Origin: Streptomyces sp. NBC_01241
GTDB lineage: Bacteria > Actinomycetota > Actinomycetes > Streptomycetales > Streptomycetaceae
Assembly: GCF_041435435.1 (NCBI RefSeq)
Contig: NZ_CP108494.1
Coordinates: 1,550,001 to 1,614,000, forward strand
Direction: 5' to 3'
Length of the DNA: 64,000 nucleotides
The translations under genes and the position numbers were made by a program. Positions within the stretch are counted from its first letter, which is position 1; every line of letters begins with the position of its first letter. The notes under the pieces were generated by a model that was given only the letters and a program-made list of their open reading frames with translations, was not told the origin of the DNA and did not search any database. Shown piece after piece: positions 1 through 64,000 of this stretch.

Positions 1-71
1 GAAAAGTGCCTCTTTCGGTGGTGAGGGTGGTGCGCCCGGACAAGGAGTTCGGGCTTGAGGGGGAGAAAGTC

Positions 72-743
72 TCAGGTGGTGGTGCGGCCCCGGCGGGCCA
101 GCAGGCGTACCGCCGCGTCGCCGATCAGCTGGATCACGGTCACGATGACGATGAGCAGCGCGACGGTGATGAGCATGAACTGGTTGTCGAAGCGCTGGAA
201 TCCGTAGGTGACGGCCTTGGAGCCGAGCCCTTCGCCGCCTACCGCGCCGGCCATCGCGGAGTAGCCGATGAGCACGATGACGGTGGTGGTGACGCCGGAG
301 ACGAGCGAGGGCAGTGCCTGCGGGAGCAGTACCTTGCGGACGATCGTGGGGATGGATCCGCCCATCGACTGGACGGCCTCGACGAGCCCGTGGTCGACCT
401 CGCGGACGGCCGTCTCGACGAGCCGTGCGAAGAACGGGATGGCGCCGACGGCCAGCGGCACGATCATCGCGGTCGGGCCGATGAAGGTGCCGACGACCCA
501 GGTGGTGAAGGGGATCAGAGCGATCAGCAGGATGATGAACGGCAGCGACCGGCCGATGTTCACGATCACTCCGATGATCTTGTTCACCGGAGTGTTCTGG
601 AGCAGCCCGCCCTTGTCGGTGAGAACCAGCAGGACACCGAGCGGCAGCCCCACGAGAACGGTGACGACCGCGGACCAGAGCACCATGTAGAGGGTGTCGA
701 CGGTTCCCTGGGTGAGCAGCGGCTGCATTTCGGACCAGGTCAC
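72..743 (-). CDS. metI: Methionine ABC transporter permease MetI
   Basis: Integral-membrane subunit of the D/L-methionine importer. The 223 residues are almost entirely hydrophobic helices (about five membrane spans) and carry the binding-protein-dependent permease loop near residues 130-150 (VQSMGGS...LLPQALPSLVSG), the coupling site for the ATPase. Length and sequence are typical of MetI. The start is GTG, and its bases overlap the TGA stop of metN (GTGA), so the two genes should be translationally coupled. Sequence left of this gene (1-71) contains only a spacer with a purine-rich AAAGAGG site on the minus strand. This suggests that the binding-protein gene metQ starts just outside the window. 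Confidence 0.95.
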   Translation of the reverse strand: MTWSEMQPLLTQGTVDTLYMVLWSAVVTVLVGLPLGVLLVLTDKGGLLQNTPVNKIIGVIVNIGRSLPFIILLIALIPFTTWVVGTFIGPTAMIVPLAVGAIPFFARLVETAVREVDHGLVEAVQSMGGSIPTIVRKVLLPQALPSLVSGVTTTVIVLIGYSAMAGAVGGEGLGSKAVTYGFQRFDNQFMLITVALLIVIVTVIQLIGDAAVRLLARRGRTTT

Positions 744-1801
744 TTCGCCACCTCCTTGGTGAGCGGGGCGGGGGTCTGTACGGGGATGGAGGCGGCGTCG
801 TGCTCCACTACCTCGGCCTGCAGGCCCTGCTCGCGCAGGAAGCCGATCGGGACGACGTTCTCCTCGAAGCGGCCGGGCAGTTCGATGCGCATCCGGCCGA
901 TCTGTTTGCCGCCGACGGTGTCCATCGCGGCGCCCAGGATCGAGATGTCGATGTTGTACGTACGGGAGAGCTGCGAGATCAACGGCTGGGTGGCGGCCTC
1001 GCCGTGGAAGGTGACGTCGACGACCGTGCGGTCGGGGCCGGAGGCCGTACCGCCGACGGGGAACAGTTCGTGGGCCAGTTCGGAGCCGGGGGTGGCGAGG
1101 AGTTCGCCGACGGTGCCGGATTCGATGATGCGTCCCCGCTGCATCAGCGCGGCGGAGTCGCAGATCGTCTTGACGACGTCCATCTCGTGCGTGATGAGCA
1201 GGACCGTCAGGCCGAGCTGCTGGTTGAGGTCGCGCAGCAGCTGGAGGATGGAGCGGGTGGTCTCGGGGTCGAGGGCGGAGGTCGCCTCGTCGGAGAGCAG
1301 CACCTTGGGGTCGCCGGCGAGTGCGCGGGCGATGCCGACGCGCTGCTTCTGACCGCCGGAGAGCTGGCCCGGGTAGGACTTGGCCTTGTCGGCGAGGCCG
1401 ACGAGGTCGAGGAGTTCGAGGGCCTTGCGGGCCCGGTCCTTGCCGGATACGCCGAGGATCTCCAGCGGGAGTTCGACGTTGTCCTGGACGGTGCGGGAGG
1501 CCAGCAGGTTGAAGTGCTGGAAGACCATGCCGATGCGGCTGCGTGCCTCGCGCAGTTCCTTGCCGGCCCGGCGGCCCCGGCCGGCGAGTGCGGTGAGGTC
1601 CTGGCCGGCCACGGTGACGGTGCCGGAAGTGGGGCGTTCCAGGAGGTTGACGCAGCGGATGAGGGAGGATTTTCCGGCGCCGCTCTGTCCGATGACGCCG
1701 TACACCTCGCCCTCGCGGACGTGCAGGTCGACGCCGTCCAGGGCGGTGACCTCGCGGTCGCGCGACTGGTAGACCTTCGTGAGGCCCGTAGTGGTGATCA
1801 C
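740..1801 (-). CDS. metN: Methionine ABC transporter ATP-binding protein MetN
   Basis: ATPase that powers methionine uptake with MetI. Visible in order are Walker A (GQSGAGKS, about residue 40), the Q-loop (FQHFNLL), the signature LSGGQ, a Walker B variant (VLLSDEATSALD) and the H-loop (ITHEMD). They are followed by the C-terminal NIL regulatory domain of about 75 residues, which binds methionine in this family. I chose the GTG at 1801, which gives the usual N-terminus VITTTGLTKVY and 353 residues. The reading frame stays open far upstream, with an ATG at 1855, but that extension is arginine-rich and does not resemble the family. The stop overlaps the metI start. Upstream lie a small Cys/Met-rich leader ORF and an inverted repeat. 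Confidence 0.93.
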   Translation of the reverse strand: MITTTGLTKVYQSRDREVTALDGVDLHVREGEVYGVIGQSGAGKSSLIRCVNLLERPTSGTVTVAGQDLTALAGRGRRAGKELREARSRIGMVFQHFNLLASRTVQDNVELPLEILGVSGKDRARKALELLDLVGLADKAKSYPGQLSGGQKQRVGIARALAGDPKVLLSDEATSALDPETTRSILQLLRDLNQQLGLTVLLITHEMDVVKTICDSAALMQRGRIIESGTVGELLATPGSELAHELFPVGGTASGPDRTVVDVTFHGEAATQPLISQLSRTYNIDISILGAAMDTVGGKQIGRMRIELPGRFEENVVPIGFLREQGLQAEVVEHDAASIPVQTPAPLTKEVAK

Positions 1802-2025
1802 AGGGTTTCCGTCACTGTCGAGTGCGCGGCGCGGTGTCCGCCGGGCACGGGGCATTCGTCTGATGAGACTGTCCGGGCGTTTCGATCGGATGTCCCGAGC
1901 GGGGATCTCGGCACGGCTGCGGGCGGCGAAGGGCCGGGCAGCGGCGCTCGGGCAGGCTCGTTCCGCTGGGTGCGGACGGCTCGGGCTCGGTCTCGCTTCG
2001 GGGCGCGAGGATCGGGCGGGGGCCC

Positions 2026-2112
2026 TCAGAGGGTGCGCATTCGACACATACAACGAGCACCGGGCGTCGTGATCGCCTCGGTCGCAAGGATGCGGTCGCT
2101 CGTCGTGGTCAT
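2026..2112 (-). CDS. Candidate Cys/Met leader peptide upstream of metN
   Basis: A 28-codon ORF starting ATG at 2112 and ending in TGA. It lies on the same strand as metN, with about 225 bp between its stop and the metN start. Its last ten residues read ARCMCRMRTL, with two Cys and two Met codons packed into five positions. A GC-rich region able to fold follows the stop. Streptomycetes are known to use short Cys-rich leader peptides ahead of sulfur-metabolism genes. By analogy, slow translation of this run under Cys/Met starvation could control read-through into metNI(Q). The Shine-Dalgarno site is weak, and expression is an inference. Confidence 0.4.
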   Translation of the reverse strand: MTTTSDRILATEAITTPGARCMCRMRTL

Positions 2113-2150
2113 GCGGCAAGTAAATCAGACGTGACGTTCCGCCCTGCCCG

Positions 2151-2171
2151 GCTGTCCGAATAGCGGACAGC
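2151..2171. promoter_or_regulatory. Inverted repeat upstream of the metN leader
   Basis: Perfect 8-bp arms GCTGTCCG and CGGACAGC separated by AATAG, about 40 bp upstream of the leader ORF. Its position fits an operator for the metN transcript. No regulator is identified. Confidence 0.35.
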
Positions 2172-2410
2172 TGTGGATGGTGGCGTGAGACCGTTCGGCC
2201 GGCCGTCGCGATTCTCGTTTCCTTGGCTGTGACCTGCACCGATACCGCGGAGAGGTAGCGGCGACGCATGGTGTCGTCGGCGCGGCGCGGTCGCGTGTTG
2301 TGGTCAAGGCCACGGTCCCGCCCGGGTGCGGACAGCGCCCGGGGTGCGGACAGCGCCCCGGGTGCGGGGGCGCACGCAGGGGGCCGTTTGGTCCGTAATA
2401 CCCTCGCCTC

Positions 2411-2770
2411 ATGCTTGACGCCCTGACGGTCGCGGTCGCCGTGACCGCGCTCGCCCTCACCGCCTGGTGCGGATTGGCCGCTTACCGGGACCAGCCGACC
2501 AAGGACTGGCACTTCATCGGGATGGCCGTGGTCTCGCTGCTGGCGCTGGCCCAGCTGGTGGTGGGCATCGTGCAGCTGTCCCGGGGCGAACGGCCCGAGC
2601 AGGGCATGACGATCTTCATCGCGTATCTGATCGGGTCCTTCCTGGCCGTGCCCGCGGCCGGATTCCTGTCGCTCACCGAGCGGACCCGGTGGGGTTCGGT
2701 GACGGTGGCGGCGGGCGCGGTCGTGCTGGCCGTCCTCGAAGTACGGCTCTACGACATCTGGGGAAACTGA
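2411..2770 (+). CDS. Small integral membrane protein, hypothetical
   Basis: 119 residues with about four hydrophobic helices and short polar loops (YRDQPTKDW, SRGERPEQG). The N-terminus MLDALTVAVAV looks like a membrane anchor. No enzymatic motif is visible. It is followed after 2 bp by another membrane protein, and the pair is probably co-transcribed. Similar pairs are common next to metN in Streptomyces as far as I recall. Function unknown. Confidence 0.75.
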   Translation: MLDALTVAVAVTALALTAWCGLAAYRDQPTKDWHFIGMAVVSLLALAQLVVGIVQLSRGERPEQGMTIFIAYLIGSFLAVPAAGFLSLTERTRWGSVTVAAGAVVLAVLEVRLYDIWGN

Positions 2771-2772
2771 CC

Positions 2773-3207
2773 GTGACCGACACCGATCGCACCCCCGCCG
2801 CCACCGATGAGAAGCGCCCCTTCGACCTCGGTACCGGACCCGGCCGGGTACTGGTCTGGTTCTACGGGGTGTTCACCGTCGCGGCGGCCTCCCGTTCGAT
2901 CGTCCAGATGATCCTGGACTTCGGCAGGGCGCCGCTCGCCTATGTGCTGTCGGCCGTCGCCGCCGTCGTGTACGGGTTCATCACGTACTCGCTGGTGCGT
3001 GGCGGCGAGAGGGCGCGCAGGTCGGCGCTGGTGTGCTGCGCCGCCGAGCTCCTGGGTGTGCTGGTCGTCGGGACCTGGACGATGGTGGAGCCCTCGGCGT
3101 TCGCCGACGCCACGGTCTGGTCCGACTTCGGCATGGGCTATCTGTTCATCCCGATGATCCTGCCGATCACCGGGATGATGTGGCTGCGCCGCGCGAAGAA
3201 CGCGTAG
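2773..3207 (+). CDS. Small integral membrane protein, hypothetical
   Basis: 144 residues, GTG start 2 bp after the stop of the preceding membrane gene, so the two form an operon. A polar N-terminal segment (TDTDRTPAATDEKRPFDLG) precedes about four hydrophobic segments and a positively charged C-terminus (WLRRAKNA). No motif identifies a function. Tight spacing suggests it works with, or is regulated with, its neighbour. Confidence 0.75.
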   Translation: MTDTDRTPAATDEKRPFDLGTGPGRVLVWFYGVFTVAAASRSIVQMILDFGRAPLAYVLSAVAAVVYGFITYSLVRGGERARRSALVCCAAELLGVLVVGTWTMVEPSAFADATVWSDFGMGYLFIPMILPITGMMWLRRAKNA

Positions 3208-3244
3208 GACGGGCGCGGGACGGACGGCGTACGCGTAACCGGCG

Positions 3245-3748
3245 CTACGCGCTCGCGACGTAGACGGGCGCGGTCGCGTCCTTCTCCAGCAGGATCATCC
3301 GGACGCCGTCCTGGCTCATCTCGTTGCCCACGGGGGCGTAGCCGGCCCGTCGGTAGAGGCGCAGGTTGCCCTCGCTGCGATGCCCGGTGTGCAGCCGGAA
3401 GCGGGTGGCCGACCGCTCGTCGGCGAGTCCCGACTCCGCGGCCCGCAGCAGCCGGGCACCGAGGCCGTGCCCCTGGAGCCGCGGGTGGACGCAGAGCCTG
3501 CCGATCTGCCCGGCGCCGTCCTGATCGATGGATCCGCGGACCGCACCGACGACTTCGTCACCCAGCCGCGCGACGAACACCAGATGCGTGGCGATCTCGG
3601 CGCGCACCGAATCGAGCGTCTGGACCAGCGGGTCGATCCGGTAGTTCCCGTACAGCTCCGCCTCGGTCTGGAAACAGAGGTACTGAAGTTTCAAGATCTC
3701 TTCGGCATCCTGTGCCGTCGCCGCCGAGATGATCACACTCATGCCCAT
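3245..3748 (-). CDS. GNAT family N-acetyltransferase
   Basis: 167 residues with the GNAT fold. The acetyl-CoA-binding motif A is visible as RLCVHPRLQGHGLGARLL (R/Q-x-x-G-x-G/A form), preceded by the beta strand VFVARLGDEVVGAVRG. The C-terminal LRLYRRAGY segment is typical of motif B. The substrate cannot be told. Two in-frame ATGs (3748 and 3742) are possible starts. It is convergent with the membrane-protein pair and lies just downstream of the sigma-factor gene on the same strand. Confidence 0.85.
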   Translation of the reverse strand: MGMSVIISAATAQDAEEILKLQYLCFQTEAELYGNYRIDPLVQTLDSVRAEIATHLVFVARLGDEVVGAVRGSIDQDGAGQIGRLCVHPRLQGHGLGARLLRAAESGLADERSATRFRLHTGHRSEGNLRLYRRAGYAPVGNEMSQDGVRMILLEKDATAPVYVASA

Positions 3749-3784
3749 GTGCGCATGCCTCCGCCCACCTGATCCACCGGTTGT

Positions 3785-4351
3785 CTAACGCTCCATTCCC
3801 CGCGGTTCAGGAGCGGCAACCTCCGCCGCGAGCATTCTGCGCAGACATCCAAGGCATCGGGAACGGACCGGGCCCAAACTCCCCTGTGACATACCCAACT
3901 TCCCTGCGATTTCCCGGTAGGTGGGGTCACCTGGCGCCAGCATCGCCGCCAGCAGCCGGGGGCAGCGGCCGGGCAGCCGGTCCACCGCGGCGTGCAGCGC
4001 CCGGCGTTCGTCGGCACCGACGGCGATCCGTTCGGGGCAGCCGGCCGGGTCCGCGGAGGTCTCGTCGCGGTAGGGGCGTTCGTGCAGGGCGGTGCGGCGG
4101 GCCCTGCGGGCCTCCGCCCGTACGGCGTTGCGCACCCAGCGCGCCGGATCCGGCGGCGGCCCGTCCAGCGCGAGCCGCTCCAGCAGCCTCAGCCAGACGG
4201 CCTGTTCGAGGTCGGCGGGTTCGATCGCCGCGCCCGTCGCCGAGGCTGCCGCCTCGGCCGTGGCCTCGGCGCTCACCAGCGGATGGAGGGTGCGGACGAC
4301 GGCCGCGGAGGCGGCTTCGGTCCCTGCGGGGACATGATCGAGAAGCGTCAT
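3785..4351 (-). CDS. RNA polymerase sigma factor, ECF-like
   Basis: 188 residues. The C-terminal half has a sigma region 4-like helix-turn-helix (YREIAGKLGMSQGSLGPVRSRCLGCLRRML). The region before it (LEQAVWLRLLERLAL...WVRNAVRAEARRARR) resembles region 2 of short ECF-type factors. The ATG at 4351 gives MTLLDHVPAG; the ORF is open further upstream, but that part lies over the terminator of the neighbouring gene. No anti-sigma gene is adjacent. Streptomyces have many such factors, and the regulon is unknown. Confidence 0.8.
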   Translation of the reverse strand: MTLLDHVPAGTEAASAAVVRTLHPLVSAEATAEAAASATGAAIEPADLEQAVWLRLLERLALDGPPPDPARWVRNAVRAEARRARRTALHERPYRDETSADPAGCPERIAVGADERRALHAAVDRLPGRCPRLLAAMLAPGDPTYREIAGKLGMSQGSLGPVRSRCLGCLRRMLAAEVAAPEPRGMER

Positions 4352-4402
4352 GCCCCGGCCAACGCACCGTACCGGCGGCCGGTTGCCGTACCCGGCGAGC
4401 AC

Positions 4403-4432
4403 CACCCGACCGGGGCACGCCCCGGCCGGGTG
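4403..4432 (-). terminator. Hairpin after the glycerophosphodiesterase gene
   Basis: 13-bp arms with one mismatch (CACCCGACCGGGG and CCCCGGCCGGGTG) around a 4-base loop, 12 bp past the stop of the gene at 4445. It lacks a clear U run, as is usual in Streptomyces. Confidence 0.6.
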
Positions 4433-4444
4433 CTGACGCCGGTC

Positions 4445-5623
4445 TCACTTCGCGGCGAAGTCCGCCGCGGCGAGGAGAGCGGTGTCCGGGTTGTCGGAGA
4501 AGATCCCGTCGATACCCGTCGCGAAGTACGCCTGGAACGCGCCGAAGGCGTCACCGTACGCGGTGGGGTCCGTGCCGCGCCGGAAGTCGGCGGGCAGGAA
4601 GGTGTTCTCGTTGCGCAGGGTGTACGGGTGCAGGACCAGGCCCTGGGCGTGCGCATCCGTCACGAGGGTGGTGGGTGCGGTGAGGTGCCCCGAGGCGTCC
4701 TTGGGGATGATCAGGTCCAGGGTGGGTCCGATGCCCTGGGCGAAGGAGGCCATCCACTTCAGGCCCTCGGGCTTCACCAGGTCGGCCACGGTGCGCGGAT
4801 CGCCGGACGTGACGAAATCCCAGGGGCGCTCGCCCGCGCCGGAGAGCAGGACGACGCGCGGGGTGGCGACGAGTCCGGCCAGGCGCTGGATGCTGCCGGG
4901 CTCGAAGGACTGGAGGATGAGCGGCGACTGCACGCGGTGGCGGTTGTAGCGGCGCAGCAGCTTGGCGAGGGGCTCTTCGAGGCCGAGGCCCAGGCCCCGG
5001 AAGTAGGTGGGGTGCTTGGTCTCGACGTACAGCCAGACCGGCTTGCCGCGCCTGCGGCCCTCACGGTCGGCCCAGCGCAGCACCTCTTCGAAGGTGGGGA
5101 TCTCCCAGCGGCCGTCGTAGAGCGTGTTCTTCTGACGGGTGCCGGGGATGCGTTCCGTGGCCCGCAGTGTCTTCAGTTCTGCGAGGGTGAAGTCCTCGGT
5201 GAACCAGCCGGTGAGCGAGACCCCGTCGACCTTCTTCGTGGTCTTGCGGCTCGCGAACTCGGGGTGGGCGCCGACGTCGGTGGTCGCGGTGATGTCGTTC
5301 TCGTGACGGCAGACGAGGTGGCCGTCCTTGGTCGGCACCAGGTCCTGCTCGATGATGTGCGCCCCCATGTCGAGGGCCAGCTGGTAGGAGCCGAGGGTGT
5401 GCTCGGGCCGGTAGCCGCTGGTGCCGCGGTGCCCGATGACGGTGGGCACCGGCAGATCGAGGCGGAAGCCGTGGCCGCCCGGCCGTCCGGCGGTGTTCCC
5501 GGCCGCGTTCCCGGCGGCGTCGGCCGGGCCGCCGGCCAGTCCGAGGGCGGCCGTGCCCAGTACGGCGGCCCCCGCACCGAGCAGGGTTCTGCGGCCGGGA
5601 CCTGCCTGCGCGCGCTCTGTCAT
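4445..5623 (-). CDS. Tat-exported glycerophosphodiester phosphodiesterase
   Basis: 392 codons. Hydrolyses glycerophosphodiesters to sn-glycerol 3-phosphate and an alcohol, supplying phosphate and glycerol outside the cell. The N-terminus has a twin-arginine signal (GRRTLLGAGAAVLGTAAL then ADAA), so it is probably exported folded. GDPD hallmarks are HRGTSGYRPEHT near residue 80, the metal-binding pair EQDLVPTKDGHLVCRHE, and a C-terminal SDNPDT. The ATG at 5623 has a GAGGAG Shine-Dalgarno site 6 bp upstream, which decides the start over the longer open frame. Length and motifs fit the GlpQ-like periplasmic type rather than the cytoplasmic UgpQ type. Confidence 0.9.
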   Translation of the reverse strand: MTERAQAGPGRRTLLGAGAAVLGTAALGLAGGPADAAGNAAGNTAGRPGGHGFRLDLPVPTVIGHRGTSGYRPEHTLGSYQLALDMGAHIIEQDLVPTKDGHLVCRHENDITATTDVGAHPEFASRKTTKKVDGVSLTGWFTEDFTLAELKTLRATERIPGTRQKNTLYDGRWEIPTFEEVLRWADREGRRRGKPVWLYVETKHPTYFRGLGLGLEEPLAKLLRRYNRHRVQSPLILQSFEPGSIQRLAGLVATPRVVLLSGAGERPWDFVTSGDPRTVADLVKPEGLKWMASFAQGIGPTLDLIIPKDASGHLTAPTTLVTDAHAQGLVLHPYTLRNENTFLPADFRRGTDPTAYGDAFGAFQAYFATGIDGIFSDNPDTALLAAADFAAK

Positions 5624-5857
5624 GAATGCTCCTCGCGTGTGATGTCTCGCACCTGTCGGACGCCGCCCGAGCGTAGGCAGTCGTACCGTCGGGGGAGCAG
5701 CTCCTGGACGAACATGGCGGAAACACGCGTCAACACTGCGTATCCACTCGGTGAACCCGATGTGCGGTGAGCGAGTACCCGCGAGTATCGTCCTCACCTG
5801 CATGGACCGTCACGATCCCGCGCCCCGGCCGGCCCGGCCACTACACCGGAGGAACCG

Positions 5858-6529
5858 TTGTCCCGACACGCACTCATCAAGGCAGTGCTCGGACCGATCT
5901 TGCGCCTGATGTTCCGCCCCCAGGTGGAGGGCGTGGAGAACATCCCCGGGGACGGTCCGGTGATCCTCGCGGGCAATCATCTGACGTTCATCGACTCGAT
6001 GATCATGCCGATCTGCTGCGACCGGCCGGTGTACTACATCGGCAAGGACGAGTACGTGACGGGCAAGGGGCTCAAGGGCCGGGCGATGGCCTGGTTCTTC
6101 ACGGGCTGCGGCATGATCCCGGTGGACCGAGACGGCGGGCGCGGCGGTGTCGCGGCGCTGATGACGGGCCGTCGGGTGCTGGAGGAGGGCAAGGCCTTCG
6201 CCATCTACCCGGAGGGCACCCGCTCCCCCGACGGCCGTCTCTACCGGGGCCGTACGGGCATCGCCCGGCTGACGCTGATGACCGGCGCGCCGGTGGTGCC
6301 GTTCGCGATGATCGGCACGGACAAACTGCAGCCCGGTGGTACCGGTCTGCCCCGCCCCGGCAAGGTGACGGTCCGCTTCGGTGAGCCGATGGAGTTCTCC
6401 CGCTACGAGGGCATGGACCGCGACCGCTATGTGCTGCGGGCGGTCACCGACTCCGTGATGGCCGAAGTGATGCGGCTGTCGGGTCAGGAGTACGTCGACA
6501 TGTACGCCACGAAGGCGAAGGCCGCGTGA
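5858..6529 (+). CDS. 1-acyl-sn-glycerol-3-phosphate acyltransferase-like (PlsC family)
   Basis: 223 residues. Transfers an acyl chain to lysophosphatidic acid or a related lysophospholipid at the membrane. The catalytic NHx4D motif is NHLTFID, and the acceptor-binding motif is YPEGTRSPDG. Further blocks IPVDRDGG and GAPVVPFAMIG are as in the family. The start is TTG, placed 5 bp after a GGAGGA site. A strong hairpin follows. Streptomyces carry several PlsC paralogues, so the exact acceptor is uncertain. Confidence 0.9.
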   Translation: MSRHALIKAVLGPILRLMFRPQVEGVENIPGDGPVILAGNHLTFIDSMIMPICCDRPVYYIGKDEYVTGKGLKGRAMAWFFTGCGMIPVDRDGGRGGVAALMTGRRVLEEGKAFAIYPEGTRSPDGRLYRGRTGIARLTLMTGAPVVPFAMIGTDKLQPGGTGLPRPGKVTVRFGEPMEFSRYEGMDRDRYVLRAVTDSVMAEVMRLSGQEYVDMYATKAKAA

Positions 6530-6557
6530 GCTGACGCACGGCGCAGGTTACGCGGAT

Positions 6558-6588
6558 GGGCCCGTACCCCGGTTGGCGGTACGGGCCC
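6558..6588. terminator. Bidirectional terminator between the acyltransferase and the exporter
   Basis: Perfect 11-bp arms GGGCCCGTACC and GGTACGGGCCC, 9-base loop, followed by TTTCT on the plus strand. It lies between convergent genes. Confidence 0.8.
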
Positions 6589-6631
6589 TTTCTCATGTCG
6601 TCCCGGCCCGTACGGGCCGGGACGCGGGCGG

Positions 6632-8176
6632 CTACTGGTGGACGATGCCCTCCTCCAGCTTCTGACCGCGCAACAGGAACCAGGCGGTGACGGCCGTCGC
6701 CAGCAGGACCGCCGCGCCGGCTCCCGCGGCGAGCCGCAGCCCGTCGACGAACGACTCCTGTGCGGCGGAGACCAGCGCGCTCGCCTGGTGCGCCGGAAGG
6801 CCGTGGGCCGCTTCGACGGCGCCGCCCAGCGATTCGTGGGCCGCCGCGGCGTTGGCGGACGGGACGCCCTTCGGGGTGGCGAAGTCCTGGTAGACGCCGG
6901 TGACGATGGAACCGAGCAGCGCGATACCGAGGGCCGCGCCGAGTTCGTACGCCGTCTCGGAGACCGCGGCCGCGGAGCCCGCCTGCTCCTTCGGGACGCT
7001 GGAGAGGATCACATCGGAGGTGACGGTGAAGGCGAGGCCCGCACCGACGCCGACGACCAGCAGCACCGCGCCGATCAGCGGGTAGGCGGTCTCCTTGTGG
7101 ATCAGGGTGACCACGGCGAGCGCCAGGCCGATCGCCCCGAGACCGCCGGACACCACCGACCGTACGGAGTAGCGGCGGGCCGCCACACCGGCGAGCAGTC
7201 CCGCGGTCACCGCGCCGATGGCCGCGGGCAGCTCGGCAAGCCCTGCCTCCAACGGCCCGCGCCCCTGGACCAGCTGCAGGAACTGGGAGAGGAAGAAGAC
7301 CAGTCCGGACAGGCCGAGGATGGTCAGCAGATCGGCGAGGACCGCACCCGAGAAGCCCCGGTGGTGGAAGAGCCGCATGTCCAGCAGGGGCGCGGGGAGC
7401 GTGAGTTGTCTGCGGACGAACCAGCGGAGCGCGGCCAGGCCGCCGAGGCCCGCGACGGCGACCGCCCAGCTCATCCCGTGCGCGGCCAGCTCCTTGACGG
7501 CGTATACGACGCCGATCATGCCGACGAGGGAGAGCGCCACGCTGCCCAGGTCCCAGGGGCCCGGCACCGGATTCTTCGACTCGGGGATCATCTTGACGCC
7601 GACGACCACCAGGACGGCCATGACGGGCAGGTTGATCAGGAAGACCGAACCCCACCAGAAGTGTTCCAGGAGGAATCCGCCGACGACGGGGCCGACGGCC
7701 GCGCCCGCCGAGGCCATGGCGCCCCAGATGCCGATGGCGAGGCTGCGCTCGCGCGGATCGTGGAAGAGATTGCGGATCAGGGCGAGCGTGGACGGCATCA
7801 GGGTGGCGCCCGCGACACCGAGCAGCGCCCGCGCCAGGATCATCATCTCGGGGGTGCTCGCGTACGCGTTGAGCACGGAGACCGCGCCGAAGGCGACGGC
7901 GCCGCTCAGCAGCAGCTTCTTGCGGCCGATGCGGTCGCCGAGGCTGCCCATGGAGACCAGGAGCCCGGCGATGACGAAGGAGTAGACGTCACCGATCCAG
8001 AGCAGCTGGGTACCGGACGGCTTGAGGTCCTCGGTGAGGAAGGGGGTGGCGAGGCCGAGGACCGTGGCGTCCACGGCCACGAGCAACACGGCGAGAACGA
8101 GGACGGCCAGGGCGATCCACCGCCCCGGTCGGCGCAGCTCTTCGGCGGCTTCCGCGTGCTGTTCGAGACTGCTCAT
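6632..8176 (-). CDS. MFS drug:H+ antiporter, DHA2 (14-helix) family
   Basis: 514 residues with about 14 membrane helices. Motif A (GSLGDRIGRKKLLL) follows helix 2 and motif C (GAAVGPVVGGF) is in helix 5; motif C is diagnostic for exporters. D41 in helix 1 (AVDATVLG) is also typical of QacA/SmvA-type multidrug antiporters. The ATG overlaps the stop of the upstream TetR gene (ATGA), so the two form a coupled regulator-exporter operon. It probably exports a toxic cationic compound or antibiotic; the substrate is not deducible. Confidence 0.92.
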   Translation of the reverse strand: MSSLEQHAEAAEELRRPGRWIALAVLVLAVLLVAVDATVLGLATPFLTEDLKPSGTQLLWIGDVYSFVIAGLLVSMGSLGDRIGRKKLLLSGAVAFGAVSVLNAYASTPEMMILARALLGVAGATLMPSTLALIRNLFHDPRERSLAIGIWGAMASAGAAVGPVVGGFLLEHFWWGSVFLINLPVMAVLVVVGVKMIPESKNPVPGPWDLGSVALSLVGMIGVVYAVKELAAHGMSWAVAVAGLGGLAALRWFVRRQLTLPAPLLDMRLFHHRGFSGAVLADLLTILGLSGLVFFLSQFLQLVQGRGPLEAGLAELPAAIGAVTAGLLAGVAARRYSVRSVVSGGLGAIGLALAVVTLIHKETAYPLIGAVLLVVGVGAGLAFTVTSDVILSSVPKEQAGSAAAVSETAYELGAALGIALLGSIVTGVYQDFATPKGVPSANAAAAHESLGGAVEAAHGLPAHQASALVSAAQESFVDGLRLAAGAGAAVLLATAVTAWFLLRGQKLEEGIVHQ

Positions 8177-8724
8177 TGCTCCACGCTCCGGCGTGCGCCG
8201 CCGAGCAGCAACTCGACGATCATGTGCTGGAAGTCCTGTCCGGCGACCCGGCCCGTCTGGACGGTCCAGGCGCCGGAGGAGATGAGCGCATAGAGGGCCT
8301 CGGTCAGCCAGGCGGGGGTGAGGTCGATGCGGAACTCGCCGCGTTCCTGGCCGCGCAGGAAGAAGGCGGAGACCCGGGCGTCGAGCCGGCTCCAGCCCTC
8401 GTTCACCTCGTCGCCCTCGAAGAGCTGGTTCTCGGTGACGAGGAAGGAGAGGAGCCCGGCGCTCGGCTCGACGGCGGCGACCAGTCGGCGCAGCGCCTCC
8501 TCGGAGGTCCCCTCGTCGAGCGCGGCGGCGTCCAGAGCCGCTCCGAACTCTTGGATGCCCAGGTTCTCCAATGCCCTGACCAGGGCGTCCCGTCCGGCGA
8601 AGTGCCGGTGCAGGGTGGCGCGTCCGATGCCTGCGGCTCTGGCGACCTCGTCCATGGTGGCGGTCGATTTACGGGTCAGCAGGGCGGCGGCGCTGCGCAG
8701 CACCTGCTCACGGTCGAGAGTCAT
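8173..8724 (-). CDS. TetR family repressor of the adjacent exporter
   Basis: 183 residues. The N-terminal helix-turn-helix is visible (MDEVARAAGIGRATLHRHFAGRDALV), followed by a variable ligand-binding domain with the usual C-terminal TetR helices. Its stop overlaps the start of the DHA2 exporter gene. An 18-bp perfect palindrome 20 bp upstream of its start is the obvious operator, which implies autorepression and induction by the exported compound. Confidence 0.92.
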   Translation of the reverse strand: MTLDREQVLRSAAALLTRKSTATMDEVARAAGIGRATLHRHFAGRDALVRALENLGIQEFGAALDAAALDEGTSEEALRRLVAAVEPSAGLLSFLVTENQLFEGDEVNEGWSRLDARVSAFFLRGQERGEFRIDLTPAWLTEALYALISSGAWTVQTGRVAGQDFQHMIVELLLGGARRSVEQ

Positions 8725-8743
8725 GAGACGACTCTAGCTCATA

Positions 8744-8761
8744 TGAGACATTGATGTCTCA
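8744..8761. promoter_or_regulatory. Probable TetR operator
   Basis: Perfect palindrome TGAGACATTGATGTCTCA immediately upstream of the TetR gene. Size, symmetry and position are those of a TetR autoregulatory site. From here to 8971 I see no gene. Confidence 0.65.
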
Positions 8762-8971
8762 CTTTGAAGCCGTGGCCCTCCCCCGACGGGAGAGAGGACC
8801 ATGTCGGCATGAAGCCGCTGCTACTGGCGGTGGGCAGTATTGGTTCCTGCCGAGTGCGCCAAGTGGGCAACCACGTTGAGTGACTGCTTCCATGGCGGCA
8901 TCAGCAGGTCGGCTGTGCCGACGCACAGGCCAGTAAGATCGGCGGCTGCTCGATGATGGTGGGGGCAAGGT

Positions 8972-9658
8972 ATGGGCGTTGTTGGGGCTGGCTGTTCTTT
9001 GACCAGCGATGGTGACGACAGCGACTTCTGGGGGCATGTCCAAGAGGCCGCCGGGCTCTTTGTGCCGCTGGGGGACGGGTCACGGAAAGTTGAGTTGCTC
9101 GGGTGTGCGCCTCAAGGCGGCCTGCGGGTGTGCATTGACCGCATGGGCAGCAAGCGAGCGCTGGCCGGCAACGCCAATCTCGCGCTCTTGGACTCATCGG
9201 GCGCCAGGATGGGGCAGTACTTCGTCAACGACGTGACGCCGGAGGCCGTGCGGCCCTCGACGAGAGGGGCGGGCCTGGTCGACCTGACCGTGCGTCTGTG
9301 GTGCGACAACGCGCTTCCACAGTCCGAATGGCCGTGGGAGCTCATCCGCGCCGGACAGATGAACCGGACCGGGTTGTGGCATTCCCTCGGCCCGGCTGGC
9401 CGCCGCGGATGGCTGTCCGTGGCTCTGACACGTCACAGCTTCCGATCCTTGCCGGATCGACCCTCCGGCGCCACGTATCACTTGGACGGTGAGCACATCG
9501 TGGACGAGGACGGCTTCTACTGCGCTCTTGGCGAGGCCGTGAACGGGCCAGGCGGCTATTTCGGGTGGAACCTCGACGCTCTGGACGACTGCCTGCGCGG
9601 CCGCTGGGGTGCCAAGTCACCATTCACGCTGGAGTGGCACTCCTCCAGCGTCGCTTAA
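8972..9658 (+). CDS. Barstar-family protein, C-terminally truncated
   Basis: 228 residues. The N-terminal 165 residues resemble an accessory domain often fused to barstar in Streptomyces. The C-terminus (YHLDGEHIVDEDGFYCALGEA, then GYFGWNLDALDDCLRG) is the conserved core of barstar, the inhibitor of barnase-type ribonucleases. A full barstar domain continues 25-40 residues beyond this point, but here TAA comes after HSSSVA, so the last strand and helix are missing. No barnase-like gene is adjacent. The ATG at 8972 follows a GGGGGCAAGG site. It could be an orphan immunity protein or a degenerate one. Confidence 0.7.
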   Translation: MGVVGAGCSLTSDGDDSDFWGHVQEAAGLFVPLGDGSRKVELLGCAPQGGLRVCIDRMGSKRALAGNANLALLDSSGARMGQYFVNDVTPEAVRPSTRGAGLVDLTVRLWCDNALPQSEWPWELIRAGQMNRTGLWHSLGPAGRRGWLSVALTRHSFRSLPDRPSGATYHLDGEHIVDEDGFYCALGEAVNGPGGYFGWNLDALDDCLRGRWGAKSPFTLEWHSSSVA

Positions 9659-9671
9659 GCGGCGCCGTGGG

Positions 9672-10016
9672 CTAATCACTCGCTGCGAGTCGGTTGAGAA
9701 CTTCCACCGGGGTGAAGCTCCAGCCGACGAGGCGCGGTCCGCTCCAGTTGATGCCGATCATGTATCCCTCTCGGGCGGCATCAGGCAGGTCGCGATCGCG
9801 CCAGGCATCCAGGGACATGGATTCAACACGTAGCCCATGCCCCCAGGTCTTCGCCGCCCTCTGGGCGCGGGCCGTGGTCGACCAGTAGGGAAGACTTCGC
9901 GTGCCGTCCGCGGAGAGGGGAGCCGGGCTTCCCTCGTCATCCCGGACAAACCAGACCACTCCGCTCTGGCGGGCCTCTCGGAAGAATGCTGCCGCTTGCG
10001 AACCACTCTGACTCAT
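9672..10016 (-). CDS. DUF2750 family protein
   Basis: 114 residues. The sequence contains the DUF2750 pattern as I know it: VVWFVRDDEG near the N-terminus, LPYWSTTARAQR in the middle, LDAWRDRDLP, then INWSGPRLVGW near the C-terminus. The ATG at 10016 (MSQSGSQAA) is preferred; the open frame to 10148 adds a non-conserved stretch. Function is unknown. Such small proteins are often immunity-like genes near toxins, but no toxin is seen here. It is convergent with the barstar-like gene, leaving only 13 bp between stops. Confidence 0.65.
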   Translation of the reverse strand: MSQSGSQAAAFFREARQSGVVWFVRDDEGSPAPLSADGTRSLPYWSTTARAQRAAKTWGHGLRVESMSLDAWRDRDLPDAAREGYMIGINWSGPRLVGWSFTPVEVLNRLAASD

Positions 10017-10106
10017 GCCACGTGAGCCTAGCGTTCCCCCGTCACTCATTTCGTTAGCGGTTCTAAGTCGTCCCTTGCTCAGCACGACGGTCCGAGCGGG
10101 GAGGGT

Positions 10107-10172
10107 ATGTCGCTGTTCGAAGTCGTCCTGGAGATCTTCCGCGACCACGGCGTTGACGTCATCTTTCGCTGA
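10107..10172 (+). CDS. Possible 21-residue ORF, uncertain
   Basis: ATG preceded by GGGGAGGGT, then MSLFEVVLEIFRDHG and six more residues to TGA. The ribosome site is good, but the ORF has no recognised homologue and lies between a DUF2750 gene and the end of a pseudogene. It could be a small protein or a remnant of a longer gene. Confidence 0.2.
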   Translation: MSLFEVVLEIFRDHGVDVIFR

Positions 10173-11748
10173 GCAAGGCGCCAGGCCAGCTATTCGGGGC
10201 TGGCCGGTGCGGGGTGTTTCTTCAGGCGGCTGGCCACGTAGCTGGCTCGGTCGCCGCCGTTGATGTGATGCTACTGGTATGCGGTCTGGTCGGCGAGGCC
10301 AAGCAGGTCAGCGACGAGTTTCCAGTGGATGTTGTCGACCATAGCGAGGATCGCGCCATTGCGTGCGAGTCGGGCTGCGGGAACGCCGTGTGCGGCCAGG
10401 CGTCGGGCGAGTGTGCTCGCCGAGATCGGCTGGCCCGGTCGGCGGCCCGGGAACAAGTAGGGGTTGGGCAGGTGAGTGGCGGCGATCGGGCGGCGTTCGT
10501 CAATGACCCTTCGGACCAGGGCGGACAGCCGCGGACGGAGCCAGAGGGGATCGCGGCCGACCTTAAGCCCGCAGACCGCGGGATCCGAGGGATGATCGAG
10601 TACGTCGTCTGCCTTGAGAGCGACCAAGCGGGTGCAGTGTTGGCCGTACTGAAGAACAAGGCATCCTGACACCCTGACCGGCAGCGTGATGCTCTCGTCA
10701 GTCTCGAGCCGATGCGCGAGCACCACGCGGTCCCGGTCACTCATGATCGACCGGTCCTCGCAGTTGGCCAGAGCGGATACGGCCAGGTGTTTGGGAGCGA
10801 GCTGGTGGGCTGCGGCCCACGTCAGAAAGCGCCGGACTTCGCCTTGCCGGACGCGGTGTGCGGCCACCCAACGGTCCACCAGTGGCTGCAGGCAGGTGCC
10901 GAGCGAGCTTCGGTGGCCGCGGAGGTGGAGGCAGAGCTGACGCGCTACTCGTAGGTGGTTCTTCAGGTACGTCCGGGTGCCGATCGTCAGGCTGCCGCGC
11001 TGATGGATCTGCCGGTGAGCCATGGGCAGCAGCTGCCAGCGGGCATAGCGGACGAGCGCAAGGCGGTCGTCGCTGTCAGATACGTCCGTGAGTCGGGGAT
11101 GTCCAGTTGGAACTGGGCGAGTTGCTCGTCGCGCGCTGGCAGGACCTCGGTGAGTACGAGCAAATTGCGCAGGTGCGCCACCGAATTAGTTTGTGGGAGC
11201 GAGTCGAGGGCCTCGTGGCTGCAGTCGAGCTCCCCGGTGACCATCTTGCGGATGAGTTTCCCTCCTGCTTTCTGCCGCAGGTAGTCGAGCACCGTGTGCG
11301 GGTTGTCGTAGCGGGCCAGCTCTTCCGCGAGGGGAATCAGCCGGGTGTCCGGGCGGTTGCCGGGAGCGGTGAAAGTCTCCTCAATTTCGATCTGGACCAT
11401 GCATGCTGGGCAGCGGCCGCGGTGTTCAAGTCTGCCGAGAGAACTGCAGGAAACGCACCGGTACCGGAGACGGACACCTGCGCATTCAGGACAGAGTGGG
11501 TCGCCACTGTCAGTGCGCTGGAAGACGACGGAATCCTGGTGGCACGTGGCGCAGGCGGCATGTGCGCTGAAGACAGCGTTGGCGCAGGAGATGCATATGG
11601 ACCCCTCCGGCCAGTGGCGATCGGCGCGGGACACGATCCCGCATCGACTGCAGGGGACGCGCATGGCCAAATAGCACAAGTGGCAGCGAGGAAGGCCGTC
11701 GATAGTGCGAACCGGTGCCGATGGACGACGCTTGCAAGTCGTGCAGAG

Positions 11749-11753
11749 CGGCG
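11749..11753. repeat. Target-site duplication, left copy (CGGCG)
   Basis: 5-bp direct repeat directly flanking the IS21 element; identical to 15165-15169. IS21-family elements are known to duplicate 4-8 bp. Confidence 0.8.
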
Positions 11754-11875
11754 TGTGGACGATCACGTAATTCCCCGGCCGTGTGGTCACGTAATTCCCC
11801 ACCCTGTCGGTGGCGAGGTGTCAGGTGTAAGAGGCCGTCGTCGACTGGTCGGTGGCCTCTGGCAGACTCCGCGGC

Positions 11876-12418
11876 ATGGGTATGTTCAAGCGGGCCAATG
11901 AGCCGGAGAGTGCTGGTCAGGCTGGAGAGCGAGCCGACCTGAGCCCCCTGCTTCTGCAGGGCGAAGACATGATCGAACAGTTGGGTCGTGCCCACATGTC
12001 TTGGGGGCTGGGTTCAGCGGACCGCTGGGATCTGGACCAGACGACCGGCATCATCACCTGGACCTTCCCCGACAAGACGGCGACAGCGCCCGCTCAGATC
12101 CTCGGCAGTTTCAGCCCCGGCTCGGGCTCATGGCTGTGGGCCTGGGCCAACAAGAGCATCCTGCCCGATATGAGCCGGGACGCCCGCAGGTTCCGTGACT
12201 GGGCAGAAGCCAACGGGCATCCCGCCCTTGCCCAGCCGGAGATCAACGCCGATGAGCAAGGTGCGTCGACGCTCGTGGCATTGGCTGTCCGGGTCACCGG
12301 AGCGGCGGGCTACTACAAGGGTCCGGGAGGCAACTCGGCCGTGATTATCACCTTCGGGCCGGTCACCCTCACCGCTGCGGACGGCAAGGTCTCCACGTTC
12401 AACATCAATATCAACTAG
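11876..12418 (+). CDS. DUF6882 family protein, IS21 cargo
   Basis: 180 residues with the pattern I associate with DUF6882: WDLDQTTGIITWTFPDKTATAP, ILGSFSPGSGSWLWAWANKS, then a C-terminal ITFGPVTLTAADGK. No catalytic motif is seen; function unknown. It is transcribed opposite to istA/istB and lies wholly inside the element defined by the terminal repeats, so it travels with it. ATGs at 11876 and 11882 are both possible, and neither has a clear Shine-Dalgarno site. Confidence 0.65.
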   Translation: MGMFKRANEPESAGQAGERADLSPLLLQGEDMIEQLGRAHMSWGLGSADRWDLDQTTGIITWTFPDKTATAPAQILGSFSPGSGSWLWAWANKSILPDMSRDARRFRDWAEANGHPALAQPEINADEQGASTLVALAVRVTGAAGYYKGPGGNSAVIITFGPVTLTAADGKVSTFNININ

Positions 12419-12494
12419 CGTCGGCGAACCGAGGCCGAGGCGCCTGAGCCCCACGGCCCAGGCGCCGATCCGATGATTCCCATGGTCAGCTGCC

Positions 12495-13265
12495 CTATGA
12501 GGCTGCTGTTCCGTTCTTGTCGGCCGGGTTCCTGGGGCGTTTGTTGGGTCGGTAGCTGGGACCGTTCATGATGACCTGGTGGCTGGTGTTGATCAGCCGG
12601 TCGAGGAGCGATTCGGCGACGACGGGGTTGGGGAACAGGGGATACCAGTCGCTGGGAGCCCGGTTGCTGGTGATGATCAGAGATCGTCCCTGCCGCTCGC
12701 TGACCAGCTCGTAGAGGTCGTCGGCCTGGGCGGCGGTCATCTGGCGCATGGCGAAGTCGTCGAGGATCAGGACGTCGGGGCGGATCAGCTCGCGCATGCG
12801 CTTGTCCCAGGTCCGGTCCGCGTGGCCGCCGGCGAGCTCGGCCACGATTCGGCTGGTCTTGGCGAAGCGGACGTTCGCGCCCTGGCGGACGGCGAGGTGC
12901 CCCAGGGCCTGGGCGATATGGGTCTTGCCGACCCCGACCGGCCCGAACAGAATTACGGACTCACCGGCGTGGAGCCAGCGTAGAGCGGCCAGGTCCCGGA
13001 TCTGGGCGGCGGGGAGCTTGGAGGAGGCGGTGAAGTCGAACTCTTCCAAGGTCACCTGCTGCTCGAACTTAGCCCGGTGTAGGCGGCGTTGGAAGGCGAC
13101 GGTCTCGCGGCGGGTGATCTCGTCCTGGCAGAGGACCTGGAGAAAGTCGAGGTGTCCGAGCTCTCCGCCGTGGGCCTGGGCCAGGCGGGCGTCAAGGGTC
13201 TCCATCATCCCGGACAGCCGGAGAACTTTCAGTGACTCGCGCAGGGCGGTGTCCATCACGCTCAT
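12495..13265 (-). CDS. istB: IS21 helper ATPase IstB
   Basis: 256 residues, AAA+ ATPase that assembles on target DNA and stimulates IstA. Walker A is GPVGVGKTH near residue 107, Walker B is VLILDDFAM, and the sensor-like segment LIITSNRAPSDW follows. The start overlaps the istA stop (ATGA), the standard IS21 arrangement. Length is normal, with no lesion. Confidence 0.95.
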   Translation of the reverse strand: MSVMDTALRESLKVLRLSGMMETLDARLAQAHGGELGHLDFLQVLCQDEITRRETVAFQRRLHRAKFEQQVTLEEFDFTASSKLPAAQIRDLAALRWLHAGESVILFGPVGVGKTHIAQALGHLAVRQGANVRFAKTSRIVAELAGGHADRTWDKRMRELIRPDVLILDDFAMRQMTAAQADDLYELVSERQGRSLIITSNRAPSDWYPLFPNPVVAESLLDRLINTSHQVIMNGPSYRPNKRPRNPADKNGTAAS

Positions 13266-14878
13266 CGCACGGCCTCCTCAGCGTCGTCGTGGCCCTGGTC
13301 CTCGTGGAGTCCGCCCAGTGTCTGGGCGGGGATGTCGGTGGGGAACAGGCCCCCGGGGCCGTGGAGGAAGGCCGCGGCGCCGGCGTCGCCGGTCTCCGGC
13401 TCGGGGTCGGTCTCGGTGCCGGCGATCAGGATGCCCTTGATGGTGCGGTAGGAGGGGTCACCGACCGTGAGGGCCTTCGCGCAGGCGGCCTCCAGGCGGA
13501 CGTCGCTGTACTTCTTGCGCAGTCCGAGGATCCCCTGGGCGGCGCGGAGTCGGTAGAGGGCGTTCACCTCCAGCAGTTGGTCGACCACCTCCCGGCAGCG
13601 GTCCCCGACCTCGGATGCCTGGGTCCGGCACCAGAGCGGGGTCTTCATCTGGAAGGCGATCTTCTCCGGCGGGTAGTCGCCCTTGTCGGTGCGTTTTCCC
13701 TGTTCCAGGGCGGCGTGCGTCTTGACCAACCGACCCTCGTGGAAGACCTGAACCATGGTCGCTGTGGAGCGGGCATCGACACGGCGGCCGATCAGCTTCC
13801 AGGGCACCGAGTAGAGGGTGCGGCCGACCTTGACGTGGATGTCCGGGCCGACGGTGGCGGTGGACCAGCGGGCCAGTACGAAGGGCTTGTCCGGCAGCGG
13901 CAGCAGGGCCGGGGCCTCGACCGCGTCGAACACCGCCAGCGGGGCGGCCCCGCCCAGCGGCTTGCACTGCCGACCGCCGGCGGTCTCCCTGGCCCAGATG
14001 AGGGCTTCGGCCTGCATGTGTTCGAGCGAGGTGAACTGGCGCCCGCTCCAGAACGAGTCGCGGACGTAGGGCATCGGGCGCTCGACCCGCGGCTTGTCCT
14101 TGGGATGGACCGCTCTGGCTGGGTCGACCAGGGCGCCGTAGTAGAGGGCGAGTTCGGCATACGCCTTGTTGATCTTCGGGTCGTAGAGGTCGGGCTTGTC
14201 CACCCCGGTCTTGAGGTTGTCCGGCACCAGTCGACGCGGGACGCCTCCGAAGAAGCTGAACGCCTCGGCGTGGGACTCGGTCCAGGCATGCTGGTCCATG
14301 TGGATCACCGGGCGCACGAACATGTGCCGCGAGCAGGGCAACACCATCACGAAGGCCCAGATCCGGTGGCGCTTGCCGGTGCCCGGGTTGATCCACTGCC
14401 CCATGAAGCCGTAGTCGATCTGGGCTTCCGAGCCGGGCTCGACGTCGTCGCGGAGCACCGTGACCTTCGACCTGGCCGCCTCATCGGGCAGGTTCTCGTG
14501 AACCCACCGGCGGAAAGAGGAGATCGACGCCTTCAACTTCCGCTCGTCACGAAGCCGTTGATGGATCGTGGTAACGGTGGTGGTCTCCAGCAGAGCCTTG
14601 ATGTAGTCGCGGTGCTGCTCGATCTCGGGCCAGGTGATCTGGTTCAGTCCCCGTTCGGCCTGACCCGGGAACCAGGTCTTGATCAGCTTGGCCCAATCCG
14701 CCTCACCCATCGGCGGCCCGCCTGGGACGATCCCGGCCGCCTCGGCCGGCGCCAGGTACTTCCTGATCGTCTTGCGATCCACCCCCAGCGAGGCGCCGAC
14801 CTGCGACTTCGAGCGGCCCGCATACCAGTGGACGTAGATCTCGATGATGTCGACCACGGTGAACGTTCTCCTTGCCAT
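13262..14878 (-). CDS. istA: IS21 transposase IstA
   Basis: 538 residues. An N-terminal helix-turn-helix (KSQVGASLGVDRKTIRKYL) is followed by the DDE integrase-fold catalytic core: first Asp in AQIDYGFMG, second Asp in RRLVPDNLKTGV, Glu in KPRVERPMPYVRD. The C-terminal part is basic, for end binding. The ATG at 14878 (MARRTFTVVD) is the natural family start although the frame is open to 15037. It is intact, so this copy could be transposition-competent. Confidence 0.95.
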   Translation of the reverse strand: MARRTFTVVDIIEIYVHWYAGRSKSQVGASLGVDRKTIRKYLAPAEAAGIVPGGPPMGEADWAKLIKTWFPGQAERGLNQITWPEIEQHRDYIKALLETTTVTTIHQRLRDERKLKASISSFRRWVHENLPDEAARSKVTVLRDDVEPGSEAQIDYGFMGQWINPGTGKRHRIWAFVMVLPCSRHMFVRPVIHMDQHAWTESHAEAFSFFGGVPRRLVPDNLKTGVDKPDLYDPKINKAYAELALYYGALVDPARAVHPKDKPRVERPMPYVRDSFWSGRQFTSLEHMQAEALIWARETAGGRQCKPLGGAAPLAVFDAVEAPALLPLPDKPFVLARWSTATVGPDIHVKVGRTLYSVPWKLIGRRVDARSTATMVQVFHEGRLVKTHAALEQGKRTDKGDYPPEKIAFQMKTPLWCRTQASEVGDRCREVVDQLLEVNALYRLRAAQGILGLRKKYSDVRLEAACAKALTVGDPSYRTIKGILIAGTETDPEPETGDAGAAAFLHGPGGLFPTDIPAQTLGGLHEDQGHDDAEEAVR

Positions 14879-15164
14879 CCGGTTCGTCCATCGACCTCTC
14901 GGTCTCCAGGCCGAAGGACAACGACGACTCCAAGACGCCCAGGACCCTCGACCCGGCTCGGGCATGCCCATGGGGAAACTGGAGGAATCGGCAGAGATGA
15001 CCAGTAGGCGATCAAACCACTCGAACAGGGATAACAACTGCCCGGTCCGGTGCCCCCAGGCCCTCGCCCGCGGTCACCGTCCCCATGGGGAATCGTGATC
15101 GCGGGGGTGGGGAATTACGTGACGCTGAACCCGCACGAAGTGGGGAATTGCGTGATCGCTGACA

Positions 15165-15169
15165 CGGCG
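15165..15169. repeat. Target-site duplication, right copy (CGGCG)
   Basis: Matches 11749-11753 on the other side of the IS21 element. Confidence 0.8.
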
Positions 15170-15656
15170 AAGGCCGAAGCCGGTTCCAGCACGCTCGACA
15201 GTACTGCCCTTGGGGCGTACGGGCGTTGATACGACGGGTTTCGCCGCAGCCATCGCAAGGGTGGCGGTCGGTGCGTTCACGGCAGGTACTGCACTGTGGC
15301 CCGTCACTGGTCCGGCCGGCGACGCGGCGGACCTGCCCGCAGTCCCGGCAAGTCTCCCTGCGTCCCTTCATGCGGGCCCAGCAGGAACCACAAAGTTGAT
15401 CAGCCTGAGAGGCGAGGTGCCGCATCCGGCTGCAGCCGGAGCACTGTTCGAGTGGTTGGCGCTGTTTCCAACATCGGTCACAGACCGGGCCGGCCTCTGT
15501 GATCTTTCGCGAGCGTTTAACTTCTCCGCAGTCGACGCAGGTCCGCCGTCGACTGTCCCGCCAACACCGTTCGCATAAGGGGTGTCCGGCCTTGCGCGAT
15601 ACAATTCGGCTTTGCTGTCCGCAGGATGCACACGTTGTCAATTCGGCAGGCACGGC

Positions 15657-16040
15657 TCAGCTTTCGGCATCGAAAAAGTCCGGGGACAGCATCGGAGTGT
15701 CTGGAAGAACCGGCCGCAGCCGAGTTACCGGCCCGGGCTCCGGCGCCGCGGGTTCTTCCGGGGTGATCGGGACCACGAGTTCCTCGAATGTGCACTCCAG
15801 GATCTGACACAAAGCCACAAGGAGACCGATAGCCACCTTGGGCGGATTTTCCGCTTTCACCAAGCGGAAGATGTAGCTGCGGTCGAATTCGAAGCCGCGC
15901 TCACGAAGGGCTGGAACCAGCTTGGTAGTGGTGTACCAGTTCTTGCGGACGGCCATCAGCTCACGTAGGCGCCACTCGTACTGAGGCTGCAGTTCTTCCA
16001 CGGCCTTGCGGCGTGCAGCATCGTTGGGGTCAGCCATCAT
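15657..16040 (-). CDS. Small helix-turn-helix protein of the integrase operon (XRE-like)
   Basis: 127 residues. The central region (WRLRELMAVRKNWYTTTKLVPALRERGFEFDRSYIFRLVK) is a Cro/C1-type helix-turn-helix, followed by VAIGLLVALCQILECTFEELV, which matches the last helices of that fold. The C-terminal 35 residues are Pro-rich and probably disordered. Its ATG overlaps the TGA of the integrase gene, and its stop is 3 bp before the zinc-ribbon gene, so all three are one operon. It probably binds the operon promoter or acts as a directionality factor; this is inference. Confidence 0.8.
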   Translation of the reverse strand: MMADPNDAARRKAVEELQPQYEWRLRELMAVRKNWYTTTKLVPALRERGFEFDRSYIFRLVKAENPPKVAIGLLVALCQILECTFEELVVPITPEEPAAPEPGPVTRLRPVLPDTPMLSPDFFDAES

Positions 16041-17266
16041 GCCCTCCTGCGATTGCTGCGTGGCTCTCCGGGAACCTCTTCGAACTCATCCTCCATCTGG
16101 GCCTCCGCATCGGCGCGGGCGAATGCCTGGTGCAGCATCTTCTCCTCTTGAGCATCGAGGAATTCCCGCACCTTGAGGTTCTTGTAGTCGCTGCTGAGCG
16201 CCGTGTAGATGGCCGTCGTGGCTGCGTGAGAATGCCCAACCTGCTCGGTGACGAACTGCGTGTCATAGCCGCTCTCGATGAGCCGGGTGACGTAGGTGTG
16301 CCGCAGACAGTGCGGGTCGAGTTCTGCAGACAGGCTGGCCCGATCACGCCAGGTCGCGAAGCGCGCATTCACCGAACGTTCGGAGATCGACTCGTGGCGC
16401 TCGGTCGGGAACATGACGCCGTCGTCCGGCCGGTCAAGGTAGAACTGCGGACGCACGTGGTCGAGGTAGAAGCGAACGGTGGCGACCGCCCATGGCCACA
16501 CGGACACCACGGTCCGTCGCCGGGGCGGCTGCCCCGCACTCGCCTTGCCCCACCGCACCGATAGCCCGGCCAGGTCTCCGAACTCTGGCAGCTTCGCCTG
16601 CCTCCGCCAGTCATGCGTCTCCAGCCGGGCGGTCTCTCGACGCCGCAGCCCCCATGCGTAGGCAGTGGTGAACATCGCCACATCCCGTGCCGCCGCCAGC
16701 GCGCCTTTATGTCCCGCAGCCTGCATCCGCTTGATCTCCGGATCCATTTGGGAAAAGAACCGCTTGATCTCCTGCCGTGTCAGCGGACGATTCCGGTTGG
16801 GCCGCCCCACGTAGTCCTGCGAGTGCCGGACCGCGTTGAGATCACGCACCACCTGTGCTGGGAAGGTCCCGAAGAGGTTCAGGCACACTTCCTGCCACTG
16901 GTAGGCAGGGTTGGTGAGGTACTCCAAGTACAGCCGCAGGACTCGCGCTTTCGACCCCAGAGTGCCGCTCGTATTGCCCGGCGCACACAGCGACATCCAG
17001 CGGTCGAACAACGCAGCATTCCAGGCCGGCTCCCACGGGTAGGCGTCCGCAACCGCCTGAACCTGCCGGATCACGCTCTCCCGGCCGTTGACCGTCGTGT
17101 CCTGCAGGTTCCTGGCCTTCTGGTGCTCGCGAAAGCCTAAGAGAGTGCTCTCGAACACAGCCTCCGCAGGCCGCAACATGGGCACTCCGGGAACGACATA
17201 CAGCGTCGCAACACCGGGTGCCGGGGCAGGACCATGCTGGACTGCACTGCGACTGACTCGACCCAC
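16037..17266 (-). CDS. Tyrosine-type site-specific integrase
   Basis: 409 residues from the GTG at 17266. An ATG at 17179 with GGAG 5 bp upstream is an alternative, but residues before it (VATLYVVPG) look family-like. An N-terminal SAM-like core-binding domain (about 45-140) is followed by the catalytic domain: Arg in TAYAWGLRRRETARL, the HxxR box in DPHCLRHTYVTRL, the second His in VGHSHAATT and the nucleophile Tyr in TAIYTAL. All four landmarks are present, so it should be active. It is the first gene of a coupled three-gene operon. No tRNA or obvious att duplication is seen nearby. Confidence 0.9.
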   Translation of the reverse strand: MGRVSRSAVQHGPAPAPGVATLYVVPGVPMLRPAEAVFESTLLGFREHQKARNLQDTTVNGRESVIRQVQAVADAYPWEPAWNAALFDRWMSLCAPGNTSGTLGSKARVLRLYLEYLTNPAYQWQEVCLNLFGTFPAQVVRDLNAVRHSQDYVGRPNRNRPLTRQEIKRFFSQMDPEIKRMQAAGHKGALAAARDVAMFTTAYAWGLRRRETARLETHDWRRQAKLPEFGDLAGLSVRWGKASAGQPPRRRTVVSVWPWAVATVRFYLDHVRPQFYLDRPDDGVMFPTERHESISERSVNARFATWRDRASLSAELDPHCLRHTYVTRLIESGYDTQFVTEQVGHSHAATTAIYTALSSDYKNLKVREFLDAQEEKMLHQAFARADAEAQMEDEFEEVPGEPRSNRRRA

Positions 17267-17310
17267 CGATCACGCTCCGTGCTCATTCATTGCGTCACCA
17301 GACTGCCCTC

Positions 17311-17328
17311 GTGTTGTCCGGACGACAC
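17311..17328. promoter_or_regulatory. Candidate operator upstream of the integrase operon
   Basis: Near-perfect 18-bp palindrome GTGTTGTCCGGACGACAC (one mismatched pair), 45 bp upstream of the integrase start. It is a good candidate binding site for the HTH protein encoded second in the operon. Confidence 0.45.
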
Positions 17329-17468
17329 CGTTGATGCATCACAGTCATCAGAACGAGGAAACAGGCAGCAGGACACGCAACTTGGCTCGCTGAAGCGTGG
17401 TAGAACTCGTCCCCAGATGCCACGCAGAACCTGCACTTCTCGCGCTTGCGAGCGGCATCATTGGTGCA

Positions 17469-18002
17469 GTGGAGTCAACACTGCCTCTTCTGCTGATCGA
17501 CATCGACGGCCCGCTCAATCCGTACGCGGCACTGACGCGCCGCCGGGTTCCGGACGGCTATGCGCTGCATCTGATGCGGCCGACCGGGTGGGACTACGGG
17601 ATGCCGCTGCCCGTCCTCCTCAACCCGGAACACGGGAAGGCGCTGCGCGGCCTGGCCGGCCGTTACGAGCTGGTCTGGGCGACGACCTGGAAGGACGAGG
17701 CCAACGCATGGATCGGGCCGCGTCTCGGGCTGCCCCGGCTGCCGTACATCGACTGGCCGTCGATGCACGGCAGCGCGCCGGACGGCACGTACTGGAAAAC
17801 GCAGTACGTGGTGGAGTACGCGGCGGGCCGGCCCTTCGCCTGGGTCGACGACGAGATCTCCGAGCAGGACCGGGCGTGGGCTACCGAGCAGGGGGCGGCC
17901 GAGGCTCTCCTGCTGTGGATCGATCCGTGGATCGGGCTGCTGCCGGCCGATTTCGAGGTGCTCGCCGCGTGGGCGGACGGCCGCCGGGGCGGCGGGGACT
18001 GA
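17469..18002 (+). CDS. HAD-like hydrolase domain protein
   Basis: 177 residues. The N-terminal LLLIDIDGPLNPY is a HAD motif I (DxD) variant. WATTWKDEAN carries the motif II Thr, and FAWVDDEIS resembles motif IV with its acidic pair. This arrangement matches small HAD proteins I know as the HAD domain of Swiss-army-knife RNA repair proteins. A phosphatase or nucleotide-processing role is inferred. GTG at 17469 starts the conserved part; the frame is open to 17397 but that extension lies in the integrase promoter region. Confidence 0.65.
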   Translation: MESTLPLLLIDIDGPLNPYAALTRRRVPDGYALHLMRPTGWDYGMPLPVLLNPEHGKALRGLAGRYELVWATTWKDEANAWIGPRLGLPRLPYIDWPSMHGSAPDGTYWKTQYVVEYAAGRPFAWVDDEISEQDRAWATEQGAAEALLLWIDPWIGLLPADFEVLAAWADGRRGGGD

Positions 18003-18038
18003 GTCCGTCACTCCGGTCGAGTCGCCGCCCGTCCCGAG

Positions 18039-18437
18039 TCAGCCGATGAGGACGGTCAGATCGAGGCCGGGCAGGCGGGCCGGATCGTCGACCACGAACA
18101 TCTCGGTGACCTTCCCCCGCGCAACGGTGAAGATCATGACCGAGAACCGGTGGTCGTCGAGCGCCGAGATGACGGCCGGTTCCCCGTCGACCAGCGCGGG
18201 CAGCGACGACCGGGCGAACGGTGCGAACATCATCGCCTGGCGGGCCACGGTCGCGGCGCCCCGCACCAGGGACGGCGCACCGACGCCACCGGCTCCGGCT
18301 TCGGACCGCACCACGACGTCCGGATCGAGCACGGCGACGAGGGCCTCGAAGTCACCGCCGCGGGCGGCCGCCAGGAAGGCGTCGACGACTTCGCGCTTGC
18401 GGCCGAGACCGGGGTCCGGGTCCGGCTGCGCGCCCCT
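18039..18437 (-). pseudogene. C-terminal remnant of an ECF41/SigJ-like sigma factor
   Basis: The frame is open from just after TGA (18438-18440) to the stop at 18039. It encodes GRKREVVDAFLAAARGGDFE then LDPDVVVRSEAG and a SnoaL-like fold ending DLTVLIG. This is the C-terminal regulatory domain of SigJ-type sigma factors. The sigma 2 and sigma 4 domains are absent, and an intact aldo/keto reductase gene lies immediately upstream. It is therefore a 3' fragment left by a deletion. A GTG at 18332 could allow translation of a 97-residue piece, but I regard it as a remnant. Confidence 0.65.
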
Positions 18438-18459
18438 TCACCGGCGCCGGGCGCGCCGC

Positions 18460-19470
18460 TCAGCTCCACGGCAGCGCGGCGCGGCGGTGCCAGTAAGCCT
18501 CCGGCTCCTCCACGAGCGCGTCGAGCCGGGCGCGCCGCGGCTCGCCGAGGTCGACGACGGCAGCGCGCAGGTTTCCGGCGAGTTGGTCGAGGGCCGCCGC
18601 GCCGGAGAGCACCACTGAGGCCCACGGCTGGTGCAGTACGAATGCCAGCGCGATCGCGTCGCTGCCCACGCCGGCGTCGGCGGCGATCTCCTGGACCACG
18701 GCGGGGGCCTCCGTCCCGGCGAGCCGGCCGTTGGCCATGGCTTCCTTGACGATCACGGTGAGCCCGGCGTCATGGGCCTCGGCGAGCGCCGCTCCGGCCG
18801 AGGTCTCCAGGGCGTTGTAGGTGGCCTGGACGGTGCGGAAGAGCGGTTCGCCGTCGACGGTGACGGCGAGGGCGGCCCGGATGGCGTCGGCCTGGTCGGG
18901 TCCGCTGGTGGACAGTCCGACGCCGATACCCGCCGCGGCGAGTTCGGCGAGCCGCGCGTGCAGTTCCTTGTCGGTGAGGGCCGGGCTGTCGGGGGTGACC
19001 GAGTGGATCTGGTAGAGGTCGAGCCGGTCCCCGAGCAGCGCGTCGGTCTCGGCGCGCTGGCGCAGATACGTGGCCAGGCTGTGGTCCTTGACCTCGTGCG
19101 CCTCGGCTTCCACGCTCCAGTCGGCGGTGTAGGTGTAGCCCCACTTGCTGCCGATGACGACATCGTCCGCTTCCGGGTGCGCCGTCAGCCAGCCGGCCAG
19201 GAACTCCTCCGAACGACCGTAGGAGCGGGCCGCGTCGAAGTAGCGGACGCCCTGCGCGTAGGCGGCGTCCAGCAGTTCGTGGGTGCGCTCGCGCAGCGCC
19301 TCGACGCTGCGGTCGGCGGGCAGATCGCGGTCACGGTGCAGGTTGATGTAGCCCGGCCTGCCGACCGCTGCCAGGCCGAGCCCGATGTGGGCGTTCGGAG
19401 TCGTCGCTGTGGCCGATGGGGCCTCCCCCGGCCGAGCGAGGCCGAGAGCTCGGGGAAGGTCGAAAGGCAT
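18460..19470 (-). CDS. Aldo/keto reductase
   Basis: 336 residues, TIM-barrel NADPH-dependent oxidoreductase. Catalytic positions are visible: Asp and Tyr in YFDAARSYGRSEE, Lys in VIGSKWGY, His in LDLYQIHSV. The ATG has GAGGAG upstream. The first 15 residues include a stretch encoded by a 43-bp dispersed repeat (19417-19459), so the N-terminus has been altered by repeat insertion without breaking the gene. Substrate unknown. Confidence 0.88.
   Translation of the reverse strand: MPFDLPRALGLARPGEAPSATATTPNAHIGLGLAAVGRPGYINLHRDRDLPADRSVEALRERTHELLDAAYAQGVRYFDAARSYGRSEEFLAGWLTAHPEADDVVIGSKWGYTYTADWSVEAEAHEVKDHSLATYLRQRAETDALLGDRLDLYQIHSVTPDSPALTDKELHARLAELAAAGIGVGLSTSGPDQADAIRAALAVTVDGEPLFRTVQATYNALETSAGAALAEAHDAGLTVIVKEAMANGRLAGTEAPAVVQEIAADAGVGSDAIALAFVLHQPWASVVLSGAAALDQLAGNLRAAVVDLGEPRRARLDALVEEPEAYWHRRAALPWS
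19417..19459. repeat. Dispersed 43-bp repeat, copy 1
   Basis: Starts TGGGGCCTCCCCC and ends GAGAGCTCGGGGAAGG. It has the same layout as copies at 41465-41507 and 46545-46587. Ends are self-complementary (CTCCCC with GGGGA). It lies inside the 5' coding end of the aldo/keto reductase gene. Confidence 0.65.
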
Positions 19471-19534
19471 CGTGGGCTCCTCGTCGATGGGGTGCGCTCC
19501 CCCGTCAACGTAACCCAGCGCGCAGGAACCGGAA

Positions 19535-19562
19535 GGCGGGGAGCGTAGGGCCGCTCCCCGCC
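19535..19562 (-). terminator. Terminator after argH
   Basis: Perfect 11-bp arms GGCGGGGAGCG and CGCTCCCCGCC with a 6-base loop, about 20 bp past the argH stop. Confidence 0.7.
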
Positions 19563-19582
19563 CCGAAGCCGCCTGTGCGGCG

Positions 19583-21094
<1,512 letters not shown>

Positions 21095-21104
21095 CTACTG
21101 GGGG

Positions 21105-22298
21105 TCAGGCGAGGTCACGCTTCGCGGCGATCTTCGAGGAGAGGCCGAAGATCTCGATGAAGCCCTGCGCCTTGGACTGGTCGAACGTGTCGCCCGAGTC
21201 GTAGGTGGCGAGGTTGAAGTCGTAGAGCGACTGCCCGGACTTCCGGCCGGTGACGACGGCGCGGCCCGCGTGCATGGTCATCCGGATGTCACCGGTGACG
21301 TGCTGGTTGGCCTCGTCGATGAAGCCGTCCAGGGCGCGCTTGAGCGGGGAGAACCACAGGCCGTCGTAGACCAGCTCGCCCCAGCGCTGCTCGACCTGCC
21401 GCTTGTAGCGGGCCAGCTCGCGCTCGACGGTGACGTTCTCCAGCTCCTGGTGGGCGGTGATCAGCGCGATCGCGCCCGGGGCCTCGTACACCTCGCGGGA
21501 CTTGATGCCGACGAGACGGTCCTCGACCATGTCGATCCGGCCGATGCCCTGGGCGCCGGCCCGCTGGTTCAGCTGCTGGATCGCCTGGAGGACGGTGACG
21601 GGCTTGCCGTCGATGGCGACGGGCACGCCCTCCTTGAAGGAGATGACGACCTCGTCGGCCTCGCGCGGGGTGGCGGGGTTCTCGGTGTACTCGTAGATGT
21701 CCTCGATCGGCGCGTTCCAGATGTCCTCCAGGAAGCCCGTCTCGACGGCCCGCCCGAAGACGTTCTGGTCGATGGAGTACGGGGACTTCTTGGTGGTCGC
21801 GATCGGGAGGTTCTTCTCCTCGCAGAAGGCGATCGCCTTGTCCCGGGTCATCGCGTAGTCACGGACCGGGGCGATGCACTTCAGGTCGGGGCCGAGCGCG
21901 GAGATGCCGGCCTCGAAGCGGACCTGGTCGTTGCCCTTGCCGGTGCAGCCGTGGGCGACGATGCCGGCGTTGTGCTTGTTGGCGGCGGCGACGAGGTGCT
22001 TGACGATGGTCGGCCGGGACAGGGCCGAGACCAGCGGGTAGCGGTCCATGTAGAGGGCGTTGGCCTTGATCGCCGTGAGGCAGTACTCCTCGGCGAACTC
22101 GTCCTTGGCGTCCGCGACCTCGGCCTCGACGGCACCGCAGGCGAGCGCGCGCTTGCGGATGACGTCCAGGTCCTCGCCGCCCTGGCCGACGTCCACGGCA
22201 ACGGCGATGACCTCGGCGCCCGTCTCCTCGGCGATCCAGCCGATGGCGACGGAGGTGTCCAGGCCGCCCGAGTAGGCGAGTACGACGCGCTCGGTCAC
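21105..22298 (-). CDS. argG: Argininosuccinate synthase
   Basis: 397 residues. Condenses citrulline and aspartate using ATP. The N-terminal PP-loop AYSGGLDTS is at residues 9-17. [15 protein letters not shown]-type motif ([15 protein letters not shown]) and [13 protein letters not shown] are family landmarks. The GTG at 22298 has AAGGAG 6 bp upstream, which decides the start. An ARG-box-like promoter precedes the gene, so repression by the nearby ArgR is expected. Confidence 0.97.
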
Positions 22299-22329
22299 GG
22301 GTTTCTCCTTACGGTGCAATCACTGATGG

Positions 22330-22363
22330 GTATAACTATGCAGTCCTCCGTATGCTTTGTCAA
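22330..22363 (-). promoter_or_regulatory. argG promoter with overlapping ARG box
   Basis: On the minus strand TTGACA (22358-22363) and CATAGT (22335-22340) are spaced 17 bp, and GCATAGTTATAC overlaps the -10. The AT-rich TGCAT-type sequence resembles one half of an ArgR-binding ARG box and stands out in this GC-rich DNA. Confidence 0.6.
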
Positions 22364-22529
22364 AGGTGCAGGTGGGAGTGGCGCGTCGACACCGGGGCCA
22401 GGGCCGTGACCAGCGGCCGCGACGGCTGCGAAGCGGTGCGGGAACGGTGCCGGGCGGCGGGTCCGCACCGGTGTCCCATCGGCTGAAACGGGCTCGGCCA
22501 CGCCGGAGTTGGCGACGATAATGGCCGCC

Positions 22530-23141
22530 ATGGGAAAAACGTACGAGCGAATCGACGGACGGATCAGGACCTTCATCGAAGAGCAGCACATCTCCTTCAC
22601 GGCGACGGCGCCCCTGGACGGCGAGGGCACGGTCAATCTGTCCCCCAAGGGCGTCAGCGGCTCGTTCGCCGTCGTCGACGAGCTGACCGTGGCGTATCTG
22701 GACTTCGCGGGCAGCAATGCCGAGACCATCGCCCATCTGCGCGAGAACGGCCGCATCACGCTCATGTGGTGCGCCTTCCAGGGGCCGCCGAACATCGTGC
22801 GGGTGCACGGCCGCGGCGAGCCGGTCTTCCGCGACGATCCGCGGTTCGGTCCGCTGCTCGGCCACTTCCCCGACGTGGACCCCGGCTCGCACGGACTGCG
22901 TGCCATCGTCGTGGTCAGGGCCGAGCTGATCCGGGACACCTGCGGATTCGCCGTGCCCTTCATGTCGTACGACGAGGACCGGCCACTGCACGCACAGCGC
23001 TTCGCCCGCGAGGACGACGCGTCGCTCAGTGTCTACTTCGAGAAGAAGGAGCACGTCGCGACGAGTATCGACGGGCTGCCGGGGCTGCCGCTCCCGCTGC
23101 CGGCCATGCCGGGCGCGAACGAAGGTGCAGCAGGGAATTGA
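22530..23141 (+). CDS. Pyridoxamine 5'-phosphate oxidase-fold protein
   Basis: 203 residues. The N-terminus MGKTYERIDGRIRTFIEEQ and the block VNLSPKGVSGSFAVVDELTV place it in a PPOX-like flavin split-barrel family common in Streptomyces. It probably binds FMN or F420, but the reaction is unknown. ATGs further upstream (22509, 22521) are possible starts; the family normally begins at MGKTYERI. It is divergent from argG. Confidence 0.75.
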   Translation: MGKTYERIDGRIRTFIEEQHISFTATAPLDGEGTVNLSPKGVSGSFAVVDELTVAYLDFAGSNAETIAHLRENGRITLMWCAFQGPPNIVRVHGRGEPVFRDDPRFGPLLGHFPDVDPGSHGLRAIVVVRAELIRDTCGFAVPFMSYDEDRPLHAQRFAREDDASLSVYFEKKEHVATSIDGLPGLPLPLPAMPGANEGAAGN

Positions 23142-23196
23142 GCTGTCCGGAGCAGACCGCAGGTGCCGCCCCGCCGGACGCTCTAGCGTCCGTGGC

Positions 23197-23897
23197 ATGC
23201 GCAGATCTCTGGTGACCGGTTCGGTACTGCTCGCGCCGGCGGGCTCGGTCGCGGCCCGGCCCGCCGCGGCGCCGGTTCTCCCGGAACGGCTGACCGACAC
23301 CGGCGGCGGCACCCAGCTGATCACGGCCGAGGCACCGGCCGCGGGGTCCGCCACGGGCACCGTCACCTGGTGGAATCTGCGCCGGGACACCTGGGTGAAG
23401 GGCGGCTCCGCCCCGGCCCGGTTCGGTGCGAAGGGCCTGGCGGAGGGGGCGTCGCGCAAACAGGGCACCGACACCACCCCCACCGGCCTGTACGACCTGC
23501 CGTTCGCCTTCGGGGCCGAGACGGCGCCGGCCGGCACCGTCCACCCGTACCGCCGGGTCAACAGCCGGTCGTGGTGGTGCCAGGACAACGGGGCGCGGTC
23601 CTACAACCGCTGGGTGGAGCCGCGGCCGGCGGACTGCCGGGCGAGCGAGGCGGAGCATCTGAGCGCGTATCCGACGCAGTACGCCCGCCGCTCGTCATCG
23701 GCTTCAACTACGCGCGGCCGGTGCGGGGGCGCGGCGCCGGGATCTTCCTGCATGTCAACGGGCCTGGCGCGACCGCCGGTTGTGTGTCCGTACCGGCGGC
23801 CGCGATGGACCGGATCCTGGACTGGGTGGATCCGGCCCGCCGTCCGCACATCGCGATCGGGACTCGTTCGGGACCGCTCGCGATCACGCGCTACTGA
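23197..23897 (+). pseudogene. Secreted L,D-transpeptidase-like (YkuD) gene with a frameshift
   Basis: The frame starting at 23197 encodes a signal-like N-terminus (MRRSLVTGSVLLAPAG) and the first two thirds of an L,D-transpeptidase-related protein to YPTQYARR. The homologous C-terminus then continues in another frame as LVIGFNYARPVRGRGAGIFL, with the catalytic HxxG...GC motif HVNGPGATAGCVSVP, to the stop at 23897. A one-base deletion near 23688 explains both frames. If real, it removes the catalytic Cys; a sequencing error is the alternative. The enzyme class cross-links peptidoglycan in the cell wall. Confidence 0.7.
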
Positions 23898-23912
23898 GTC
23901 GTTCCGGCCCGC

Positions 23913-24449
23913 TCAGCATTCTTTCTGGGCCAGTCGCAGCAGGTGGTCGGCGAGCGCCTGGCCGCCCGCCGGGTCACGGCTGATCAGCATGAGGGTGTCG
24001 TCACCCGCGATGGTGCCGAGGATGTCGTGCAGTTCGGCCTGGTCGATGGCCGAGGCGAGGAACTGGGCCGCGCCCGGCGGGGTGCGCAGCACCACGAGGT
24101 TGGCCGAGGCCTCCGCCGAGATGAGCAGTTCGGCGGAGAGGCGCCGCATCCGCTCTTCCTTCGCGGACCCGCCCAGCGGTGCCTGCGGGGTGCGGAAGCC
24201 GCCCTCGCTCGGCACCGCGTAGATCAGTTCGCCGCCGGTGTTGCGGATCTTCACCGCGCCCAGCTCGTCCAGATCGCGGGAGAGCGTCGCCTGGGTGACG
24301 CTCAGCCCGTCGTCGGCGAGGAGCTTGGCCAGCTGGCTCTGCGAGCGCACCGGCTGCCGGTTCAGGATGTCCACGATCCGGCGGTGGCGTGCGGTGCGGG
24401 TCTGCGGCACGGACGGCCCGCCGTGCTCGGTCTCCTGCGCCTCGGTCAT
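23913..24449 (-). CDS. argR: Arginine repressor ArgR
   Basis: 178 residues. The N-terminal winged helix ([36 protein letters not shown]) binds ARG boxes. The C-terminal domain has the arginine-binding [15 protein letters not shown] motif and mediates hexamer formation. It is the last gene of the argC-J-B-D-R cluster, 10 bp after argD, so it is probably autoregulated with the operon. It is expected to repress this operon and argG. Confidence 0.97.
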
Positions 24450-24459
24450 CGTCGTCGCC

Positions 24460-25656
24460 TCATTCTCCGGATCGTCCGTCCCCTTTTGCCGCGTCGAGAG
24501 CGCCGGGCAGCGCCCGGAGGAACGCGTCCACCTCCGTGTCGCCGATGATCAGTGGCGGCATGAGCCGCACGACATCGGGGGCGGGTACGTTCACCAGGAT
24601 TCCGGCTCCCTGAGCCGCCTGTTGCACCTGCGGTGCCAGGGGCTCGGTGAGCACGATACCCAGCAGCAGCCCGGAGCCGCGGACGTGGGAGACCAGAGGG
24701 TGCCCGAGACCCTCCACTCCGTTCCGGATCTTCTCGCCGAGCCGCTTCACCCGGTCCAGCGCGCCGTCGGCCGCCAGGGTGTCCAGGACGGCGAGTCCGG
24801 CGGCGCAGGCGATCGGGTTACCACCGAACGTCGTGCCATGTTGGCCCGGCTTCAGCAGGTCGGCCGCCGGGCCGAACGCGACGGTCGCGCCGAGCGGCAG
24901 TCCGCCGCCGAGGCCCTTGGCGAGGGTGACGACGTCCGGCTCGACGCCCTGGTGGGACTGGTGCTCGAACCACTGGCCGCAACGGCCGATACCGGTCTGC
25001 ACCTCGTCGAGGACGAGCAGGGTGCCGGTGGCCCGGGTGATCTCGCGGGCGGCCTCCAGGTACCCCTTGGGCGGCACGACCACACCGTTCTCGCCCTGGA
25101 TGGGCTCGATGATCACCAGGGCGGTGTCGGTGCTCACGGCGGCCCGCAGCGCCTCGGCGTCCCCGTAGGGGACGTGGGTGACATCGCCGGGCAGCGGTTC
25201 GAAGGGCGCGCGCTTCTTCGGCTGGCCGGTGAGCGCGAGCGCGCCCATGGTCCGGCCGTGGAAGCCGCCGTCGGTGGCGACCATGTGGGTCCGCCCGGTC
25301 AGCCGGCCGATCTTGAAGGCGGCCTCGTTGGCCTCGGCGCCCGAGTTGGCGAAGTAGACCCTGCCCTCACGGCCGAAGAGCTGGAGCAGCCGTTCGGCGA
25401 GGGCGACGGGCTGCGGTGCGATGAAGAGGTTGGAGACGTGGCCGAGGGAGGCGATCTGGGTGGAGACGGCCTCGACGACGGCGGGGTGGGCGTGGCCCAG
25501 CGCGTTCACCGCGATACCGCCGACGAAGTCGACGTACTCGGTGCCGTCGGCGTCCCACACATGGGCGCCCTCGCCGCGGACGAGGGACAGCTGGGGGGTG
25601 CCGTAGTTGTCCATCAGCGCGTGGCTCCAGCGCTGCGACAGCTCCTGGTTGCTCAT
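24460..25656 (-). CDS. argD: Acetylornithine aminotransferase
   Basis: 398 residues, class-III PLP aminotransferase converting N-acetylglutamate semialdehyde to N-acetylornithine. Visible are the PLP-phosphate loop [26 protein letters not shown], and the Schiff-base lysine in [10 protein letters not shown]. The ATG at 25656 overlaps the argB stop (ATGA). Confidence 0.97.
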
Positions 25657-26551
25657 GACTCCCCCTGTGTGTCGGGCACGACCATCGTGCCGATTCCTTC
25701 GTCGGTGAAGATCTCCAGCAGGATCGAGTGCTGGACCCGGCCGTCGATGACGCGGGCGGTCTCTACGCCGTTGCGCACGGCGTGCAGGCAGCCCTGCATC
25801 TTCGGCACCATGCCGCTGGACAGCTCGGGCAGCAGCTTCTCCAGCTCGGTGGCGGTGAGGCGGCTGATCACGTCTTCGCTGTTGGGCCAGTCCTCGTAGA
25901 GGCCCTCGACATCGGTGAGGACCATCAGCGTCTCGGCGTTCAGCGCGGCGGCGAGTGCGGCGGCCGCGGTGTCGGCATTGACGTTGTAGACGTGGTTGTC
26001 GTCGGCGGAGCGGGCGATGGAGGAGATGACCGGGATCCGGCCGTCGTCCAGCAGCGCCTGGATCGCCCCGGTGTCGATGGCGGTGATCTCGCCGACCCGG
26101 CCGATGTCGACGAGTTCGCCGTCGATGGTGGGCCGGTGCTGGGTGGCGGTGATCGTGTGGGCGTCCTCGCCGGTCAGGCCGACGGCGAGCGGGCCGTGCT
26201 GGTTGAGCAGGCCGACGAGCTCGCGCTGGACCTGTCCGGCCAGCACCATCCGTACGACGTCCATCGCCTCGGGCGTGGTGACGCGCAGACCCGCCTTGAA
26301 CTCGCTGACCAGGCCCTGCTTGTCGAGCTGGGCACTGATCTGCGGGCCGCCGCCGTGCACGACGACGGGCTTGAGGCCGGCCTGGCGCAGGAAGACGACG
26401 TCCTGGGCGAAGGCCGCCTTCAGTTCCTCGTCGATCATGGCGTTGCCGCCGAACTTGATGACGACGGTCTTGCCGTTGTGCCGGGTCAGCCAGGGCAGTG
26501 CCTCGATGAGGATCTGCGCCTTCGGGAGTGCGGTGTGCTTCCGCGCCGAGG

Positions 26552-26555
<4 letters not shown>
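25653..26555 (-). CDS. argB: Acetylglutamate kinase
   Basis: 300 residues, phosphorylates N-acetylglutamate. The amino-acid kinase fold shows VIKFGGNAM and [11 protein letters not shown] near the N-terminus and [13 protein letters not shown] centrally. The N-terminal helix ([17 protein letters not shown]) is the extension found in arginine-inhibited, hexameric NAGKs, so feedback inhibition by arginine is likely. It overlaps argJ and argD by 4 bp each. Confidence 0.97.
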
Positions 26556-28786
<2,231 letters not shown>

Positions 28787-28867
28787 GACCGCATGGCCCA
28801 CCGCACTCACCCCATTACTGCTGGTTCATGGTTGGACGTTGATTCATTCCCGTCCGTCGTCCGACGC

Positions 28868-30742
28868 CTAACCGAGCCTGCGGTCGAGATTGAATGCCGC
28901 GCTGATCAAGCCCAGATGGGTGAAGGCCTGCGGGAAGTTCCCGCGCAGCTCCCCGGTGTGACCGATCTCCTCGGCGTACAGGCCGAGGTGGTTGGCGTAC
29001 GTGAGCATCTTCTCGAATGCGAGCCGGGCCTCGTCCAGGCGGCCGGCGCGGGTCAGCGCCTCGACGTACCAGAACGAGCAGATCGAGAACGTGCCCTCGT
29101 CGCCCCGCAGCCCGTCCGGGCTGGCCTGCGGGTCGTAGCGGTAGACCAGCGAGTCGGAGACCAGGTCCTCGCCCAGCGCGTCCAGCGTGGCGAGCCACCT
29201 CGGGTCTGTGGGCGAAATGAACTTCGCCAGCGGCATCATCAGCAGGGACGCGTCCAGGACGTGGCCGTCCTCGTACTGCACGAAGGCGTGCCGCTCTGCG
29301 GACCAGCCATGGCGCATGATCCGGTGGTAGATCGTGTCCCGTGCCCGCCCCCACCGCACGATGTCGGCGGGCAGGCCGCGGTGACGCGCCAGCCGCATGG
29401 CGCGTTCGATGGCCACCCAGCACATCAATCGCGAGTAGAGGAAGTTCTTGCGCCCGCTGCGGGTCTCCCAGATCCCCTGGTCGGGCTGGTCCCAGTGATC
29501 GCACACCCAGTCGACCAGCTCGGTGATCCTGTCCCAGTGTGCGCTGGAGATGGGCTGCCCCCACTTGTCGTAGAGGTAAAGGGCGTCGATGAGCGCCCCG
29601 TAGATGTCCAGTTGCAGCTGGCAGACGGCGCCGTTGCCGACGCGTACGGGGGCCGAGCCCCGGTAGCCTTCGAGATGGGTCAGCTTGCGTTCGGGCAGCT
29701 CACGGCGTCCGTCGATGCCGTACATGATCTGCAGCGGGCTGGTGGGGCTGCTCGCGTCGATCGCTTCGAGGTGGACATGCTCGGAGAGGAAGCCCATGAA
29801 CGCCTCGGCCTCGTCGGTGAACCCGAGCCTGAGCAGCGCATACACGCAGAACGCGGCGTCACGGATCCATACGTAGCGGTAGTCCCAGTTGCGCTCGCCG
29901 CCGATGCGTTCGGGGAGGCTGGTGGTGGGCGCCGCGATGATGGCCCCGGTCGGGGCATAGGTGAGCAGCTTCAGGGTGAGGGCCGAGCGGTGCACCATCT
30001 CCCGCCAGCGACCGCGGTACCGCGACTGGGACAGCCACCGCCGCCAGTATCCGACGGTGGAGTTGAACTGCTGCTCCGCCTCGGACAACGGGCAGAAGCG
30101 GGGTGCCACGTCGCCGCCGACCCGGTCGAGGGCGAAGACCGCGGACTCGCCCTCGTGCAACTTGAACAGCGACCATACGTCCCGGCCGGCGACCTCGAGC
30201 GGCACACTCGACGTCAGCGCGAGAGTGAGAGAGGGCGATTCGAAAACCGCCTGGCCATGCTGTACGTGCACGGTGTGCGGCTGCGCCCCGTACTCGAAAC
30301 GGGGGGCCACCCGGGCGCGGAACGGCAGCGATCCGCGGACGCACACCACGCGGCGGATCAGCCGGTGCCGGTCGGCCTCGCGCGAATCGTCGAGTACCGG
30401 CATGAAGTCCTGGACCTCGCCGACCCCGTCCTCCGCGAAGAAGCGGGTGATCAGCACATTGGTGTCGGGGAAGTAGAACTGCTTGGTACGCGTCGGAGCA
30501 TCCGCCGCGAGTTCGAAGTACCCGCCGCGGTCGGCGTCGAGGATCGAGGCGAAGACACTGGGCGCGTCGAAGCGCGGGCAGCAGTACCAGTCGATGGTGC
30601 CGTTGGTGTCCACCAGGGCCGCGCTGCGCAGATCGCCGATCAGGCCGTGCTCGGCAACCGGCAGATAGCGGGGTCCGCCGACACCGGTGGACGCGCCGAA
30701 GGCACTGAACGTCCCGGCGCTCGCGTTGGCCTCAACAGTCAC
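28868..30742 (-). CDS. Glycoside hydrolase family 15 protein (glucoamylase/trehalase type)
   Basis: 624 residues. N-terminal beta-sandwich domain (about 1-230) then an (alpha/alpha)6 barrel. The segment ERNWDYRYVWIRDAAF is the GH15 acid-binding region, and the C-terminal GLYAEEIGHTGELRGNFPQAFTHLGLI contains the second catalytic Glu area. It probably hydrolyses alpha-glucosidic bonds in maltodextrin or trehalose; actinobacterial members of this size are often cytoplasmic trehalases. GTG start with GGAGGT upstream. No signal peptide. Confidence 0.9.
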   Translation of the reverse strand: MTVEANASAGTFSAFGASTGVGGPRYLPVAEHGLIGDLRSAALVDTNGTIDWYCCPRFDAPSVFASILDADRGGYFELAADAPTRTKQFYFPDTNVLITRFFAEDGVGEVQDFMPVLDDSREADRHRLIRRVVCVRGSLPFRARVAPRFEYGAQPHTVHVQHGQAVFESPSLTLALTSSVPLEVAGRDVWSLFKLHEGESAVFALDRVGGDVAPRFCPLSEAEQQFNSTVGYWRRWLSQSRYRGRWREMVHRSALTLKLLTYAPTGAIIAAPTTSLPERIGGERNWDYRYVWIRDAAFCVYALLRLGFTDEAEAFMGFLSEHVHLEAIDASSPTSPLQIMYGIDGRRELPERKLTHLEGYRGSAPVRVGNGAVCQLQLDIYGALIDALYLYDKWGQPISSAHWDRITELVDWVCDHWDQPDQGIWETRSGRKNFLYSRLMCWVAIERAMRLARHRGLPADIVRWGRARDTIYHRIMRHGWSAERHAFVQYEDGHVLDASLLMMPLAKFISPTDPRWLATLDALGEDLVSDSLVYRYDPQASPDGLRGDEGTFSICSFWYVEALTRAGRLDEARLAFEKMLTYANHLGLYAEEIGHTGELRGNFPQAFTHLGLISAAFNLDRRLG

Positions 30743-30906
30743 CTCGGACCTCCCTGAGCCTCCGCACCCCCTGTTCAGACTAGCCAGTCGTCGACATACA
30801 GGACAAACGAGAACGGGTGCCGTCGCACCCTCCCCGTGACCGTGTCGACGGGCCCGGCACCATGCCCGCCCGTCGGCGCCGAGCGCATCGATGTCAGGAT
30901 GGTTCC

Positions 30907-31404
30907 ATGACGAGCAAGGTTTACTTCGACATCACCATCAACGACGAGCCCGCCGGGCGGATCACGTTCAAACTGTTCGACGACGTCGTTCCCAAGACCG
31001 CGGAGAACTTCCGCGCACTGGCGACCGGCGAGAAGGGCTTCGGCTACAAGGGCTCCTCGTTCCACCGGATCATCCCCGACTTCATGCTGCAGGGCGGCGA
31101 CTTCACCCGCGGTGACGGCACGGGCGGCCAGAGCATCTACGGCGCCAAGTTCGCCGACGAGAACTTCAAGCTCGCGCACACCAAGCCGGGCCTGCTCTCC
31201 ATGGCCAACGCCGGCCCCAACTCCAACGGCTCGCAGTTCTTCATCACGACCATCGTGACGTCCTGGCTGGACGGCAAGCACGTGGTGTTCGGCGAGGTCG
31301 ACAACCAGGAGAGCATGGACCTGGTCAAGAAGATCGAGGCCCTCGGTTCGCAGAGCGGCCGGCCCCAGGCGAAGGTCACCATCGCGGACAGCGGGGTCCT
31401 CTGA
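30907..31404 (+). CDS. Peptidyl-prolyl cis-trans isomerase, cyclophilin type
   Basis: 165 residues, a minimal cyclophilin. Active-site features are [20 protein letters not shown] (catalytic Arg and Phe), [11 protein letters not shown] (Gln-Phe-Phe) and [10 protein letters not shown] (Trp and His). No signal peptide, so it acts as a cytoplasmic folding helper. A strong terminator follows. Confidence 0.96.
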
Positions 31405-31426
31405 CCCGCCCCCAAAACCGCTGAAC

Positions 31427-31463
31427 GAGCGCGCCCCCGACGGTCTCCGTCGGGGGCGCGCTC
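31427..31463. terminator. Terminator after the cyclophilin gene
   Basis: Perfect 17-bp arms (GAGCGCGCCCCCGACGG and its complement) with a TCT loop, followed by CGTTGT. Confidence 0.85.
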
Positions 31464-31497
31464 CGTTGTCCCCGGCGACCGGCCGGACCCGGTCCAC

Positions 31498-31544
31498 TGT
31501 CAACCGAAGGTTGACATGCCTCCACTGTCAACCTAGAGTTGACA
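31498..31544. promoter_or_regulatory. Tandem operator of the Clp-N/HTH gene
   Basis: Two inverted repeats 28 bp apart: TGTCAACC-GAA-GGTTGACA (perfect) and TGTCAACC-TAG-AGTTGACA (one mismatch). The second ends one base before the ATG. Spacing close to an integral number of helical turns suggests cooperative binding, probably by the product of the gene itself. Confidence 0.6.
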
Positions 31545-31545
31545 T

Positions 31546-32289
31546 ATGGAGAATCCCGTACGCATGACCCATCCTGTGCGCCTCGACGAGCTGATCGAGG
31601 CCATCAAGAAGGTTCACACCGACACACTCGACCAGCTCTCCGACGCGGTCATCGCCGCGGACCACCTCGGGGATGTGGCCGACCATCTGATCGGGCACTT
31701 CGTGGACCAGGCCCGGCGCTCGGGCGCCTCCTGGTCCGACATCGGCAAGAGCATGGGGGTGACCCGGCAGGCGGCGCAGAAGCGGTTCGTCGCCAAGGAT
31801 CCCGGCGAGCTGTCCGACCTCGACCCCAGCCAGGGGTTCAGCCGCTTCACGGAGCGGGCCAGGAACGTCGTGATGGCCGCGCAGAACGAGGCCCACGCGG
31901 CGCGCAACAACGAGGTGAGCACCGGACATCTGGTGCTCGGGCTGCTCAGCGAGCCGGAGGCGCTGGGCCCCGCGTTCATCAAGGCCCAGGGGGTCACGCT
32001 GGACGCCGTCCGCCGGGCCGCGGCCGAGTCGCTGCCGCCGGCCGTGGACGGCGAACTGCCCGAACTCGTCCCGTACGACGCCGGGGCCCGCAAGGCTCTG
32101 GAGCTGACGTTCCGCGAGGCCCTGCGGATGGGCCACAACTACATCGGCACCGAGCACCTCGTGCTCGCCCTGCTGGAACAGGAGGACGGTGCGGGTGTGC
32201 TGACAGGTCTCGGCATCGACAAGGCGACGGCCGAGACGGCGATCGCCGAGGCCGTCACCCTCGGCGTCGGCTCGAAGAAGCAGGCATGA
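31546..32289 (+). CDS. Clp N-terminal-domain regulatory protein with HTH
   Basis: 247 residues. The N-terminal part contains a helix-turn-helix (ASWSDIGKSMGVTRQAAQKRF). The rest has two Clp-N repeats (FTERARNVVMAAQNEAHAAR, STGHLVLGLL; then LELTFREALRMGHNYIGTEHLVLALL). There is no ATPase domain, so it is not a ClpC chaperone. It could sense protein damage and regulate transcription; this is inference from the domain pairing. The ATG at 31546 directly follows the second operator (leaderless type); ATG 31564 is an alternative. Confidence 0.8.
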   Translation: MENPVRMTHPVRLDELIEAIKKVHTDTLDQLSDAVIAADHLGDVADHLIGHFVDQARRSGASWSDIGKSMGVTRQAAQKRFVAKDPGELSDLDPSQGFSRFTERARNVVMAAQNEAHAARNNEVSTGHLVLGLLSEPEALGPAFIKAQGVTLDAVRRAAAESLPPAVDGELPELVPYDAGARKALELTFREALRMGHNYIGTEHLVLALLEQEDGAGVLTGLGIDKATAETAIAEAVTLGVGSKKQA

Positions 32290-32482
32290 CCGGCGCGGTC
32301 CGTCCGGGCTGAGTGCGAAAGAACCGGCCAGCGCACCCCGGCTTCGAGTCCGAGGCTCCGGCGGCCCGGCATGCCGGTGAGCGTGACCGTGGACAACGGC
32401 GATGGGGGTGCTCCACGGATGCACGCCTCCCGATGGCTCGAAGTCGGCCCTCGCGCACCTCTCGTAGGCCTCGTCGGTGCCC

Positions 32483-33931
32483 TCACCCGCCCAGGACCTC
32501 GTCACAGGCGGTGCGCAGACGGCGGACCCCCTCGGCGATCTCGGCCGCACCGGCCACCGCGGCATAGCTCAACCGGACCTGCGGGGACGGGGGTTCGGCG
32601 CAGAAGTACGGGCGTCCGGGCGCGATGGCCACGCCCGCGCGCAGGGCCGCCGAGACCACCGCGGACTCGTCCGTGCCGGCTTCGTTCTCGGGCAGGCGCA
32701 GCCACAGGCTGCCGCCGCCCGCGGGGATGTGCGGGAGCGCGAGGGCGGGGAGCTCCTGCCGGAGGGCCGTCGTCATGGTGGTGCGCCGGTTTCTCAGCTC
32801 GGCCGATACGGCACGCAGATGGTGGCTCCACGCCGGGGAGCCGACCAGTTCGAGCGCGGCCTCCTGGAGCGGTCGGGGGACGAAGAAGCTGTCGACGACC
32901 TGGATGGCCCGCAGCCGGCCGAGCACCGGCCCGCGGGCGGCGAGCGCGCCCACCCGCAGACTCGGCGAGGTGATCTTGGTGAGGGAGCAGACGTGGACGA
33001 CCACACCGTCCGGGTCGTCGGCGGCCAGGGGCGCGGGCAGTGGCCCGGCGTCGTCGTGGGCCAGGCGGCGGGCGAAGTCGTCCTCGATGACGAAGGCACC
33101 CGCCGCACGGGCGATCCGGACGACCTCGCCGCGCCGTTCGGGGGCGAGGACCGCGCCGGCCGGGTTCTGGAAGAGCGGCTGGCAGACGAAGACGCGGGCG
33201 CCGGTGGCCCGGAACGCGGCGGCGAGCAGTTCCGGCCGTACGCCGTCCGGGTCGACGGGCACCGGCACGGGGCGCAGCCCGGTGGCGCGGGCGGCCGCCA
33301 GCATGCCGGGGTAGGTGGGCGACTCGACCAGGACCGGGGCGCCGGGCGGGGCGAGGGCGCGCAGCGCGGTGGCCAGGGCGCTCTGGCCACCCGCGGTGAT
33401 CAGGATGTCGGCGGCGGTGAGGGCGGGCCCGATCTGGCGGGCGAACCAGGCCCGTAGCTCGGTCAGTCCGTCGGTGGGCGGGCGCCCCCAGGCGCCGGGG
33501 CGGCGCCCGGCCCTGGCGAGGGCGGCGGCGAGCGCCCGCTCCGGCTGGAGCGAGGGGTGGAGATAGCCGCCGTTGAGCTCGATGACACCGGGCGGCGGTG
33601 CGGCGAGCGTGACCAGGACACCGGAGGCGTCGACCGTGCGCGGCACCGCTTCGGGGCCGCGGTCGCCGCTGAGGGAGACCTCCTGCCAGGAGGTGTCGCC
33701 CGGCGGGGGCGCATCGGTACGGGGCTGTGCCCGGAAGGCGCCGGAGCCGGGCCGGGTGACGACGAGGCCCTCCGCGGCGAGCTGGGCGATGGCCCGGGAG
33801 ACGGTGACGGGGCTGACCCGGAAGCGCTCCACCAGGGTCCGGCTCGACGGCAGCTTTCCACCCGGTGAGTAGCGGTTCAGTTCGCCGCGGAGAGAAGCGG
33901 CGAGTTCAGCGACACTGCTACGCTCGTGCAT
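32483..33931 (-). CDS. MocR-type GntR/aminotransferase transcriptional regulator
   Basis: 482 residues. N-terminal winged helix (LPSSRTLVERFRVSPVTVSRAIAQLAAEGLVV) fused to a class-I aminotransferase domain; the PLP lysine is in VCSLTKITSPSLRVG and the aspartate region in FVIEDDFARRL. Such proteins sense PLP or amino compounds and usually control a divergent gene. Here the divergent gene is an EamA-type transporter, and the two ATG codons overlap on the palindrome CATG. The frame is open upstream, but the ATG at 33931 starts the conserved domain. Confidence 0.88.
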   Translation of the reverse strand: MHERSSVAELAASLRGELNRYSPGGKLPSSRTLVERFRVSPVTVSRAIAQLAAEGLVVTRPGSGAFRAQPRTDAPPPGDTSWQEVSLSGDRGPEAVPRTVDASGVLVTLAAPPPGVIELNGGYLHPSLQPERALAAALARAGRRPGAWGRPPTDGLTELRAWFARQIGPALTAADILITAGGQSALATALRALAPPGAPVLVESPTYPGMLAAARATGLRPVPVPVDPDGVRPELLAAAFRATGARVFVCQPLFQNPAGAVLAPERRGEVVRIARAAGAFVIEDDFARRLAHDDAGPLPAPLAADDPDGVVVHVCSLTKITSPSLRVGALAARGPVLGRLRAIQVVDSFFVPRPLQEAALELVGSPAWSHHLRAVSAELRNRRTTMTTALRQELPALALPHIPAGGGSLWLRLPENEAGTDESAVVSAALRAGVAIAPGRPYFCAEPPSPQVRLSYAAVAGAAEIAEGVRRLRTACDEVLGG

Positions 33932-33950
33932 GAAAGCTGACGATAGCGCT

Positions 33951-33979
33951 ACTCCCCCCGGAACGATAGCGGTTGATAC
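33951..33979. promoter_or_regulatory. Candidate MocR binding repeats
   Basis: CGATAGCG occurs twice (about 33951 and 33973), roughly two helical turns apart, just inside the transporter 5' end and upstream of the MocR gene. Direct repeats at this spacing are typical of MocR/GntR operators. Confidence 0.35.
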
Positions 33980-34021
33980 TTCGACGGCCGGTTCGACGGC
34001 CGGTTCGACGGCCGGTTCGAC
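33980..34021. repeat. 12-bp tandem repeat in the transporter 5' end
   Basis: TTCGACGGCCGG three times plus a half unit; encodes a Ser-Thr-Ala-Gly repeat ahead of the first membrane helix. The unit keeps the reading frame. Confidence 0.8.
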
Positions 34022-34978
34022 GAACCGCGGTGGCGTGGTTCTCGCCGGGCTCGGCGTCGTCGCGTTCTCGCTGACCTTCCCGTCCACGGCCTGAGGCCTG
34101 GAGAGCTTCGGCCCCTGGTCGCTGGTGGCGCTGCGCACCCTGCTCGCCGCGGCGATCGCGGGCGCTGTGCTGATGGCGGGGCGCGTACCGGTGCCGGACC
34201 GTCGGCACCGGCCCGGGCTCCTCGTCGTCGCCGCGGGCGTCGTGGTGGGCTTCCCGCTGCTGACCACACTGGCCCTGCAGACCTCGACGACCTCGCACGC
34301 GGCTGTGGTGGTGGGGCTGCTTCCGCTGACCACCGCGGTGTTCTCCTCGCTGCGGACCGGGGCACGCCCGTCCCGTGCCTTCTGGGTCGCGGCGCTCGCC
34401 GGGGCGGCGGTCGTGATCGCGTTTACCGTGCAGCAGAGCGGCGGTGCGCTGTCCGGCAGCGACCTGTATCTGTTCGGTGCGCTGCTGGTGTGCGCGGCGG
34501 GGTACACCGAGGGCGGCAGGCTCGCCGGGGTCATGCCGGGCTGGCAGGTGGTCGGCTGGGCACTCATCGTCTCCCTGCCGCTCGCAGTGGCCGGGGCGGC
34601 GCTCGCGCTGCCCCTGGAGCCGGTGCGGCCGACCGCGCACGGAGTGATCGGCCTGGTCTGGGTGGCGGCCGGGTCCACCTTCCTCGGCCTGTACGTCTGG
34701 TACCGCGGGATGGCGGAGATCGGGGTGCCGCGGGCCAGCCAGCTCCAGCTCGCGCAGCCGATGCTGACTCTGGTGTGGTCGTTCCTCGTGCTCGGCGAGA
34801 AGGTCTCAGCGGCGGCGCCGGTGGCGGCGATCGCGGTGCTGGTCTGCATCGCGGTCACTCAGCGGGCGGGGCGCGTCCGGCGTGCGGGGTGAGAACCGCG
34901 CACCCTCCGCCGGGCGAAGTCGCGTTTCGGTCATAGACTTGTCGACATGGACCGCCACCCGTGAGGAGGTCACACCCG

Positions 34979-35188
34979 ATGGAGGCACACGCGGGCGACC
35001 GTCTGCTGACGCACGGCAGGACCGTGGGACAGCACGACCGGGTCGCAGAGATCGTCGAAGTGCTCGGGGCCGGGGGCACTCCCCCGTACCGCGTCCGCTT
35101 CGAGGACGGACACGAACACCTCATTTCGCCCGGTCCCGACAGCGTCGTACAGCACAGAGCCCGTAAGCGGGCAACGGAGACCCGGTAG
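34979..35188 (+). CDS. DUF1918 family protein
   Basis: 69 residues with the DUF1918 layout: AGDRLLTHGRTVGQHDRVAEIVEV, then PYRVRFEDGHEHLISPGPD. An SH3-like small barrel is predicted for this family; the function is unknown. The ATG follows GAGGAGGT 9 bp upstream, which decides the start. Confidence 0.85.
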   Translation: MEAHAGDRLLTHGRTVGQHDRVAEIVEVLGAGGTPPYRVRFEDGHEHLISPGPDSVVQHRARKRATETR

Positions 35189-35265
35189 CGGCCTCCGGCG
35201 GACGGCACTGCTCTTCCACCCCCGGGCCCCGGGCGGACCGACCGGCTTCCCGGCGGCCCGCCCGC

Positions 35266-35322
35266 GCAACAGGGTGCGTCCACCCCGCTGCTTCGGTCAG
35301 CGGGGTGGACGCACCCTGTTGC
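35266..35322. terminator. Long perfect hairpin, bidirectional terminator
   Basis: 25-bp perfect arms starting GCAACAGGGTGCG around a 7-base loop (CTTCGGT). The stop codon and last eight codons of the minus-strand hydrolase gene lie in the loop and right arm, so termination structure and coding sequence overlap. Confidence 0.8.
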
Positions 35323-36589
35323 GGTAATGGTCGGCCACCACCCGGGCCATGGTTCCGATCCGGTCCGTGACCACGTCCTTGCCGGAGAAGTAGACGTGGC
35401 CGCGCACCTGGTCGTAGCCGGCGGCGAAGTCGAGGTGGCGGGAGAGTTCGGCCGGGTCCTGCCAGGCGGCGGGCTGCGCGGGGTCGCCGGCCTTGTAGAG
35501 CGCCTCGCCCACGAACAGGTCAACGCCCGTGCCCCGTACGACCTCGTCCCACCACGGCAGCAGCTTGGCGTAGTCGGCGGCTGCGAAGCCGATGTTCCAG
35601 TAGATCTGCGGGCAGATGTAGTCGATCCAGCCCTTCCTGATCCAGCCGCGGGTGTCGGCGTGCAGATCGTCGTACGTCTGCACGCCCGCCTTCGTGTCGG
35701 AGCCGAGAGGATCGGTCGCGGCGTTGCGCCACACGCCGAACGGGCTGATCCCGAACTGGACGTGCTTCTTGATCCCCTTGATCCGCTCGGCGGTCTCGCG
35801 CACCAGCTTGTCGGTGTTGCCCCGCCGCCAGGCGGCCTTGTCCGGGAAGCCGGCGCCGTACTTCGCGTACGTGGCGTCGTCGGCGAAGACCTGTCCGGCC
35901 ACCGGGTACGGGTAGAAGTAGTCGTCCCAGTGCACGGCGTCGATGTCGTAGCGGCGGACCGCGTCGAGCATCGCGTCCTGGACGAAGCGGCGGACCTCGG
36001 GGATTCCGGGGTTGTAGTAGAGCTTCCCGCCGTACGGCAGGACCCAGTCGGGGTGCAGCCTGGCGGGGTGGGTGGCGGTCAGCCGGGAGGGGTCGGTGTG
36101 GTTGGCGACCCGGTACGGGTTGAACCAGGCGTGCAGCTCCAGGCCGCGGCGGTGCGCCTCTTGGACGGCGGTGCCCAGCGGGTCCCAGCCGGGGTCCTTG
36201 CCCTGGACCCCGGTGAGGTACTGGGCCCACGGTTCGTAGGGCGAGGGCCACAGCGCGTCGGCGGTCGGCCGGACCTGGAGGATCACCGCGTTCAGCCGCC
36301 GGTCGACGGCCTCGTCGAGATACCCGATGAGCTCGGCCCGCTGCTGGGCCGCCGTCAGGCCGGGTGCGGAGGGCCAGTCGAGGTTGGCGACGGTGGCGAC
36401 CCACATGCCGCGCAGCTCACGCCGCGCACCCCGGCGACCGCCCTCGCGGGGCCGTGCGTCCTCCTGCCCGGAACCGTCCTGCCGGGACGGAGCCGCGACG
36501 GCGTCACCAGCTGTGGTGACGCCGCTCACCACCCCCGCGACCACTCCGGCCGCACCCGCAACAAAGCCTCGTCTGGCGATTTGCCGCAT
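35297..36589 (-). CDS. Tat-exported GHL10-family glycoside hydrolase-like protein
   Basis: 430 residues. Twin-arginine signal at the N-terminus (ARRGFVAGAAGVVAG). The mature part begins RELRGMWVATVANLDWPS and contains LELHAWFNPYRV, DAVHWDDYFYPYP and KGWIDYICPQIYW, the hallmarks of the glycosyl-hydrolase-like 10 family (DUF187/YngK). An extracytoplasmic role on cell-wall or capsular glycans is likely. Length is typical. Confidence 0.88.
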   Translation of the reverse strand: MRQIARRGFVAGAAGVVAGVVSGVTTAGDAVAAPSRQDGSGQEDARPREGGRRGARRELRGMWVATVANLDWPSAPGLTAAQQRAELIGYLDEAVDRRLNAVILQVRPTADALWPSPYEPWAQYLTGVQGKDPGWDPLGTAVQEAHRRGLELHAWFNPYRVANHTDPSRLTATHPARLHPDWVLPYGGKLYYNPGIPEVRRFVQDAMLDAVRRYDIDAVHWDDYFYPYPVAGQVFADDATYAKYGAGFPDKAAWRRGNTDKLVRETAERIKGIKKHVQFGISPFGVWRNAATDPLGSDTKAGVQTYDDLHADTRGWIRKGWIDYICPQIYWNIGFAAADYAKLLPWWDEVVRGTGVDLFVGEALYKAGDPAQPAAWQDPAELSRHLDFAAGYDQVRGHVYFSGKDVVTDRIGTMARVVADHYRNRVRPPR

Positions 36590-36764
36590 TTCGTTGCACC
36601 TGCCGTCTCTCTGTCATCGTCCGTCGCCCCTGCATTCAGGCGTAACGCAGAGCATGCCCGCCCCGGCCCGCGATGACCCGTAGGTCGCGGGTAACGTCGG
36701 GGAGTCGGGGCGGGCACCGGATCGGACGGGAACCTGCGACTCGGAGAACAGCGAAAGGCACGAG

Positions 36765-37637
36765 GTGACGGACTCTATGGCCGACATTGCACGCGTCGGA
36801 GTAGTGGGCTGCGGTCAGATGGGCGCGGGCATCGCAGAGGTGTGCGCCCGCAGCGGTCTCGAGGTGATGGTGGCCGAGACCACCGGCGAGGCGCTGGAGA
36901 TCGGGCGCACCCGGCTGCACAACTCCCTCTCGAAGGCCGCCGAACGCGGCAAGATCACTCCGGTGGAGCGCGACGAGACCCTGGCCCGGCTGAGCTACAC
37001 CACCGACCTCGGGGAGTTCGCCGACCGCGATCTCGTCATCGAGGCCGTCGTGGAGAACGAGCAGGTCAAGACCGAGATCTTCCAGGTGCTCGACCAGGTG
37101 GTGACCCGGCAGGACGCGATCCTCGCCTCGAACACCTCCTCCATCCCGCTGGTGAAGCTGGCCGTGGCGACCTCTCGCCCGGACCACGTCATCGGCATCC
37201 ACTTCTTCAACCCGGCCCCGGTGCAGAAGCTCGTCGAGCTGATCCCCGCGCTGACGACGTCCGACGAGACGGTGAAGCGCGCCGAGACCCTGGTGCAGGA
37301 CGTCCTCGGCAAGCACCCGATCCGTGCCCAGGACCGCTCCGGCTTCGTCGTCAACGCGCTGCTCATTCCGTATCTGCTCTCAGCGATCCGGATGTTCGAG
37401 TCGGGCATCGCCAGCCGTGAGGACATCGACAACGGCATGGAGCTCGGCTGCGCCCACCCGATGGGCCCGCTGAAGCTCTCCGACCTGATCGGTCTGGACA
37501 CCGTGGCCTCGGTCGCCGACTCGATGTACGCGGAGTTCAAGGAGCCGCTGTACGCCGCTCCCCCGCTGCTCCAGCGGATGGTGGACGCGGGCCGGCTCGG
37601 CCGCAAGACCGGCTCGGGCTTCTACCCGTACTCCTGA
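36765..37637 (+). CDS. 3-hydroxybutyryl/3-hydroxyacyl-CoA dehydrogenase
   Basis: 290 residues. NAD-binding Rossmann motif GVVGCGQMGAGIAEVC at residues 12-27, catalytic His/Glu region in HFFNPAPVQKLVELI, and the C-terminal NALLIPYLLSAIRMFESG dimerisation domain. It oxidises or reduces 3-hydroxyacyl-CoA in fatty-acid or butyryl-CoA metabolism. Start GTG 36765, or ATG 36777. Confidence 0.93.
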   Translation: MTDSMADIARVGVVGCGQMGAGIAEVCARSGLEVMVAETTGEALEIGRTRLHNSLSKAAERGKITPVERDETLARLSYTTDLGEFADRDLVIEAVVENEQVKTEIFQVLDQVVTRQDAILASNTSSIPLVKLAVATSRPDHVIGIHFFNPAPVQKLVELIPALTTSDETVKRAETLVQDVLGKHPIRAQDRSGFVVNALLIPYLLSAIRMFESGIASREDIDNGMELGCAHPMGPLKLSDLIGLDTVASVADSMYAEFKEPLYAAPPLLQRMVDAGRLGRKTGSGFYPYS

Positions 37638-37654
37638 TCCGTTCTCCCGTGCCC

Positions 37655-37697
37655 GTACGGGGTCGGGCGGGGCGTTGCCCCCGACCGACCCCGTACG
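37655..37697. terminator. Terminator between hydroxyacyl-CoA dehydrogenase and Nudix genes
   Basis: 13-bp perfect arms CGTACGGGGTCGG and CCGACCCCGTACG, between convergent genes. Confidence 0.7.
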
Positions 37698-37711
37698 CGC
37701 TCGCGGGCGTC

Positions 37712-38242
37712 TCACCCCAGCCTTGAGTGATGGAGCATCATCAGCCCGGCCACCATGCCGGCGGCCGGGACCTCACCGCGGGCGATCATGTCGGGCACCA
37801 GTTTGAGCGGTATCCACTCGCGGCGCGAGGACTCGAAGTCGTCGCTGGGGTGGCCGGTCCAGGTCGCCTCCTCGGACCAGTAGAGGTGGTGCCGGGCGTC
37901 GGTGAGGCCGTTCGACGGCTCCACGGTCAGCAGCGGGCGCAGCGGGCCGGGGCGCCAGCCGGTCTCCTCCTCCATCTCCCGGGCCGCGGCGGCCGCGATG
38001 TCCTCGCCGTCCTCGACGACGCCCGCGGCGAGCTCCCAGCCCCAGCTGTCGGTGATGAACCGGTGCCGCCACAGCAGCAGCACCTCGTTGGCATCGTTGA
38101 CGACGGTGGCCGCCGCGACGGGGCGGAGCCGGATCAGGTAGTGGTCGAGATGGCGGCCGTCGGGGACGACCACATCCGCCAGATTGACCCGGAACCAGCG
38201 GTTCTCATACACAGTTTGTTCGTTCAGGTTCGCCCATTGCAC
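37712..38242 (-). CDS. Nudix hydrolase
   Basis: 176 residues. Nudix box GVVEDGEDIAAAAAREMEEETGW matches GX5EX7REUXEEXGU with the catalytic glutamates in REMEEE. The GTG at 38242 (VQWANLNEQTVYENRWF) is the family N-terminus and has GGAAGG upstream; an ATG at 38278 is possible. It resembles ADP-ribose-type pyrophosphatases (C-terminal HSRLG region); the substrate is not proven. Confidence 0.9.
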   Translation of the reverse strand: MQWANLNEQTVYENRWFRVNLADVVVPDGRHLDHYLIRLRPVAAATVVNDANEVLLLWRHRFITDSWGWELAAGVVEDGEDIAAAAAREMEEETGWRPGPLRPLLTVEPSNGLTDARHHLYWSEEATWTGHPSDDFESSRREWIPLKLVPDMIARGEVPAAGMVAGLMMLHHSRLG

Positions 38243-38342
38243 AGTTGTGCCACCTTCCGACAGAGTAGGTGGCAACATCGCAGCAGGCGTAGGACCGGAG
38301 GGGAACGTACCGGCACCGGTGGGTTCGCCCGCGCGTGGGTAC

Positions 38343-39698
38343 TCACAGCGGTACGCGCAACGCCCCGTCGATCAGTTCGGCGGCCCGCCCCGCTTCGGCG
38401 CAGCCGCTCGCGATCAGGTCGTCGCGCACCGCGCGCAGCCGGTCGCGCAGCCGCTGCGACTCCATGCCCCGGGCCCGCTCGGCCATTTCCACGGCGGTGG
38501 CCGCCGCCCGGTCCGCCTCGCCCTGGCGCAGCTCGACATGGGTCAGCATGGCGAGCCGGTGCACTCTGCCCCGGTCGTGCGCCGGGGTCCGTACGGCCGC
38601 CGCCGCGTGTTCCCTGGCCCCGGGCAGATCGCCGAGGCCGAGCAGCGCCTCGGCCACCTGCACATCGACCAGGCCCGGCTGGACGTACCCCGTCTCGTCC
38701 GGTTCCTCGCCCGGACGGATGCGTTCCGCCTTCGACTCGGCGCGCCGGATGCAGTCCAGGGCGCTGCCCGCGTCGCCGAGGTGGGCGTACGCCTTGGCCT
38801 GCATCGCGTACAGATCGGTGGCCAGCGCGGGAGTGATGTGGCCACTGGCGGCCCGGAGCGCCGCCTGCGCGAAGGCCACCGACTGCCGGTACTCGGCGAG
38901 GCACAGCGACTGGTTGACCAGCAGGGCGATCACATAGCCGCCGAGCCCCCGGTCCCCGCTCGCCTTGGCCAGCCGCAGCGCCTGGTGGAAGTAGCGCTGG
39001 GCGAGCCCGTGCGCGTCGGAGTCGTAGGCGCAGATGCCCGCGACGGCCACCAACCCTCCTGTCGCCCGGTGCAGTTGGCGCCCCGTCGCATCGCTGTAGG
39101 CGCCACGCAGCAGCGGGGCGGTCTCCGCGTTGAGGAAGCCGACGATGCGGGATCGGGTCGCGATTCCGCCTGCCCTGCGGTACATGAGTTCGTAGTGGGC
39201 ACGGGCCGCGCGCAGCGTCACTATGTCGGCCGCGCCGACCCGGGTGGTGCCGCTGCGGGAGACATCGAGGTCCTCGGGCGGGTTCTCCCATTCCCAGACG
39301 GGCATCACCGCCGTGGTCCCCGTGACGGCGGCCGAGGCGAGTATGTGCGGGCGCTGCTGTGCGTCGGAGCGCCACAGCGCGGTGGTCCGCTCGACGAATC
39401 CGCCGAGTGTGGACGCGGGCCCACCCGCACCCGCACCGGCGCCCGGAGCCGCCATGCCGATGTCGTCCAGTGCAAGAGGCCTGTTCAGCCGGTTCCCGAG
39501 GACTTCGCAGACCAGGTCCGGCACCTGGCCACGGGGGCGCTGCCCCTTCAACCAGCGGGCCACCGCGGTGTGTTCGTACCGCAGGCACAGTCCGCGGGAG
39601 CGGCCGATCCGGTTGATGTGCGCGGCGAGGCCGGCCCGGGAGACGCCCGCCTCCTCGATCAGGGCCGCCAGCAGAACGTTGGGCTCCGTTGCCCCCAT
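38343..39698 (-). CDS. NsdA-like TPR transcriptional regulator
   Basis: 451 residues. N-terminal unusual HTH (LLAALIEEAGVSRAGLAAHI, then RYEHTAVARWLKGQRPRG). The remainder is a helical TPR-like array (ARAHYELMYRRAGG; YFHQALRLAKASGDRGL; DLYAMQAKAYAHLGD). It resembles NsdA, known in S. coelicolor as a negative regulator of sporulation and antibiotic production; this may be a paralogue. The ATG at 39698 has GGAGGGG upstream. Confidence 0.8.
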   Translation of the reverse strand: MGATEPNVLLAALIEEAGVSRAGLAAHINRIGRSRGLCLRYEHTAVARWLKGQRPRGQVPDLVCEVLGNRLNRPLALDDIGMAAPGAGAGAGGPASTLGGFVERTTALWRSDAQQRPHILASAAVTGTTAVMPVWEWENPPEDLDVSRSGTTRVGAADIVTLRAARAHYELMYRRAGGIATRSRIVGFLNAETAPLLRGAYSDATGRQLHRATGGLVAVAGICAYDSDAHGLAQRYFHQALRLAKASGDRGLGGYVIALLVNQSLCLAEYRQSVAFAQAALRAASGHITPALATDLYAMQAKAYAHLGDAGSALDCIRRAESKAERIRPGEEPDETGYVQPGLVDVQVAEALLGLGDLPGAREHAAAAVRTPAHDRGRVHRLAMLTHVELRQGEADRAAATAVEMAERARGMESQRLRDRLRAVRDDLIASGCAEAGRAAELIDGALRVPL

Positions 39699-40124
39699 GT
39701 GCCCCTCCGGTGGTTCGGCACGCCGAGGCGTGTCGCACCAGTGGAGCACGATTCACACGGGGTGTGAACGTAATGCCCGAACCGTCCCGCCGCGCGCTCT
39801 GGCACGCCGGGGCCCGGGTCGGTTGAATCAGTCGTCTCGCAAGAGGCGGCCGGGTCGTCTGCTCCCCCTCGTACAGCCGACGACCCGCACCCGCGTCGTC
39901 CGTTACCGCCGGCCTGCCCGACACTCCGCGGCGGCGCGGACGGCGCCGGATCGCACGACCCACTGCCCACGGATCGGAGGGTGGCTGCGGGATCGGCACG
40001 GAGCCGGGTTCCCCCGGGCCGGGCCGGGGCCCGCGTGCGGTCCTCGCCGTTCGGCGAGCACGGGAGGGGCGCGTCCGGTGACCGGATGCGCCCCTCCCCA
40101 CGTCGCGGCCGGCAGACATGACCA
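39699..40124. other. Intergenic region, no gene seen
   Basis: About 425 bp with the promoter region of the NsdA-like gene and one hairpin (40062-40098). I see no coding pattern or RNA gene. Confidence 0.5.
40062..40098 (+). terminator. Hairpin terminator, orphan
   Basis: Perfect 11-bp arms GGGAGGGGCGC and GCGCCCCTCCC. No intact gene precedes it on the plus strand, so it may be left from a deleted gene. Confidence 0.5.
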
Positions 40125-40640
40125 GTGGCCGCCGTCGAACTGAAGGATCCGGTCCCGTTCCTGCGCGCTGGGTCCCGTTCCTGCGCGCTGGGTCCCGTTC
40201 CTGCGCGCTGGTGAGCTGGTTCTGACCACCGGCCTGCGCCGGCGTACCCGCCGGGCGTGGGACCGGCTGGTACGTGACCTGGTCGCCGTGCCCGTCGCGG
40301 CGCTCTGCATCGGGATCGGGCTGGTGCGCGACCGGGTGCCGGCGGGGTTGCGGGACGCCGCCGAACGGCACGGGCTCGCGCTGTTGACGTCCCCGGTGGA
40401 GATCCCGTTCATCCAGATCGGCCGGTGGACGGCGGATCAGATCTTCGCCGAGCAGTACGCGCGGACCCGGCTGATGATCCGCCTCCAGGGCGAGATCATG
40501 GGAGCGCTGCTCGCGGGCCGCGGCCCGCGTCATCTCGTCGCCGTACTGGCCCAGCATCTGACCGCCGAGGTCGCCGTCCTCGACACGGCGGGCACGGTGC
40601 TGGAGCAGCACTCGTCGGCCGCGCGCCGGCCGGCGGAGCC
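40125..40640 (+). pseudogene. PucR-family regulator, internal fragment
   Basis: Reads VAAVELKDPVPFLRA then, after a repeat expansion, GELVLTTGLRRRTRRAWDRL, VPVAALCIGIGLVRDRVPAG, FIQIGRWTADQIFAEQYART, matching the N-terminal PucR domain. The N-terminal start and the C-terminal helix-turn-helix are missing. A 20-bp unit (GGTCCCGTTCCTGCGCGCTG) is present three times; the two extra copies add 40 bp and break the frame. It is clearly a degraded gene. Confidence 0.7.
40151..40210. repeat. Three perfect 20-bp tandem repeats
   Basis: Unit GGTCCCGTTCCTGCGCGCTG at 40151, 40171 and 40191. One copy would maintain the PucR frame; three copies do not. Confidence 0.95.
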
Positions 40641-40729
40641 GTGTCGTCCCCGACGGGCCCCGAATCGTCGTCGAACGCGCCGGGCGAGCCGGAGATCCGG
40701 CCCGCCCGGCGGTCGAGGACGAAGGCGCC

Positions 40730-43281
40730 TCACGCGCCCCGCAGCACCGCGCCCGTCCGCTCGGCGGCGAGCGCCACCGCGGCGTCGCGCGCGGCCGAGG
40801 CCTCGTCGACGGTCAGCGTGCGGTCCGCCGCGCGGAAGCGCAGCGCGTACGCCAGGGACTTGCGGCCCGCACCGATCTGGTCGCCGGTGAAGACGTCGAA
40901 CAGCCGCAGCGATTCGAGGAGTTCACCCGCGCCCTCGCGCAGCGCCCGCTCCACCTCGGCGGCGGGGACGTTCTCCGCGACGATCAGCGCGACGTCCTGG
41001 GTCGCCACCGGGAAGGCGGAGATCCGGGGCGCCTGGAGCGCGCCGTCGGCAGCCTGCTCCAGGAGGTCGAGTTCGACCTCCATGGCACAGGTGCGCTCCG
41101 GCAGGTGGAGCTCCTTGATGACGCGCGGGTGCAGCTCACCGGCATGCCCGAAGAGGGTCTCCGTGCCGTTCACCGTGACGTACAGCGCGGCGCAGCGGCC
41201 CGGATGCCACGGCGCGTGCTGGTCGCTGCGGACGGTCACCTCGACACCCGCCTCGCGGGCGATCGTCCGGGCGGCCTCGACGGAGTCCGCCCAGTCGGCC
41301 GGGCGGCCCTTGCCCCACCAGCCGGCCTGCTCGCGGGCGCCCGCGAGGACGACCGCGGCGCGGCGCGGCTGGCGCGGCAGCGTGGCGTCGAGCCCGGCGA
41401 TCTCCTCGTCGGTGGGACGGCGGTCGACGGGCAGCCGTACGGCCTTCGTCTCCGTACCGGTCAGTGGGGTCTCCCCTGCTCGAACGGAGCCGAGAGCTTG
41501 GGGAAGGAAGACCAGGCCGGTCTCGAAGAGAGCGAGGTCGTGGCTGCCGCGACCGTCGTTGCGCCGCAGTGCGCCGAGCAGGCCCGGCAGCAGCGTGGTG
41601 CGCAGCGCCGGCTCCTCGTCGGAGAGCGGGTTCACGAGCTCGACCGTACGGCGGCGGGCGTCGTCGGTGTCGAACCCGAGCTGGTCGAGCACGGCGGCAC
41701 CGATGAACGGGTAGTTCAGCGCCTCGACGTAGCCGGCTCCGGCGAGCGCCCGGCCGATCCTGCGGTGCAGCCGCTGGCGGTCGGTGAGCCCGCGGCCGGA
41801 CGGCGGCGTCGGGAGGGTGGACGGGAGGTTCTCGTACCCCTCGAGACGGATGACCTCTTCGGCGAGGTCGTTCGGCTCGCTGAGGTCCGGGCGCCAGGAC
41901 GGCACGGTGACGATCAGCTCGTCCTGCCCGTAGACGTCGCAGCCGACCTGCTGGAGGCGGCGTACGACGGTCTCGCGGCCGTAGCCGACCCCGGCCACCC
42001 GGTCGGGGTGGTCCGCCGGCATGGCGATGGTGCGGGGCGCGGACGGGGCGCTGACCTCGGTGGCGCCGGCCTCGGCGGTGCCGCCGGCGAGCAGCACCAG
42101 CAGGTCGACGGTGCGCTGCGCGGCGGCAGCCGCGGCCTGCGGGTCGGAGCCGCGCTCGAAGCGCTTGGACGCCTCGGAGGTCAGCTTGTGGCGGCGCGCG
42201 GTCCGGGCGATCGAGATCGCGTCGAAGTGCGCGGCCTCGATGACGACCTCGGTGGTGCTGTGCGTACCGTCCTGGACGTCCGCGATCTCGGTGTTGGCGC
42301 CGCCCATGACACCCGCGAGGCCGATCGGCCCGCGGTTGTCGGTGATGACCAGGTCCTCGGCGTCCAGGACGCGGGCCGTGCCGTCGAGGGTGGTGAGCTT
42401 CTCGCCCTGCTGGGCGCGGCGCACCCCGATCGGCCCGTCGAGGCGGGTGCGGTCGTACGCGTGCAGCGGCTGGCCGAGCTCCAGCATCACGTAGTTGGTG
42501 ACGTCGACGGCGAGCGAGATGGGGCGCATCCCGGCCTTCTGCAGCCTGCGCTGCAGCCAGATCGGGGAGCGCGCCTCGGGCTGGAGGCCGACGACGGTGC
42601 GCGCGGTGAACTTGTCGCAGCCGATCGGGTCGGCGATCTTGACCGGGTAGCCGAACGCGTTCGGCGCGGGTACGTCCAGGAGCGCCGGGTCGCGCAGCGG
42701 CAGCCCGTACGCGATGGCGGTCTCGCGGGCGACGCCGCGGATGGACAGGCAGTAGCCGCGGTCCGGCGTGACGGCGATGTCGAGGACCTCGTCGACGAGC
42801 TGGAGCAGCTCGATCGCGTCGCTGCCGACCTCGTGCTCCGGGGGCAGCACGATGATGCCGTGCGTGCCGTCGTCGCCCATGCCGAGCTCGTCGGTTGAGC
42901 AGATCATGCCGTGCGAGGTCTTGCCGTACGTCTTGCGCGCGGCGATCGCGAAGTCGCCGGGCAGGACGGCGCCCGGGAGGACCACGACGACCTTGTCGCC
43001 GACGGAGAAGTTACGGGCTCCGCAGACGATCTCCTGCGGCTCACCGGTGCCGTTGGCGTGGCCGACGTCGACGGTGCAGAAGCGGATGGGCTTCTTGAAG
43101 CCCTCCAGCTCCTCGATGGTCAGTACCTGTCCGACGACCAGCGGGCCCTTGAGGCCGGCGCCGATCTGCTCGACGGTCTCGACCTCCAGACCCACGGCGA
43201 CGAGCTTGGCCTGTACGTCACGGCCGGTCTCTGTCGCCGGCAGGTCGACGTACTCCCGCAGCCAGGAAAGCGGGACGCGCA

Positions 43282-43282
<1 letters not shown>
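40730..43282 (-). CDS. pheT: Phenylalanine--tRNA ligase beta subunit
   Basis: 850 residues. Domain order as in bacterial PheT: N-terminal [21 protein letters not shown]-like tRNA-binding domain ([13 protein letters not shown]), B3/B4 editing domain, B5 domain, catalytic-like core and the C-terminal anticodon-binding FDX-ACB ([16 protein letters not shown], ending GAVLRG). It forms the alpha2-beta2 enzyme with PheS. The 43-bp dispersed repeat (41465-41507) lies inside the gene and encodes about 14 residues ([15 protein letters not shown]) without breaking the frame. The start codon overlaps the pheS stop by one base (TGATG). Confidence 0.96.
41465..41507. repeat. Dispersed 43-bp repeat, copy 2, within pheT
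   Basis: Begins TGGGGTCTCCCCTGCTCG and ends GAGAGCTTGGGGAAGG; nearly identical to copy 3 (46545-46587). Read in frame through pheT. Confidence 0.75.
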
Positions 43283-45799
<2,517 letters not shown>

Positions 45800-45937
45800 A
45801 TCCCGTACCCCACCTCTCGAACCGGTGTAGTGGGCCCCCGAGTTCGTCACCCTACTAGTCGTCGGTGACGGAGCGACACCCTGCGGGGGGGCGCACTCAC
45901 ACGGTGCGCCGTCGGTGGGGTACGGGCATGGCGTCGG

Positions 45938-46430
45938 TCAGGCGGCGACCTCGACCCGGTCCCCGACCGGCCGCTCCGCCCGCTCACGCCGCACGAGCGA
46001 TCCGGAGGCGAACGATCCGGCCGCCGTGCAGGCCGCGATGACCAACAGGAGCAGGGCCGCGCCCCACGACGCGCCGTTCGCCGCCCTGGTCAGCGAGGTG
46101 GCGGGCAGCGGTACGAATCCGGCCACGACGCCCGCGAGGTGGTAGGACATCGCGACGGCACGTAGCGGAACGCCTCGGGGAACATGCCGGAGACCACCGC
46201 GCCGATGGGGGCGTACGGAATGGAGAGTGCGCCGATCCCGAGCCCGACCCCGAGGTGGACCAGTGCGGGCCTGCCGGTGTCGACGAGCCGGAAGGCCGGG
46301 AAGGCGACGGCCATGGTGACGAGGCCGCCGATGGCGCAGACGGTCCAGGAGCCGATCCGGTCGGCCTCCTCGTCGAGTCCGACGATGCGGCCGTGCAGGG
46401 CGCCGAGAGTGCGGGCGGTGGACCCTCGCC
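45938..46430 (-). pseudogene. C-terminal remnant of an MHS-type MFS transporter
   Basis: Encodes GALHGRIVGLDEEADRIGSW, then membrane helices LGVGLGIGALSIPYAPIGAV and GMFPEAFRY. A one-base deletion near 46160 shifts the frame, and the helices continue as VAMSYHLAGVVAGFVPLPAT to RVEVAA at 45938. The pattern GMFPEAFRYS-AVAMSYHLAG is that of metabolite:H+ symporters. The N-terminal half is missing, so it is a deletion remnant. Confidence 0.65.
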
Positions 46431-46448
46431 GCGGCTGCCGACCAGGGT

Positions 46449-46650
46449 CTTTCGTTCGGATCAGGCCGGATCAGGGAGCGGCCCGCCGCGGAGCGGCTGA
46501 TGTCACCGTGGTGCCGTACATCGCAAGGCGGAGGAAGGAGCCGATGGGGTCTCCCCTGCTCGAGCGGAGCCGAGAGCTCGGGGAAGACCGACGACAACGC
46601 GGCGAGGCGCGGCACCGGGGCACGCGAGCCCGGCCTGATCCAAACGAGAG
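46449..46650. repeat. Imperfect inverted repeat bracketing dispersed repeat copy 3
   Basis: CTTTCGTTCGGATCAGGCCG (46449-46468) matches the complement of 46631-46650 at 18 of 20 positions. The enclosed 160 bp contain the 43-bp repeat. It may be a small non-autonomous element or a folded 3' end of the methyltransferase transcript. Confidence 0.5.
46545..46587. repeat. Dispersed 43-bp repeat, copy 3
   Basis: TGGGGTCTCCCCTGCTCG at the left, GAGAGCTCGGGGAAGA at the right. Intergenic, unlike copies 1 and 2. Confidence 0.75.
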
Positions 46651-46653
46651 GCC

Positions 46654-47487
46654 CTAGCGGCGCGGGCGCTGGGCCCGTGCGGAGGCGTACAGGCACACGG
46701 CCGCCGCCGTCGCCAGATTGAGGCTCTCCGCCTTGCCGTGGATCGGCACCCGCACGACGGCGTCGGCCAGCGCGCGGGTCTCCTCGGGCAGGCCCCATGC
46801 CTCGTTGCCGAAGACCCAGGCGGTCGGCCCGCCCATGGTTCCGGCGTCGAGCTCGTCGTCGAGGTCGTCCTCGCCCGCGCCGTCGGCGGCGAGAATCCGT
46901 ACGCCCGCGTCCCTCAGCCCCTGCACGGCCTGCTCGACCGGGACACCGACGGCGACCGGCAGATGGAAGAGCGAGCCGACGGACGCCCGGACGGACTTGG
47001 GGTTGTAGAGGTCCACCGAGGCGTCGGTGAGCACGACGGCGTCGGCGCCCGCGGCGTCGGCGCAGCGCAGCACCGTACCGGCGTTCCCCGGGTCGCGTAC
47101 GTGGGCGAGCACGGCGACCAGTTTCGGCTTCGCGGCGAGGATCGCGTCGAACGGCGAGTCGAGGAAGCGGCAGACGCCGATCAGGCCCTGGGGGGTGACG
47201 GTCTGCGACACATCGGCGAGCACACCGCCGTCCGCGAGATGCACCCGCGCGCCCGCCGCGTGGGCGGCGTCGACGATGTCGGCGTACCGCTCGGCTGCCT
47301 CGACGGTGGCGAACAGCTCGATCAGCGTCGGTTCGCCGTCGCTGCCGCGGTGTTCGGCGGCCTCGCGCACGGCCTGCGGCCCCTCGGCGATGAACCTGCG
47401 CTCCTTGCCGCGGAAGTTGCGCTTGGCCAGCCGCCGGGCGGCGGTGACGCGTGGCGATCGCGGGGAGATCAGTTCGGGGGTGCCCAT
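46654..47487 (-). CDS. TrmH/SpoU-type RNA 2'-O-methyltransferase
   Basis: 277 residues. N-terminal L30e-like substrate-binding domain (RRFIAEGPQAVREA) then the SPOUT knot: motif 1 HVRDPGNAGTVLRCADAAGAD, motif 2 WVFGNEAWGLPEE, motif 3 VRVPIHGKAESLNLATAAAVCLY. It methylates ribose in rRNA or tRNA with SAM. It follows rplT in the infC operon, separated by a hairpin. Confidence 0.93.
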   Translation of the reverse strand: MGTPELISPRSPRVTAARRLAKRNFRGKERRFIAEGPQAVREAAEHRGSDGEPTLIELFATVEAAERYADIVDAAHAAGARVHLADGGVLADVSQTVTPQGLIGVCRFLDSPFDAILAAKPKLVAVLAHVRDPGNAGTVLRCADAAGADAVVLTDASVDLYNPKSVRASVGSLFHLPVAVGVPVEQAVQGLRDAGVRILAADGAGEDDLDDELDAGTMGGPTAWVFGNEAWGLPEETRALADAVVRVPIHGKAESLNLATAAAVCLYASARAQRPRR

Positions 47488-47550
47488 GGTCGGCGGCGAG
47501 CCTCTCTGCGTACGGAGGTGAGGGACGTACGGAAATTGTCGTGCAACGCA

Positions 47551-47585
47551 CCGGACCCGCAGACGACGAGCGCCTGCGGGTCCGG
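47551..47585 (-). terminator. Terminator after rplT
   Basis: Perfect 12-bp arms CCGGACCCGCAG and CTGCGGGTCCGG with an 11-base loop, 28 bp after the rplT stop. Confidence 0.7.
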
Positions 47586-47612
47586 CTCAGAAAACAGGAA
47601 GTGCGACCTGGG

Positions 47613-47996
47613 TCAGGCAGCCTTCGGGGCGTTGACGTCGCTCGGGAGGGCCTTCTGGGCGACCTCGACGAGAGCGGCGAACGCGTTGGCGTCGTTGACC
47701 GCGAGCTCGGCCAGGATCTTGCGGTCCACCTCGATGTTGGCGGCCTTCAGACCCTGGATGAGGCGGTTGTACGTCATGCCGTTCTGGCGGGCAGCGGCGT
47801 TGATGCGCTGGATCCACAGCTGACGGAAGTCGCCCTTGCGCTTCTTGCGGTCGTTGTAGTTGTAGACGAGGGAGTGGGTGACCTGCTCCTTCGCCTTGCG
47901 GTACAGGCGGGAGCGCTGGCCCCGGTAACCGCTGGCCTGCTCGAGGATTGCCCGGCGCTTCTTGTGAGCGTTTACTGCCCGCTTGACGCGTGCCAC
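47613..47996 (-). CDS. rplT: Ribosomal protein L20
   Basis: 127 residues, highly basic N-terminus ([25 protein letters not shown]) and globular C-terminus ([23 protein letters not shown]). An early assembly protein of the 50S subunit. In many bacteria L20 represses its own operon; the 109-bp gap before it could host such a site. Confidence 0.98.
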
Positions 47997-48105
47997 TTTT
48001 TAACTCCTTGTAGCGGGGCCGTGGTTGGACTCACACGGCCCGGAAACGAATTGGTCCCGGTCTGAGTCGAGCTCGCCGCCCACGGGTTCACCGCGGGCCA
48101 CGGAC

Positions 48106-48300
48106 TCACTTGCCGAGAAGCTTCTTGATCTTCTTGGCGTCGGACGGAGCCACTACGACCGTGCCGGTCAGCGAGCGGGTCTTCTTGGACGACTTGTGCT
48201 CAAGAAGGTGGCGCTTGCCGGCGCGCTCACGGAGCACCTTGCCGGAGCCGGTGATCTTGAAGCGCTTGCTGGCACCGCTGTGCGTCTTGTTCTTCGGCAT
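48106..48300 (-). CDS. rpmI: Ribosomal protein L35
   Basis: 64 residues: [21 protein letters not shown] and a basic [16 protein letters not shown] segment, as in all L35. It sits between infC and rplT in the classic order. Confidence 0.98.
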
Positions 48301-48392
48301 CGCGCCGTTCTCTCCTCGTCAGTGGCGCCCCTCGCGGTGCGGGCACCGGACAGCAGGGGCGTCAGATCTTGGTGGGAATTCCGTGGAGACCC

Positions 48393-48415
48393 GGGGCCGC
48401 CTGGATGGCGGCCCC
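48393..48415 (-). terminator. Hairpin between infC and rpmI
   Basis: Perfect 9-bp arms GGGGCCGCC and GGCGGCCCC directly after the infC stop. It lies inside the operon, so partial termination or mRNA processing is more likely than full termination. Confidence 0.5.
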
Positions 48416-48420
48416 CTGAG

Positions 48421-49074
48421 TCACGCCTCGGAAGGTGTGTCGCCCGGAGCCTCGGGCTGCGCTTCGGCAGCCTCGCCCGCGGGTTCGGCGTCGGGGGTGG
48501 AACCCTGACGCTCCGCCTTGCGGGCGGCCTGGGCCTCGCGGGCCTCGGCCATGGCTTCGGTCTTCTTCTTGTGCGGGCCCAGAACCATGATCATGTTCCG
48601 GCCGTCCTGCTTCGGGTTGGACTCGATGAAACCGAGTTCCTCCACATCCGAAGCGAGACGCTGGAGCAGTCGGAAGCCCAGCTCGGGGCGGGACTGCTCA
48701 CGACCACGGAACATGATCGTGATCTTGACCTTGTCGCCCTGCTTGAGGAACCGGACGACGTGACCCTTCTTGGTGTCATAGTCGTGCGGGTCGATCTTCG
48801 GCCGGAGCTTCATCTCCTTGATGACCGTGTGCGCCTGGTTCTTGCGCGCCTCACGGGCCTTCATGGCCGACTCGTACTTGAACTTCCCGTAGTCCATGAG
48901 CTTGCACACGGGCGGACGGGCGGTCGCCGCCACCTCGACCAGGTCGAGGTCGTACTCCTGTGCAAGTTCCAGGGCCTTGGCAAGCGGAACAATCCCGACC
49001 TGCTCGCCGCTGGGACCGACAAGTCGCACCTCGGGAACGCGAATCCGGTCGTTGATGCGGGGCTCGGCGCTGAT
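48421..49074 (-). CDS. infC: Translation initiation factor IF-3, probable AUC start
   Basis: 217 residues from ATC at 49074: [20 protein letters not shown], then the linker and C-domain [25 protein letters not shown], and an Ala/Glu-rich tail longer than E. coli IF-3. A perfect AGGAGG lies 4 bp before ATC AGC, and no ATG or GTG is suitably placed; the closest in-frame GTG is at 49119, with no ribosome site. E. coli infC is known to use AUU so that IF-3 can repress its own translation; ATC here suggests the same control. Confidence 0.93.
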
Positions 49075-49463
49075 GGATCCTCCTCGGTAGCACCACGCGG
49101 CCGTCTGGCGGACAGCCACGTAACGTCTGTTTTCGTCAGACCAACCGCGCCGGTGCAAGAAAAATGCCCCGGACGGGACACAGGCGGGGCTCCTGGAACA
49201 ACCGGAACACCGCCGCGGTCAACCGCGGGGCGTATCGGGCGGCTCCATCGTCCGTACGGAACGATGGGCGCCACCTGACCGGTGACCCGCCGTCCGAACG
49301 GACAGCCAGGTGGGAGATCGGAGCCTCCACTTGTGGGCTGAGCACATAGCTGCACAGCCGGTCGTTACACCAGGCTAGCAGCTCCCCCGGGCGGGCGCGA
49401 ACCGGCTGCCGCCCACCGCTCCCGCAGACGGGGCGGCATCGCAATGGGCCTATCGTATGGCGC
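49075..49463. other. infC leader and intergenic region
   Basis: About 390 bp. It holds the 5' leader of infC and the promoter of the DUF1844 gene. A 7-9-7 inverted repeat (CCATCGT 49245-49251 and ACGATGG 49261-49267) is present. No gene is seen. Confidence 0.5.
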
Positions 49464-49826
49464 ATGAGTGACGCGACCCCCACCACCGATTCCCCCGGCT
49501 TCGACGACATGGCCCGCGACATCGCGGAGGTGCCCGCGGTCGAGGTGATCGTGACGGTCGCGGTCAATCTGATGAGCGCCGCCGCCGTGAAGCTCGGGCT
49601 GACCGAGGAGGGCGACGAGCACAAGGACCTCGACGAGGCCCGAAAGCTGGTTCATGCGCTGGCCGGCCTGCTGGACGCCAGCACCACCGAGATCAGCTCC
49701 TTCCACGCGGCTCCGCTGCGTGACGGCCTGAAGTCGCTGCAGCTGGCGTTCCGCGAGGCGTCGCTCGTTCCGGACGAGCCCGGCCAGGGTCCCGGCGAGA
49801 AGTACACCGGCCCCGTCTACGGCTGA
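49464..49826 (+). CDS. DUF1844 family protein
   Basis: 120 residues. The conserved part runs DDMARDIAEVPAVEVIVTVAVNLMSAAAVKLGL, then a helical KDLDEARKLVHALAGLLDA; the tail is EKYTGPVYG. The family is normally encoded next to infC in actinobacteria. No known function. Confidence 0.88.
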   Translation: MSDATPTTDSPGFDDMARDIAEVPAVEVIVTVAVNLMSAAAVKLGLTEEGDEHKDLDEARKLVHALAGLLDASTTEISSFHAAPLRDGLKSLQLAFREASLVPDEPGQGPGEKYTGPVYG

Positions 49827-49860
49827 GTCCGCACGGCCCCCGGTTCCGCCTCCCGACTCC

Positions 49861-49909
49861 TGACGGTTGTGAGCCCCCGCCCAGGACGGGCGGGGGCTCA
49901 CAACCGTCA
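49861..49909. terminator. Bidirectional terminator
   Basis: 22-bp perfect arms beginning TGACGGTTGTGAGCCC with a 5-base loop, between convergent DUF1844 and SseB genes. Confidence 0.9.
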
Positions 49910-49918
49910 GGCAGCGGA

Positions 49919-50647
49919 TCAGCGGGTGAACAGCGTCCGGCCGGGCGTGGCCGCATCGGCCGGGAGCAGCGCCAGGTCCAGGCCCCGCTCCAGGCGGGCA
50001 CGCAGGACGTCATCGGCCGCCAGCCGTTCCGCGACCCGGCGGGCCGCGTCGGCGGGGTCCGCGCCGGGTTCGAGGACGAGGGCGAGGGTGCCGTCGGCCC
50101 GGCCGGGGCCGAGGTGGGCGCGGAGTACCGCGGGCTCGGCGGCGACGGCGTCCCGTACCGCGGCGGTGACCGCGGGGTCGTCCAGCGGGTCGGCGCTGGT
50201 GCGGCCTTCGGCGAGGGCCAGCAGCGCGGACCCGGTCAGTTCGAACGCGACCGGGCCGGCGAGATCGAGGACCACCGTGTCCGCCTTCTCGTGCGCGGCG
50301 GCCTGCAGCGCCTGGTGCAGGGGCACGGCGACGGGGCGGGCCTGCGGATCCCAGAGCGCCAGCGATGCGGTCGAGGTGAACGCGGGCAGCGCGCGGCGGT
50401 CCCCTGCCTGAAGGGTCGGGACGGCCATGTCGCTGGTCTTCTCGCGGCGCAGGCCGTTCTCGTCCTCCTCCACCTCCCCGAGCACGGCGACGACCGGGAC
50501 CAGGAGCCGGGCGCCCTTGAGGGCTTCGAGTACTGGGCCGATGGCCTTTCGGTCCTCGGCCCAGGCGGCGAGTGCCGCGCTCAGGGCCGGGTCGGCCGTG
50601 CCGTCGTCGTCGGAGTAACCGGGGTCCGGAATGTTCTTCATCGCCAC
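49919..50647 (-). CDS. SseB family protein
   Basis: 242 residues. The N-terminal part (LLVPVVAVLGEVE, VPTLQAGDRRALPAFTSTASLALWDP, PVAVPLHQALQAA) matches the SseB N-terminal domain. No enzymatic motif; the family was named from Salmonella, but the Streptomyces role is unknown. Starts at GTG 50647 or ATG 50641. Confidence 0.85.
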   Translation of the reverse strand: MAMKNIPDPGYSDDDGTADPALSAALAAWAEDRKAIGPVLEALKGARLLVPVVAVLGEVEEDENGLRREKTSDMAVPTLQAGDRRALPAFTSTASLALWDPQARPVAVPLHQALQAAAHEKADTVVLDLAGPVAFELTGSALLALAEGRTSADPLDDPAVTAAVRDAVAAEPAVLRAHLGPGRADGTLALVLEPGADPADAARRVAERLAADDVLRARLERGLDLALLPADAATPGRTLFTR

Positions 50648-50780
50648 AGGGCGAGCGTAGTGCCTGGGGTTTCTCGCTCCGGCAGCCGGTCGGGCCGAGC
50701 GGGCTCGCGGGGCAGGTCGGCGCCGGCCGGCAGCGGGAGGGGCCCGGCGCCGGTGGGCGTGCTCGACGGGGACGCGGACG

Positions 50781-50890
50781 CGGAGCGGTGGCGGACGGGT
50801 TCGACGCCGGACGTCGAGCGATGGCGGACGCGGAGCGGTGGCGGACGGGCTTGACGCCGGACGTCGAGCGGTGGCGGACGCGGAGCGGTG
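50781..50890. repeat. 50-bp tandem repeat, two full copies plus 10 bp
   Basis: The unit starts CGGAGCGGTGGCGGACGGG at 50781, 50831 and (partial) 50881; the copies differ at three positions. Located between the SseB and mycosin genes. Confidence 0.9.
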
Positions 50891-50897
50891 GGCGCGG

Positions 50898-52091
50898 TCA
50901 GCGCCGCACGGTGGACCGCCTGCCGCGCCACAGCACCACGGCCAGTGCCAGCAGGACCGCTCCGAGGCCGCCCGCGGCCGGGGCGAGCCAGCCTGCGGGG
51001 CCGTCGTGGTGCTCGGAACCGGGACCGGGACCGAAGTACCGCTTCCGGTATCCGGCCTCGGCGGATTCCGCGCGCAGACCGGCCGGCCGGAGCGTGGCCC
51101 CGGCCTCGATCGCTGCGACGGGGTCGACGATGCCGTACCCGCGGGCGTCGTCCCGGCCGGACTCCGGGGCGCTGCGGGCGGTGTCCGTGAGCAGTTGCCT
51201 GATCTGGGCGGGCGTCAGTCCCGGATGTGCGGCGCGGACCAGGGCGACCGCGCCCGAGACGAACGCGGAGGCGGCGGAAGTGCCCCACTCCACGTAGTAC
51301 TGGCGGTCGGGGGCCGCGACGACGATGTCGACTCCGGGGGCGCTGACGGTGGCGTACCAGCGGCGGGTGGAGAACGCGGCATGGGTGCCGTACCGGTCGA
51401 CAGCGGCGACCGCGATCACGCCGGGATAGGCGGCGGGGTACGAGATGTGGTCGCCTTTCTCGCCCCCGTTGCCCGACGAGGCGACGACGACGGCGCCCTT
51501 CTTCAGCGCGTACTGGACTGCGGCGTCCTCGCCCGGTTCGGGGTGGGCCGACTTGCTGTCGTCGCCGAGCGAGAGGTTGATGACGTCGGCGCCGTGGTCG
51601 GCGGCCCAGCGGATGCCGTCGGCGAGAGCCGTGCCACGGGACTCCCGGGCCTTGGCGCGGGCCGGGTCGGAGGCTTCGAGGATCACCCGGACCGGCAGGA
51701 TCTTCGCCTCGGGCGCGATGCCCAGGACCCCGTCACCGCCTCCGGCACCATGGCCGTGACCTGCGATGATCCCCGCCATCGCGGTACCGTGCCGTGCCCA
51801 GGACCGGTCGCCGCGGCCGGCGCCGAAGCCGATCATGTCCTTGCCGGGCAGCACCTGGCCCGCCAGGTCGGGGAGGCTGCCGTCGACCCCGGTATCAACA
51901 ACCGCGACGGTGATTCCCCTGCCCTTGGTGGTTCGCCAGGCCTGATCGGTGTGGAGCGCCTCAAGGCCCCACTGCTGGTCCCGGATGGCGTCGGCCCTGG
52001 CCGGCGCCGCGGGCAGGAGGGCGAACGCGGTGGCGGCGCAGACCGCACCCAGGGCGCGACGGCGGGTGCGGGTGCCAGTGCGGCGGATCAT
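50898..52091 (-). CDS. mycP: Mycosin-type S8 serine protease (type VII secretion associated)
   Basis: 397 residues. Signal peptide (RRRALGAVCAATAFALLPAAPARA), subtilisin triad Asp in VAVVDTGVDG, His in RHGTAMAGI, Ser in GTSAASAFVSG, oxyanion Asn in SSGNGGE, and a C-terminal membrane anchor (LAPAAGGLGAVLLALAVVLW) followed by RR. This is the layout of mycosins, which cleave ESX substrates on the outer membrane face. No EccB/C/D/E genes lie nearby. Starts overlapping the upstream gene (ATGA). Confidence 0.9.
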   Translation of the reverse strand: MIRRTGTRTRRRALGAVCAATAFALLPAAPARADAIRDQQWGLEALHTDQAWRTTKGRGITVAVVDTGVDGSLPDLAGQVLPGKDMIGFGAGRGDRSWARHGTAMAGIIAGHGHGAGGGDGVLGIAPEAKILPVRVILEASDPARAKARESRGTALADGIRWAADHGADVINLSLGDDSKSAHPEPGEDAAVQYALKKGAVVVASSGNGGEKGDHISYPAAYPGVIAVAAVDRYGTHAAFSTRRWYATVSAPGVDIVVAAPDRQYYVEWGTSAASAFVSGAVALVRAAHPGLTPAQIRQLLTDTARSAPESGRDDARGYGIVDPVAAIEAGATLRPAGLRAESAEAGYRKRYFGPGPGSEHHDGPAGWLAPAAGGLGAVLLALAVVLWRGRRSTVRR

Positions 52092-53251
52092 TCCGGCTTC
52101 TCCGTGAGGTCGGTGATGGTCCGGCGCAGGCCACGCTCGATCCGGTCCGCTATTCCCTTGGCCTCGTGGCCGAGTCCGGCCTGGGCGGCGGCCGTGGTGG
52201 CGTTCGCGGTCACGGCCTTGTCGACGGGTTGCGGATCGGTGACCGTACGGCCGTCGGCGAAACCGGAGACGGCGAACACGACGACGGGGACCTCGGTCAG
52301 TACGTGGACGGTCCAGCTGGCGCGCTGCCGGTCGCCGAACCCGGCGGCCACCGTGCCCTTGACGGGATACGTGCGCGGCATCAGGTCGGTACGCAGACCG
52401 AGGTGCTGGTCGGTGAAACGGGTGCTCAGCGCTTTCATGGCCTCGGTGTCGCCCTCGGTGAAGATCACCCCGACCGTGGTGACGCTGCTGCTGGTGGCGT
52501 CGGTGTAGGTGGCGCGGAGCATGCGCGCGCAGCCGACCGGCCCGAGCGTCCGGGCCAACAGCGGGTCCAGGCCCGTCCGGCAGCCGCTGTCCGGGGCGAC
52601 GGCGACCCGGGTCCAGACCCGGTCGGCCCCGCCGGGCCCCGCCCCGTTGCCGGCCAGGGTGCGCGGGAAAAGGGTGTCCACGGGGACGCTGTGCCAGGCG
52701 GAGCGGCCCACGGTGTAGGCGCTGCGGGCGGCCGGGTCGGCGGAGGAATCGCTGGTGAGCCAGGCGCCGGTGGCCGCGCCGCCGATCAGCCCCAGCCCGA
52801 GCACGGCACAGGCCGCGGCGGTCGCGGTCCGGACGGGGCGACGGCTCGGGACGGGACGCAGCCGGGTGGTGGTCTCGGCGGGCGTCTCGGGGACCGGATG
52901 GCGGTACGGGTACGGGTACGACTGCTGCTGGTACGGGTGCGGGACGTGCGGCCGGCCGGACGGTGGCGGGGCCGCTCCCGGACGCGGGGTGAGGTCCACG
53001 GCGCCGACGGGCCGTCGCCGGGTGGCGGCGGGCGGCTGCTCGGGGCGGGGCGGGGCGGTGTCCGGCGTGGGCACGGGCACGGCGGGGGCGGCGGGGGCGG
53101 CGGACGGCGGGACCGCTGCCGTGGGCGGTGGCGGGGTCGTCGGGTGCGGCGGAACAGACGCGCCCGCGGACGGCGCGGCCGGCCCCTGCGCCGATGGTGG
53201 CGGGGTCGTGGGGCGGGGCGGAACAGGAGCGCGCTGCGCCTCGGTACTCAT
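52088..53251 (-). CDS. Proline-rich single-pass membrane protein, mycosin partner
   Basis: 387 residues. The first 150 residues are Pro/Ala/Thr-rich, intracellular and probably disordered, with a YQQQSYPYPYRHP segment. One membrane helix follows (TATAAACAVLGLGLIGGAAT), then an extracellular domain of about 200 residues with no recognised fold. Translation is coupled to the mycosin. Function unknown; probably at the same membrane site. Confidence 0.75.
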   Translation of the reverse strand: MSTEAQRAPVPPRPTTPPPSAQGPAAPSAGASVPPHPTTPPPPTAAVPPSAAPAAPAVPVPTPDTAPPRPEQPPAATRRRPVGAVDLTPRPGAAPPPSGRPHVPHPYQQQSYPYPYRHPVPETPAETTTRLRPVPSRRPVRTATAAACAVLGLGLIGGAATGAWLTSDSSADPAARSAYTVGRSAWHSVPVDTLFPRTLAGNGAGPGGADRVWTRVAVAPDSGCRTGLDPLLARTLGPVGCARMLRATYTDATSSSVTTVGVIFTEGDTEAMKALSTRFTDQHLGLRTDLMPRTYPVKGTVAAGFGDRQRASWTVHVLTEVPVVVFAVSGFADGRTVTDPQPVDKAVTANATTAAAQAGLGHEAKGIADRIERGLRRTITDLTEKPE

Positions 53252-53435
53252 CCGCCCCCCTGGTCCTCTTCCGTACCGTGCGCGGATCGACGTCACAGGC
53301 AGGCCCGTTGGTTGCCGCGTGCCCGTCACTCTACGGGGTGGAACGGCCCCCGTGGGAGCCTGACGCCCTGCCCACGGGCGATCTGCACGGATCATCCCCC
53401 TACCCAGTGGTACGGACGTCTGGCAAGCTGCGGCC

Positions 53436-54638
53436 ATGACTGCCCGCGCCGCTGACCGGACCCGTTACAACCGGGCCACCGCCCATCTGGACGCCCCGAT
53501 CGCCGTCGTCGATCTGGACGCGTTCGACGCCAATGCCGACGATCTGGTGCGCCGAGCCGCCGGGAAGCCGATCCGGGTGGCGAGCAAGTCGGTGCGTTGC
53601 CGGGCGCTGCTGGAACGGGTGCTCGCGCGGCCCGGGTTCGCCGGGATCATGTCGTTCACGCCGGCCGAGTCGCTGTGGCTGGCGCGGGCCGGTTTCGAGG
53701 ACGTACTGCTGGCTTACCCGTCGGCCGACCGGGCCGCCTTCGCGGAGCTGGCCGCCGATCCGAAGCTGGCCGCGGCCGTCACGGTGATGGTGGACGACCA
53801 CGCGCAGCTGGAGCTGATCGACGCGGCGCGGGCCGGTGGCCGCGAGGAGATCCGGGTTTGTCTGGAGCTGGACACCTCGCTGCGGCTGCTCGGCGGCCGG
53901 GTCCGGGTCGGGGCCCTGCGTTCCCCGCTGCGCTCCCCCGCCCAACTGGCTGAACTGGCACGCTCGGTGGCGCGCAGGCCCGGCTTCCGACTGGTGGGGC
54001 TGATGGCGTACGAGGGCCATATCGCCGGGGTCGGGGACGCGGTCGCCGGGCGGCCGCTGCGCTCTCGGGCTATCCGGCTGATGCAGGCCGCGGGCCGCAA
54101 GGAACTGGTGGCCCGGCGGGCCGAAGTGGTGCGGGCGGTACGGGCGGTGGCTCCGGACCTGGAGTTCGTGAACGGCGGCGGCACCGGCAGTGTGCAGCAC
54201 ACGGCGGCGGAGCGCGCGGTGACCGAGATCGCGGCCGGGTCGGGGCTCTACGTACCGCGGCTGTTCGACAACTACACGTCGTTCACGGCGCGTCCGGCGG
54301 CGCTGTTCGCCCAGCCGGTGGTGCGCCGGCCGGGTGTGGGCGTGGTGACGGTCCTCGGTGGCGGCTACCCGGCGTCCGGACCGGCGGGGGCGGACCGGCT
54401 GCCCGTCCCGTACCTGCCGGAGGGGCTGCGCTACGACCCGCAGGAGGGGCCGGGCGAGGTGCAGACCCCGCTGCTCGGCGCCCCGGCCGACGATCTGCTG
54501 ATCGGTGACAAGGTGTGGTTCCGGCACGCGAAGGCCGGTGAACTGTGCGAGCGCTTCAACGAGTTGCAGCTCATCGAGGGCGACCGGGTGACGGCGACCG
54601 TGCCGACGTACCGGGGCGAGGGCCGTACGTTCCTCTGA
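53436..54638 (+). CDS. D-threonine-aldolase-like / alanine-racemase-fold PLP enzyme
   Basis: 400 residues. N-terminal PLP barrel with the Lys in RVASKSVRC and PLP-phosphate region GTGSV; C-terminal beta domain with LLIGDKVWFRHAKAGELCE, where the His and Cys match the metal-binding site of D-threonine aldolases. Substrate may be a D-beta-hydroxy amino acid; it is annotated as amino-acid deaminase/aldolase in relatives. Confidence 0.8.
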   Translation: MTARAADRTRYNRATAHLDAPIAVVDLDAFDANADDLVRRAAGKPIRVASKSVRCRALLERVLARPGFAGIMSFTPAESLWLARAGFEDVLLAYPSADRAAFAELAADPKLAAAVTVMVDDHAQLELIDAARAGGREEIRVCLELDTSLRLLGGRVRVGALRSPLRSPAQLAELARSVARRPGFRLVGLMAYEGHIAGVGDAVAGRPLRSRAIRLMQAAGRKELVARRAEVVRAVRAVAPDLEFVNGGGTGSVQHTAAERAVTEIAAGSGLYVPRLFDNYTSFTARPAALFAQPVVRRPGVGVVTVLGGGYPASGPAGADRLPVPYLPEGLRYDPQEGPGEVQTPLLGAPADDLLIGDKVWFRHAKAGELCERFNELQLIEGDRVTATVPTYRGEGRTFL

Positions 54639-54736
54639 GCGCCGGACGGTCCGTGGTGGCCCGCCGGCGCGCCTGGTAGCCGGCGCGGCCGGCGACGCTC
54701 ACGGACGCGGCGGCGAGCTGCTGGTGGGATGGAACA

Positions 54737-55528
54737 CTAAACGGGTGTGACGTACGCGCCGGAGATACCCCCGTCGACGAGGAAATCGGTGGCGTTGACG
54801 AACGAGGAGTCGTCGCTCGCGAGGAACGCGACAGCCGCGGCGATCTCCGTGGCCTCGGCGAACCTGCCGACCGGGATGTGCACGAGCCTGCGGGCCGCCC
54901 GTTCCGGGTCCTTGGCGAACAGCTCCTGGAGCAGCGGGGTGTTGACCGGCCCGGGGCACAGCGCGTTGACCCGGATGCCCTCGCGGGCGAACTGCACGCC
55001 GAGTTCGCGGGACATGGCGAGGACGCCGCCCTTGGACGCGGTGTACGAGATCTGGCTGGTGGCCGCGCCCATGACGGCGACGAAGGACGCCGTGTTGATG
55101 ATCGAGCCGCGGCCCTGGCGCCGCATGTAGGGCAGGGCGGCCTTGCAACAGAGGTAGACGGAGGTGAGGTTGACGTCCTGGACGCGCTTCCATGCCTCCA
55201 GGCCCGTGGTGAGGATGGAGTCGTCGTCGGGCGGGGAGATGCCCGCGTTGTTGAAGGCGATGTCGACGGAGCCGTAGGTGTCGAACGCGGCCCTGAAGAG
55301 CGCCTCGACCTGTTCGGGGTCGGTGACGTCGACGCGTACGAAGGTGCCGCCGACCTCCTCGGCCGCGGCCTTGCCGGCGTGCTCGTCGATGTCGGCGCAG
55401 ACGACGTTCGCGCCCTCCGACGCCAGGCGGCGTGCGGTAGCCAGGCCGATGCCGCTTGCGGCTCCGGTGATGACGGCGGTGCGGCCGACGAGGCGGCGGC
55501 AGATGTTCTCGTTGTCGGTGGTGGTCAT
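54737..55528 (-). CDS. Short-chain dehydrogenase/reductase
   Basis: 263 residues. Classical SDR: TGAASGIG NAD-binding loop, NNAG, catalytic Ser in IINTASFVAVMG, YTASK Tyr-Lys pair, and PGPVNTPLL after the active site. The spacing to the following aldehyde dehydrogenase gene is only 6 bp, so it is part of the ALDH/GlnA-like operon and may oxidise an alcohol intermediate. Confidence 0.92.
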   Translation of the reverse strand: MTTTDNENICRRLVGRTAVITGAASGIGLATARRLASEGANVVCADIDEHAGKAAAEEVGGTFVRVDVTDPEQVEALFRAAFDTYGSVDIAFNNAGISPPDDDSILTTGLEAWKRVQDVNLTSVYLCCKAALPYMRRQGRGSIINTASFVAVMGAATSQISYTASKGGVLAMSRELGVQFAREGIRVNALCPGPVNTPLLQELFAKDPERAARRLVHIPVGRFAEATEIAAAVAFLASDDSSFVNATDFLVDGGISGAYVTPV

Positions 55529-55534
55529 GCCGGT

Positions 55535-56899
55535 TCAAGCCTCCGTACTGATGAAGACGTTCTTGGTCTCGGTGAATGCGCTCAGCGCGTCGGGGCCGAG
55601 TTCGCGGCCGAGCCCGGACTGCTTGTAGCCGCCGAACGGGGTCCAGTAGCGGACGCTGGAATGGGAGTTGACGGAGAGGTTCCCGGCCCGGACCGCCTGT
55701 GAGACGCGCAGCGCGCGGCCCACGTCACGGGTCCAGACCGAGCCGGCGAGGCCGTACTCCGTCGCGTTGGCGAGCCGGACGGCGTCGGCCTCGTCGTCGA
55801 AGGGGAGGACGACGGCGACCGGTCCGAAGACCTCCTCGGTGGCGACGGGTGAGTCCGGGCGGACGTCGACGAGGACGGTCGGCGGGAACCAGAAGCCGGG
55901 CCCCTCGGGCGCTTTGCCGCGGAGCGCGGTCGCGTTCTCGGGGACGTGGCCGCGGACCCGTTCCCGTTGTGCCCGGGAGATGAGCGGGCCCATCTGGCTG
56001 TTCTCGTCGAAGGGATCGCCCACGACGACGGACTCGATCGCGGGCGCGAGGAGTTCGAGGAAGCGGTCGTACGCGGACCGCTGCACCAGGATGCGGCTGC
56101 GGGCGCAGCAGTCCTGGCCCGCGTTGTCCAGGAACGCCATGGGTGCGGCGGCCGCGGCGGCCTCGATATCAGCATCGGCGAAGACGATATTGGGGCTCTT
56201 GCCGCCGAGTTCGAGGGTGAGCCGCTTCACGCGGTCGGCGCACTTGGCCATGATCCGCTTGCCGACGTGGGTGGAGCCGGTGAAGACGATCTTGGCGACT
56301 CCGGGGTGCTCGACCAGGGCGTTTCCGGTGACGTCGCCCGCGCCCGGCAGCACCTGGAAGAGGTGTTCGGGCAGGCCCGCGTCCAGGGCGAGCCGGGCCA
56401 GCCGCAGGGCGGTGAGCGGAGTGGTCTCGGCGGGCTTGAGGAGCACGGCGTTCCCGGCGGCGAGGGCGGGGGCGAGGCCCCAGGCGGCGATCGGCATGGG
56501 GAAGTTCCAGGGCGCGATCACGCCGATGACGCCGAGGGGTTCGAGGAGGGTGATGTCGATTCCGCCGGGAACGGGGATCTGCCGGCCCGCGAGTCGTTCC
56601 ACTCCCCCGGCGGCGTAGTCGAGCAGATCACGGACATTGCCCGCTTCCCAGCGGGCGTTGCCGAGGGTGTGACCGGCCTCCTGGACCTCCAGCCGGGCCA
56701 GCTGTTCGGCCTCGCCGTCGACGGCGGCGGCGAAGCGACGCAGCAGCCGCGCTCGGTCCGCGGGCGCGAGGGCGGCCCAGGTGCGCTGGGCGGCTGCGGC
56801 CCGTTCCACGGCCTCATGAACCTCGTACGAGGTCGAGTCCGCGACGGTCGCCATGGTCTCTTCGGTCGCTGGATTGATGATGCGGCGCTCGTTCGACAA
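55535..56899 (-). CDS. NAD(P)-dependent aldehyde dehydrogenase
   Basis: 454 residues. Motifs: PWNFPMPIAAWGLAPALAAGN, VFTGSTHVGKRIM, catalytic Glu in LTLELGGKSPN, catalytic Cys in AGQDCCARSR. Oxidises an aldehyde from amine catabolism (gamma-aminobutyraldehyde or similar). TTG at 56899 with GAGG 6 bp upstream is the likely start (SNERRIINP); ATG 56911 is the alternative. Confidence 0.92.
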   Translation of the reverse strand: MSNERRIINPATEETMATVADSTSYEVHEAVERAAAAQRTWAALAPADRARLLRRFAAAVDGEAEQLARLEVQEAGHTLGNARWEAGNVRDLLDYAAGGVERLAGRQIPVPGGIDITLLEPLGVIGVIAPWNFPMPIAAWGLAPALAAGNAVLLKPAETTPLTALRLARLALDAGLPEHLFQVLPGAGDVTGNALVEHPGVAKIVFTGSTHVGKRIMAKCADRVKRLTLELGGKSPNIVFADADIEAAAAAAPMAFLDNAGQDCCARSRILVQRSAYDRFLELLAPAIESVVVGDPFDENSQMGPLISRAQRERVRGHVPENATALRGKAPEGPGFWFPPTVLVDVRPDSPVATEEVFGPVAVVLPFDDEADAVRLANATEYGLAGSVWTRDVGRALRVSQAVRAGNLSVNSHSSVRYWTPFGGYKQSGLGRELGPDALSAFTETKNVFISTEA

Positions 56900-57014
56900 C
56901 GGATACCTCATTCGCATTCGAAGAAACGGGGCAGCCCGTCGCTGCGCGCTGCCACTTGTCAATCGGGAGCAGCACGGATCCAGGGCTCAGTGCACGGACC
57001 AGCGATACGCCCGG

Positions 57015-58382
57015 TCAAAGCCTCTCAAATGCCCTGCGGAGCTCCCAGTCGGTTACCGCGGCGTCGAAGGCTTTGAGCTCGACACGCGCCATGTTGCCGT
57101 AGTGCGCAACGACTTCTTCGCCGAAGGACGCTTTCGCCACCTCGCTGCGTTCCCAGAGTTCGGCTGCTTCGCGCAGCGTGGTGGGGACGTGGTCGTACGA
57201 GGCGGCGTAGGCGTTGCCCTCGCACGGCTCGGGGAGTTCGAGGCCCTTCTCGATGCCGTGGATGCCCGCCGCGATCAGTCCGGCGACGGCAAGGTACGGG
57301 TTGACGTCACCGCCGGGCAGCCGGTTCTCGAAGCGCATCGAGCGGCCGTGGCCGACGACGCGGAGCGCGCAGGTGCGGTTGTCGTGGCCCCAGGCGACGG
57401 CGGTCGGGGCGAAGGAGCCCGGCTGGAAGCGTTTGTAGGAGTTGATGTTCGGTGCGTAGAGGAGGGAGAAATCCCGCAGGACGGCCAGTTGTCCGGCGAG
57501 GAAGTGGCGCATCACCGGGGACATGTCGCCGTCCTCGCCCACCATGGCGTTGCGCCCGGCCTCGTCGATGGACTGGAGCGAGAGGTGGATGTGGCAGGAG
57601 TTGCCTTCGCGCTCATTGAACTTGGCCATGAAGGTGAGTGAGACGCCCTCCTGGGCGGCGATCTCCTTGGCGCCCGTCTTGTAGACGGCGTGCTGGTCAC
57701 AGGTGACCAGGGCCTCGTCGTAACGGAACACGATCTCATGTTGCCCGGGGTTGCACTCGCCCTTCGCGGACTCGACAGTGAGACCCGCGGCAGCCATGTC
57801 GTTGCGGATGCGGCGCAGCAGCGGCTCGACGCGGCCGGTGCCGAGGACGGAGTAGTCGACGTTGTACTGGTTGGCCGGGGTCAGATCGCGGTAGTTGCGG
57901 TCCCAGGCCTGCTCGTAGGTGTCCTTGAAGACGATGAATTCGAGTTCGGTGCCGACGTGGGCCGTGTAGCCGTGCCCGGCGAGTCGTTCCAGTTGTCTGC
58001 GGAGGATCTGGCGGGGTGCGGCGACAACGGGTGCGCCGTCCTCCCAGGCGAGGTCGGCGACGACCATCGCGGTGCCCGGGTGCCAGGGGACGCGGCGCAA
58101 GGTGGTGACGTCGGGGTGTAGCGCGAAGTCACCGTAGCCCTGATCCCAGGAGGACATGGCGAATCCGTCGACGGTGTTCATGTCGGTGTCGACGGCGAGG
58201 AGGTAGTTACAGCCTTCGGTTCCGTGTTCCATGACTTCGTCGAGGAAGAAGGAGGCCGCGAACCGTTTGCCCTGCAGTCTTCCCTGCATGTCGGGGAAGG
58301 CGAGGACCACGGTGTCGATCTCGCCGCTCCCGACGAGGACGCGCAGTTCCTCGACGGAGAGCGGGGCTGTTCGGTCGGACAC
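57015..58382 (-). CDS. Glutamine-synthetase-like gamma-glutamyl amine ligase (GlnA4-like)
   Basis: 455 residues. GS fold: N-terminal LVLAFPDMQGRLQGKRF-type segment (TVVLAFPDMQGRLQGKRFAA), metal/ATP loops VGTELEFIVF, KGECNPGQHEIVFRYDEAL, CHIHLSL and the NRLPGGDVNPYLA motif. The surrounding SDR, ALDH and PuuD-like genes match the amine-utilisation clusters of Streptomyces, where GlnA3 glutamylates polyamines and GlnA4 ethanolamine. This order recalls the GlnA4 locus, but the substrate is not proven. GTG start with GAGGAG upstream. It lacks the adenylylation tyrosine context of true GlnA. Confidence 0.85.
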   Translation of the reverse strand: MSDRTAPLSVEELRVLVGSGEIDTVVLAFPDMQGRLQGKRFAASFFLDEVMEHGTEGCNYLLAVDTDMNTVDGFAMSSWDQGYGDFALHPDVTTLRRVPWHPGTAMVVADLAWEDGAPVVAAPRQILRRQLERLAGHGYTAHVGTELEFIVFKDTYEQAWDRNYRDLTPANQYNVDYSVLGTGRVEPLLRRIRNDMAAAGLTVESAKGECNPGQHEIVFRYDEALVTCDQHAVYKTGAKEIAAQEGVSLTFMAKFNEREGNSCHIHLSLQSIDEAGRNAMVGEDGDMSPVMRHFLAGQLAVLRDFSLLYAPNINSYKRFQPGSFAPTAVAWGHDNRTCALRVVGHGRSMRFENRLPGGDVNPYLAVAGLIAAGIHGIEKGLELPEPCEGNAYAASYDHVPTTLREAAELWERSEVAKASFGEEVVAHYGNMARVELKAFDAAVTDWELRRAFERL

Positions 58383-58491
58383 GGATGGATCCTCTCCTCG
58401 CAGGCCGACGGGTGATCCAAACCTATGGGCAGCGCAAGGGATTTGGATACGGTGCCGATGCGTTCCGCGTGCCGGGTGAGAGAGGGATCCG

Positions 58492-59262
58492 ATGAACCGT
58501 CCGCTGATCGGAATCAGCACCTATCTGGAGGCTTCGACGCGCTGGGGCGTCTGGGACCTGCCCGCGACGCTGCTGCCTGCGGGATACGCACGTCTGGTCC
58601 GCGAGTCGGCCGGTCTGGCCGCGCTGCTCCCGCCGGACGATCCGGACCTCGCGGCGTCGGTGGTGGCGCGGCTGGACGCGGTGGTGATCGCGGGCGGGCC
58701 CGATGTGGACCCCGTACGGTACGGAGCCGACCGCGACCCGCGGACGGGGCCGCCCGCACCGGAGCGCGACGGCTGGGAGACGGCCCTGATCGGTGCCGCG
58801 CTCGAGTCCGGTACTCCGTTGCTCGCGATCTGTCGTGGCATGCAGCTGCTCAATGTGGCGCTCGGGGGCACGCTCACCCAGCATCTGGACGGTCACGCCG
58901 GACCGCAGGGCAAGACGGGAAGGTTCGGCTCGCATGCGGTGGCGCCGGTGCCGGGGACCCGGTACGCGTCCGTCGTGCCCGAGGAGACCACCGTCCCGAC
59001 CTATCACCACCAGTGCGTGGCGCGGCTCGCTCCCGGCCTGGTTGCTTCGGCGCACGCGGCGGACGGCACGGTCGAGGCGATCGAGCTGCCGGGGGCGCAG
59101 TGGGTGCTCGGGGTGCAGTGGCATCCGGAGATGGGGGACGATCTGCGGCTGCTGCAAGCGCTGGTGACGGCTTCGGCGGACCGGCTGGTCCCGGCCCGTC
59201 CGCAGGCCGGGGACCTCGCACCACAGCAGACCACGGGGGACGACGAACAGATGCGCTCCTAG
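58492..59262 (+). CDS. Gamma-glutamyl-amine hydrolase (PuuD-like, class-I GATase fold)
   Basis: 256 residues. Nucleophile Cys in LLAICRGMQLLNVALGG and His-Glu in VQWHPEM; VVIAGGPDVDP precedes. This matches gamma-glutamyl-GABA hydrolases, which release the glutamate added by GlnA-like ligases. It is divergent from the GS-like gene, fitting one pathway. Its TAG stop overlaps the TAG of the convergent gene on the palindrome CTAG. Confidence 0.92.
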   Translation: MNRPLIGISTYLEASTRWGVWDLPATLLPAGYARLVRESAGLAALLPPDDPDLAASVVARLDAVVIAGGPDVDPVRYGADRDPRTGPPAPERDGWETALIGAALESGTPLLAICRGMQLLNVALGGTLTQHLDGHAGPQGKTGRFGSHAVAPVPGTRYASVVPEETTVPTYHHQCVARLAPGLVASAHAADGTVEAIELPGAQWVLGVQWHPEMGDDLRLLQALVTASADRLVPARPQAGDLAPQQTTGDDEQMRS

Positions 59263-60215
59263 GCCGCGCGGTGTGCGAGCCTCCTCCGTAGCCATTGCAG
59301 CGCCGCCGCGCCCTGGGCACCCTGGAAGGCCCGCAGCGTCGGGAGGCCGGGCGGGGCGGGGCGCAGTGAACGGGAGACGAAGTAACCGCTCAGCGCGGTG
59401 AGTACCGCCGTCACTCCCGCCGGATCGGCGTTGCGGCCCAGCGGGTGGCTGGTGAAGACGGTCTCCGGGTCGGGGCCGCCCTGAGCCGCGACGCACGGCA
59501 GCATCACCAGCAGGTCGAACCAGGGCGCGGCCTTCAGCGCATGAGGCCAGTCGACGAAGACCACCCGTTCGTCCGTGAGCAGGATGTTGTCGGCCCGCAG
59601 GTCGCCATGGGCAAGGGAGTCCCCGGTAGCGGCCTCCGCCCAGTCGGACTCCAGCTCGGCGAGCAGGCCGAGGCGGCGTGCCGCCCAGGGGTCGAGTCGG
59701 CTCGTGTCCCCCTCGGCGAGCAGAGTCCGCCAGCCGCTGAACATCTCGGCCTTTCTCACGGCGACGGCAGGCGCCTCGATCGGGGCCGGGGTCAGGGCCG
59801 CACTCAGCTCACCGACCGCGGCCAGCACCCGGTCCAGCTCGGCGGGGTCCCAGGGGATGCGGGGCTGGTGGCCGTCGATGTCCTGGAGGACGAGGGCGAC
59901 CCGGGTGCCGTCGTCGTACGAACCGAGCAGCCGGGGCACGGGGGCGCCCGGGGGGAGAGCCGCGGTGTGCCGGGCCTCGGCGCGGTGCAGTTCCGGGCTG
60001 CCGGGATTCACTTCGGCGCTCACCGCCTTGACGAACGCGCGCCGCCCGTCCGCGAGCCGGACACGGGCGGCGACCCCTGGTGAGAAACCGCCGCTCTGAC
60101 TCCGTGCTTCGACGACGCGGGCACCGAGGATGTCCTCGACGGCGCCACGGACCGACGCGGGGAGGCCGGACCAGTGGTGCCGGACGCCGGTGGCGGGGGG
60201 AGCGATCACAACCAT
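59259..60215 (-). CDS. Aminoglycoside-phosphotransferase-like kinase
   Basis: 318 residues. Protein-kinase-like fold: ATP-binding Lys in RRAFVKAVSAEV, catalytic loop SLAHGDLRADNILL (HGDLxxxN) and metal-binding VFVDWPHAL. Members phosphorylate small molecules such as antibiotics, choline or sugars; the substrate is not deducible. ATG 60215 starts the conserved part. Confidence 0.88.
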   Translation of the reverse strand: MVVIAPPATGVRHHWSGLPASVRGAVEDILGARVVEARSQSGGFSPGVAARVRLADGRRAFVKAVSAEVNPGSPELHRAEARHTAALPPGAPVPRLLGSYDDGTRVALVLQDIDGHQPRIPWDPAELDRVLAAVGELSAALTPAPIEAPAVAVRKAEMFSGWRTLLAEGDTSRLDPWAARRLGLLAELESDWAEAATGDSLAHGDLRADNILLTDERVVFVDWPHALKAAPWFDLLVMLPCVAAQGGPDPETVFTSHPLGRNADPAGVTAVLTALSGYFVSRSLRPAPPGLPTLRAFQGAQGAAALQWLRRRLAHRAA

Positions 60216-60343
60216 CCGCGTATTTTCGCCACGGAGCCCGACGCACGCCACCGGTTTGTGCACGTGCGCCTTCCGGTGCGGCGAGCTGGTGCGGGGCGCC
60301 GCCGCGCCCGGCTCCGCCATGGCCGGGCACGCCGGGTTCCCCG

Positions 60344-61288
60344 CTACGCGTCCCGACCCGTCAGCGGCCTGTCCCGGCCCGTCAGCGACAGCAGGTCGCG
60401 TGCCGGCCCCGTCGGGCGGTGGCCGGAGGGCCAGACCGCGCGCAGTTGGCGCCTCAGCCGCACTCCGGCGATCGGGATCTTGACCAGGCGCCGGGAGGAC
60501 AGCTCCTCGCCGAGCGCCAGTTCGCTCAGCACGCAGGGGCCCGCGCCGCTCTGGGCCGCTCCCTTCACCGCGGTGGTCGAGGAGAGTTCGAGCAGTGGCT
60601 GGGCGAGGCCGCCGTGGACGGCCAGGGCCGCGTCCAGGACCTGGCGGGTGCCGGAGCCGTGCTCACGCAGGATCAGCGGGGTCGCGGCCAGCTCCTGCGG
60701 GGTCAGCGGCGTACGGCGACGGGCCCACGCGTGGGACGGGGCGACGACGACGACCAGCCGGTCGTGGGCGATGACCGTGCCGTCGAGGCCATCCGGCACG
60801 GACAGGCCCTCCACGAAGCCGAGGTCGGCCTCGCCGACGAGCAGCCGGCCCGCGACGGCCGCCGAGTTCCCGGCGAGCAGCGAGACCGCGGTGTCCGGCC
60901 GTTCGGCGCGCAGCGCTATCAGCCAGCCCGGCAGCAGGTATTCGGCGATGGTCATGGAGGCGGCGACCCGCAGCCGGGAGTCCCGCCGGTCGCGCAGCGC
61001 CTGCGCGCCCGCGTCGAACGCCTCGGCCGCCTCGACGATCCGGCGCGCCCAGTCGGTGACCAGCGCGCCCGCGTCGGTGAGCCGGGAACCGCGCGGCGAA
61101 CGGTCCAGCAGGGCAAGACCGAGCTGCCGTTCCATGGACCGGATGCGGCTGCTGGCCGCGGGCTGGGTGACGCCGACGTCGCGTGCCGCGCGCCCCAGGC
61201 TGCCGTGCCGGGCGACCGCGAGCAGCAGTTCCAGCGCACCGAGGTCGGGGACCCGGTGGGAGAGGGGGACATGTTCTTCGCCGGTCAT
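60344..61288 (-). CDS. LysR family transcriptional regulator
   Basis: 314 residues. N-terminal winged helix (LLLAVARHGSLGRAARDVGVTQPAASSRIRSMERQLG) and a periplasmic-binding-like effector domain. It is divergent from a TDT-type exporter gene; the intergenic palindrome overlaps its own start, so it probably autoregulates and activates the exporter. Confidence 0.9.
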   Translation of the reverse strand: MTGEEHVPLSHRVPDLGALELLLAVARHGSLGRAARDVGVTQPAASSRIRSMERQLGLALLDRSPRGSRLTDAGALVTDWARRIVEAAEAFDAGAQALRDRRDSRLRVAASMTIAEYLLPGWLIALRAERPDTAVSLLAGNSAAVAGRLLVGEADLGFVEGLSVPDGLDGTVIAHDRLVVVVAPSHAWARRRTPLTPQELAATPLILREHGSGTRQVLDAALAVHGGLAQPLLELSSTTAVKGAAQSGAGPCVLSELALGEELSSRRLVKIPIAGVRLRRQLRAVWPSGHRPTGPARDLLSLTGRDRPLTGRDA

Positions 61289-61305
61289 AAAGCCAGCTTA
61301 TGACC
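61283..61305. promoter_or_regulatory. LysR operator between regulator and TDT transporter
   Basis: Arms GGTCATAA and TTATGACC around 7 bases (AGCCAGC), a perfect T-N11-A type LysR box. The ATG of the LysR gene is inside the left arm. Confidence 0.7.
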
Positions 61306-61358
61306 TCATAGAGACGGAGTCTCTGGTGGGGTTCGTCCCCCGCCACGAAGATCGTGGC

Positions 61359-62510
61359 ATGGCCATCTTTCCGCAGACACAACACACCCCCGCCCCATAC
61401 CCGGCCGTCCTGCGGCTCCCTCGCCTGCGGTACGTCGGCCCCAACTGGTACGCAACCGTCATGGGCACCGCGATCGTCGCGAGCGCGGGTGCGACGCTGC
61501 CCGTGCGTGTCCCGGGACTGCGCGGTGCCTGCACCGTGGTGTGGGCGCTCGCGACGGTCATGCTCGCGGTCGTGCTCGCGGCCCGTGCCGGGCACTGGGC
61601 CGCCCATCGCGAGCAGGCCCGTACCCATCTGCTCGACCCCGCCGTCGCCCCGTTCTACGGCTGTCTCTCGATGGCCCTGCTGGCGGTCGGCGGCTCGTCG
61701 ATGGTGGTCGGCCGGGACGTCATCGGGCATGGGGCGGCGCTGGCCCTGGATGTGGTGCTGTACACGGCGGGCACGGTGATCGGGCTGGCCGCCGCGGTCG
61801 CGATTCCGTATCTGATGGTCGTACGCCACCGGGTCGAGCCCGGCACCGCGTCGCCGGTGTGGCTGCTGCCGGTGGTGGCGCCGATGGTCTCCGCGGCGCT
61901 GGGTCCGCTGCTGGTGCCGGAGCTGCCCGCCGGTCAGTGGCGGGAGTCGATGCTGCTGGCCTGTTACGCGATGTTCGGGCTGAGCCTGCTCGCCACGCTG
62001 GTGATGCTGCCGTTGATCTTCGCCCGGCTCGTCCACCAGGGCCCGCTGCCGCTCGTGCTGACGCCCACGCTGTTCCTGGTCCTCGGCCCGCTGGGCCAGT
62101 CGACGACGGCGGTCAATCAGCTCGCCGATGTGGCGCCGGGGGCGATCGGGGCACCGTACGACGTGGGGCTGGGGGTGTTCGCCGTGCTGTACGGGGTGCC
62201 GGTGATGGGCTTCGCGCTGATGTGGCTGGCGCTGGCCGTCGCGCTGGTCGTGCGCGCCGTCCGGAACGGCATGACGTTCAGCATGACGTGGTGGGGCTTC
62301 ACCTTCCCCGTCGGTACGTGTGTCACGGGCGCCGCGGGCCTGGCCCGGCACACGGGTCTCGCGGCGTACACCTGGCTGGCCGTCGCGCTGTACGTGCTGC
62401 TGGTGGCGGCGTGGGCGGTGGCCGGGCTGCGGACGCTGCGCGGGCTGCTCAGCGGAGCGCTGCTCGCAGCGCCGCAGGGGCCCGCACCAGTGACGGCCCG
62501 TACCACGTGA
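61359..62510 (+). CDS. TDT family transporter (TehA/tellurite-type or dicarboxylate)
   Basis: 383 residues, about ten helices. The opening VGPNWYATVMGTAIVASAGA and the later MTFSMTWWGFTFPVGTCVTG are landmarks of the TDT family, which includes tellurite-resistance TehA, sulfite efflux and malate transporters. LysR control suggests response to a small anion. The last 62 bp overlap the 3' end of the convergent binding-protein gene. Confidence 0.88.
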   Translation: MAIFPQTQHTPAPYPAVLRLPRLRYVGPNWYATVMGTAIVASAGATLPVRVPGLRGACTVVWALATVMLAVVLAARAGHWAAHREQARTHLLDPAVAPFYGCLSMALLAVGGSSMVVGRDVIGHGAALALDVVLYTAGTVIGLAAAVAIPYLMVVRHRVEPGTASPVWLLPVVAPMVSAALGPLLVPELPAGQWRESMLLACYAMFGLSLLATLVMLPLIFARLVHQGPLPLVLTPTLFLVLGPLGQSTTAVNQLADVAPGAIGAPYDVGLGVFAVLYGVPVMGFALMWLALAVALVVRAVRNGMTFSMTWWGFTFPVGTCVTGAAGLARHTGLAAYTWLAVALYVLLVAAWAVAGLRTLRGLLSGALLAAPQGPAPVTARTT

Positions 62511-63156
62511 GGAATCGCCCGTCGACGAGCGCGGCGGGCAGTGCGGGGAAGGCCTCGGGGCCGTCGTCCGCGGTGAAGCGGTACGGCTCGTCGGGCAGGA
62601 CGACGAGGTCGGCGCCCGCCGCGTTGAGCGCGTCGAGCGGGATACGGGGGTAGCGCTCGGCGTGGTCCGCGTAGACGTTCTCGACTCCGAGCCTGGCCAG
62701 CACGTCTCCGGCGAAGGTGTCGTGGCCCAGCACCATCCAGGGCCTGCGCCAGACGGGTACGACCGCACGGCGTGGGGCACGGGGCGGCGGGAGTGCGGCC
62801 CAGGCGGCCTCGGCCTCGTCCAGCCAGCGCGGCCTGGCCTGTCCGCAGGCGGTGGCCAGGACCCGTTCCAGTTCCTCGAAGGCCTGGTCGAGGGTGCGGA
62901 CCGTGGTGACGAGCACCTCGATGCCGGCGGCCCCGATCGCCGCGAGGCCGGGCTCGCGGTTCTCCTCCTCGTTGGCGACGACGAGATCGGGCCGGAGCGC
63001 GACGATCGCCGCCACGTCGGGATTCTTGGTGCCGCCGATCCGGGCCACGGTCAACCCGGGCGGATGGGTGCACCAGTCGGTGACGCCGACCAGCAGGCCG
63101 GGGGCGGTGACGGCGACGGCCTCGGTGAGCGAGGGGACCAGGGAGACGACGCGCAC
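62449..63156 (-). CDS. Helical-backbone metal-receptor-like protein (BtuF-related)
   Basis: 235 residues. Begins RVVSLVPSLTEAVAV and has IGGTKNPDVAAIVALRPDLVVANEEENR, a typical BtuF/TroA fold. No signal peptide, so it may be cytoplasmic, as with many actinobacterial homologues. It may bind cobalamin or another tetrapyrrole/metal ligand. No transporter genes are adjacent. Confidence 0.8.
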   Translation of the reverse strand: MRVVSLVPSLTEAVAVTAPGLLVGVTDWCTHPPGLTVARIGGTKNPDVAAIVALRPDLVVANEEENREPGLAAIGAAGIEVLVTTVRTLDQAFEELERVLATACGQARPRWLDEAEAAWAALPPPRAPRRAVVPVWRRPWMVLGHDTFAGDVLARLGVENVYADHAERYPRIPLDALNAAGADLVVLPDEPYRFTADDGPEAFPALPAALVDGRFLTWYGPSLVRAPAALRAALR

Positions 63157-63171
63157 GGCGGACAGCCTCTC

Positions 63172-63717
63172 TCAGCGACGCGGGTCGAAGGTGGCGTCGA
63201 TGTGCTCGGCCACCGCGACGACCAGCAGACGCGTACCGGGCACCGCGGCCCGCCAGCGGTGGCGCACGCCACCGGACAGGAACAGCGTGTCGCCCTGCTC
63301 CAGCCGGTACGCCTGCCCCTCGGCCTCCACCTCCGCCGCGCCCTGCACCACGTACATCACCTCGTCGTTGCGGTGCTGGAACTCGCGCCCGAGGTCGAGC
63401 TCGCCGGTGAACTCCAGGGCGCTGAGCTGATGGCGTCCGCGCACCACCCTGCGTACCCCGTCGCCCTCGCCCGCCCGTACGACATCGACGGCGCGCGCCG
63501 AGTCCGCGGCGGCGCGCAACCGCGCCGTGCTGGTCTCCAGCGCTTCGGCGACCCGGTCCAGGGAGCGGGCGCTGGGCCGGGCCCGCTCGTTCTCGATCTG
63601 GCTGAGGAACGGCACGGACAGGCCGCTACGGGTGGCGACCGCGGCCAGTGTGAGCCCCAGGGATCTGCGCCGTCGGCGGACCGCGGCGCCTACGCGGAGT
63701 GCTTCCTTGTCGTCCAT
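63172..63717 (-). CDS. XRE family regulator with C-terminal cupin
   Basis: 181 residues. HTH LGLTLAAVATRSGLSVPFLSQIENERARPS then a cupin barrel (FQHRNDEVMYVVQGAAEVEAEG, LEQGDTLFLSGGVRHRW). Small-molecule-responsive repressor. Direct repeats TTACGCA (two copies about 13 bp apart, 63763-63780) lie upstream and may be its operator. Confidence 0.88.
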   Translation of the reverse strand: MDDKEALRVGAAVRRRRRSLGLTLAAVATRSGLSVPFLSQIENERARPSARSLDRVAEALETSTARLRAAADSARAVDVVRAGEGDGVRRVVRGRHQLSALEFTGELDLGREFQHRNDEVMYVVQGAAEVEAEGQAYRLEQGDTLFLSGGVRHRWRAAVPGTRLLVVAVAEHIDATFDPRR

Positions 63718-63815
63718 GTCCGGCTCCCTCCCGACTCGTCATCCTCCCGGCTGCCGGCACATTACGCACACGGTTACGCAAGGTCGGCCGGTGGATGAGC
63801 GTCTTCCGGACAGCC

Positions 63816-63857
63816 GGAAGGGGTGGGTTACCGTCGTCGGCGGTGCCCACCCCTTCC
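63816..63857 (-). terminator. Terminator after the betaine-binding protein gene
   Basis: Perfect 12-bp arms GGAAGGGGTGGG and CCCACCCCTTCC with an 18-base loop, 24 bp after the stop at 63881. Confidence 0.7.
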
Positions 63858-63880
63858 CGTTTATCGGGTCCTGCAGGACT

Positions 63881-64000
63881 CTACTGCGGGGCCATCATGT
63901 CCGCGATGCCCGGATTCTTCTCCATCCAGGCCTTCACGGCCTCTTCCTCATGTCCCGCACCGCGCTTCTGGATCTGGTTCTCCAGGCCGGCGAGCTGGTC
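63881..64000 (-). CDS. Glycine betaine ABC transporter substrate-binding protein, 3' end
   Basis: Only the last 39 codons are in the window. They read LAGLENQIQKRGAGHEEEAV then WMEKNPGIADMMAPQ and TAG. This is the C-terminal lobe helix of ProX/OpuAC-type binding proteins for glycine betaine and choline. The remainder lies beyond the right edge. Confidence 0.7.
   Translation of the reverse strand, partial: DQLAGLENQIQKRGAGHEEEAVKAWMEKNPGIADMMAPQ

Follow-up and report, generated by a model that had tools for sequence, protein, structure and literature searches.

A conserved Cys/Met leader peptide and its structured leader RNA upstream of metNIQ in Streptomyces and related actinobacteria

The methionine importer operon metNIQ of Streptomyces sp. 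NBC_01241 is preceded by a short upstream open reading frame (uORF) whose end is rich in cysteine and methionine codons. It was studied in a stretch of 64,000 nucleotides (contig NZ_CP108494.1, positions 1,550,001 to 1,614,000), referred to below as the window. Comparison across loci demonstrates that the frame, the codons, the RNA elements and the C skew of this leader are conserved, and the leader peptide is very likely under selection for frame, for Cys and Met codons, and for RNA. The preferred reading, tentatively held at slightly below even odds (about 0.45), is that the leaderless uORF serves as a ribosome-based sensor of charged Met-tRNA and Cys-tRNA, controlling metNIQ through an off state linked to Rho. 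Off-switches are known for few of the leader peptides of actinobacteria, a group in which intrinsic terminators are scarce. If the reading is true, a joint sensor of Met and Cys and rare synonymous codons with a regulatory role would be of wider interest.

The leader peptide and its operon

The features of the operon and of the uORF are as follows:

72..743, minus strand: metI (MetI-like permease), the next gene after metN
740..1801, minus strand: metN, GTG start at 1801, with ABC_tran and NIL domains
2026..2112, minus strand: uORF (metL orthologue), 28 codons, ATG start, TGA stop, peptide MTTTSDRILATEAITTPGARCMCRMRTL
2038..2052, minus strand: candidate sensing codons UGU AUG UGU CGA AUG (C-M-C-R-M), the last Met four codons before the stop
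2119..2124, minus strand: -10-like TTTACT, six bases before the uORF ATG, recognised by conservation
2152..2170, no strand assigned: palindrome CTGTCCG-N5-CGGACAG upstream of the uORF promoter, a candidate operator

Because the metN domains are followed in succession by metI and, just beyond the window edge, by an NlpA lipoprotein gene, the operon is assigned as metNIQ; the NCBIfam models TIGR02314 (MetN) and PRK10782 (MetI) are the top scorers for the two proteins but stay under their curated cut-offs. The first-pass annotation had described a 28-codon ORF on the metN strand ending in ARCMCRMRTL, with two Cys and two Met codons in five positions, and both descriptions are accurate (2112-2026 and 2052-2038, minus strand). 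The uORF is separated from metN by 224 nt. When the 400 nt preceding metN are shuffled 1000 times with dinucleotides preserved, an ORF end as rich in Cys and Met arises 5 times. No family in Pfam or NCBIfam was found for the uORF peptide, and the metN leader matched none of the Rfam covariance models (SAM riboswitches, Streptomyces-metH, Streptomyces-metK and others); the sole weak Rfam match in 1700-2420 lies on the opposite strand, under the gathering score, and belongs to an unrelated family.

The uORF is not undescribed, because it is the orthologue of metL (SLIV_29928), which precedes metNIQ in S. lividans TK24 and encodes the peptide MSTTSDRTPATEATTTPGARCMCRRMCAF (PMC8079986, 2021); the first-pass annotation had not been aware of a described Cys/Met attenuator for metNIQ in Streptomyces. 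In the available part of that publication, metL has a leaderless start according to RNA-seq, its leader forms several hairpins while lacking a typical terminator, and the methionines and threonines of the peptide are named, not its cysteines (PMC8079986). The window uORF shares with metL its orthologous position and a near-identical peptide. As far as this part of the account goes, it makes no mention of a sensing role for the Cys codons, of the post-stop motif, covarying junction, codon bias or C-rich leader, or of a reach past one species. The available part of a 2005 actinobacterial survey reports that RNA structures were not found before methionine operons (PMC1262725). A literature search with most subscription papers outside its scope returned no other description of a metN leader, nor any of the conserved RNA parts, codon bias or taxonomic reach of the metL leader.

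The position of TTTACT fits a leaderless start of the uORF. The palindrome upstream of it has its only perfect copy in this genome here. Allowing up to two mismatches, it recurs at 113 of 127 Streptomyces loci, whereas a control with the pattern reversed turns up at 1 of 127. It is a likely transcription-factor operator for metNIQ; no regulon was recognised at the two nearest one-mismatch sites elsewhere in the genome, viewed as raw ORFs.

Reach, frame and codon choice

Both the ORF and its Cys/Met codons, whose conservation in close relatives the first-pass annotation had proposed to check, are conserved: the uORF is found at all 137 Streptomyces metN loci with at least 120 nt upstream (134 by script, with L128, L224 and L225 making up the rest). 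This count leaves out loci with less than 120 nt upstream as well as L081, L118 and L119, whose genomes are already represented. The script missed L128/L224 (one genome) and L225, at which the peptide starts with MN; L224 and L225 were read by eye. Loci fetched by metN provide the fair test of presence, and the uORF occurs in 24 of 24 loci of other Streptomycetaceae genera that were fetched by metN alone. Kitasatospora loci also carry it, and the share there and in most Streptomyces loci says little because these loci were fetched by peptide. At one locus (L250), metN is absent from the stretch. All counts of loci and sequences given in this text are uncorrected for kinship.

A search with the 28-residue peptide, admitting E values up to 10, finds a match in 148 of 150 Streptomyces genomes, for the most part below 1e-4. 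Thirteen of the genomes have a weak match or none: six of them are without metN at E 1e-70 (G022, G044, G079, G110, G112 and G145), in two metN is cut by a contig end (G008 and G050), and five have metN plus a diverged uORF. A model of the element, R1, gives one strong match in its own genome (E 1.4e-19, the next being 0.038) and, under strict filters, falls below 1e-11 in 16 of 197 genomes of the class, which are exactly the 16 Streptomyces among them. Eight weaker R1 matches (L328-L333, L349 and L350), read by eye, revealed no Cys/Met uORF.

In a family of Actinomadura-like genomes, an ORF end so rich in Cys and Met that at most 5% of shuffles reach it occurs at 20 of 39 loci, and the mean score is 3.7 for the metN strand and 1.2 for the opposite one; the uORF of L016, at -373, lies mostly outside this shuffle scan. 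Across families, only the end C-R-M-C-x-x-stop is common, and the body of the peptide differs completely. Six Actinomadura relatives (L130, L275, L276, L283, L285 and L286) feature a differently built, very Met/Cys-rich ORF before metN, for example VMCRAARMCGMSRTCCAMGGMPSMR.

Among distinct sequences that have both the -10-like anchor and a CGAATG, the ATG and the last CGAATG are in the same frame in 137 of 137, at 11 distances from 63 to 135 nt that are all multiples of three; for the subset fetched by metN the count is 57 of 57. Between CGAATG and the hairpin loop downstream, by comparison, the spacing is spread over the three phases (71/21/27). On these comparisons, translation of the uORF is well supported.

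Codon choice was assessed in a set of 195 uORFs restricted to ends that fit a regular expression (L220, L237 and peptides of other shapes being excluded) and leaving out 12 further loci, for the most part duplicates from genomes already represented. The last 11 codons always include one or more Cys and one or more Met in these 195, and UGU makes up 362 of the 525 Cys codons in that stretch, compared with 3 of 182 in Streptomyces metN. The last Met is preceded by CGA in 191 of 194; in metN, CGA accounts for 2.1% of Arg codons. The distance of the last Met from the stop is four codons in 183 of 194 (with two to five allowed by the regular expression). Plain sensing of starvation would not need so strict a preference for CGA and UGU, which points to a further constraint. 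The terminal Met is absent from L268 and from L220, outside the set, where several Cys codons are kept, and CRMC-like units are repeated in L299 and L308-L310.

Structure and composition of the leader RNA

Four elements of the leader RNA were delimited:

2050..2106, minus strand: predicted three-way junction of the uORF coding RNA, with P1 2106-2098/2058-2050, P2 2094-2091/2086-2083 and P3 2082-2074/2066-2059, from folds and covariation
2021..2027, minus strand: GAGGGCC motif overlapping the uORF stop codon, from conservation
1992..2009, minus strand: hairpin CUCGC-GCCCCGAA-GCGAG, from folds and covariation
1816..2025, minus strand: C-rich leader (C over G), a candidate Rho entry region by composition only

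Consensus and single folds agree on the junction and the hairpin. The first-pass annotation had noted a foldable GC-rich stretch after the ORF, which corresponds to the hairpin at 2009-1992, and the RNA of uORF plus hairpin folds better than shuffles (z -2.73). Among 75 Streptomyces sequences, double-sided changes occur in 6 of 26 pairs, at least one in each of four helices, a result that 0 of 500 shuffles reach. Pairing is kept in 97.3% of cells in the true alignment as against 24 to 44% in slid versions; the version slid by -2 also has 6 pairs with double changes, but in 8 cells rather than 14. In 49 sequences from several genera, 2 of the 5 hairpin pairs show double changes.

In the window, the hairpin begins 16 nt after the uORF stop and consists of five pairs without a U tract. 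Loci that have it by regular expression number 125 of 127 in Streptomyces, 14 of 30 in Kitasatospora, 15 of 24 in the other Streptomycetaceae and 9 of 14 in the Actinomadura-like group. Outside Streptomyces, GAGGGYC and the hairpin are both found at 38 loci, neither at 21, GAGGGYC only at 9 and the hairpin only at 0, a co-occurrence for which Fisher values are too optimistic because kinship is uncorrected. The hairpin is thus dispensable in places, since 9 of 47 GAGGGYC loci outside Streptomyces lack it, as do 16 of the 30 from Kitasatospora. Pairing between the loop sequence GCCC and the GGGC within the post-stop motif is conceivable, both being invariant.

Many of the Kitasatospora leaders that lack the hairpin (L228-L240) have a common stretch, TGATGACTCGTTAGGGCCACGCCC, farther downstream, perhaps a replacement for the GCCCC-loop hairpin. 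A second conserved short ORF, M...HLLSHAPYPPGxx-stop, of 18 to 22 codons, is found in 9 of 14 Actinomadura-like leaders (L016, L258-L260 and L262-L266), 40-70 nt after the uORF stop and between the hairpin and metN. It contains PPG, a motif that slows ribosomes.

C exceeds G in all 195 leaders, and the change falls at the stop codon: in all four groups, C minus G lies between -0.08 and -0.12 over the final 30 nt of the uORF and between +0.15 and +0.23 over the 30 nt that follow the stop. As a control, 16 intergenic gaps in the window average 0.018 (sd 0.085), with one at 0.232. Going by composition only, the post-stop stretch would suit entry of Rho at a place that a ribosome paused close to the stop would cover.

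Modes of control

Sensing of Met and Cys supply for metNIQ by the uORF is likely, judging from its codons and the gene it precedes; Rho as the off step is a guess. In the preferred reading, the uORF coding RNA would fold as a three-way junction, with the sensing codons UGY-CGA-AUG-YGY coming next. When Met or Cys is short, the ribosome would wait near the stop, covering the stop codon and GAGGGCC and shielding the Rho entry region. When both are plentiful, it would finish and leave, GAGGGCC and the GCCCC-loop hairpin would constitute the off state, and Rho would gain access to the exposed C-rich leader and terminate transcription ahead of metN. A bolder version has the odds clearly against it: that this is a metN-specific class of ribosome-sensing RNA in at least two actinobacterial families, comprising a leaderless uORF that is also a three-way junction, a Met and Cys sensor of slow UGU and CGA codons nearly fixed relative to the stop, and a pseudoknot of GAGGGCC with the GCCCC loop that gates access of Rho to the C-rich leader. 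The deeply conserved parts of the metL leader can be mutated individually, and thus the choice between Rho and start-site control is directly decidable.

Start-site control would involve pairing between the regulatory codons and the metN start, where the relevant sites are:

1807..1824, minus strand: conserved metN start region CACUCGACAGUGACGGAA with Shine-Dalgarno-like ACGGAA
1821-1816, minus strand: UCGACA, complementary to UGUCGA of the uORF, from folds and without covariation

Under such translational attenuation, UGUCGA would pair with UCGACA by the metN Shine-Dalgarno and hide the start unless a ribosome waiting on the Cys/Met codons opened it. Of 126 single folds of Streptomyces sequences, 84 to 94 contain the predicted helix, as does the window fold, and conservation around the metN start is strong within the genus. 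However, its strength against shuffles is modest (mean z -0.76 in Streptomyces), and cognate pairs are no stronger than permuted ones in Streptomyces (n=101, p 0.615) or within each other group, p 0.022 being reached only in a pool that mixes the groups. Furthermore, the UCGACA site is absent from Kitasatospora and Actinomadura-like loci even though CGAATG is kept there. The predicted folds of the leader contain several helices, with no conserved mutually exclusive pair besides this helix. As far as the available part of its description allows comparison, the LEU element of leuA in Actinobacteria is similar in that regulatory codons can pair with the gene start region and a terminator is lacking, and differs in that the metN pairing has no covariation and, beyond Streptomyces, occurs in only a few sister genera (PMC1262725). 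Start-site sequestration of the LEU type is unsupported, the pairing showing no coevolution, and translational attenuation is judged unlikely.

Canestrari is said to have described, in 2020, leaderless polycysteine uORFs of mycobacterial cys operons, and translational attenuation at metN would resemble the account that other papers give of mycobacterial Cys uORFs. Such uORFs are mentioned in the available part of a further paper (PMC13236596), and the available part of the 2005 survey holds an earlier prediction on Cys uORFs before mycobacterial cys operons (PMC1262725). As these sources present them in part, the likeness lies in a short leaderless ORF with Cys codons near the stop, placed before sulfur genes and with no evident intrinsic terminator. 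The mycobacterial uORFs have Cys-only runs before cys operons, whereas the window uORF alternates Cys, Arg and Met before a methionine importer (C-M-C-R-M, with no Cys pair and hence no consecutive Cys run), and the conserved post-stop RNA motif is a feature of the metN leader.

In TnaC and other uORFs that control Rho near their stop, the spacing between sensing residue and stop is set, and a C-rich stretch lies behind the stop; in TnaC, arrest is caused by a metabolite acting on the nascent peptide. The metL orthologue likewise has a C-rich, G-poor stretch directly behind its stop. Conceivably, the C-R-M-C end halts the ribosome on a sulfur metabolite rather than on uncharged tRNA, in keeping with its near-fixed distance from the stop, with conservation confined to the C-terminal residues and with the onset of the C-rich stretch at the stop. 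The end nevertheless accepts replacement of M by T and of C by R as well as inserted repeats, which is unusual for an arrest peptide, the peptide does not explain the constrained choice of synonymous codons, and an importer needs induction upon shortage. Nascent-peptide arrest is given a small chance; unlike for TnaC, starvation is the simpler reading here, and a role of Rho at metN is a guess from composition.

A comparably small chance is assigned to the RNA itself (CGAAUG, GAGGGCC and the GCCCC-loop hairpin) being the regulator, bound by a protein or a ligand, with the uORF a mere carrier. Conservation of CGA, UGU and the post-stop sequence at the nucleotide level and the covarying helices would be expected of it. 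The frame, kept without exception over 11 lengths, argues against it, as do the Actinomadura relatives, where Cys/Met-rich ends are kept without the GAGGGYC motif.

The attenuator proposed by the first-pass annotation stands in one part, a Cys/Met leader peptide under strong selection for frame and codons, and falls short in the other, no U-tailed terminator of the classical kind having been found in the leader. A classical attenuator with intrinsic terminator and antiterminator would account for a leader peptide with regulatory codons and for hairpins downstream. However, a scan of the metN leader for intrinsic terminators found none, its only terminator-like site sitting upstream of the uORF; the conserved five-pair hairpin lacks a U tract; and the available part of the S. 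lividans account reports no typical terminator (PMC8079986), so that such an attenuator is very improbable. The uORFC-8-2 motif before cysS in Rhodobacterales, as far as its source is available, is similar in having a uORF with conserved Cys codons inside structured RNA and differs from the metN leader in its U-tailed terminator and in using Cys codons only (PMC8632094). A chance ORF, for which the abundance of short ORFs in GC-rich DNA might be cited (58 with 20 aa or more overlap the first 6 kb), is contradicted by the frame conservation, the reach in Streptomyces and other Streptomycetaceae and the 5 in 1000 shuffles, and its probability is negligible.

Elsewhere in the window, the C-rich control gap (0.232) is a 250-nt gap upstream of the ORF at 49918-50647 (minus strand); it is as C-rich as the metN leader and is possibly another regulated leader. 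The stretch at 49159-49366 (minus strand) has an Rfam match to Scr1601, a Streptomyces small RNA (RF02830, 165.5 bits).

Follow-up and report, generated by a model that had tools for sequence, protein, structure and literature searches.

Results

The gene trio and the nested insertion

We analyzed a 64,000-nucleotide stretch of DNA from Streptomyces sp. NBC_01241 (hereafter, the window) and confirmed a trio of genes on its minus strand, encoding a tyrosine recombinase (YR), an HTH protein, and a zinc-ribbon protein (ZnR). An earlier sequence-only reading had placed three coupled genes here, with a 4-bp overlap between the HTH and YR genes, a 3-bp gap from the HTH stop to the ZnR start, and 18 CxxC motifs in the third protein; each of these details was borne out. 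Gene 1 (YR, 16037..17266) was identified by PF00589 (E=3.9e-21) and a family alignment. Its 409-aa product is a complete tyrosine recombinase, as had been claimed, and the catalytic set R208, H319-x-x-R322, H345, and Y354 is invariant in a 16-member alignment. NCBIfam matches of gene 1 to GmtY and GmtZ (gamma-mobile-trio) were weak, and we found gamma-mobile-trio named in no paper title or abstract of the open-access literature. Gene 2 (15657..16040) encodes a 127-aa HTH protein that matches PF13443 above the cut-off (E=2.3e-5; 25.0 bits versus 22), with 15 invariant columns in a 21-member alignment. An imperfect palindrome, TGATGACTGTGATGCATCA (17332..17350), lies upstream of gene 1; its position is conserved in three relatives (L033, L034, and L233), and it is a possible operator or core site.

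Gene 3 (ZnR) is split in the window. Its 5' part (15165..15653), recognized by CxxC count and tblastn to relatives, encodes zinc ribbons; its 3' part (10190..11753), recognized by comparison with L033, L034, and a ZnR profile, encodes the last zinc ribbons and a degenerate recombinase domain. Ten of the CxxC motifs precede, and eight follow, an IS21-family element of 3,411 bp (11754..15164, minus strand), which was assigned from NF033546 and NF038214 matches above cut-off, inverted terminal repeats, and a 5-bp duplication, CGCCG. This element carries IstA (13262-14869), IstB (12495-13265), and a DUF6882 passenger ORF (11852-12418, plus strand). In addition, the reading frame of the 3' part of the ZnR gene is shifted near 11000-11023 and interrupted by an in-frame TAG at about 10271. 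Because the IS21 element, the frameshift, and the in-frame stop break the ZnR gene, we regard the window copy as dead. Judged from its sequence, it is a decayed member of its family, a broken relic that interrupts an ordinary hydrolase gene and cannot move by means of the ZnR it encodes. The interruption and the relic state are observations beyond the earlier reading.

Across the family, ZnR proteins combine in one chain an array of about 3-11 zinc ribbons and a domain with a tyrosine-recombinase fold. Structure prediction supports the earlier suggestion that the C-terminus of the third protein is recombinase-like: the modeled domain matches XerA with a Z score of 14.8, and absence of a family from the ZnR fold lists does not exclude it. 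Motif inspection showed that ZnR lacks the conserved catalytic tyrosine and the first arginine. ZnR and the recombinase family showed no sequence similarity in a profile-profile comparison, and we therefore base the relation on the fold.

Extent of the element

The sequence-only reading had given the system a span of 10190-17266, which misses the true ends. When the flanks 8821|17491 are joined, the start of a HAD-hydrolase gene is restored intact, and five other genomes align colinearly with the joined sequence across the junction. The element body thus runs from 8822 to 17490 (minus strand) and measures 8,669 bp including the nested IS21 element. Its left end, GAAGAGGCAGTG-TTGACTC (17472..17490, minus strand), has a 12-nt spacing to the TTG motif that is identical in end-mapped relatives, and its right end, CCAATACTGCCCACCGCCAGTA (8822..8843, minus strand), corresponds to CCAATACCCGACnnCACCATTA in the big clade and to CCAATATTGCTGGCCACCAGCA in L033. 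The interrupted HAD-like gene lies on the plus strand, with its first 13 bases at 8809..8821, placed by comparison with other genomes, and the remainder at 17491..18002 (PF18143, below cut-off); its reading frame continues open into the element. An alternative layout, in which the left end would lie immediately upstream of the palindrome, near 17350, and the right end would be lost, was ruled out by the comparison of the HAD gene across genomes. The cargo comprises a DUF2750 gene (9672..10068, minus strand; PF11042, E=4.9e-14), near which the homologous stretch stops at about 10068, and an ORF with a barstar (nuclease-inhibitor) domain (8972..9658, plus strand; PF01337, E=2.6e-13). We found no tRNA gene in the window.

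A mobile family in actinobacteria

The expectation that the trio recurs in actinobacteria as one mobile system held at 40 related loci, where the genes were not found apart. YR and ZnR were present in all 40 relatives examined (one is truncated at the edge of its contig), and a detectable HTH protein in 37. The trio forms a tight operon directly inside the left end, and gene order and tight coupling are preserved across about 40% recombinase identity. Two genomes each carry three copies that are ~99.9% identical, have exact ends, and lie at sites unrelated to one another; in one of these genomes, the copies are 4.96 kb long. Since identical copies occupy unrelated sites, the family is a transposon, and it shows what defines tyrosine-recombinase transposons: the R, H-x-x-R, H, Y residues, defined ends, and mobility, the last seen from the identical, exact-ended copies. 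A whole-order search covered 200 genomes. Phage records yielded no ZnR match; on one viral contig (L254), an element lies inside the integrase gene of that contig. The open-access literature yielded no paper on the trio or on insertion into integrase genes, and these comparisons suggest that the trio is the core of a widespread, apparently undescribed actinobacterial transposon family.

Very probably, the three genes make up the transposition module of this site-specific family. YR would excise and insert the element via a circular intermediate, and ZnR and HTH, to go by their domains, may act as its DNA-binding partners in target choice or in assembly of the synapse. The sequence-only reading had suggested that the zinc-ribbon array could bind at the element ends. 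Alternatively, ZnR and HTH might be cargo or regulators, for example for copy-number control or defence, with the recombinase alone moving the element. The HTH protein could act as an ordinary repressor through the palindrome that precedes gene 1, and a small helper is often sufficient for phage recombinases. However, gene order and coupling hold across the divergence of the recombinase, and a recombinase fold is atypical for cargo, so we judge this alternative unlikely.

Insertion one codon past a tyrosine codon

Of the 16 elements with mapped ends in the largest clade, 15 lie in unrelated YR genes, one codon past the codon for the catalytic tyrosine. For all 16, the joined flanks restore the ORF and frame, with the junction one codon past a Tyr codon; target duplication is absent, insertion has a single orientation, and the ends are fixed. 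Among further readable sites, TAY occurs at the same place in 37 of 38, and a wider Pfam survey of target ORFs gave Phage_integrase in 42 of 53 and ISL3 transposase in 4 of 53. The target DNA of the largest clade encodes the LGH...TT..Y active-site motif of other recombinases; apart from TAY, the nucleotide consensus across targets is weak, and sub-clades match target spacing. The window clade inserts in other conserved coding motifs; in L033, joined flanks restore a 373-codon ORF. The hexamer at the right end is CCATTA in 14 of the 16 mapped elements and one base off in the other two, regardless of donor. The left hexamer varies with the target, and the six target bases preceding the junction remain on the left.

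Could this pattern reflect survivorship, with loose insertion and persistence of copies in recombinase genes because such genes travel between genomes? Most targets are indeed mobile-element genes, and the poor DNA consensus outside TAY would fit. Against this, the near-identical copies within one genome, which are recent given that near-identity, have each inserted at the same codon, in genes that differ from one another, sub-clades keep to matching target spacing, and the window clade uses other fixed motifs. We regard survivorship as highly improbable.

The catalytic core of an interrupted recombinase remains whole, and its frame runs into an element-coded tail. We asked whether this 32-aa tail is a folded replacement of the recombinase C-terminus and rejected the idea: in a target-plus-tail prediction (L083), the core was confident and the tail had a pLDDT under 50. 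In codon analysis, the coding signal of the tail is weak, and its first 45 nt look DNA-conserved.

Discussion

We tentatively propose, at somewhat less than even confidence, that these elements are transposon hyperparasites. Their target would be the active-site coding DNA of other elements' recombinases, read by a zinc-ribbon array on a dead recombinase, and the new tail past the Tyr codon would leave the victim recombinase working; the host element would therefore stay mobile and transport the hyperparasite. In the open-access literature searched, we found no targeting strategy that uses the most conserved stretch of a recombinase family as the attachment site. With such a site, every incoming integrative-element, phage, or plasmid integrase gene would offer a new target. 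Should the targeted recombinase remain active, the relationship would be clear-cut parasitism of one mobile element on another. If ZnR does the reading, it would be a degenerate, codon-periodic DNA recognition system worth study as a targeting tool. The family also accounts for three genes that occur together on many chromosomes and plasmids of actinobacteria and whose database annotations go no further than 'integrase', 'HTH regulator', and 'hypothetical protein'.

Tn5053/Tn402, the 'res-site hunters', are DDE transposons. They work like the present family in that their target is the recombination module of other mobile elements (PMC7765201), but they hunt the res sites of serine resolvases, whereas the hunter here is a tyrosine-recombinase element, and its target is the sequence that encodes a tyrosine-recombinase active site.

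The nearest kinds are Tn554, SEs (strand-biased circularizing integrative elements), GInts, and RITs, and for each we looked for one defining feature that proved absent here. The trio could be a divergent member of the Tn554/SE group, with copy-out and copy-in by two recombinases, a small accessory protein, and a 6-bp footprint. Co-encoded proteins, a large recombinase-like partner, a small DNA-binding protein, target specificity, and lack of duplication are as for SEs and Tn554 (PMC10214605), and the target hexamer kept on the left is SE-like. Yet only one protein retains the catalytic residues, the right hexamer hardly changes whatever the donor, and there is no tfp or second catalytic gene; we consider membership in this group quite improbable.

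Tn554 (TnpA, TnpB, TnpC) is likewise site-specific, without target duplication (here the joined flanks restore ORFs exactly), and has three transposition proteins including a small one; in our family, the small protein is HTH_26-like. In Tn554, TnpA and TnpB are both catalytic recombinases, and a 6-bp footprint is copied from the left flank of the donor and ends up on the right side of the new insertion (PMC10214605), whereas this family pairs a single catalytic recombinase with a zinc-ribbon pseudo-recombinase and has a constant right hexamer and coding-motif targets. Of the Tn554-like plan in the sequence-only reading, the recombinase fold of the third protein stood; 'two recombinase-type proteins' in the Tn554 sense is not supported, because ZnR lacks the conserved tyrosine and first arginine, and the Tn554/SE footprint is likewise absent. 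SEs (IntA, Tfp, IntB, Srap) share the target's six bases on the left, a recombinase-like protein without catalytic residues (Tfp), and an operon at the left end. Copy-out of SEs does not leave an empty site once the circle forms. They have four genes (intA-tfp-intB-srap), two of them for catalytic recombinases, Gammaproteobacteria hosts, and a donor-derived right hexamer (PMC10214605); here there are three genes, one catalytic. GInts (GinA-D) resemble our family in a recombinase-like protein without a catalytic residue, GinC, and in C-terminal change of target genes (PMC5385486). They differ in having three integrase genes plus GinD, no reported zinc ribbons, and other targets, among them ssb and a gene for an ABC transporter; the ginABCD gene content is absent here. 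RITs are also trios with recombinase folds, but all three of their proteins have the catalytic tyrosine and their ends are inverted repeats (PMC10214605, Table 1), whereas here gene 2 encodes an HTH protein and ZnR has no such tyrosine.

The three genes form a conserved unit

The window carries three minus-strand genes, in agreement with the sequence-only reading: a tyrosine recombinase of 409 aa (16037-17266; PF00589), a 127-aa HTH protein (15657-16040; PF13443, above cut-off) whose gene overlaps that of the recombinase by 4 bp, and, starting 3 bp beyond the HTH gene, a gene for a zinc-ribbon protein, ZnR. The count of 18 CxxC motifs in ZnR was confirmed, and these are split into two blocks. 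The ZnR gene is broken: it contains an IS21-family insertion, and its 3' part shifts frame near 11000-11023 and meets an in-frame stop at about 10271. The insertion (11754-15164; 3,411 bp, CGCCG duplication) carries IstA, IstB and a DUF6882 passenger; the latter gene (11852-12418, plus strand; PF21813, E=2.5e-35) sits in the stretch from istB to the IS end and is read from the opposite strand.

We searched for the recombinase in 199 genomes of the same genus as the window and obtained some match in 117. All 40 of the strong-family loci that we fetched have a ZnR gene after the recombinase gene (one truncated by the contig end), and an HTH gene is detectable between the two in 37, bearing out the view that the trio travels together. 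Few-base overlaps between the genes are usual in these relatives, and ZnR ranges from ~500 aa with 6 CxxC motifs up to ~750-840 aa with 16-22. With a ZnR profile, matches came from 74 of the 198 genomes searched in the order and, at the level of the phylum, from 15 of 296, which span 13 genera. The protein is also matched by 258 plasmid records, most of them from Streptomyces, Rhodococcus and Arthrobacter.

Repeated copies define the element ends

One genome (G090) holds a 4.96-kb segment in three unrelated places at about 99.9% identity, and another (G158) likewise has three copies. Comparison of copies gave the exact ends: A[AG]CCCTCnGGAATTGCATC on the left and CCAATACCCGACnnCACCATTA on the right. 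Several assemblies contain ~4.67-kb contigs that start or stop at an element end, as expected of collapsed repeats. These genomic copies mark the element as mobile. Of the 16 end-mapped elements, 14 have CCATTA as the right hexamer and two differ from it by one base; the left side keeps six target bases, TAYNNN.

The window's genome has a second trio that looks intact (L049, about 6,622,896). There, a right end directly adjoins a left end (6889-6897 of the locus; CACCATTA followed by AAGCC), a joint like that which a circle or a tandem insertion would give. A 1.2-kb copy at a recombinase Tyr codon (L215) is internally deleted with both ends intact, and could be either a non-autonomous derivative or simple decay.

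The largest clade inserts one codon after a catalytic tyrosine

Joining the flanks restored an open reading frame, without duplication or loss, in all 16 elements of the largest clade with both ends mapped, and the junction always lay one codon after a Tyr codon. In 15 of the 16, this is the catalytic Tyr of an unrelated tyrosine recombinase (LGH....TT..Y-x^). The sole exception, L086, has the target motif PHVTLAYG^, in what we take to be a 2H-phosphoesterase-type gene; this member (5980-17538 of its locus) is 11.56 kb long, roughly 7 kb of which is cargo.

Searching 84,980 species genomes with the left-end pattern returned 106 loci, 39 of which have a family integrase downstream. Their hosts are Streptomyces, Kitasatospora, Actinacidiphila, Mycobacterium, Rhodococcus, Nocardia, Pseudonocardia, Kineosporia, Actinomadura and others, and the flank is readable in 38; TAC or TAT occupies the fixed position in 37 of these. 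Of 53 in-frame target ORFs, 42 belong by Pfam to Phage_integrase and four to ISL3 transposases (motif CRDRAGAYA^); several of the remainder are short. One target is the integrase gene of a viral contig (L254), and two are recombinases of the element's own family, i.e., an element within an element (L052 and L079). In a Dormibacterota element (L147), the target gene has the motif MSRGREKNCAFV and, by sequence, resembles a conjugative relaxase/helicase, which would be another mobile-element gene. Two elements of other clades with unmapped ends (L035 and L037; oriented left flanks around 6650-6700 and 6390-6440) adjoin genes in antisense orientation, close to a Walker A motif (LFLSGPPGAGK and LVVLIGASGSGK), which suggests further coding-motif targets.

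Across 64 distinct sites, only the TA of the Tyr codon is near-invariant, and much of the remaining information falls in codon positions 1 and 2 of residues G, H, T and T; third positions seem close to the expectation from high-GC codon use. Between two sub-clades, the H-to-Y spacing differs by one codon, in step with their targets. This distribution of information and the matched spacing indicate that what the element reads at the DNA level is the sequence encoding a protein motif. In the interrupted recombinases, the frame stays open past the catalytic Tyr and continues into the element, which adds a tail; among 54 distinct left ends, this tail is exactly 32 aa long in 33. When one such fusion was modelled, confidence was high for the recombinase core and the tail came out disordered.

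The window copy interrupts a HAD-like gene

The window element is bounded by a HAD-like gene conserved in many genomes. The left flank ends at 17491 and the first 13 bases of this gene pick up again at 8821, so the element body is 8822-17490, with ends that conform to the spacing rules of its relatives. The joined flanks read MKPLLLIDIDGPLNPYAAL, and alignment runs through the junction in five genomes. By recombinase identity, the closest relatives are L033 (69%) and L034 (62%), with plasmid copies L232 and L233 at 65% and 63%. Joining the flanks of L033 (4,463 bp) yields a 373-codon ORF (...ESAPRAKR^AAVEIDR...), presumably a PAPS-reductase-like gene. In L034 and L233 the left junction is the same: it follows ...APDGRVLVL^, in a sequence that we take to be Nudix-like. 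These junctions show that the window clade lands in conserved coding motifs that are not those of a recombinase. The cargo between ZnR and the right end (8972-10068) consists of a DUF2750 gene and an ORF with a barstar domain, both of families also found on Streptomyces plasmids. A C-terminal coding fragment (10095-10159, plus strand; MSLFEVVLEIFRDHGVDVIFR, then a stop) between the ZnR stop and this cargo resembles a gene end in two other loci, L115 and L121.

The ZnR C terminus resembles a tyrosine recombinase without the catalytic tyrosine

The window copy being broken, intact relatives were used throughout for structural work on ZnR. The AlphaFold2 model of L034 ZnR has a confident C-terminal domain, for which Foldseek retrieved tyrosine recombinases (best Cre, 7.7e-5; XerA, 2.0e-4). 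VIA matched it to XerA (Z 14.8, rmsd 11.3, 244 residues), XerH (Z 14.1, rmsd 6.8, 267 residues), the Tn1549 integrase (Z 13.4) and Cre (Z 13.1); Z of 13-14 is near the helical-bundle range noted by the tool, but the match lists are almost all recombinases and relatives. The recombinase-like C terminus proposed from sequence is thus supported by the model and both searches. Motif inspection showed Trp or another residue at the Tyr position and a first Arg that is not conserved; one Arg is invariant (R698 in L034). The best reading of ZnR is as a recombinase partner that is itself non-catalytic and bears a zinc-ribbon array.

Proposed mechanism and relation to known systems

We are highly confident of the identity of the mobile unit, of the protein that moves it and of its target sites; our confidence in the division of labour among the three proteins is about evenly balanced. 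The gene-1 recombinase very probably performs cutting and joining. The zinc ribbons and dead recombinase domain of ZnR would most likely serve to recognize the long degenerate target or to bridge the synapse, and the HTH protein would most likely regulate the operon at a palindrome or help in left-end binding.

We found no description of the trio element in the open-access literature searched, and papers outside it could hold one. The Tn554-like plan proposed earlier holds in part: like Tn554, SE and GInt, the element is site-specific, involves several proteins and inserts without duplication, but it departs from them in gene content, in lacking two catalytic recombinases and in its hexamer footprint (PMC10214605, PMC5385486). 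Its strategy is akin to that of the res-site hunters, from which it differs in chemistry and prey (PMC7765201).
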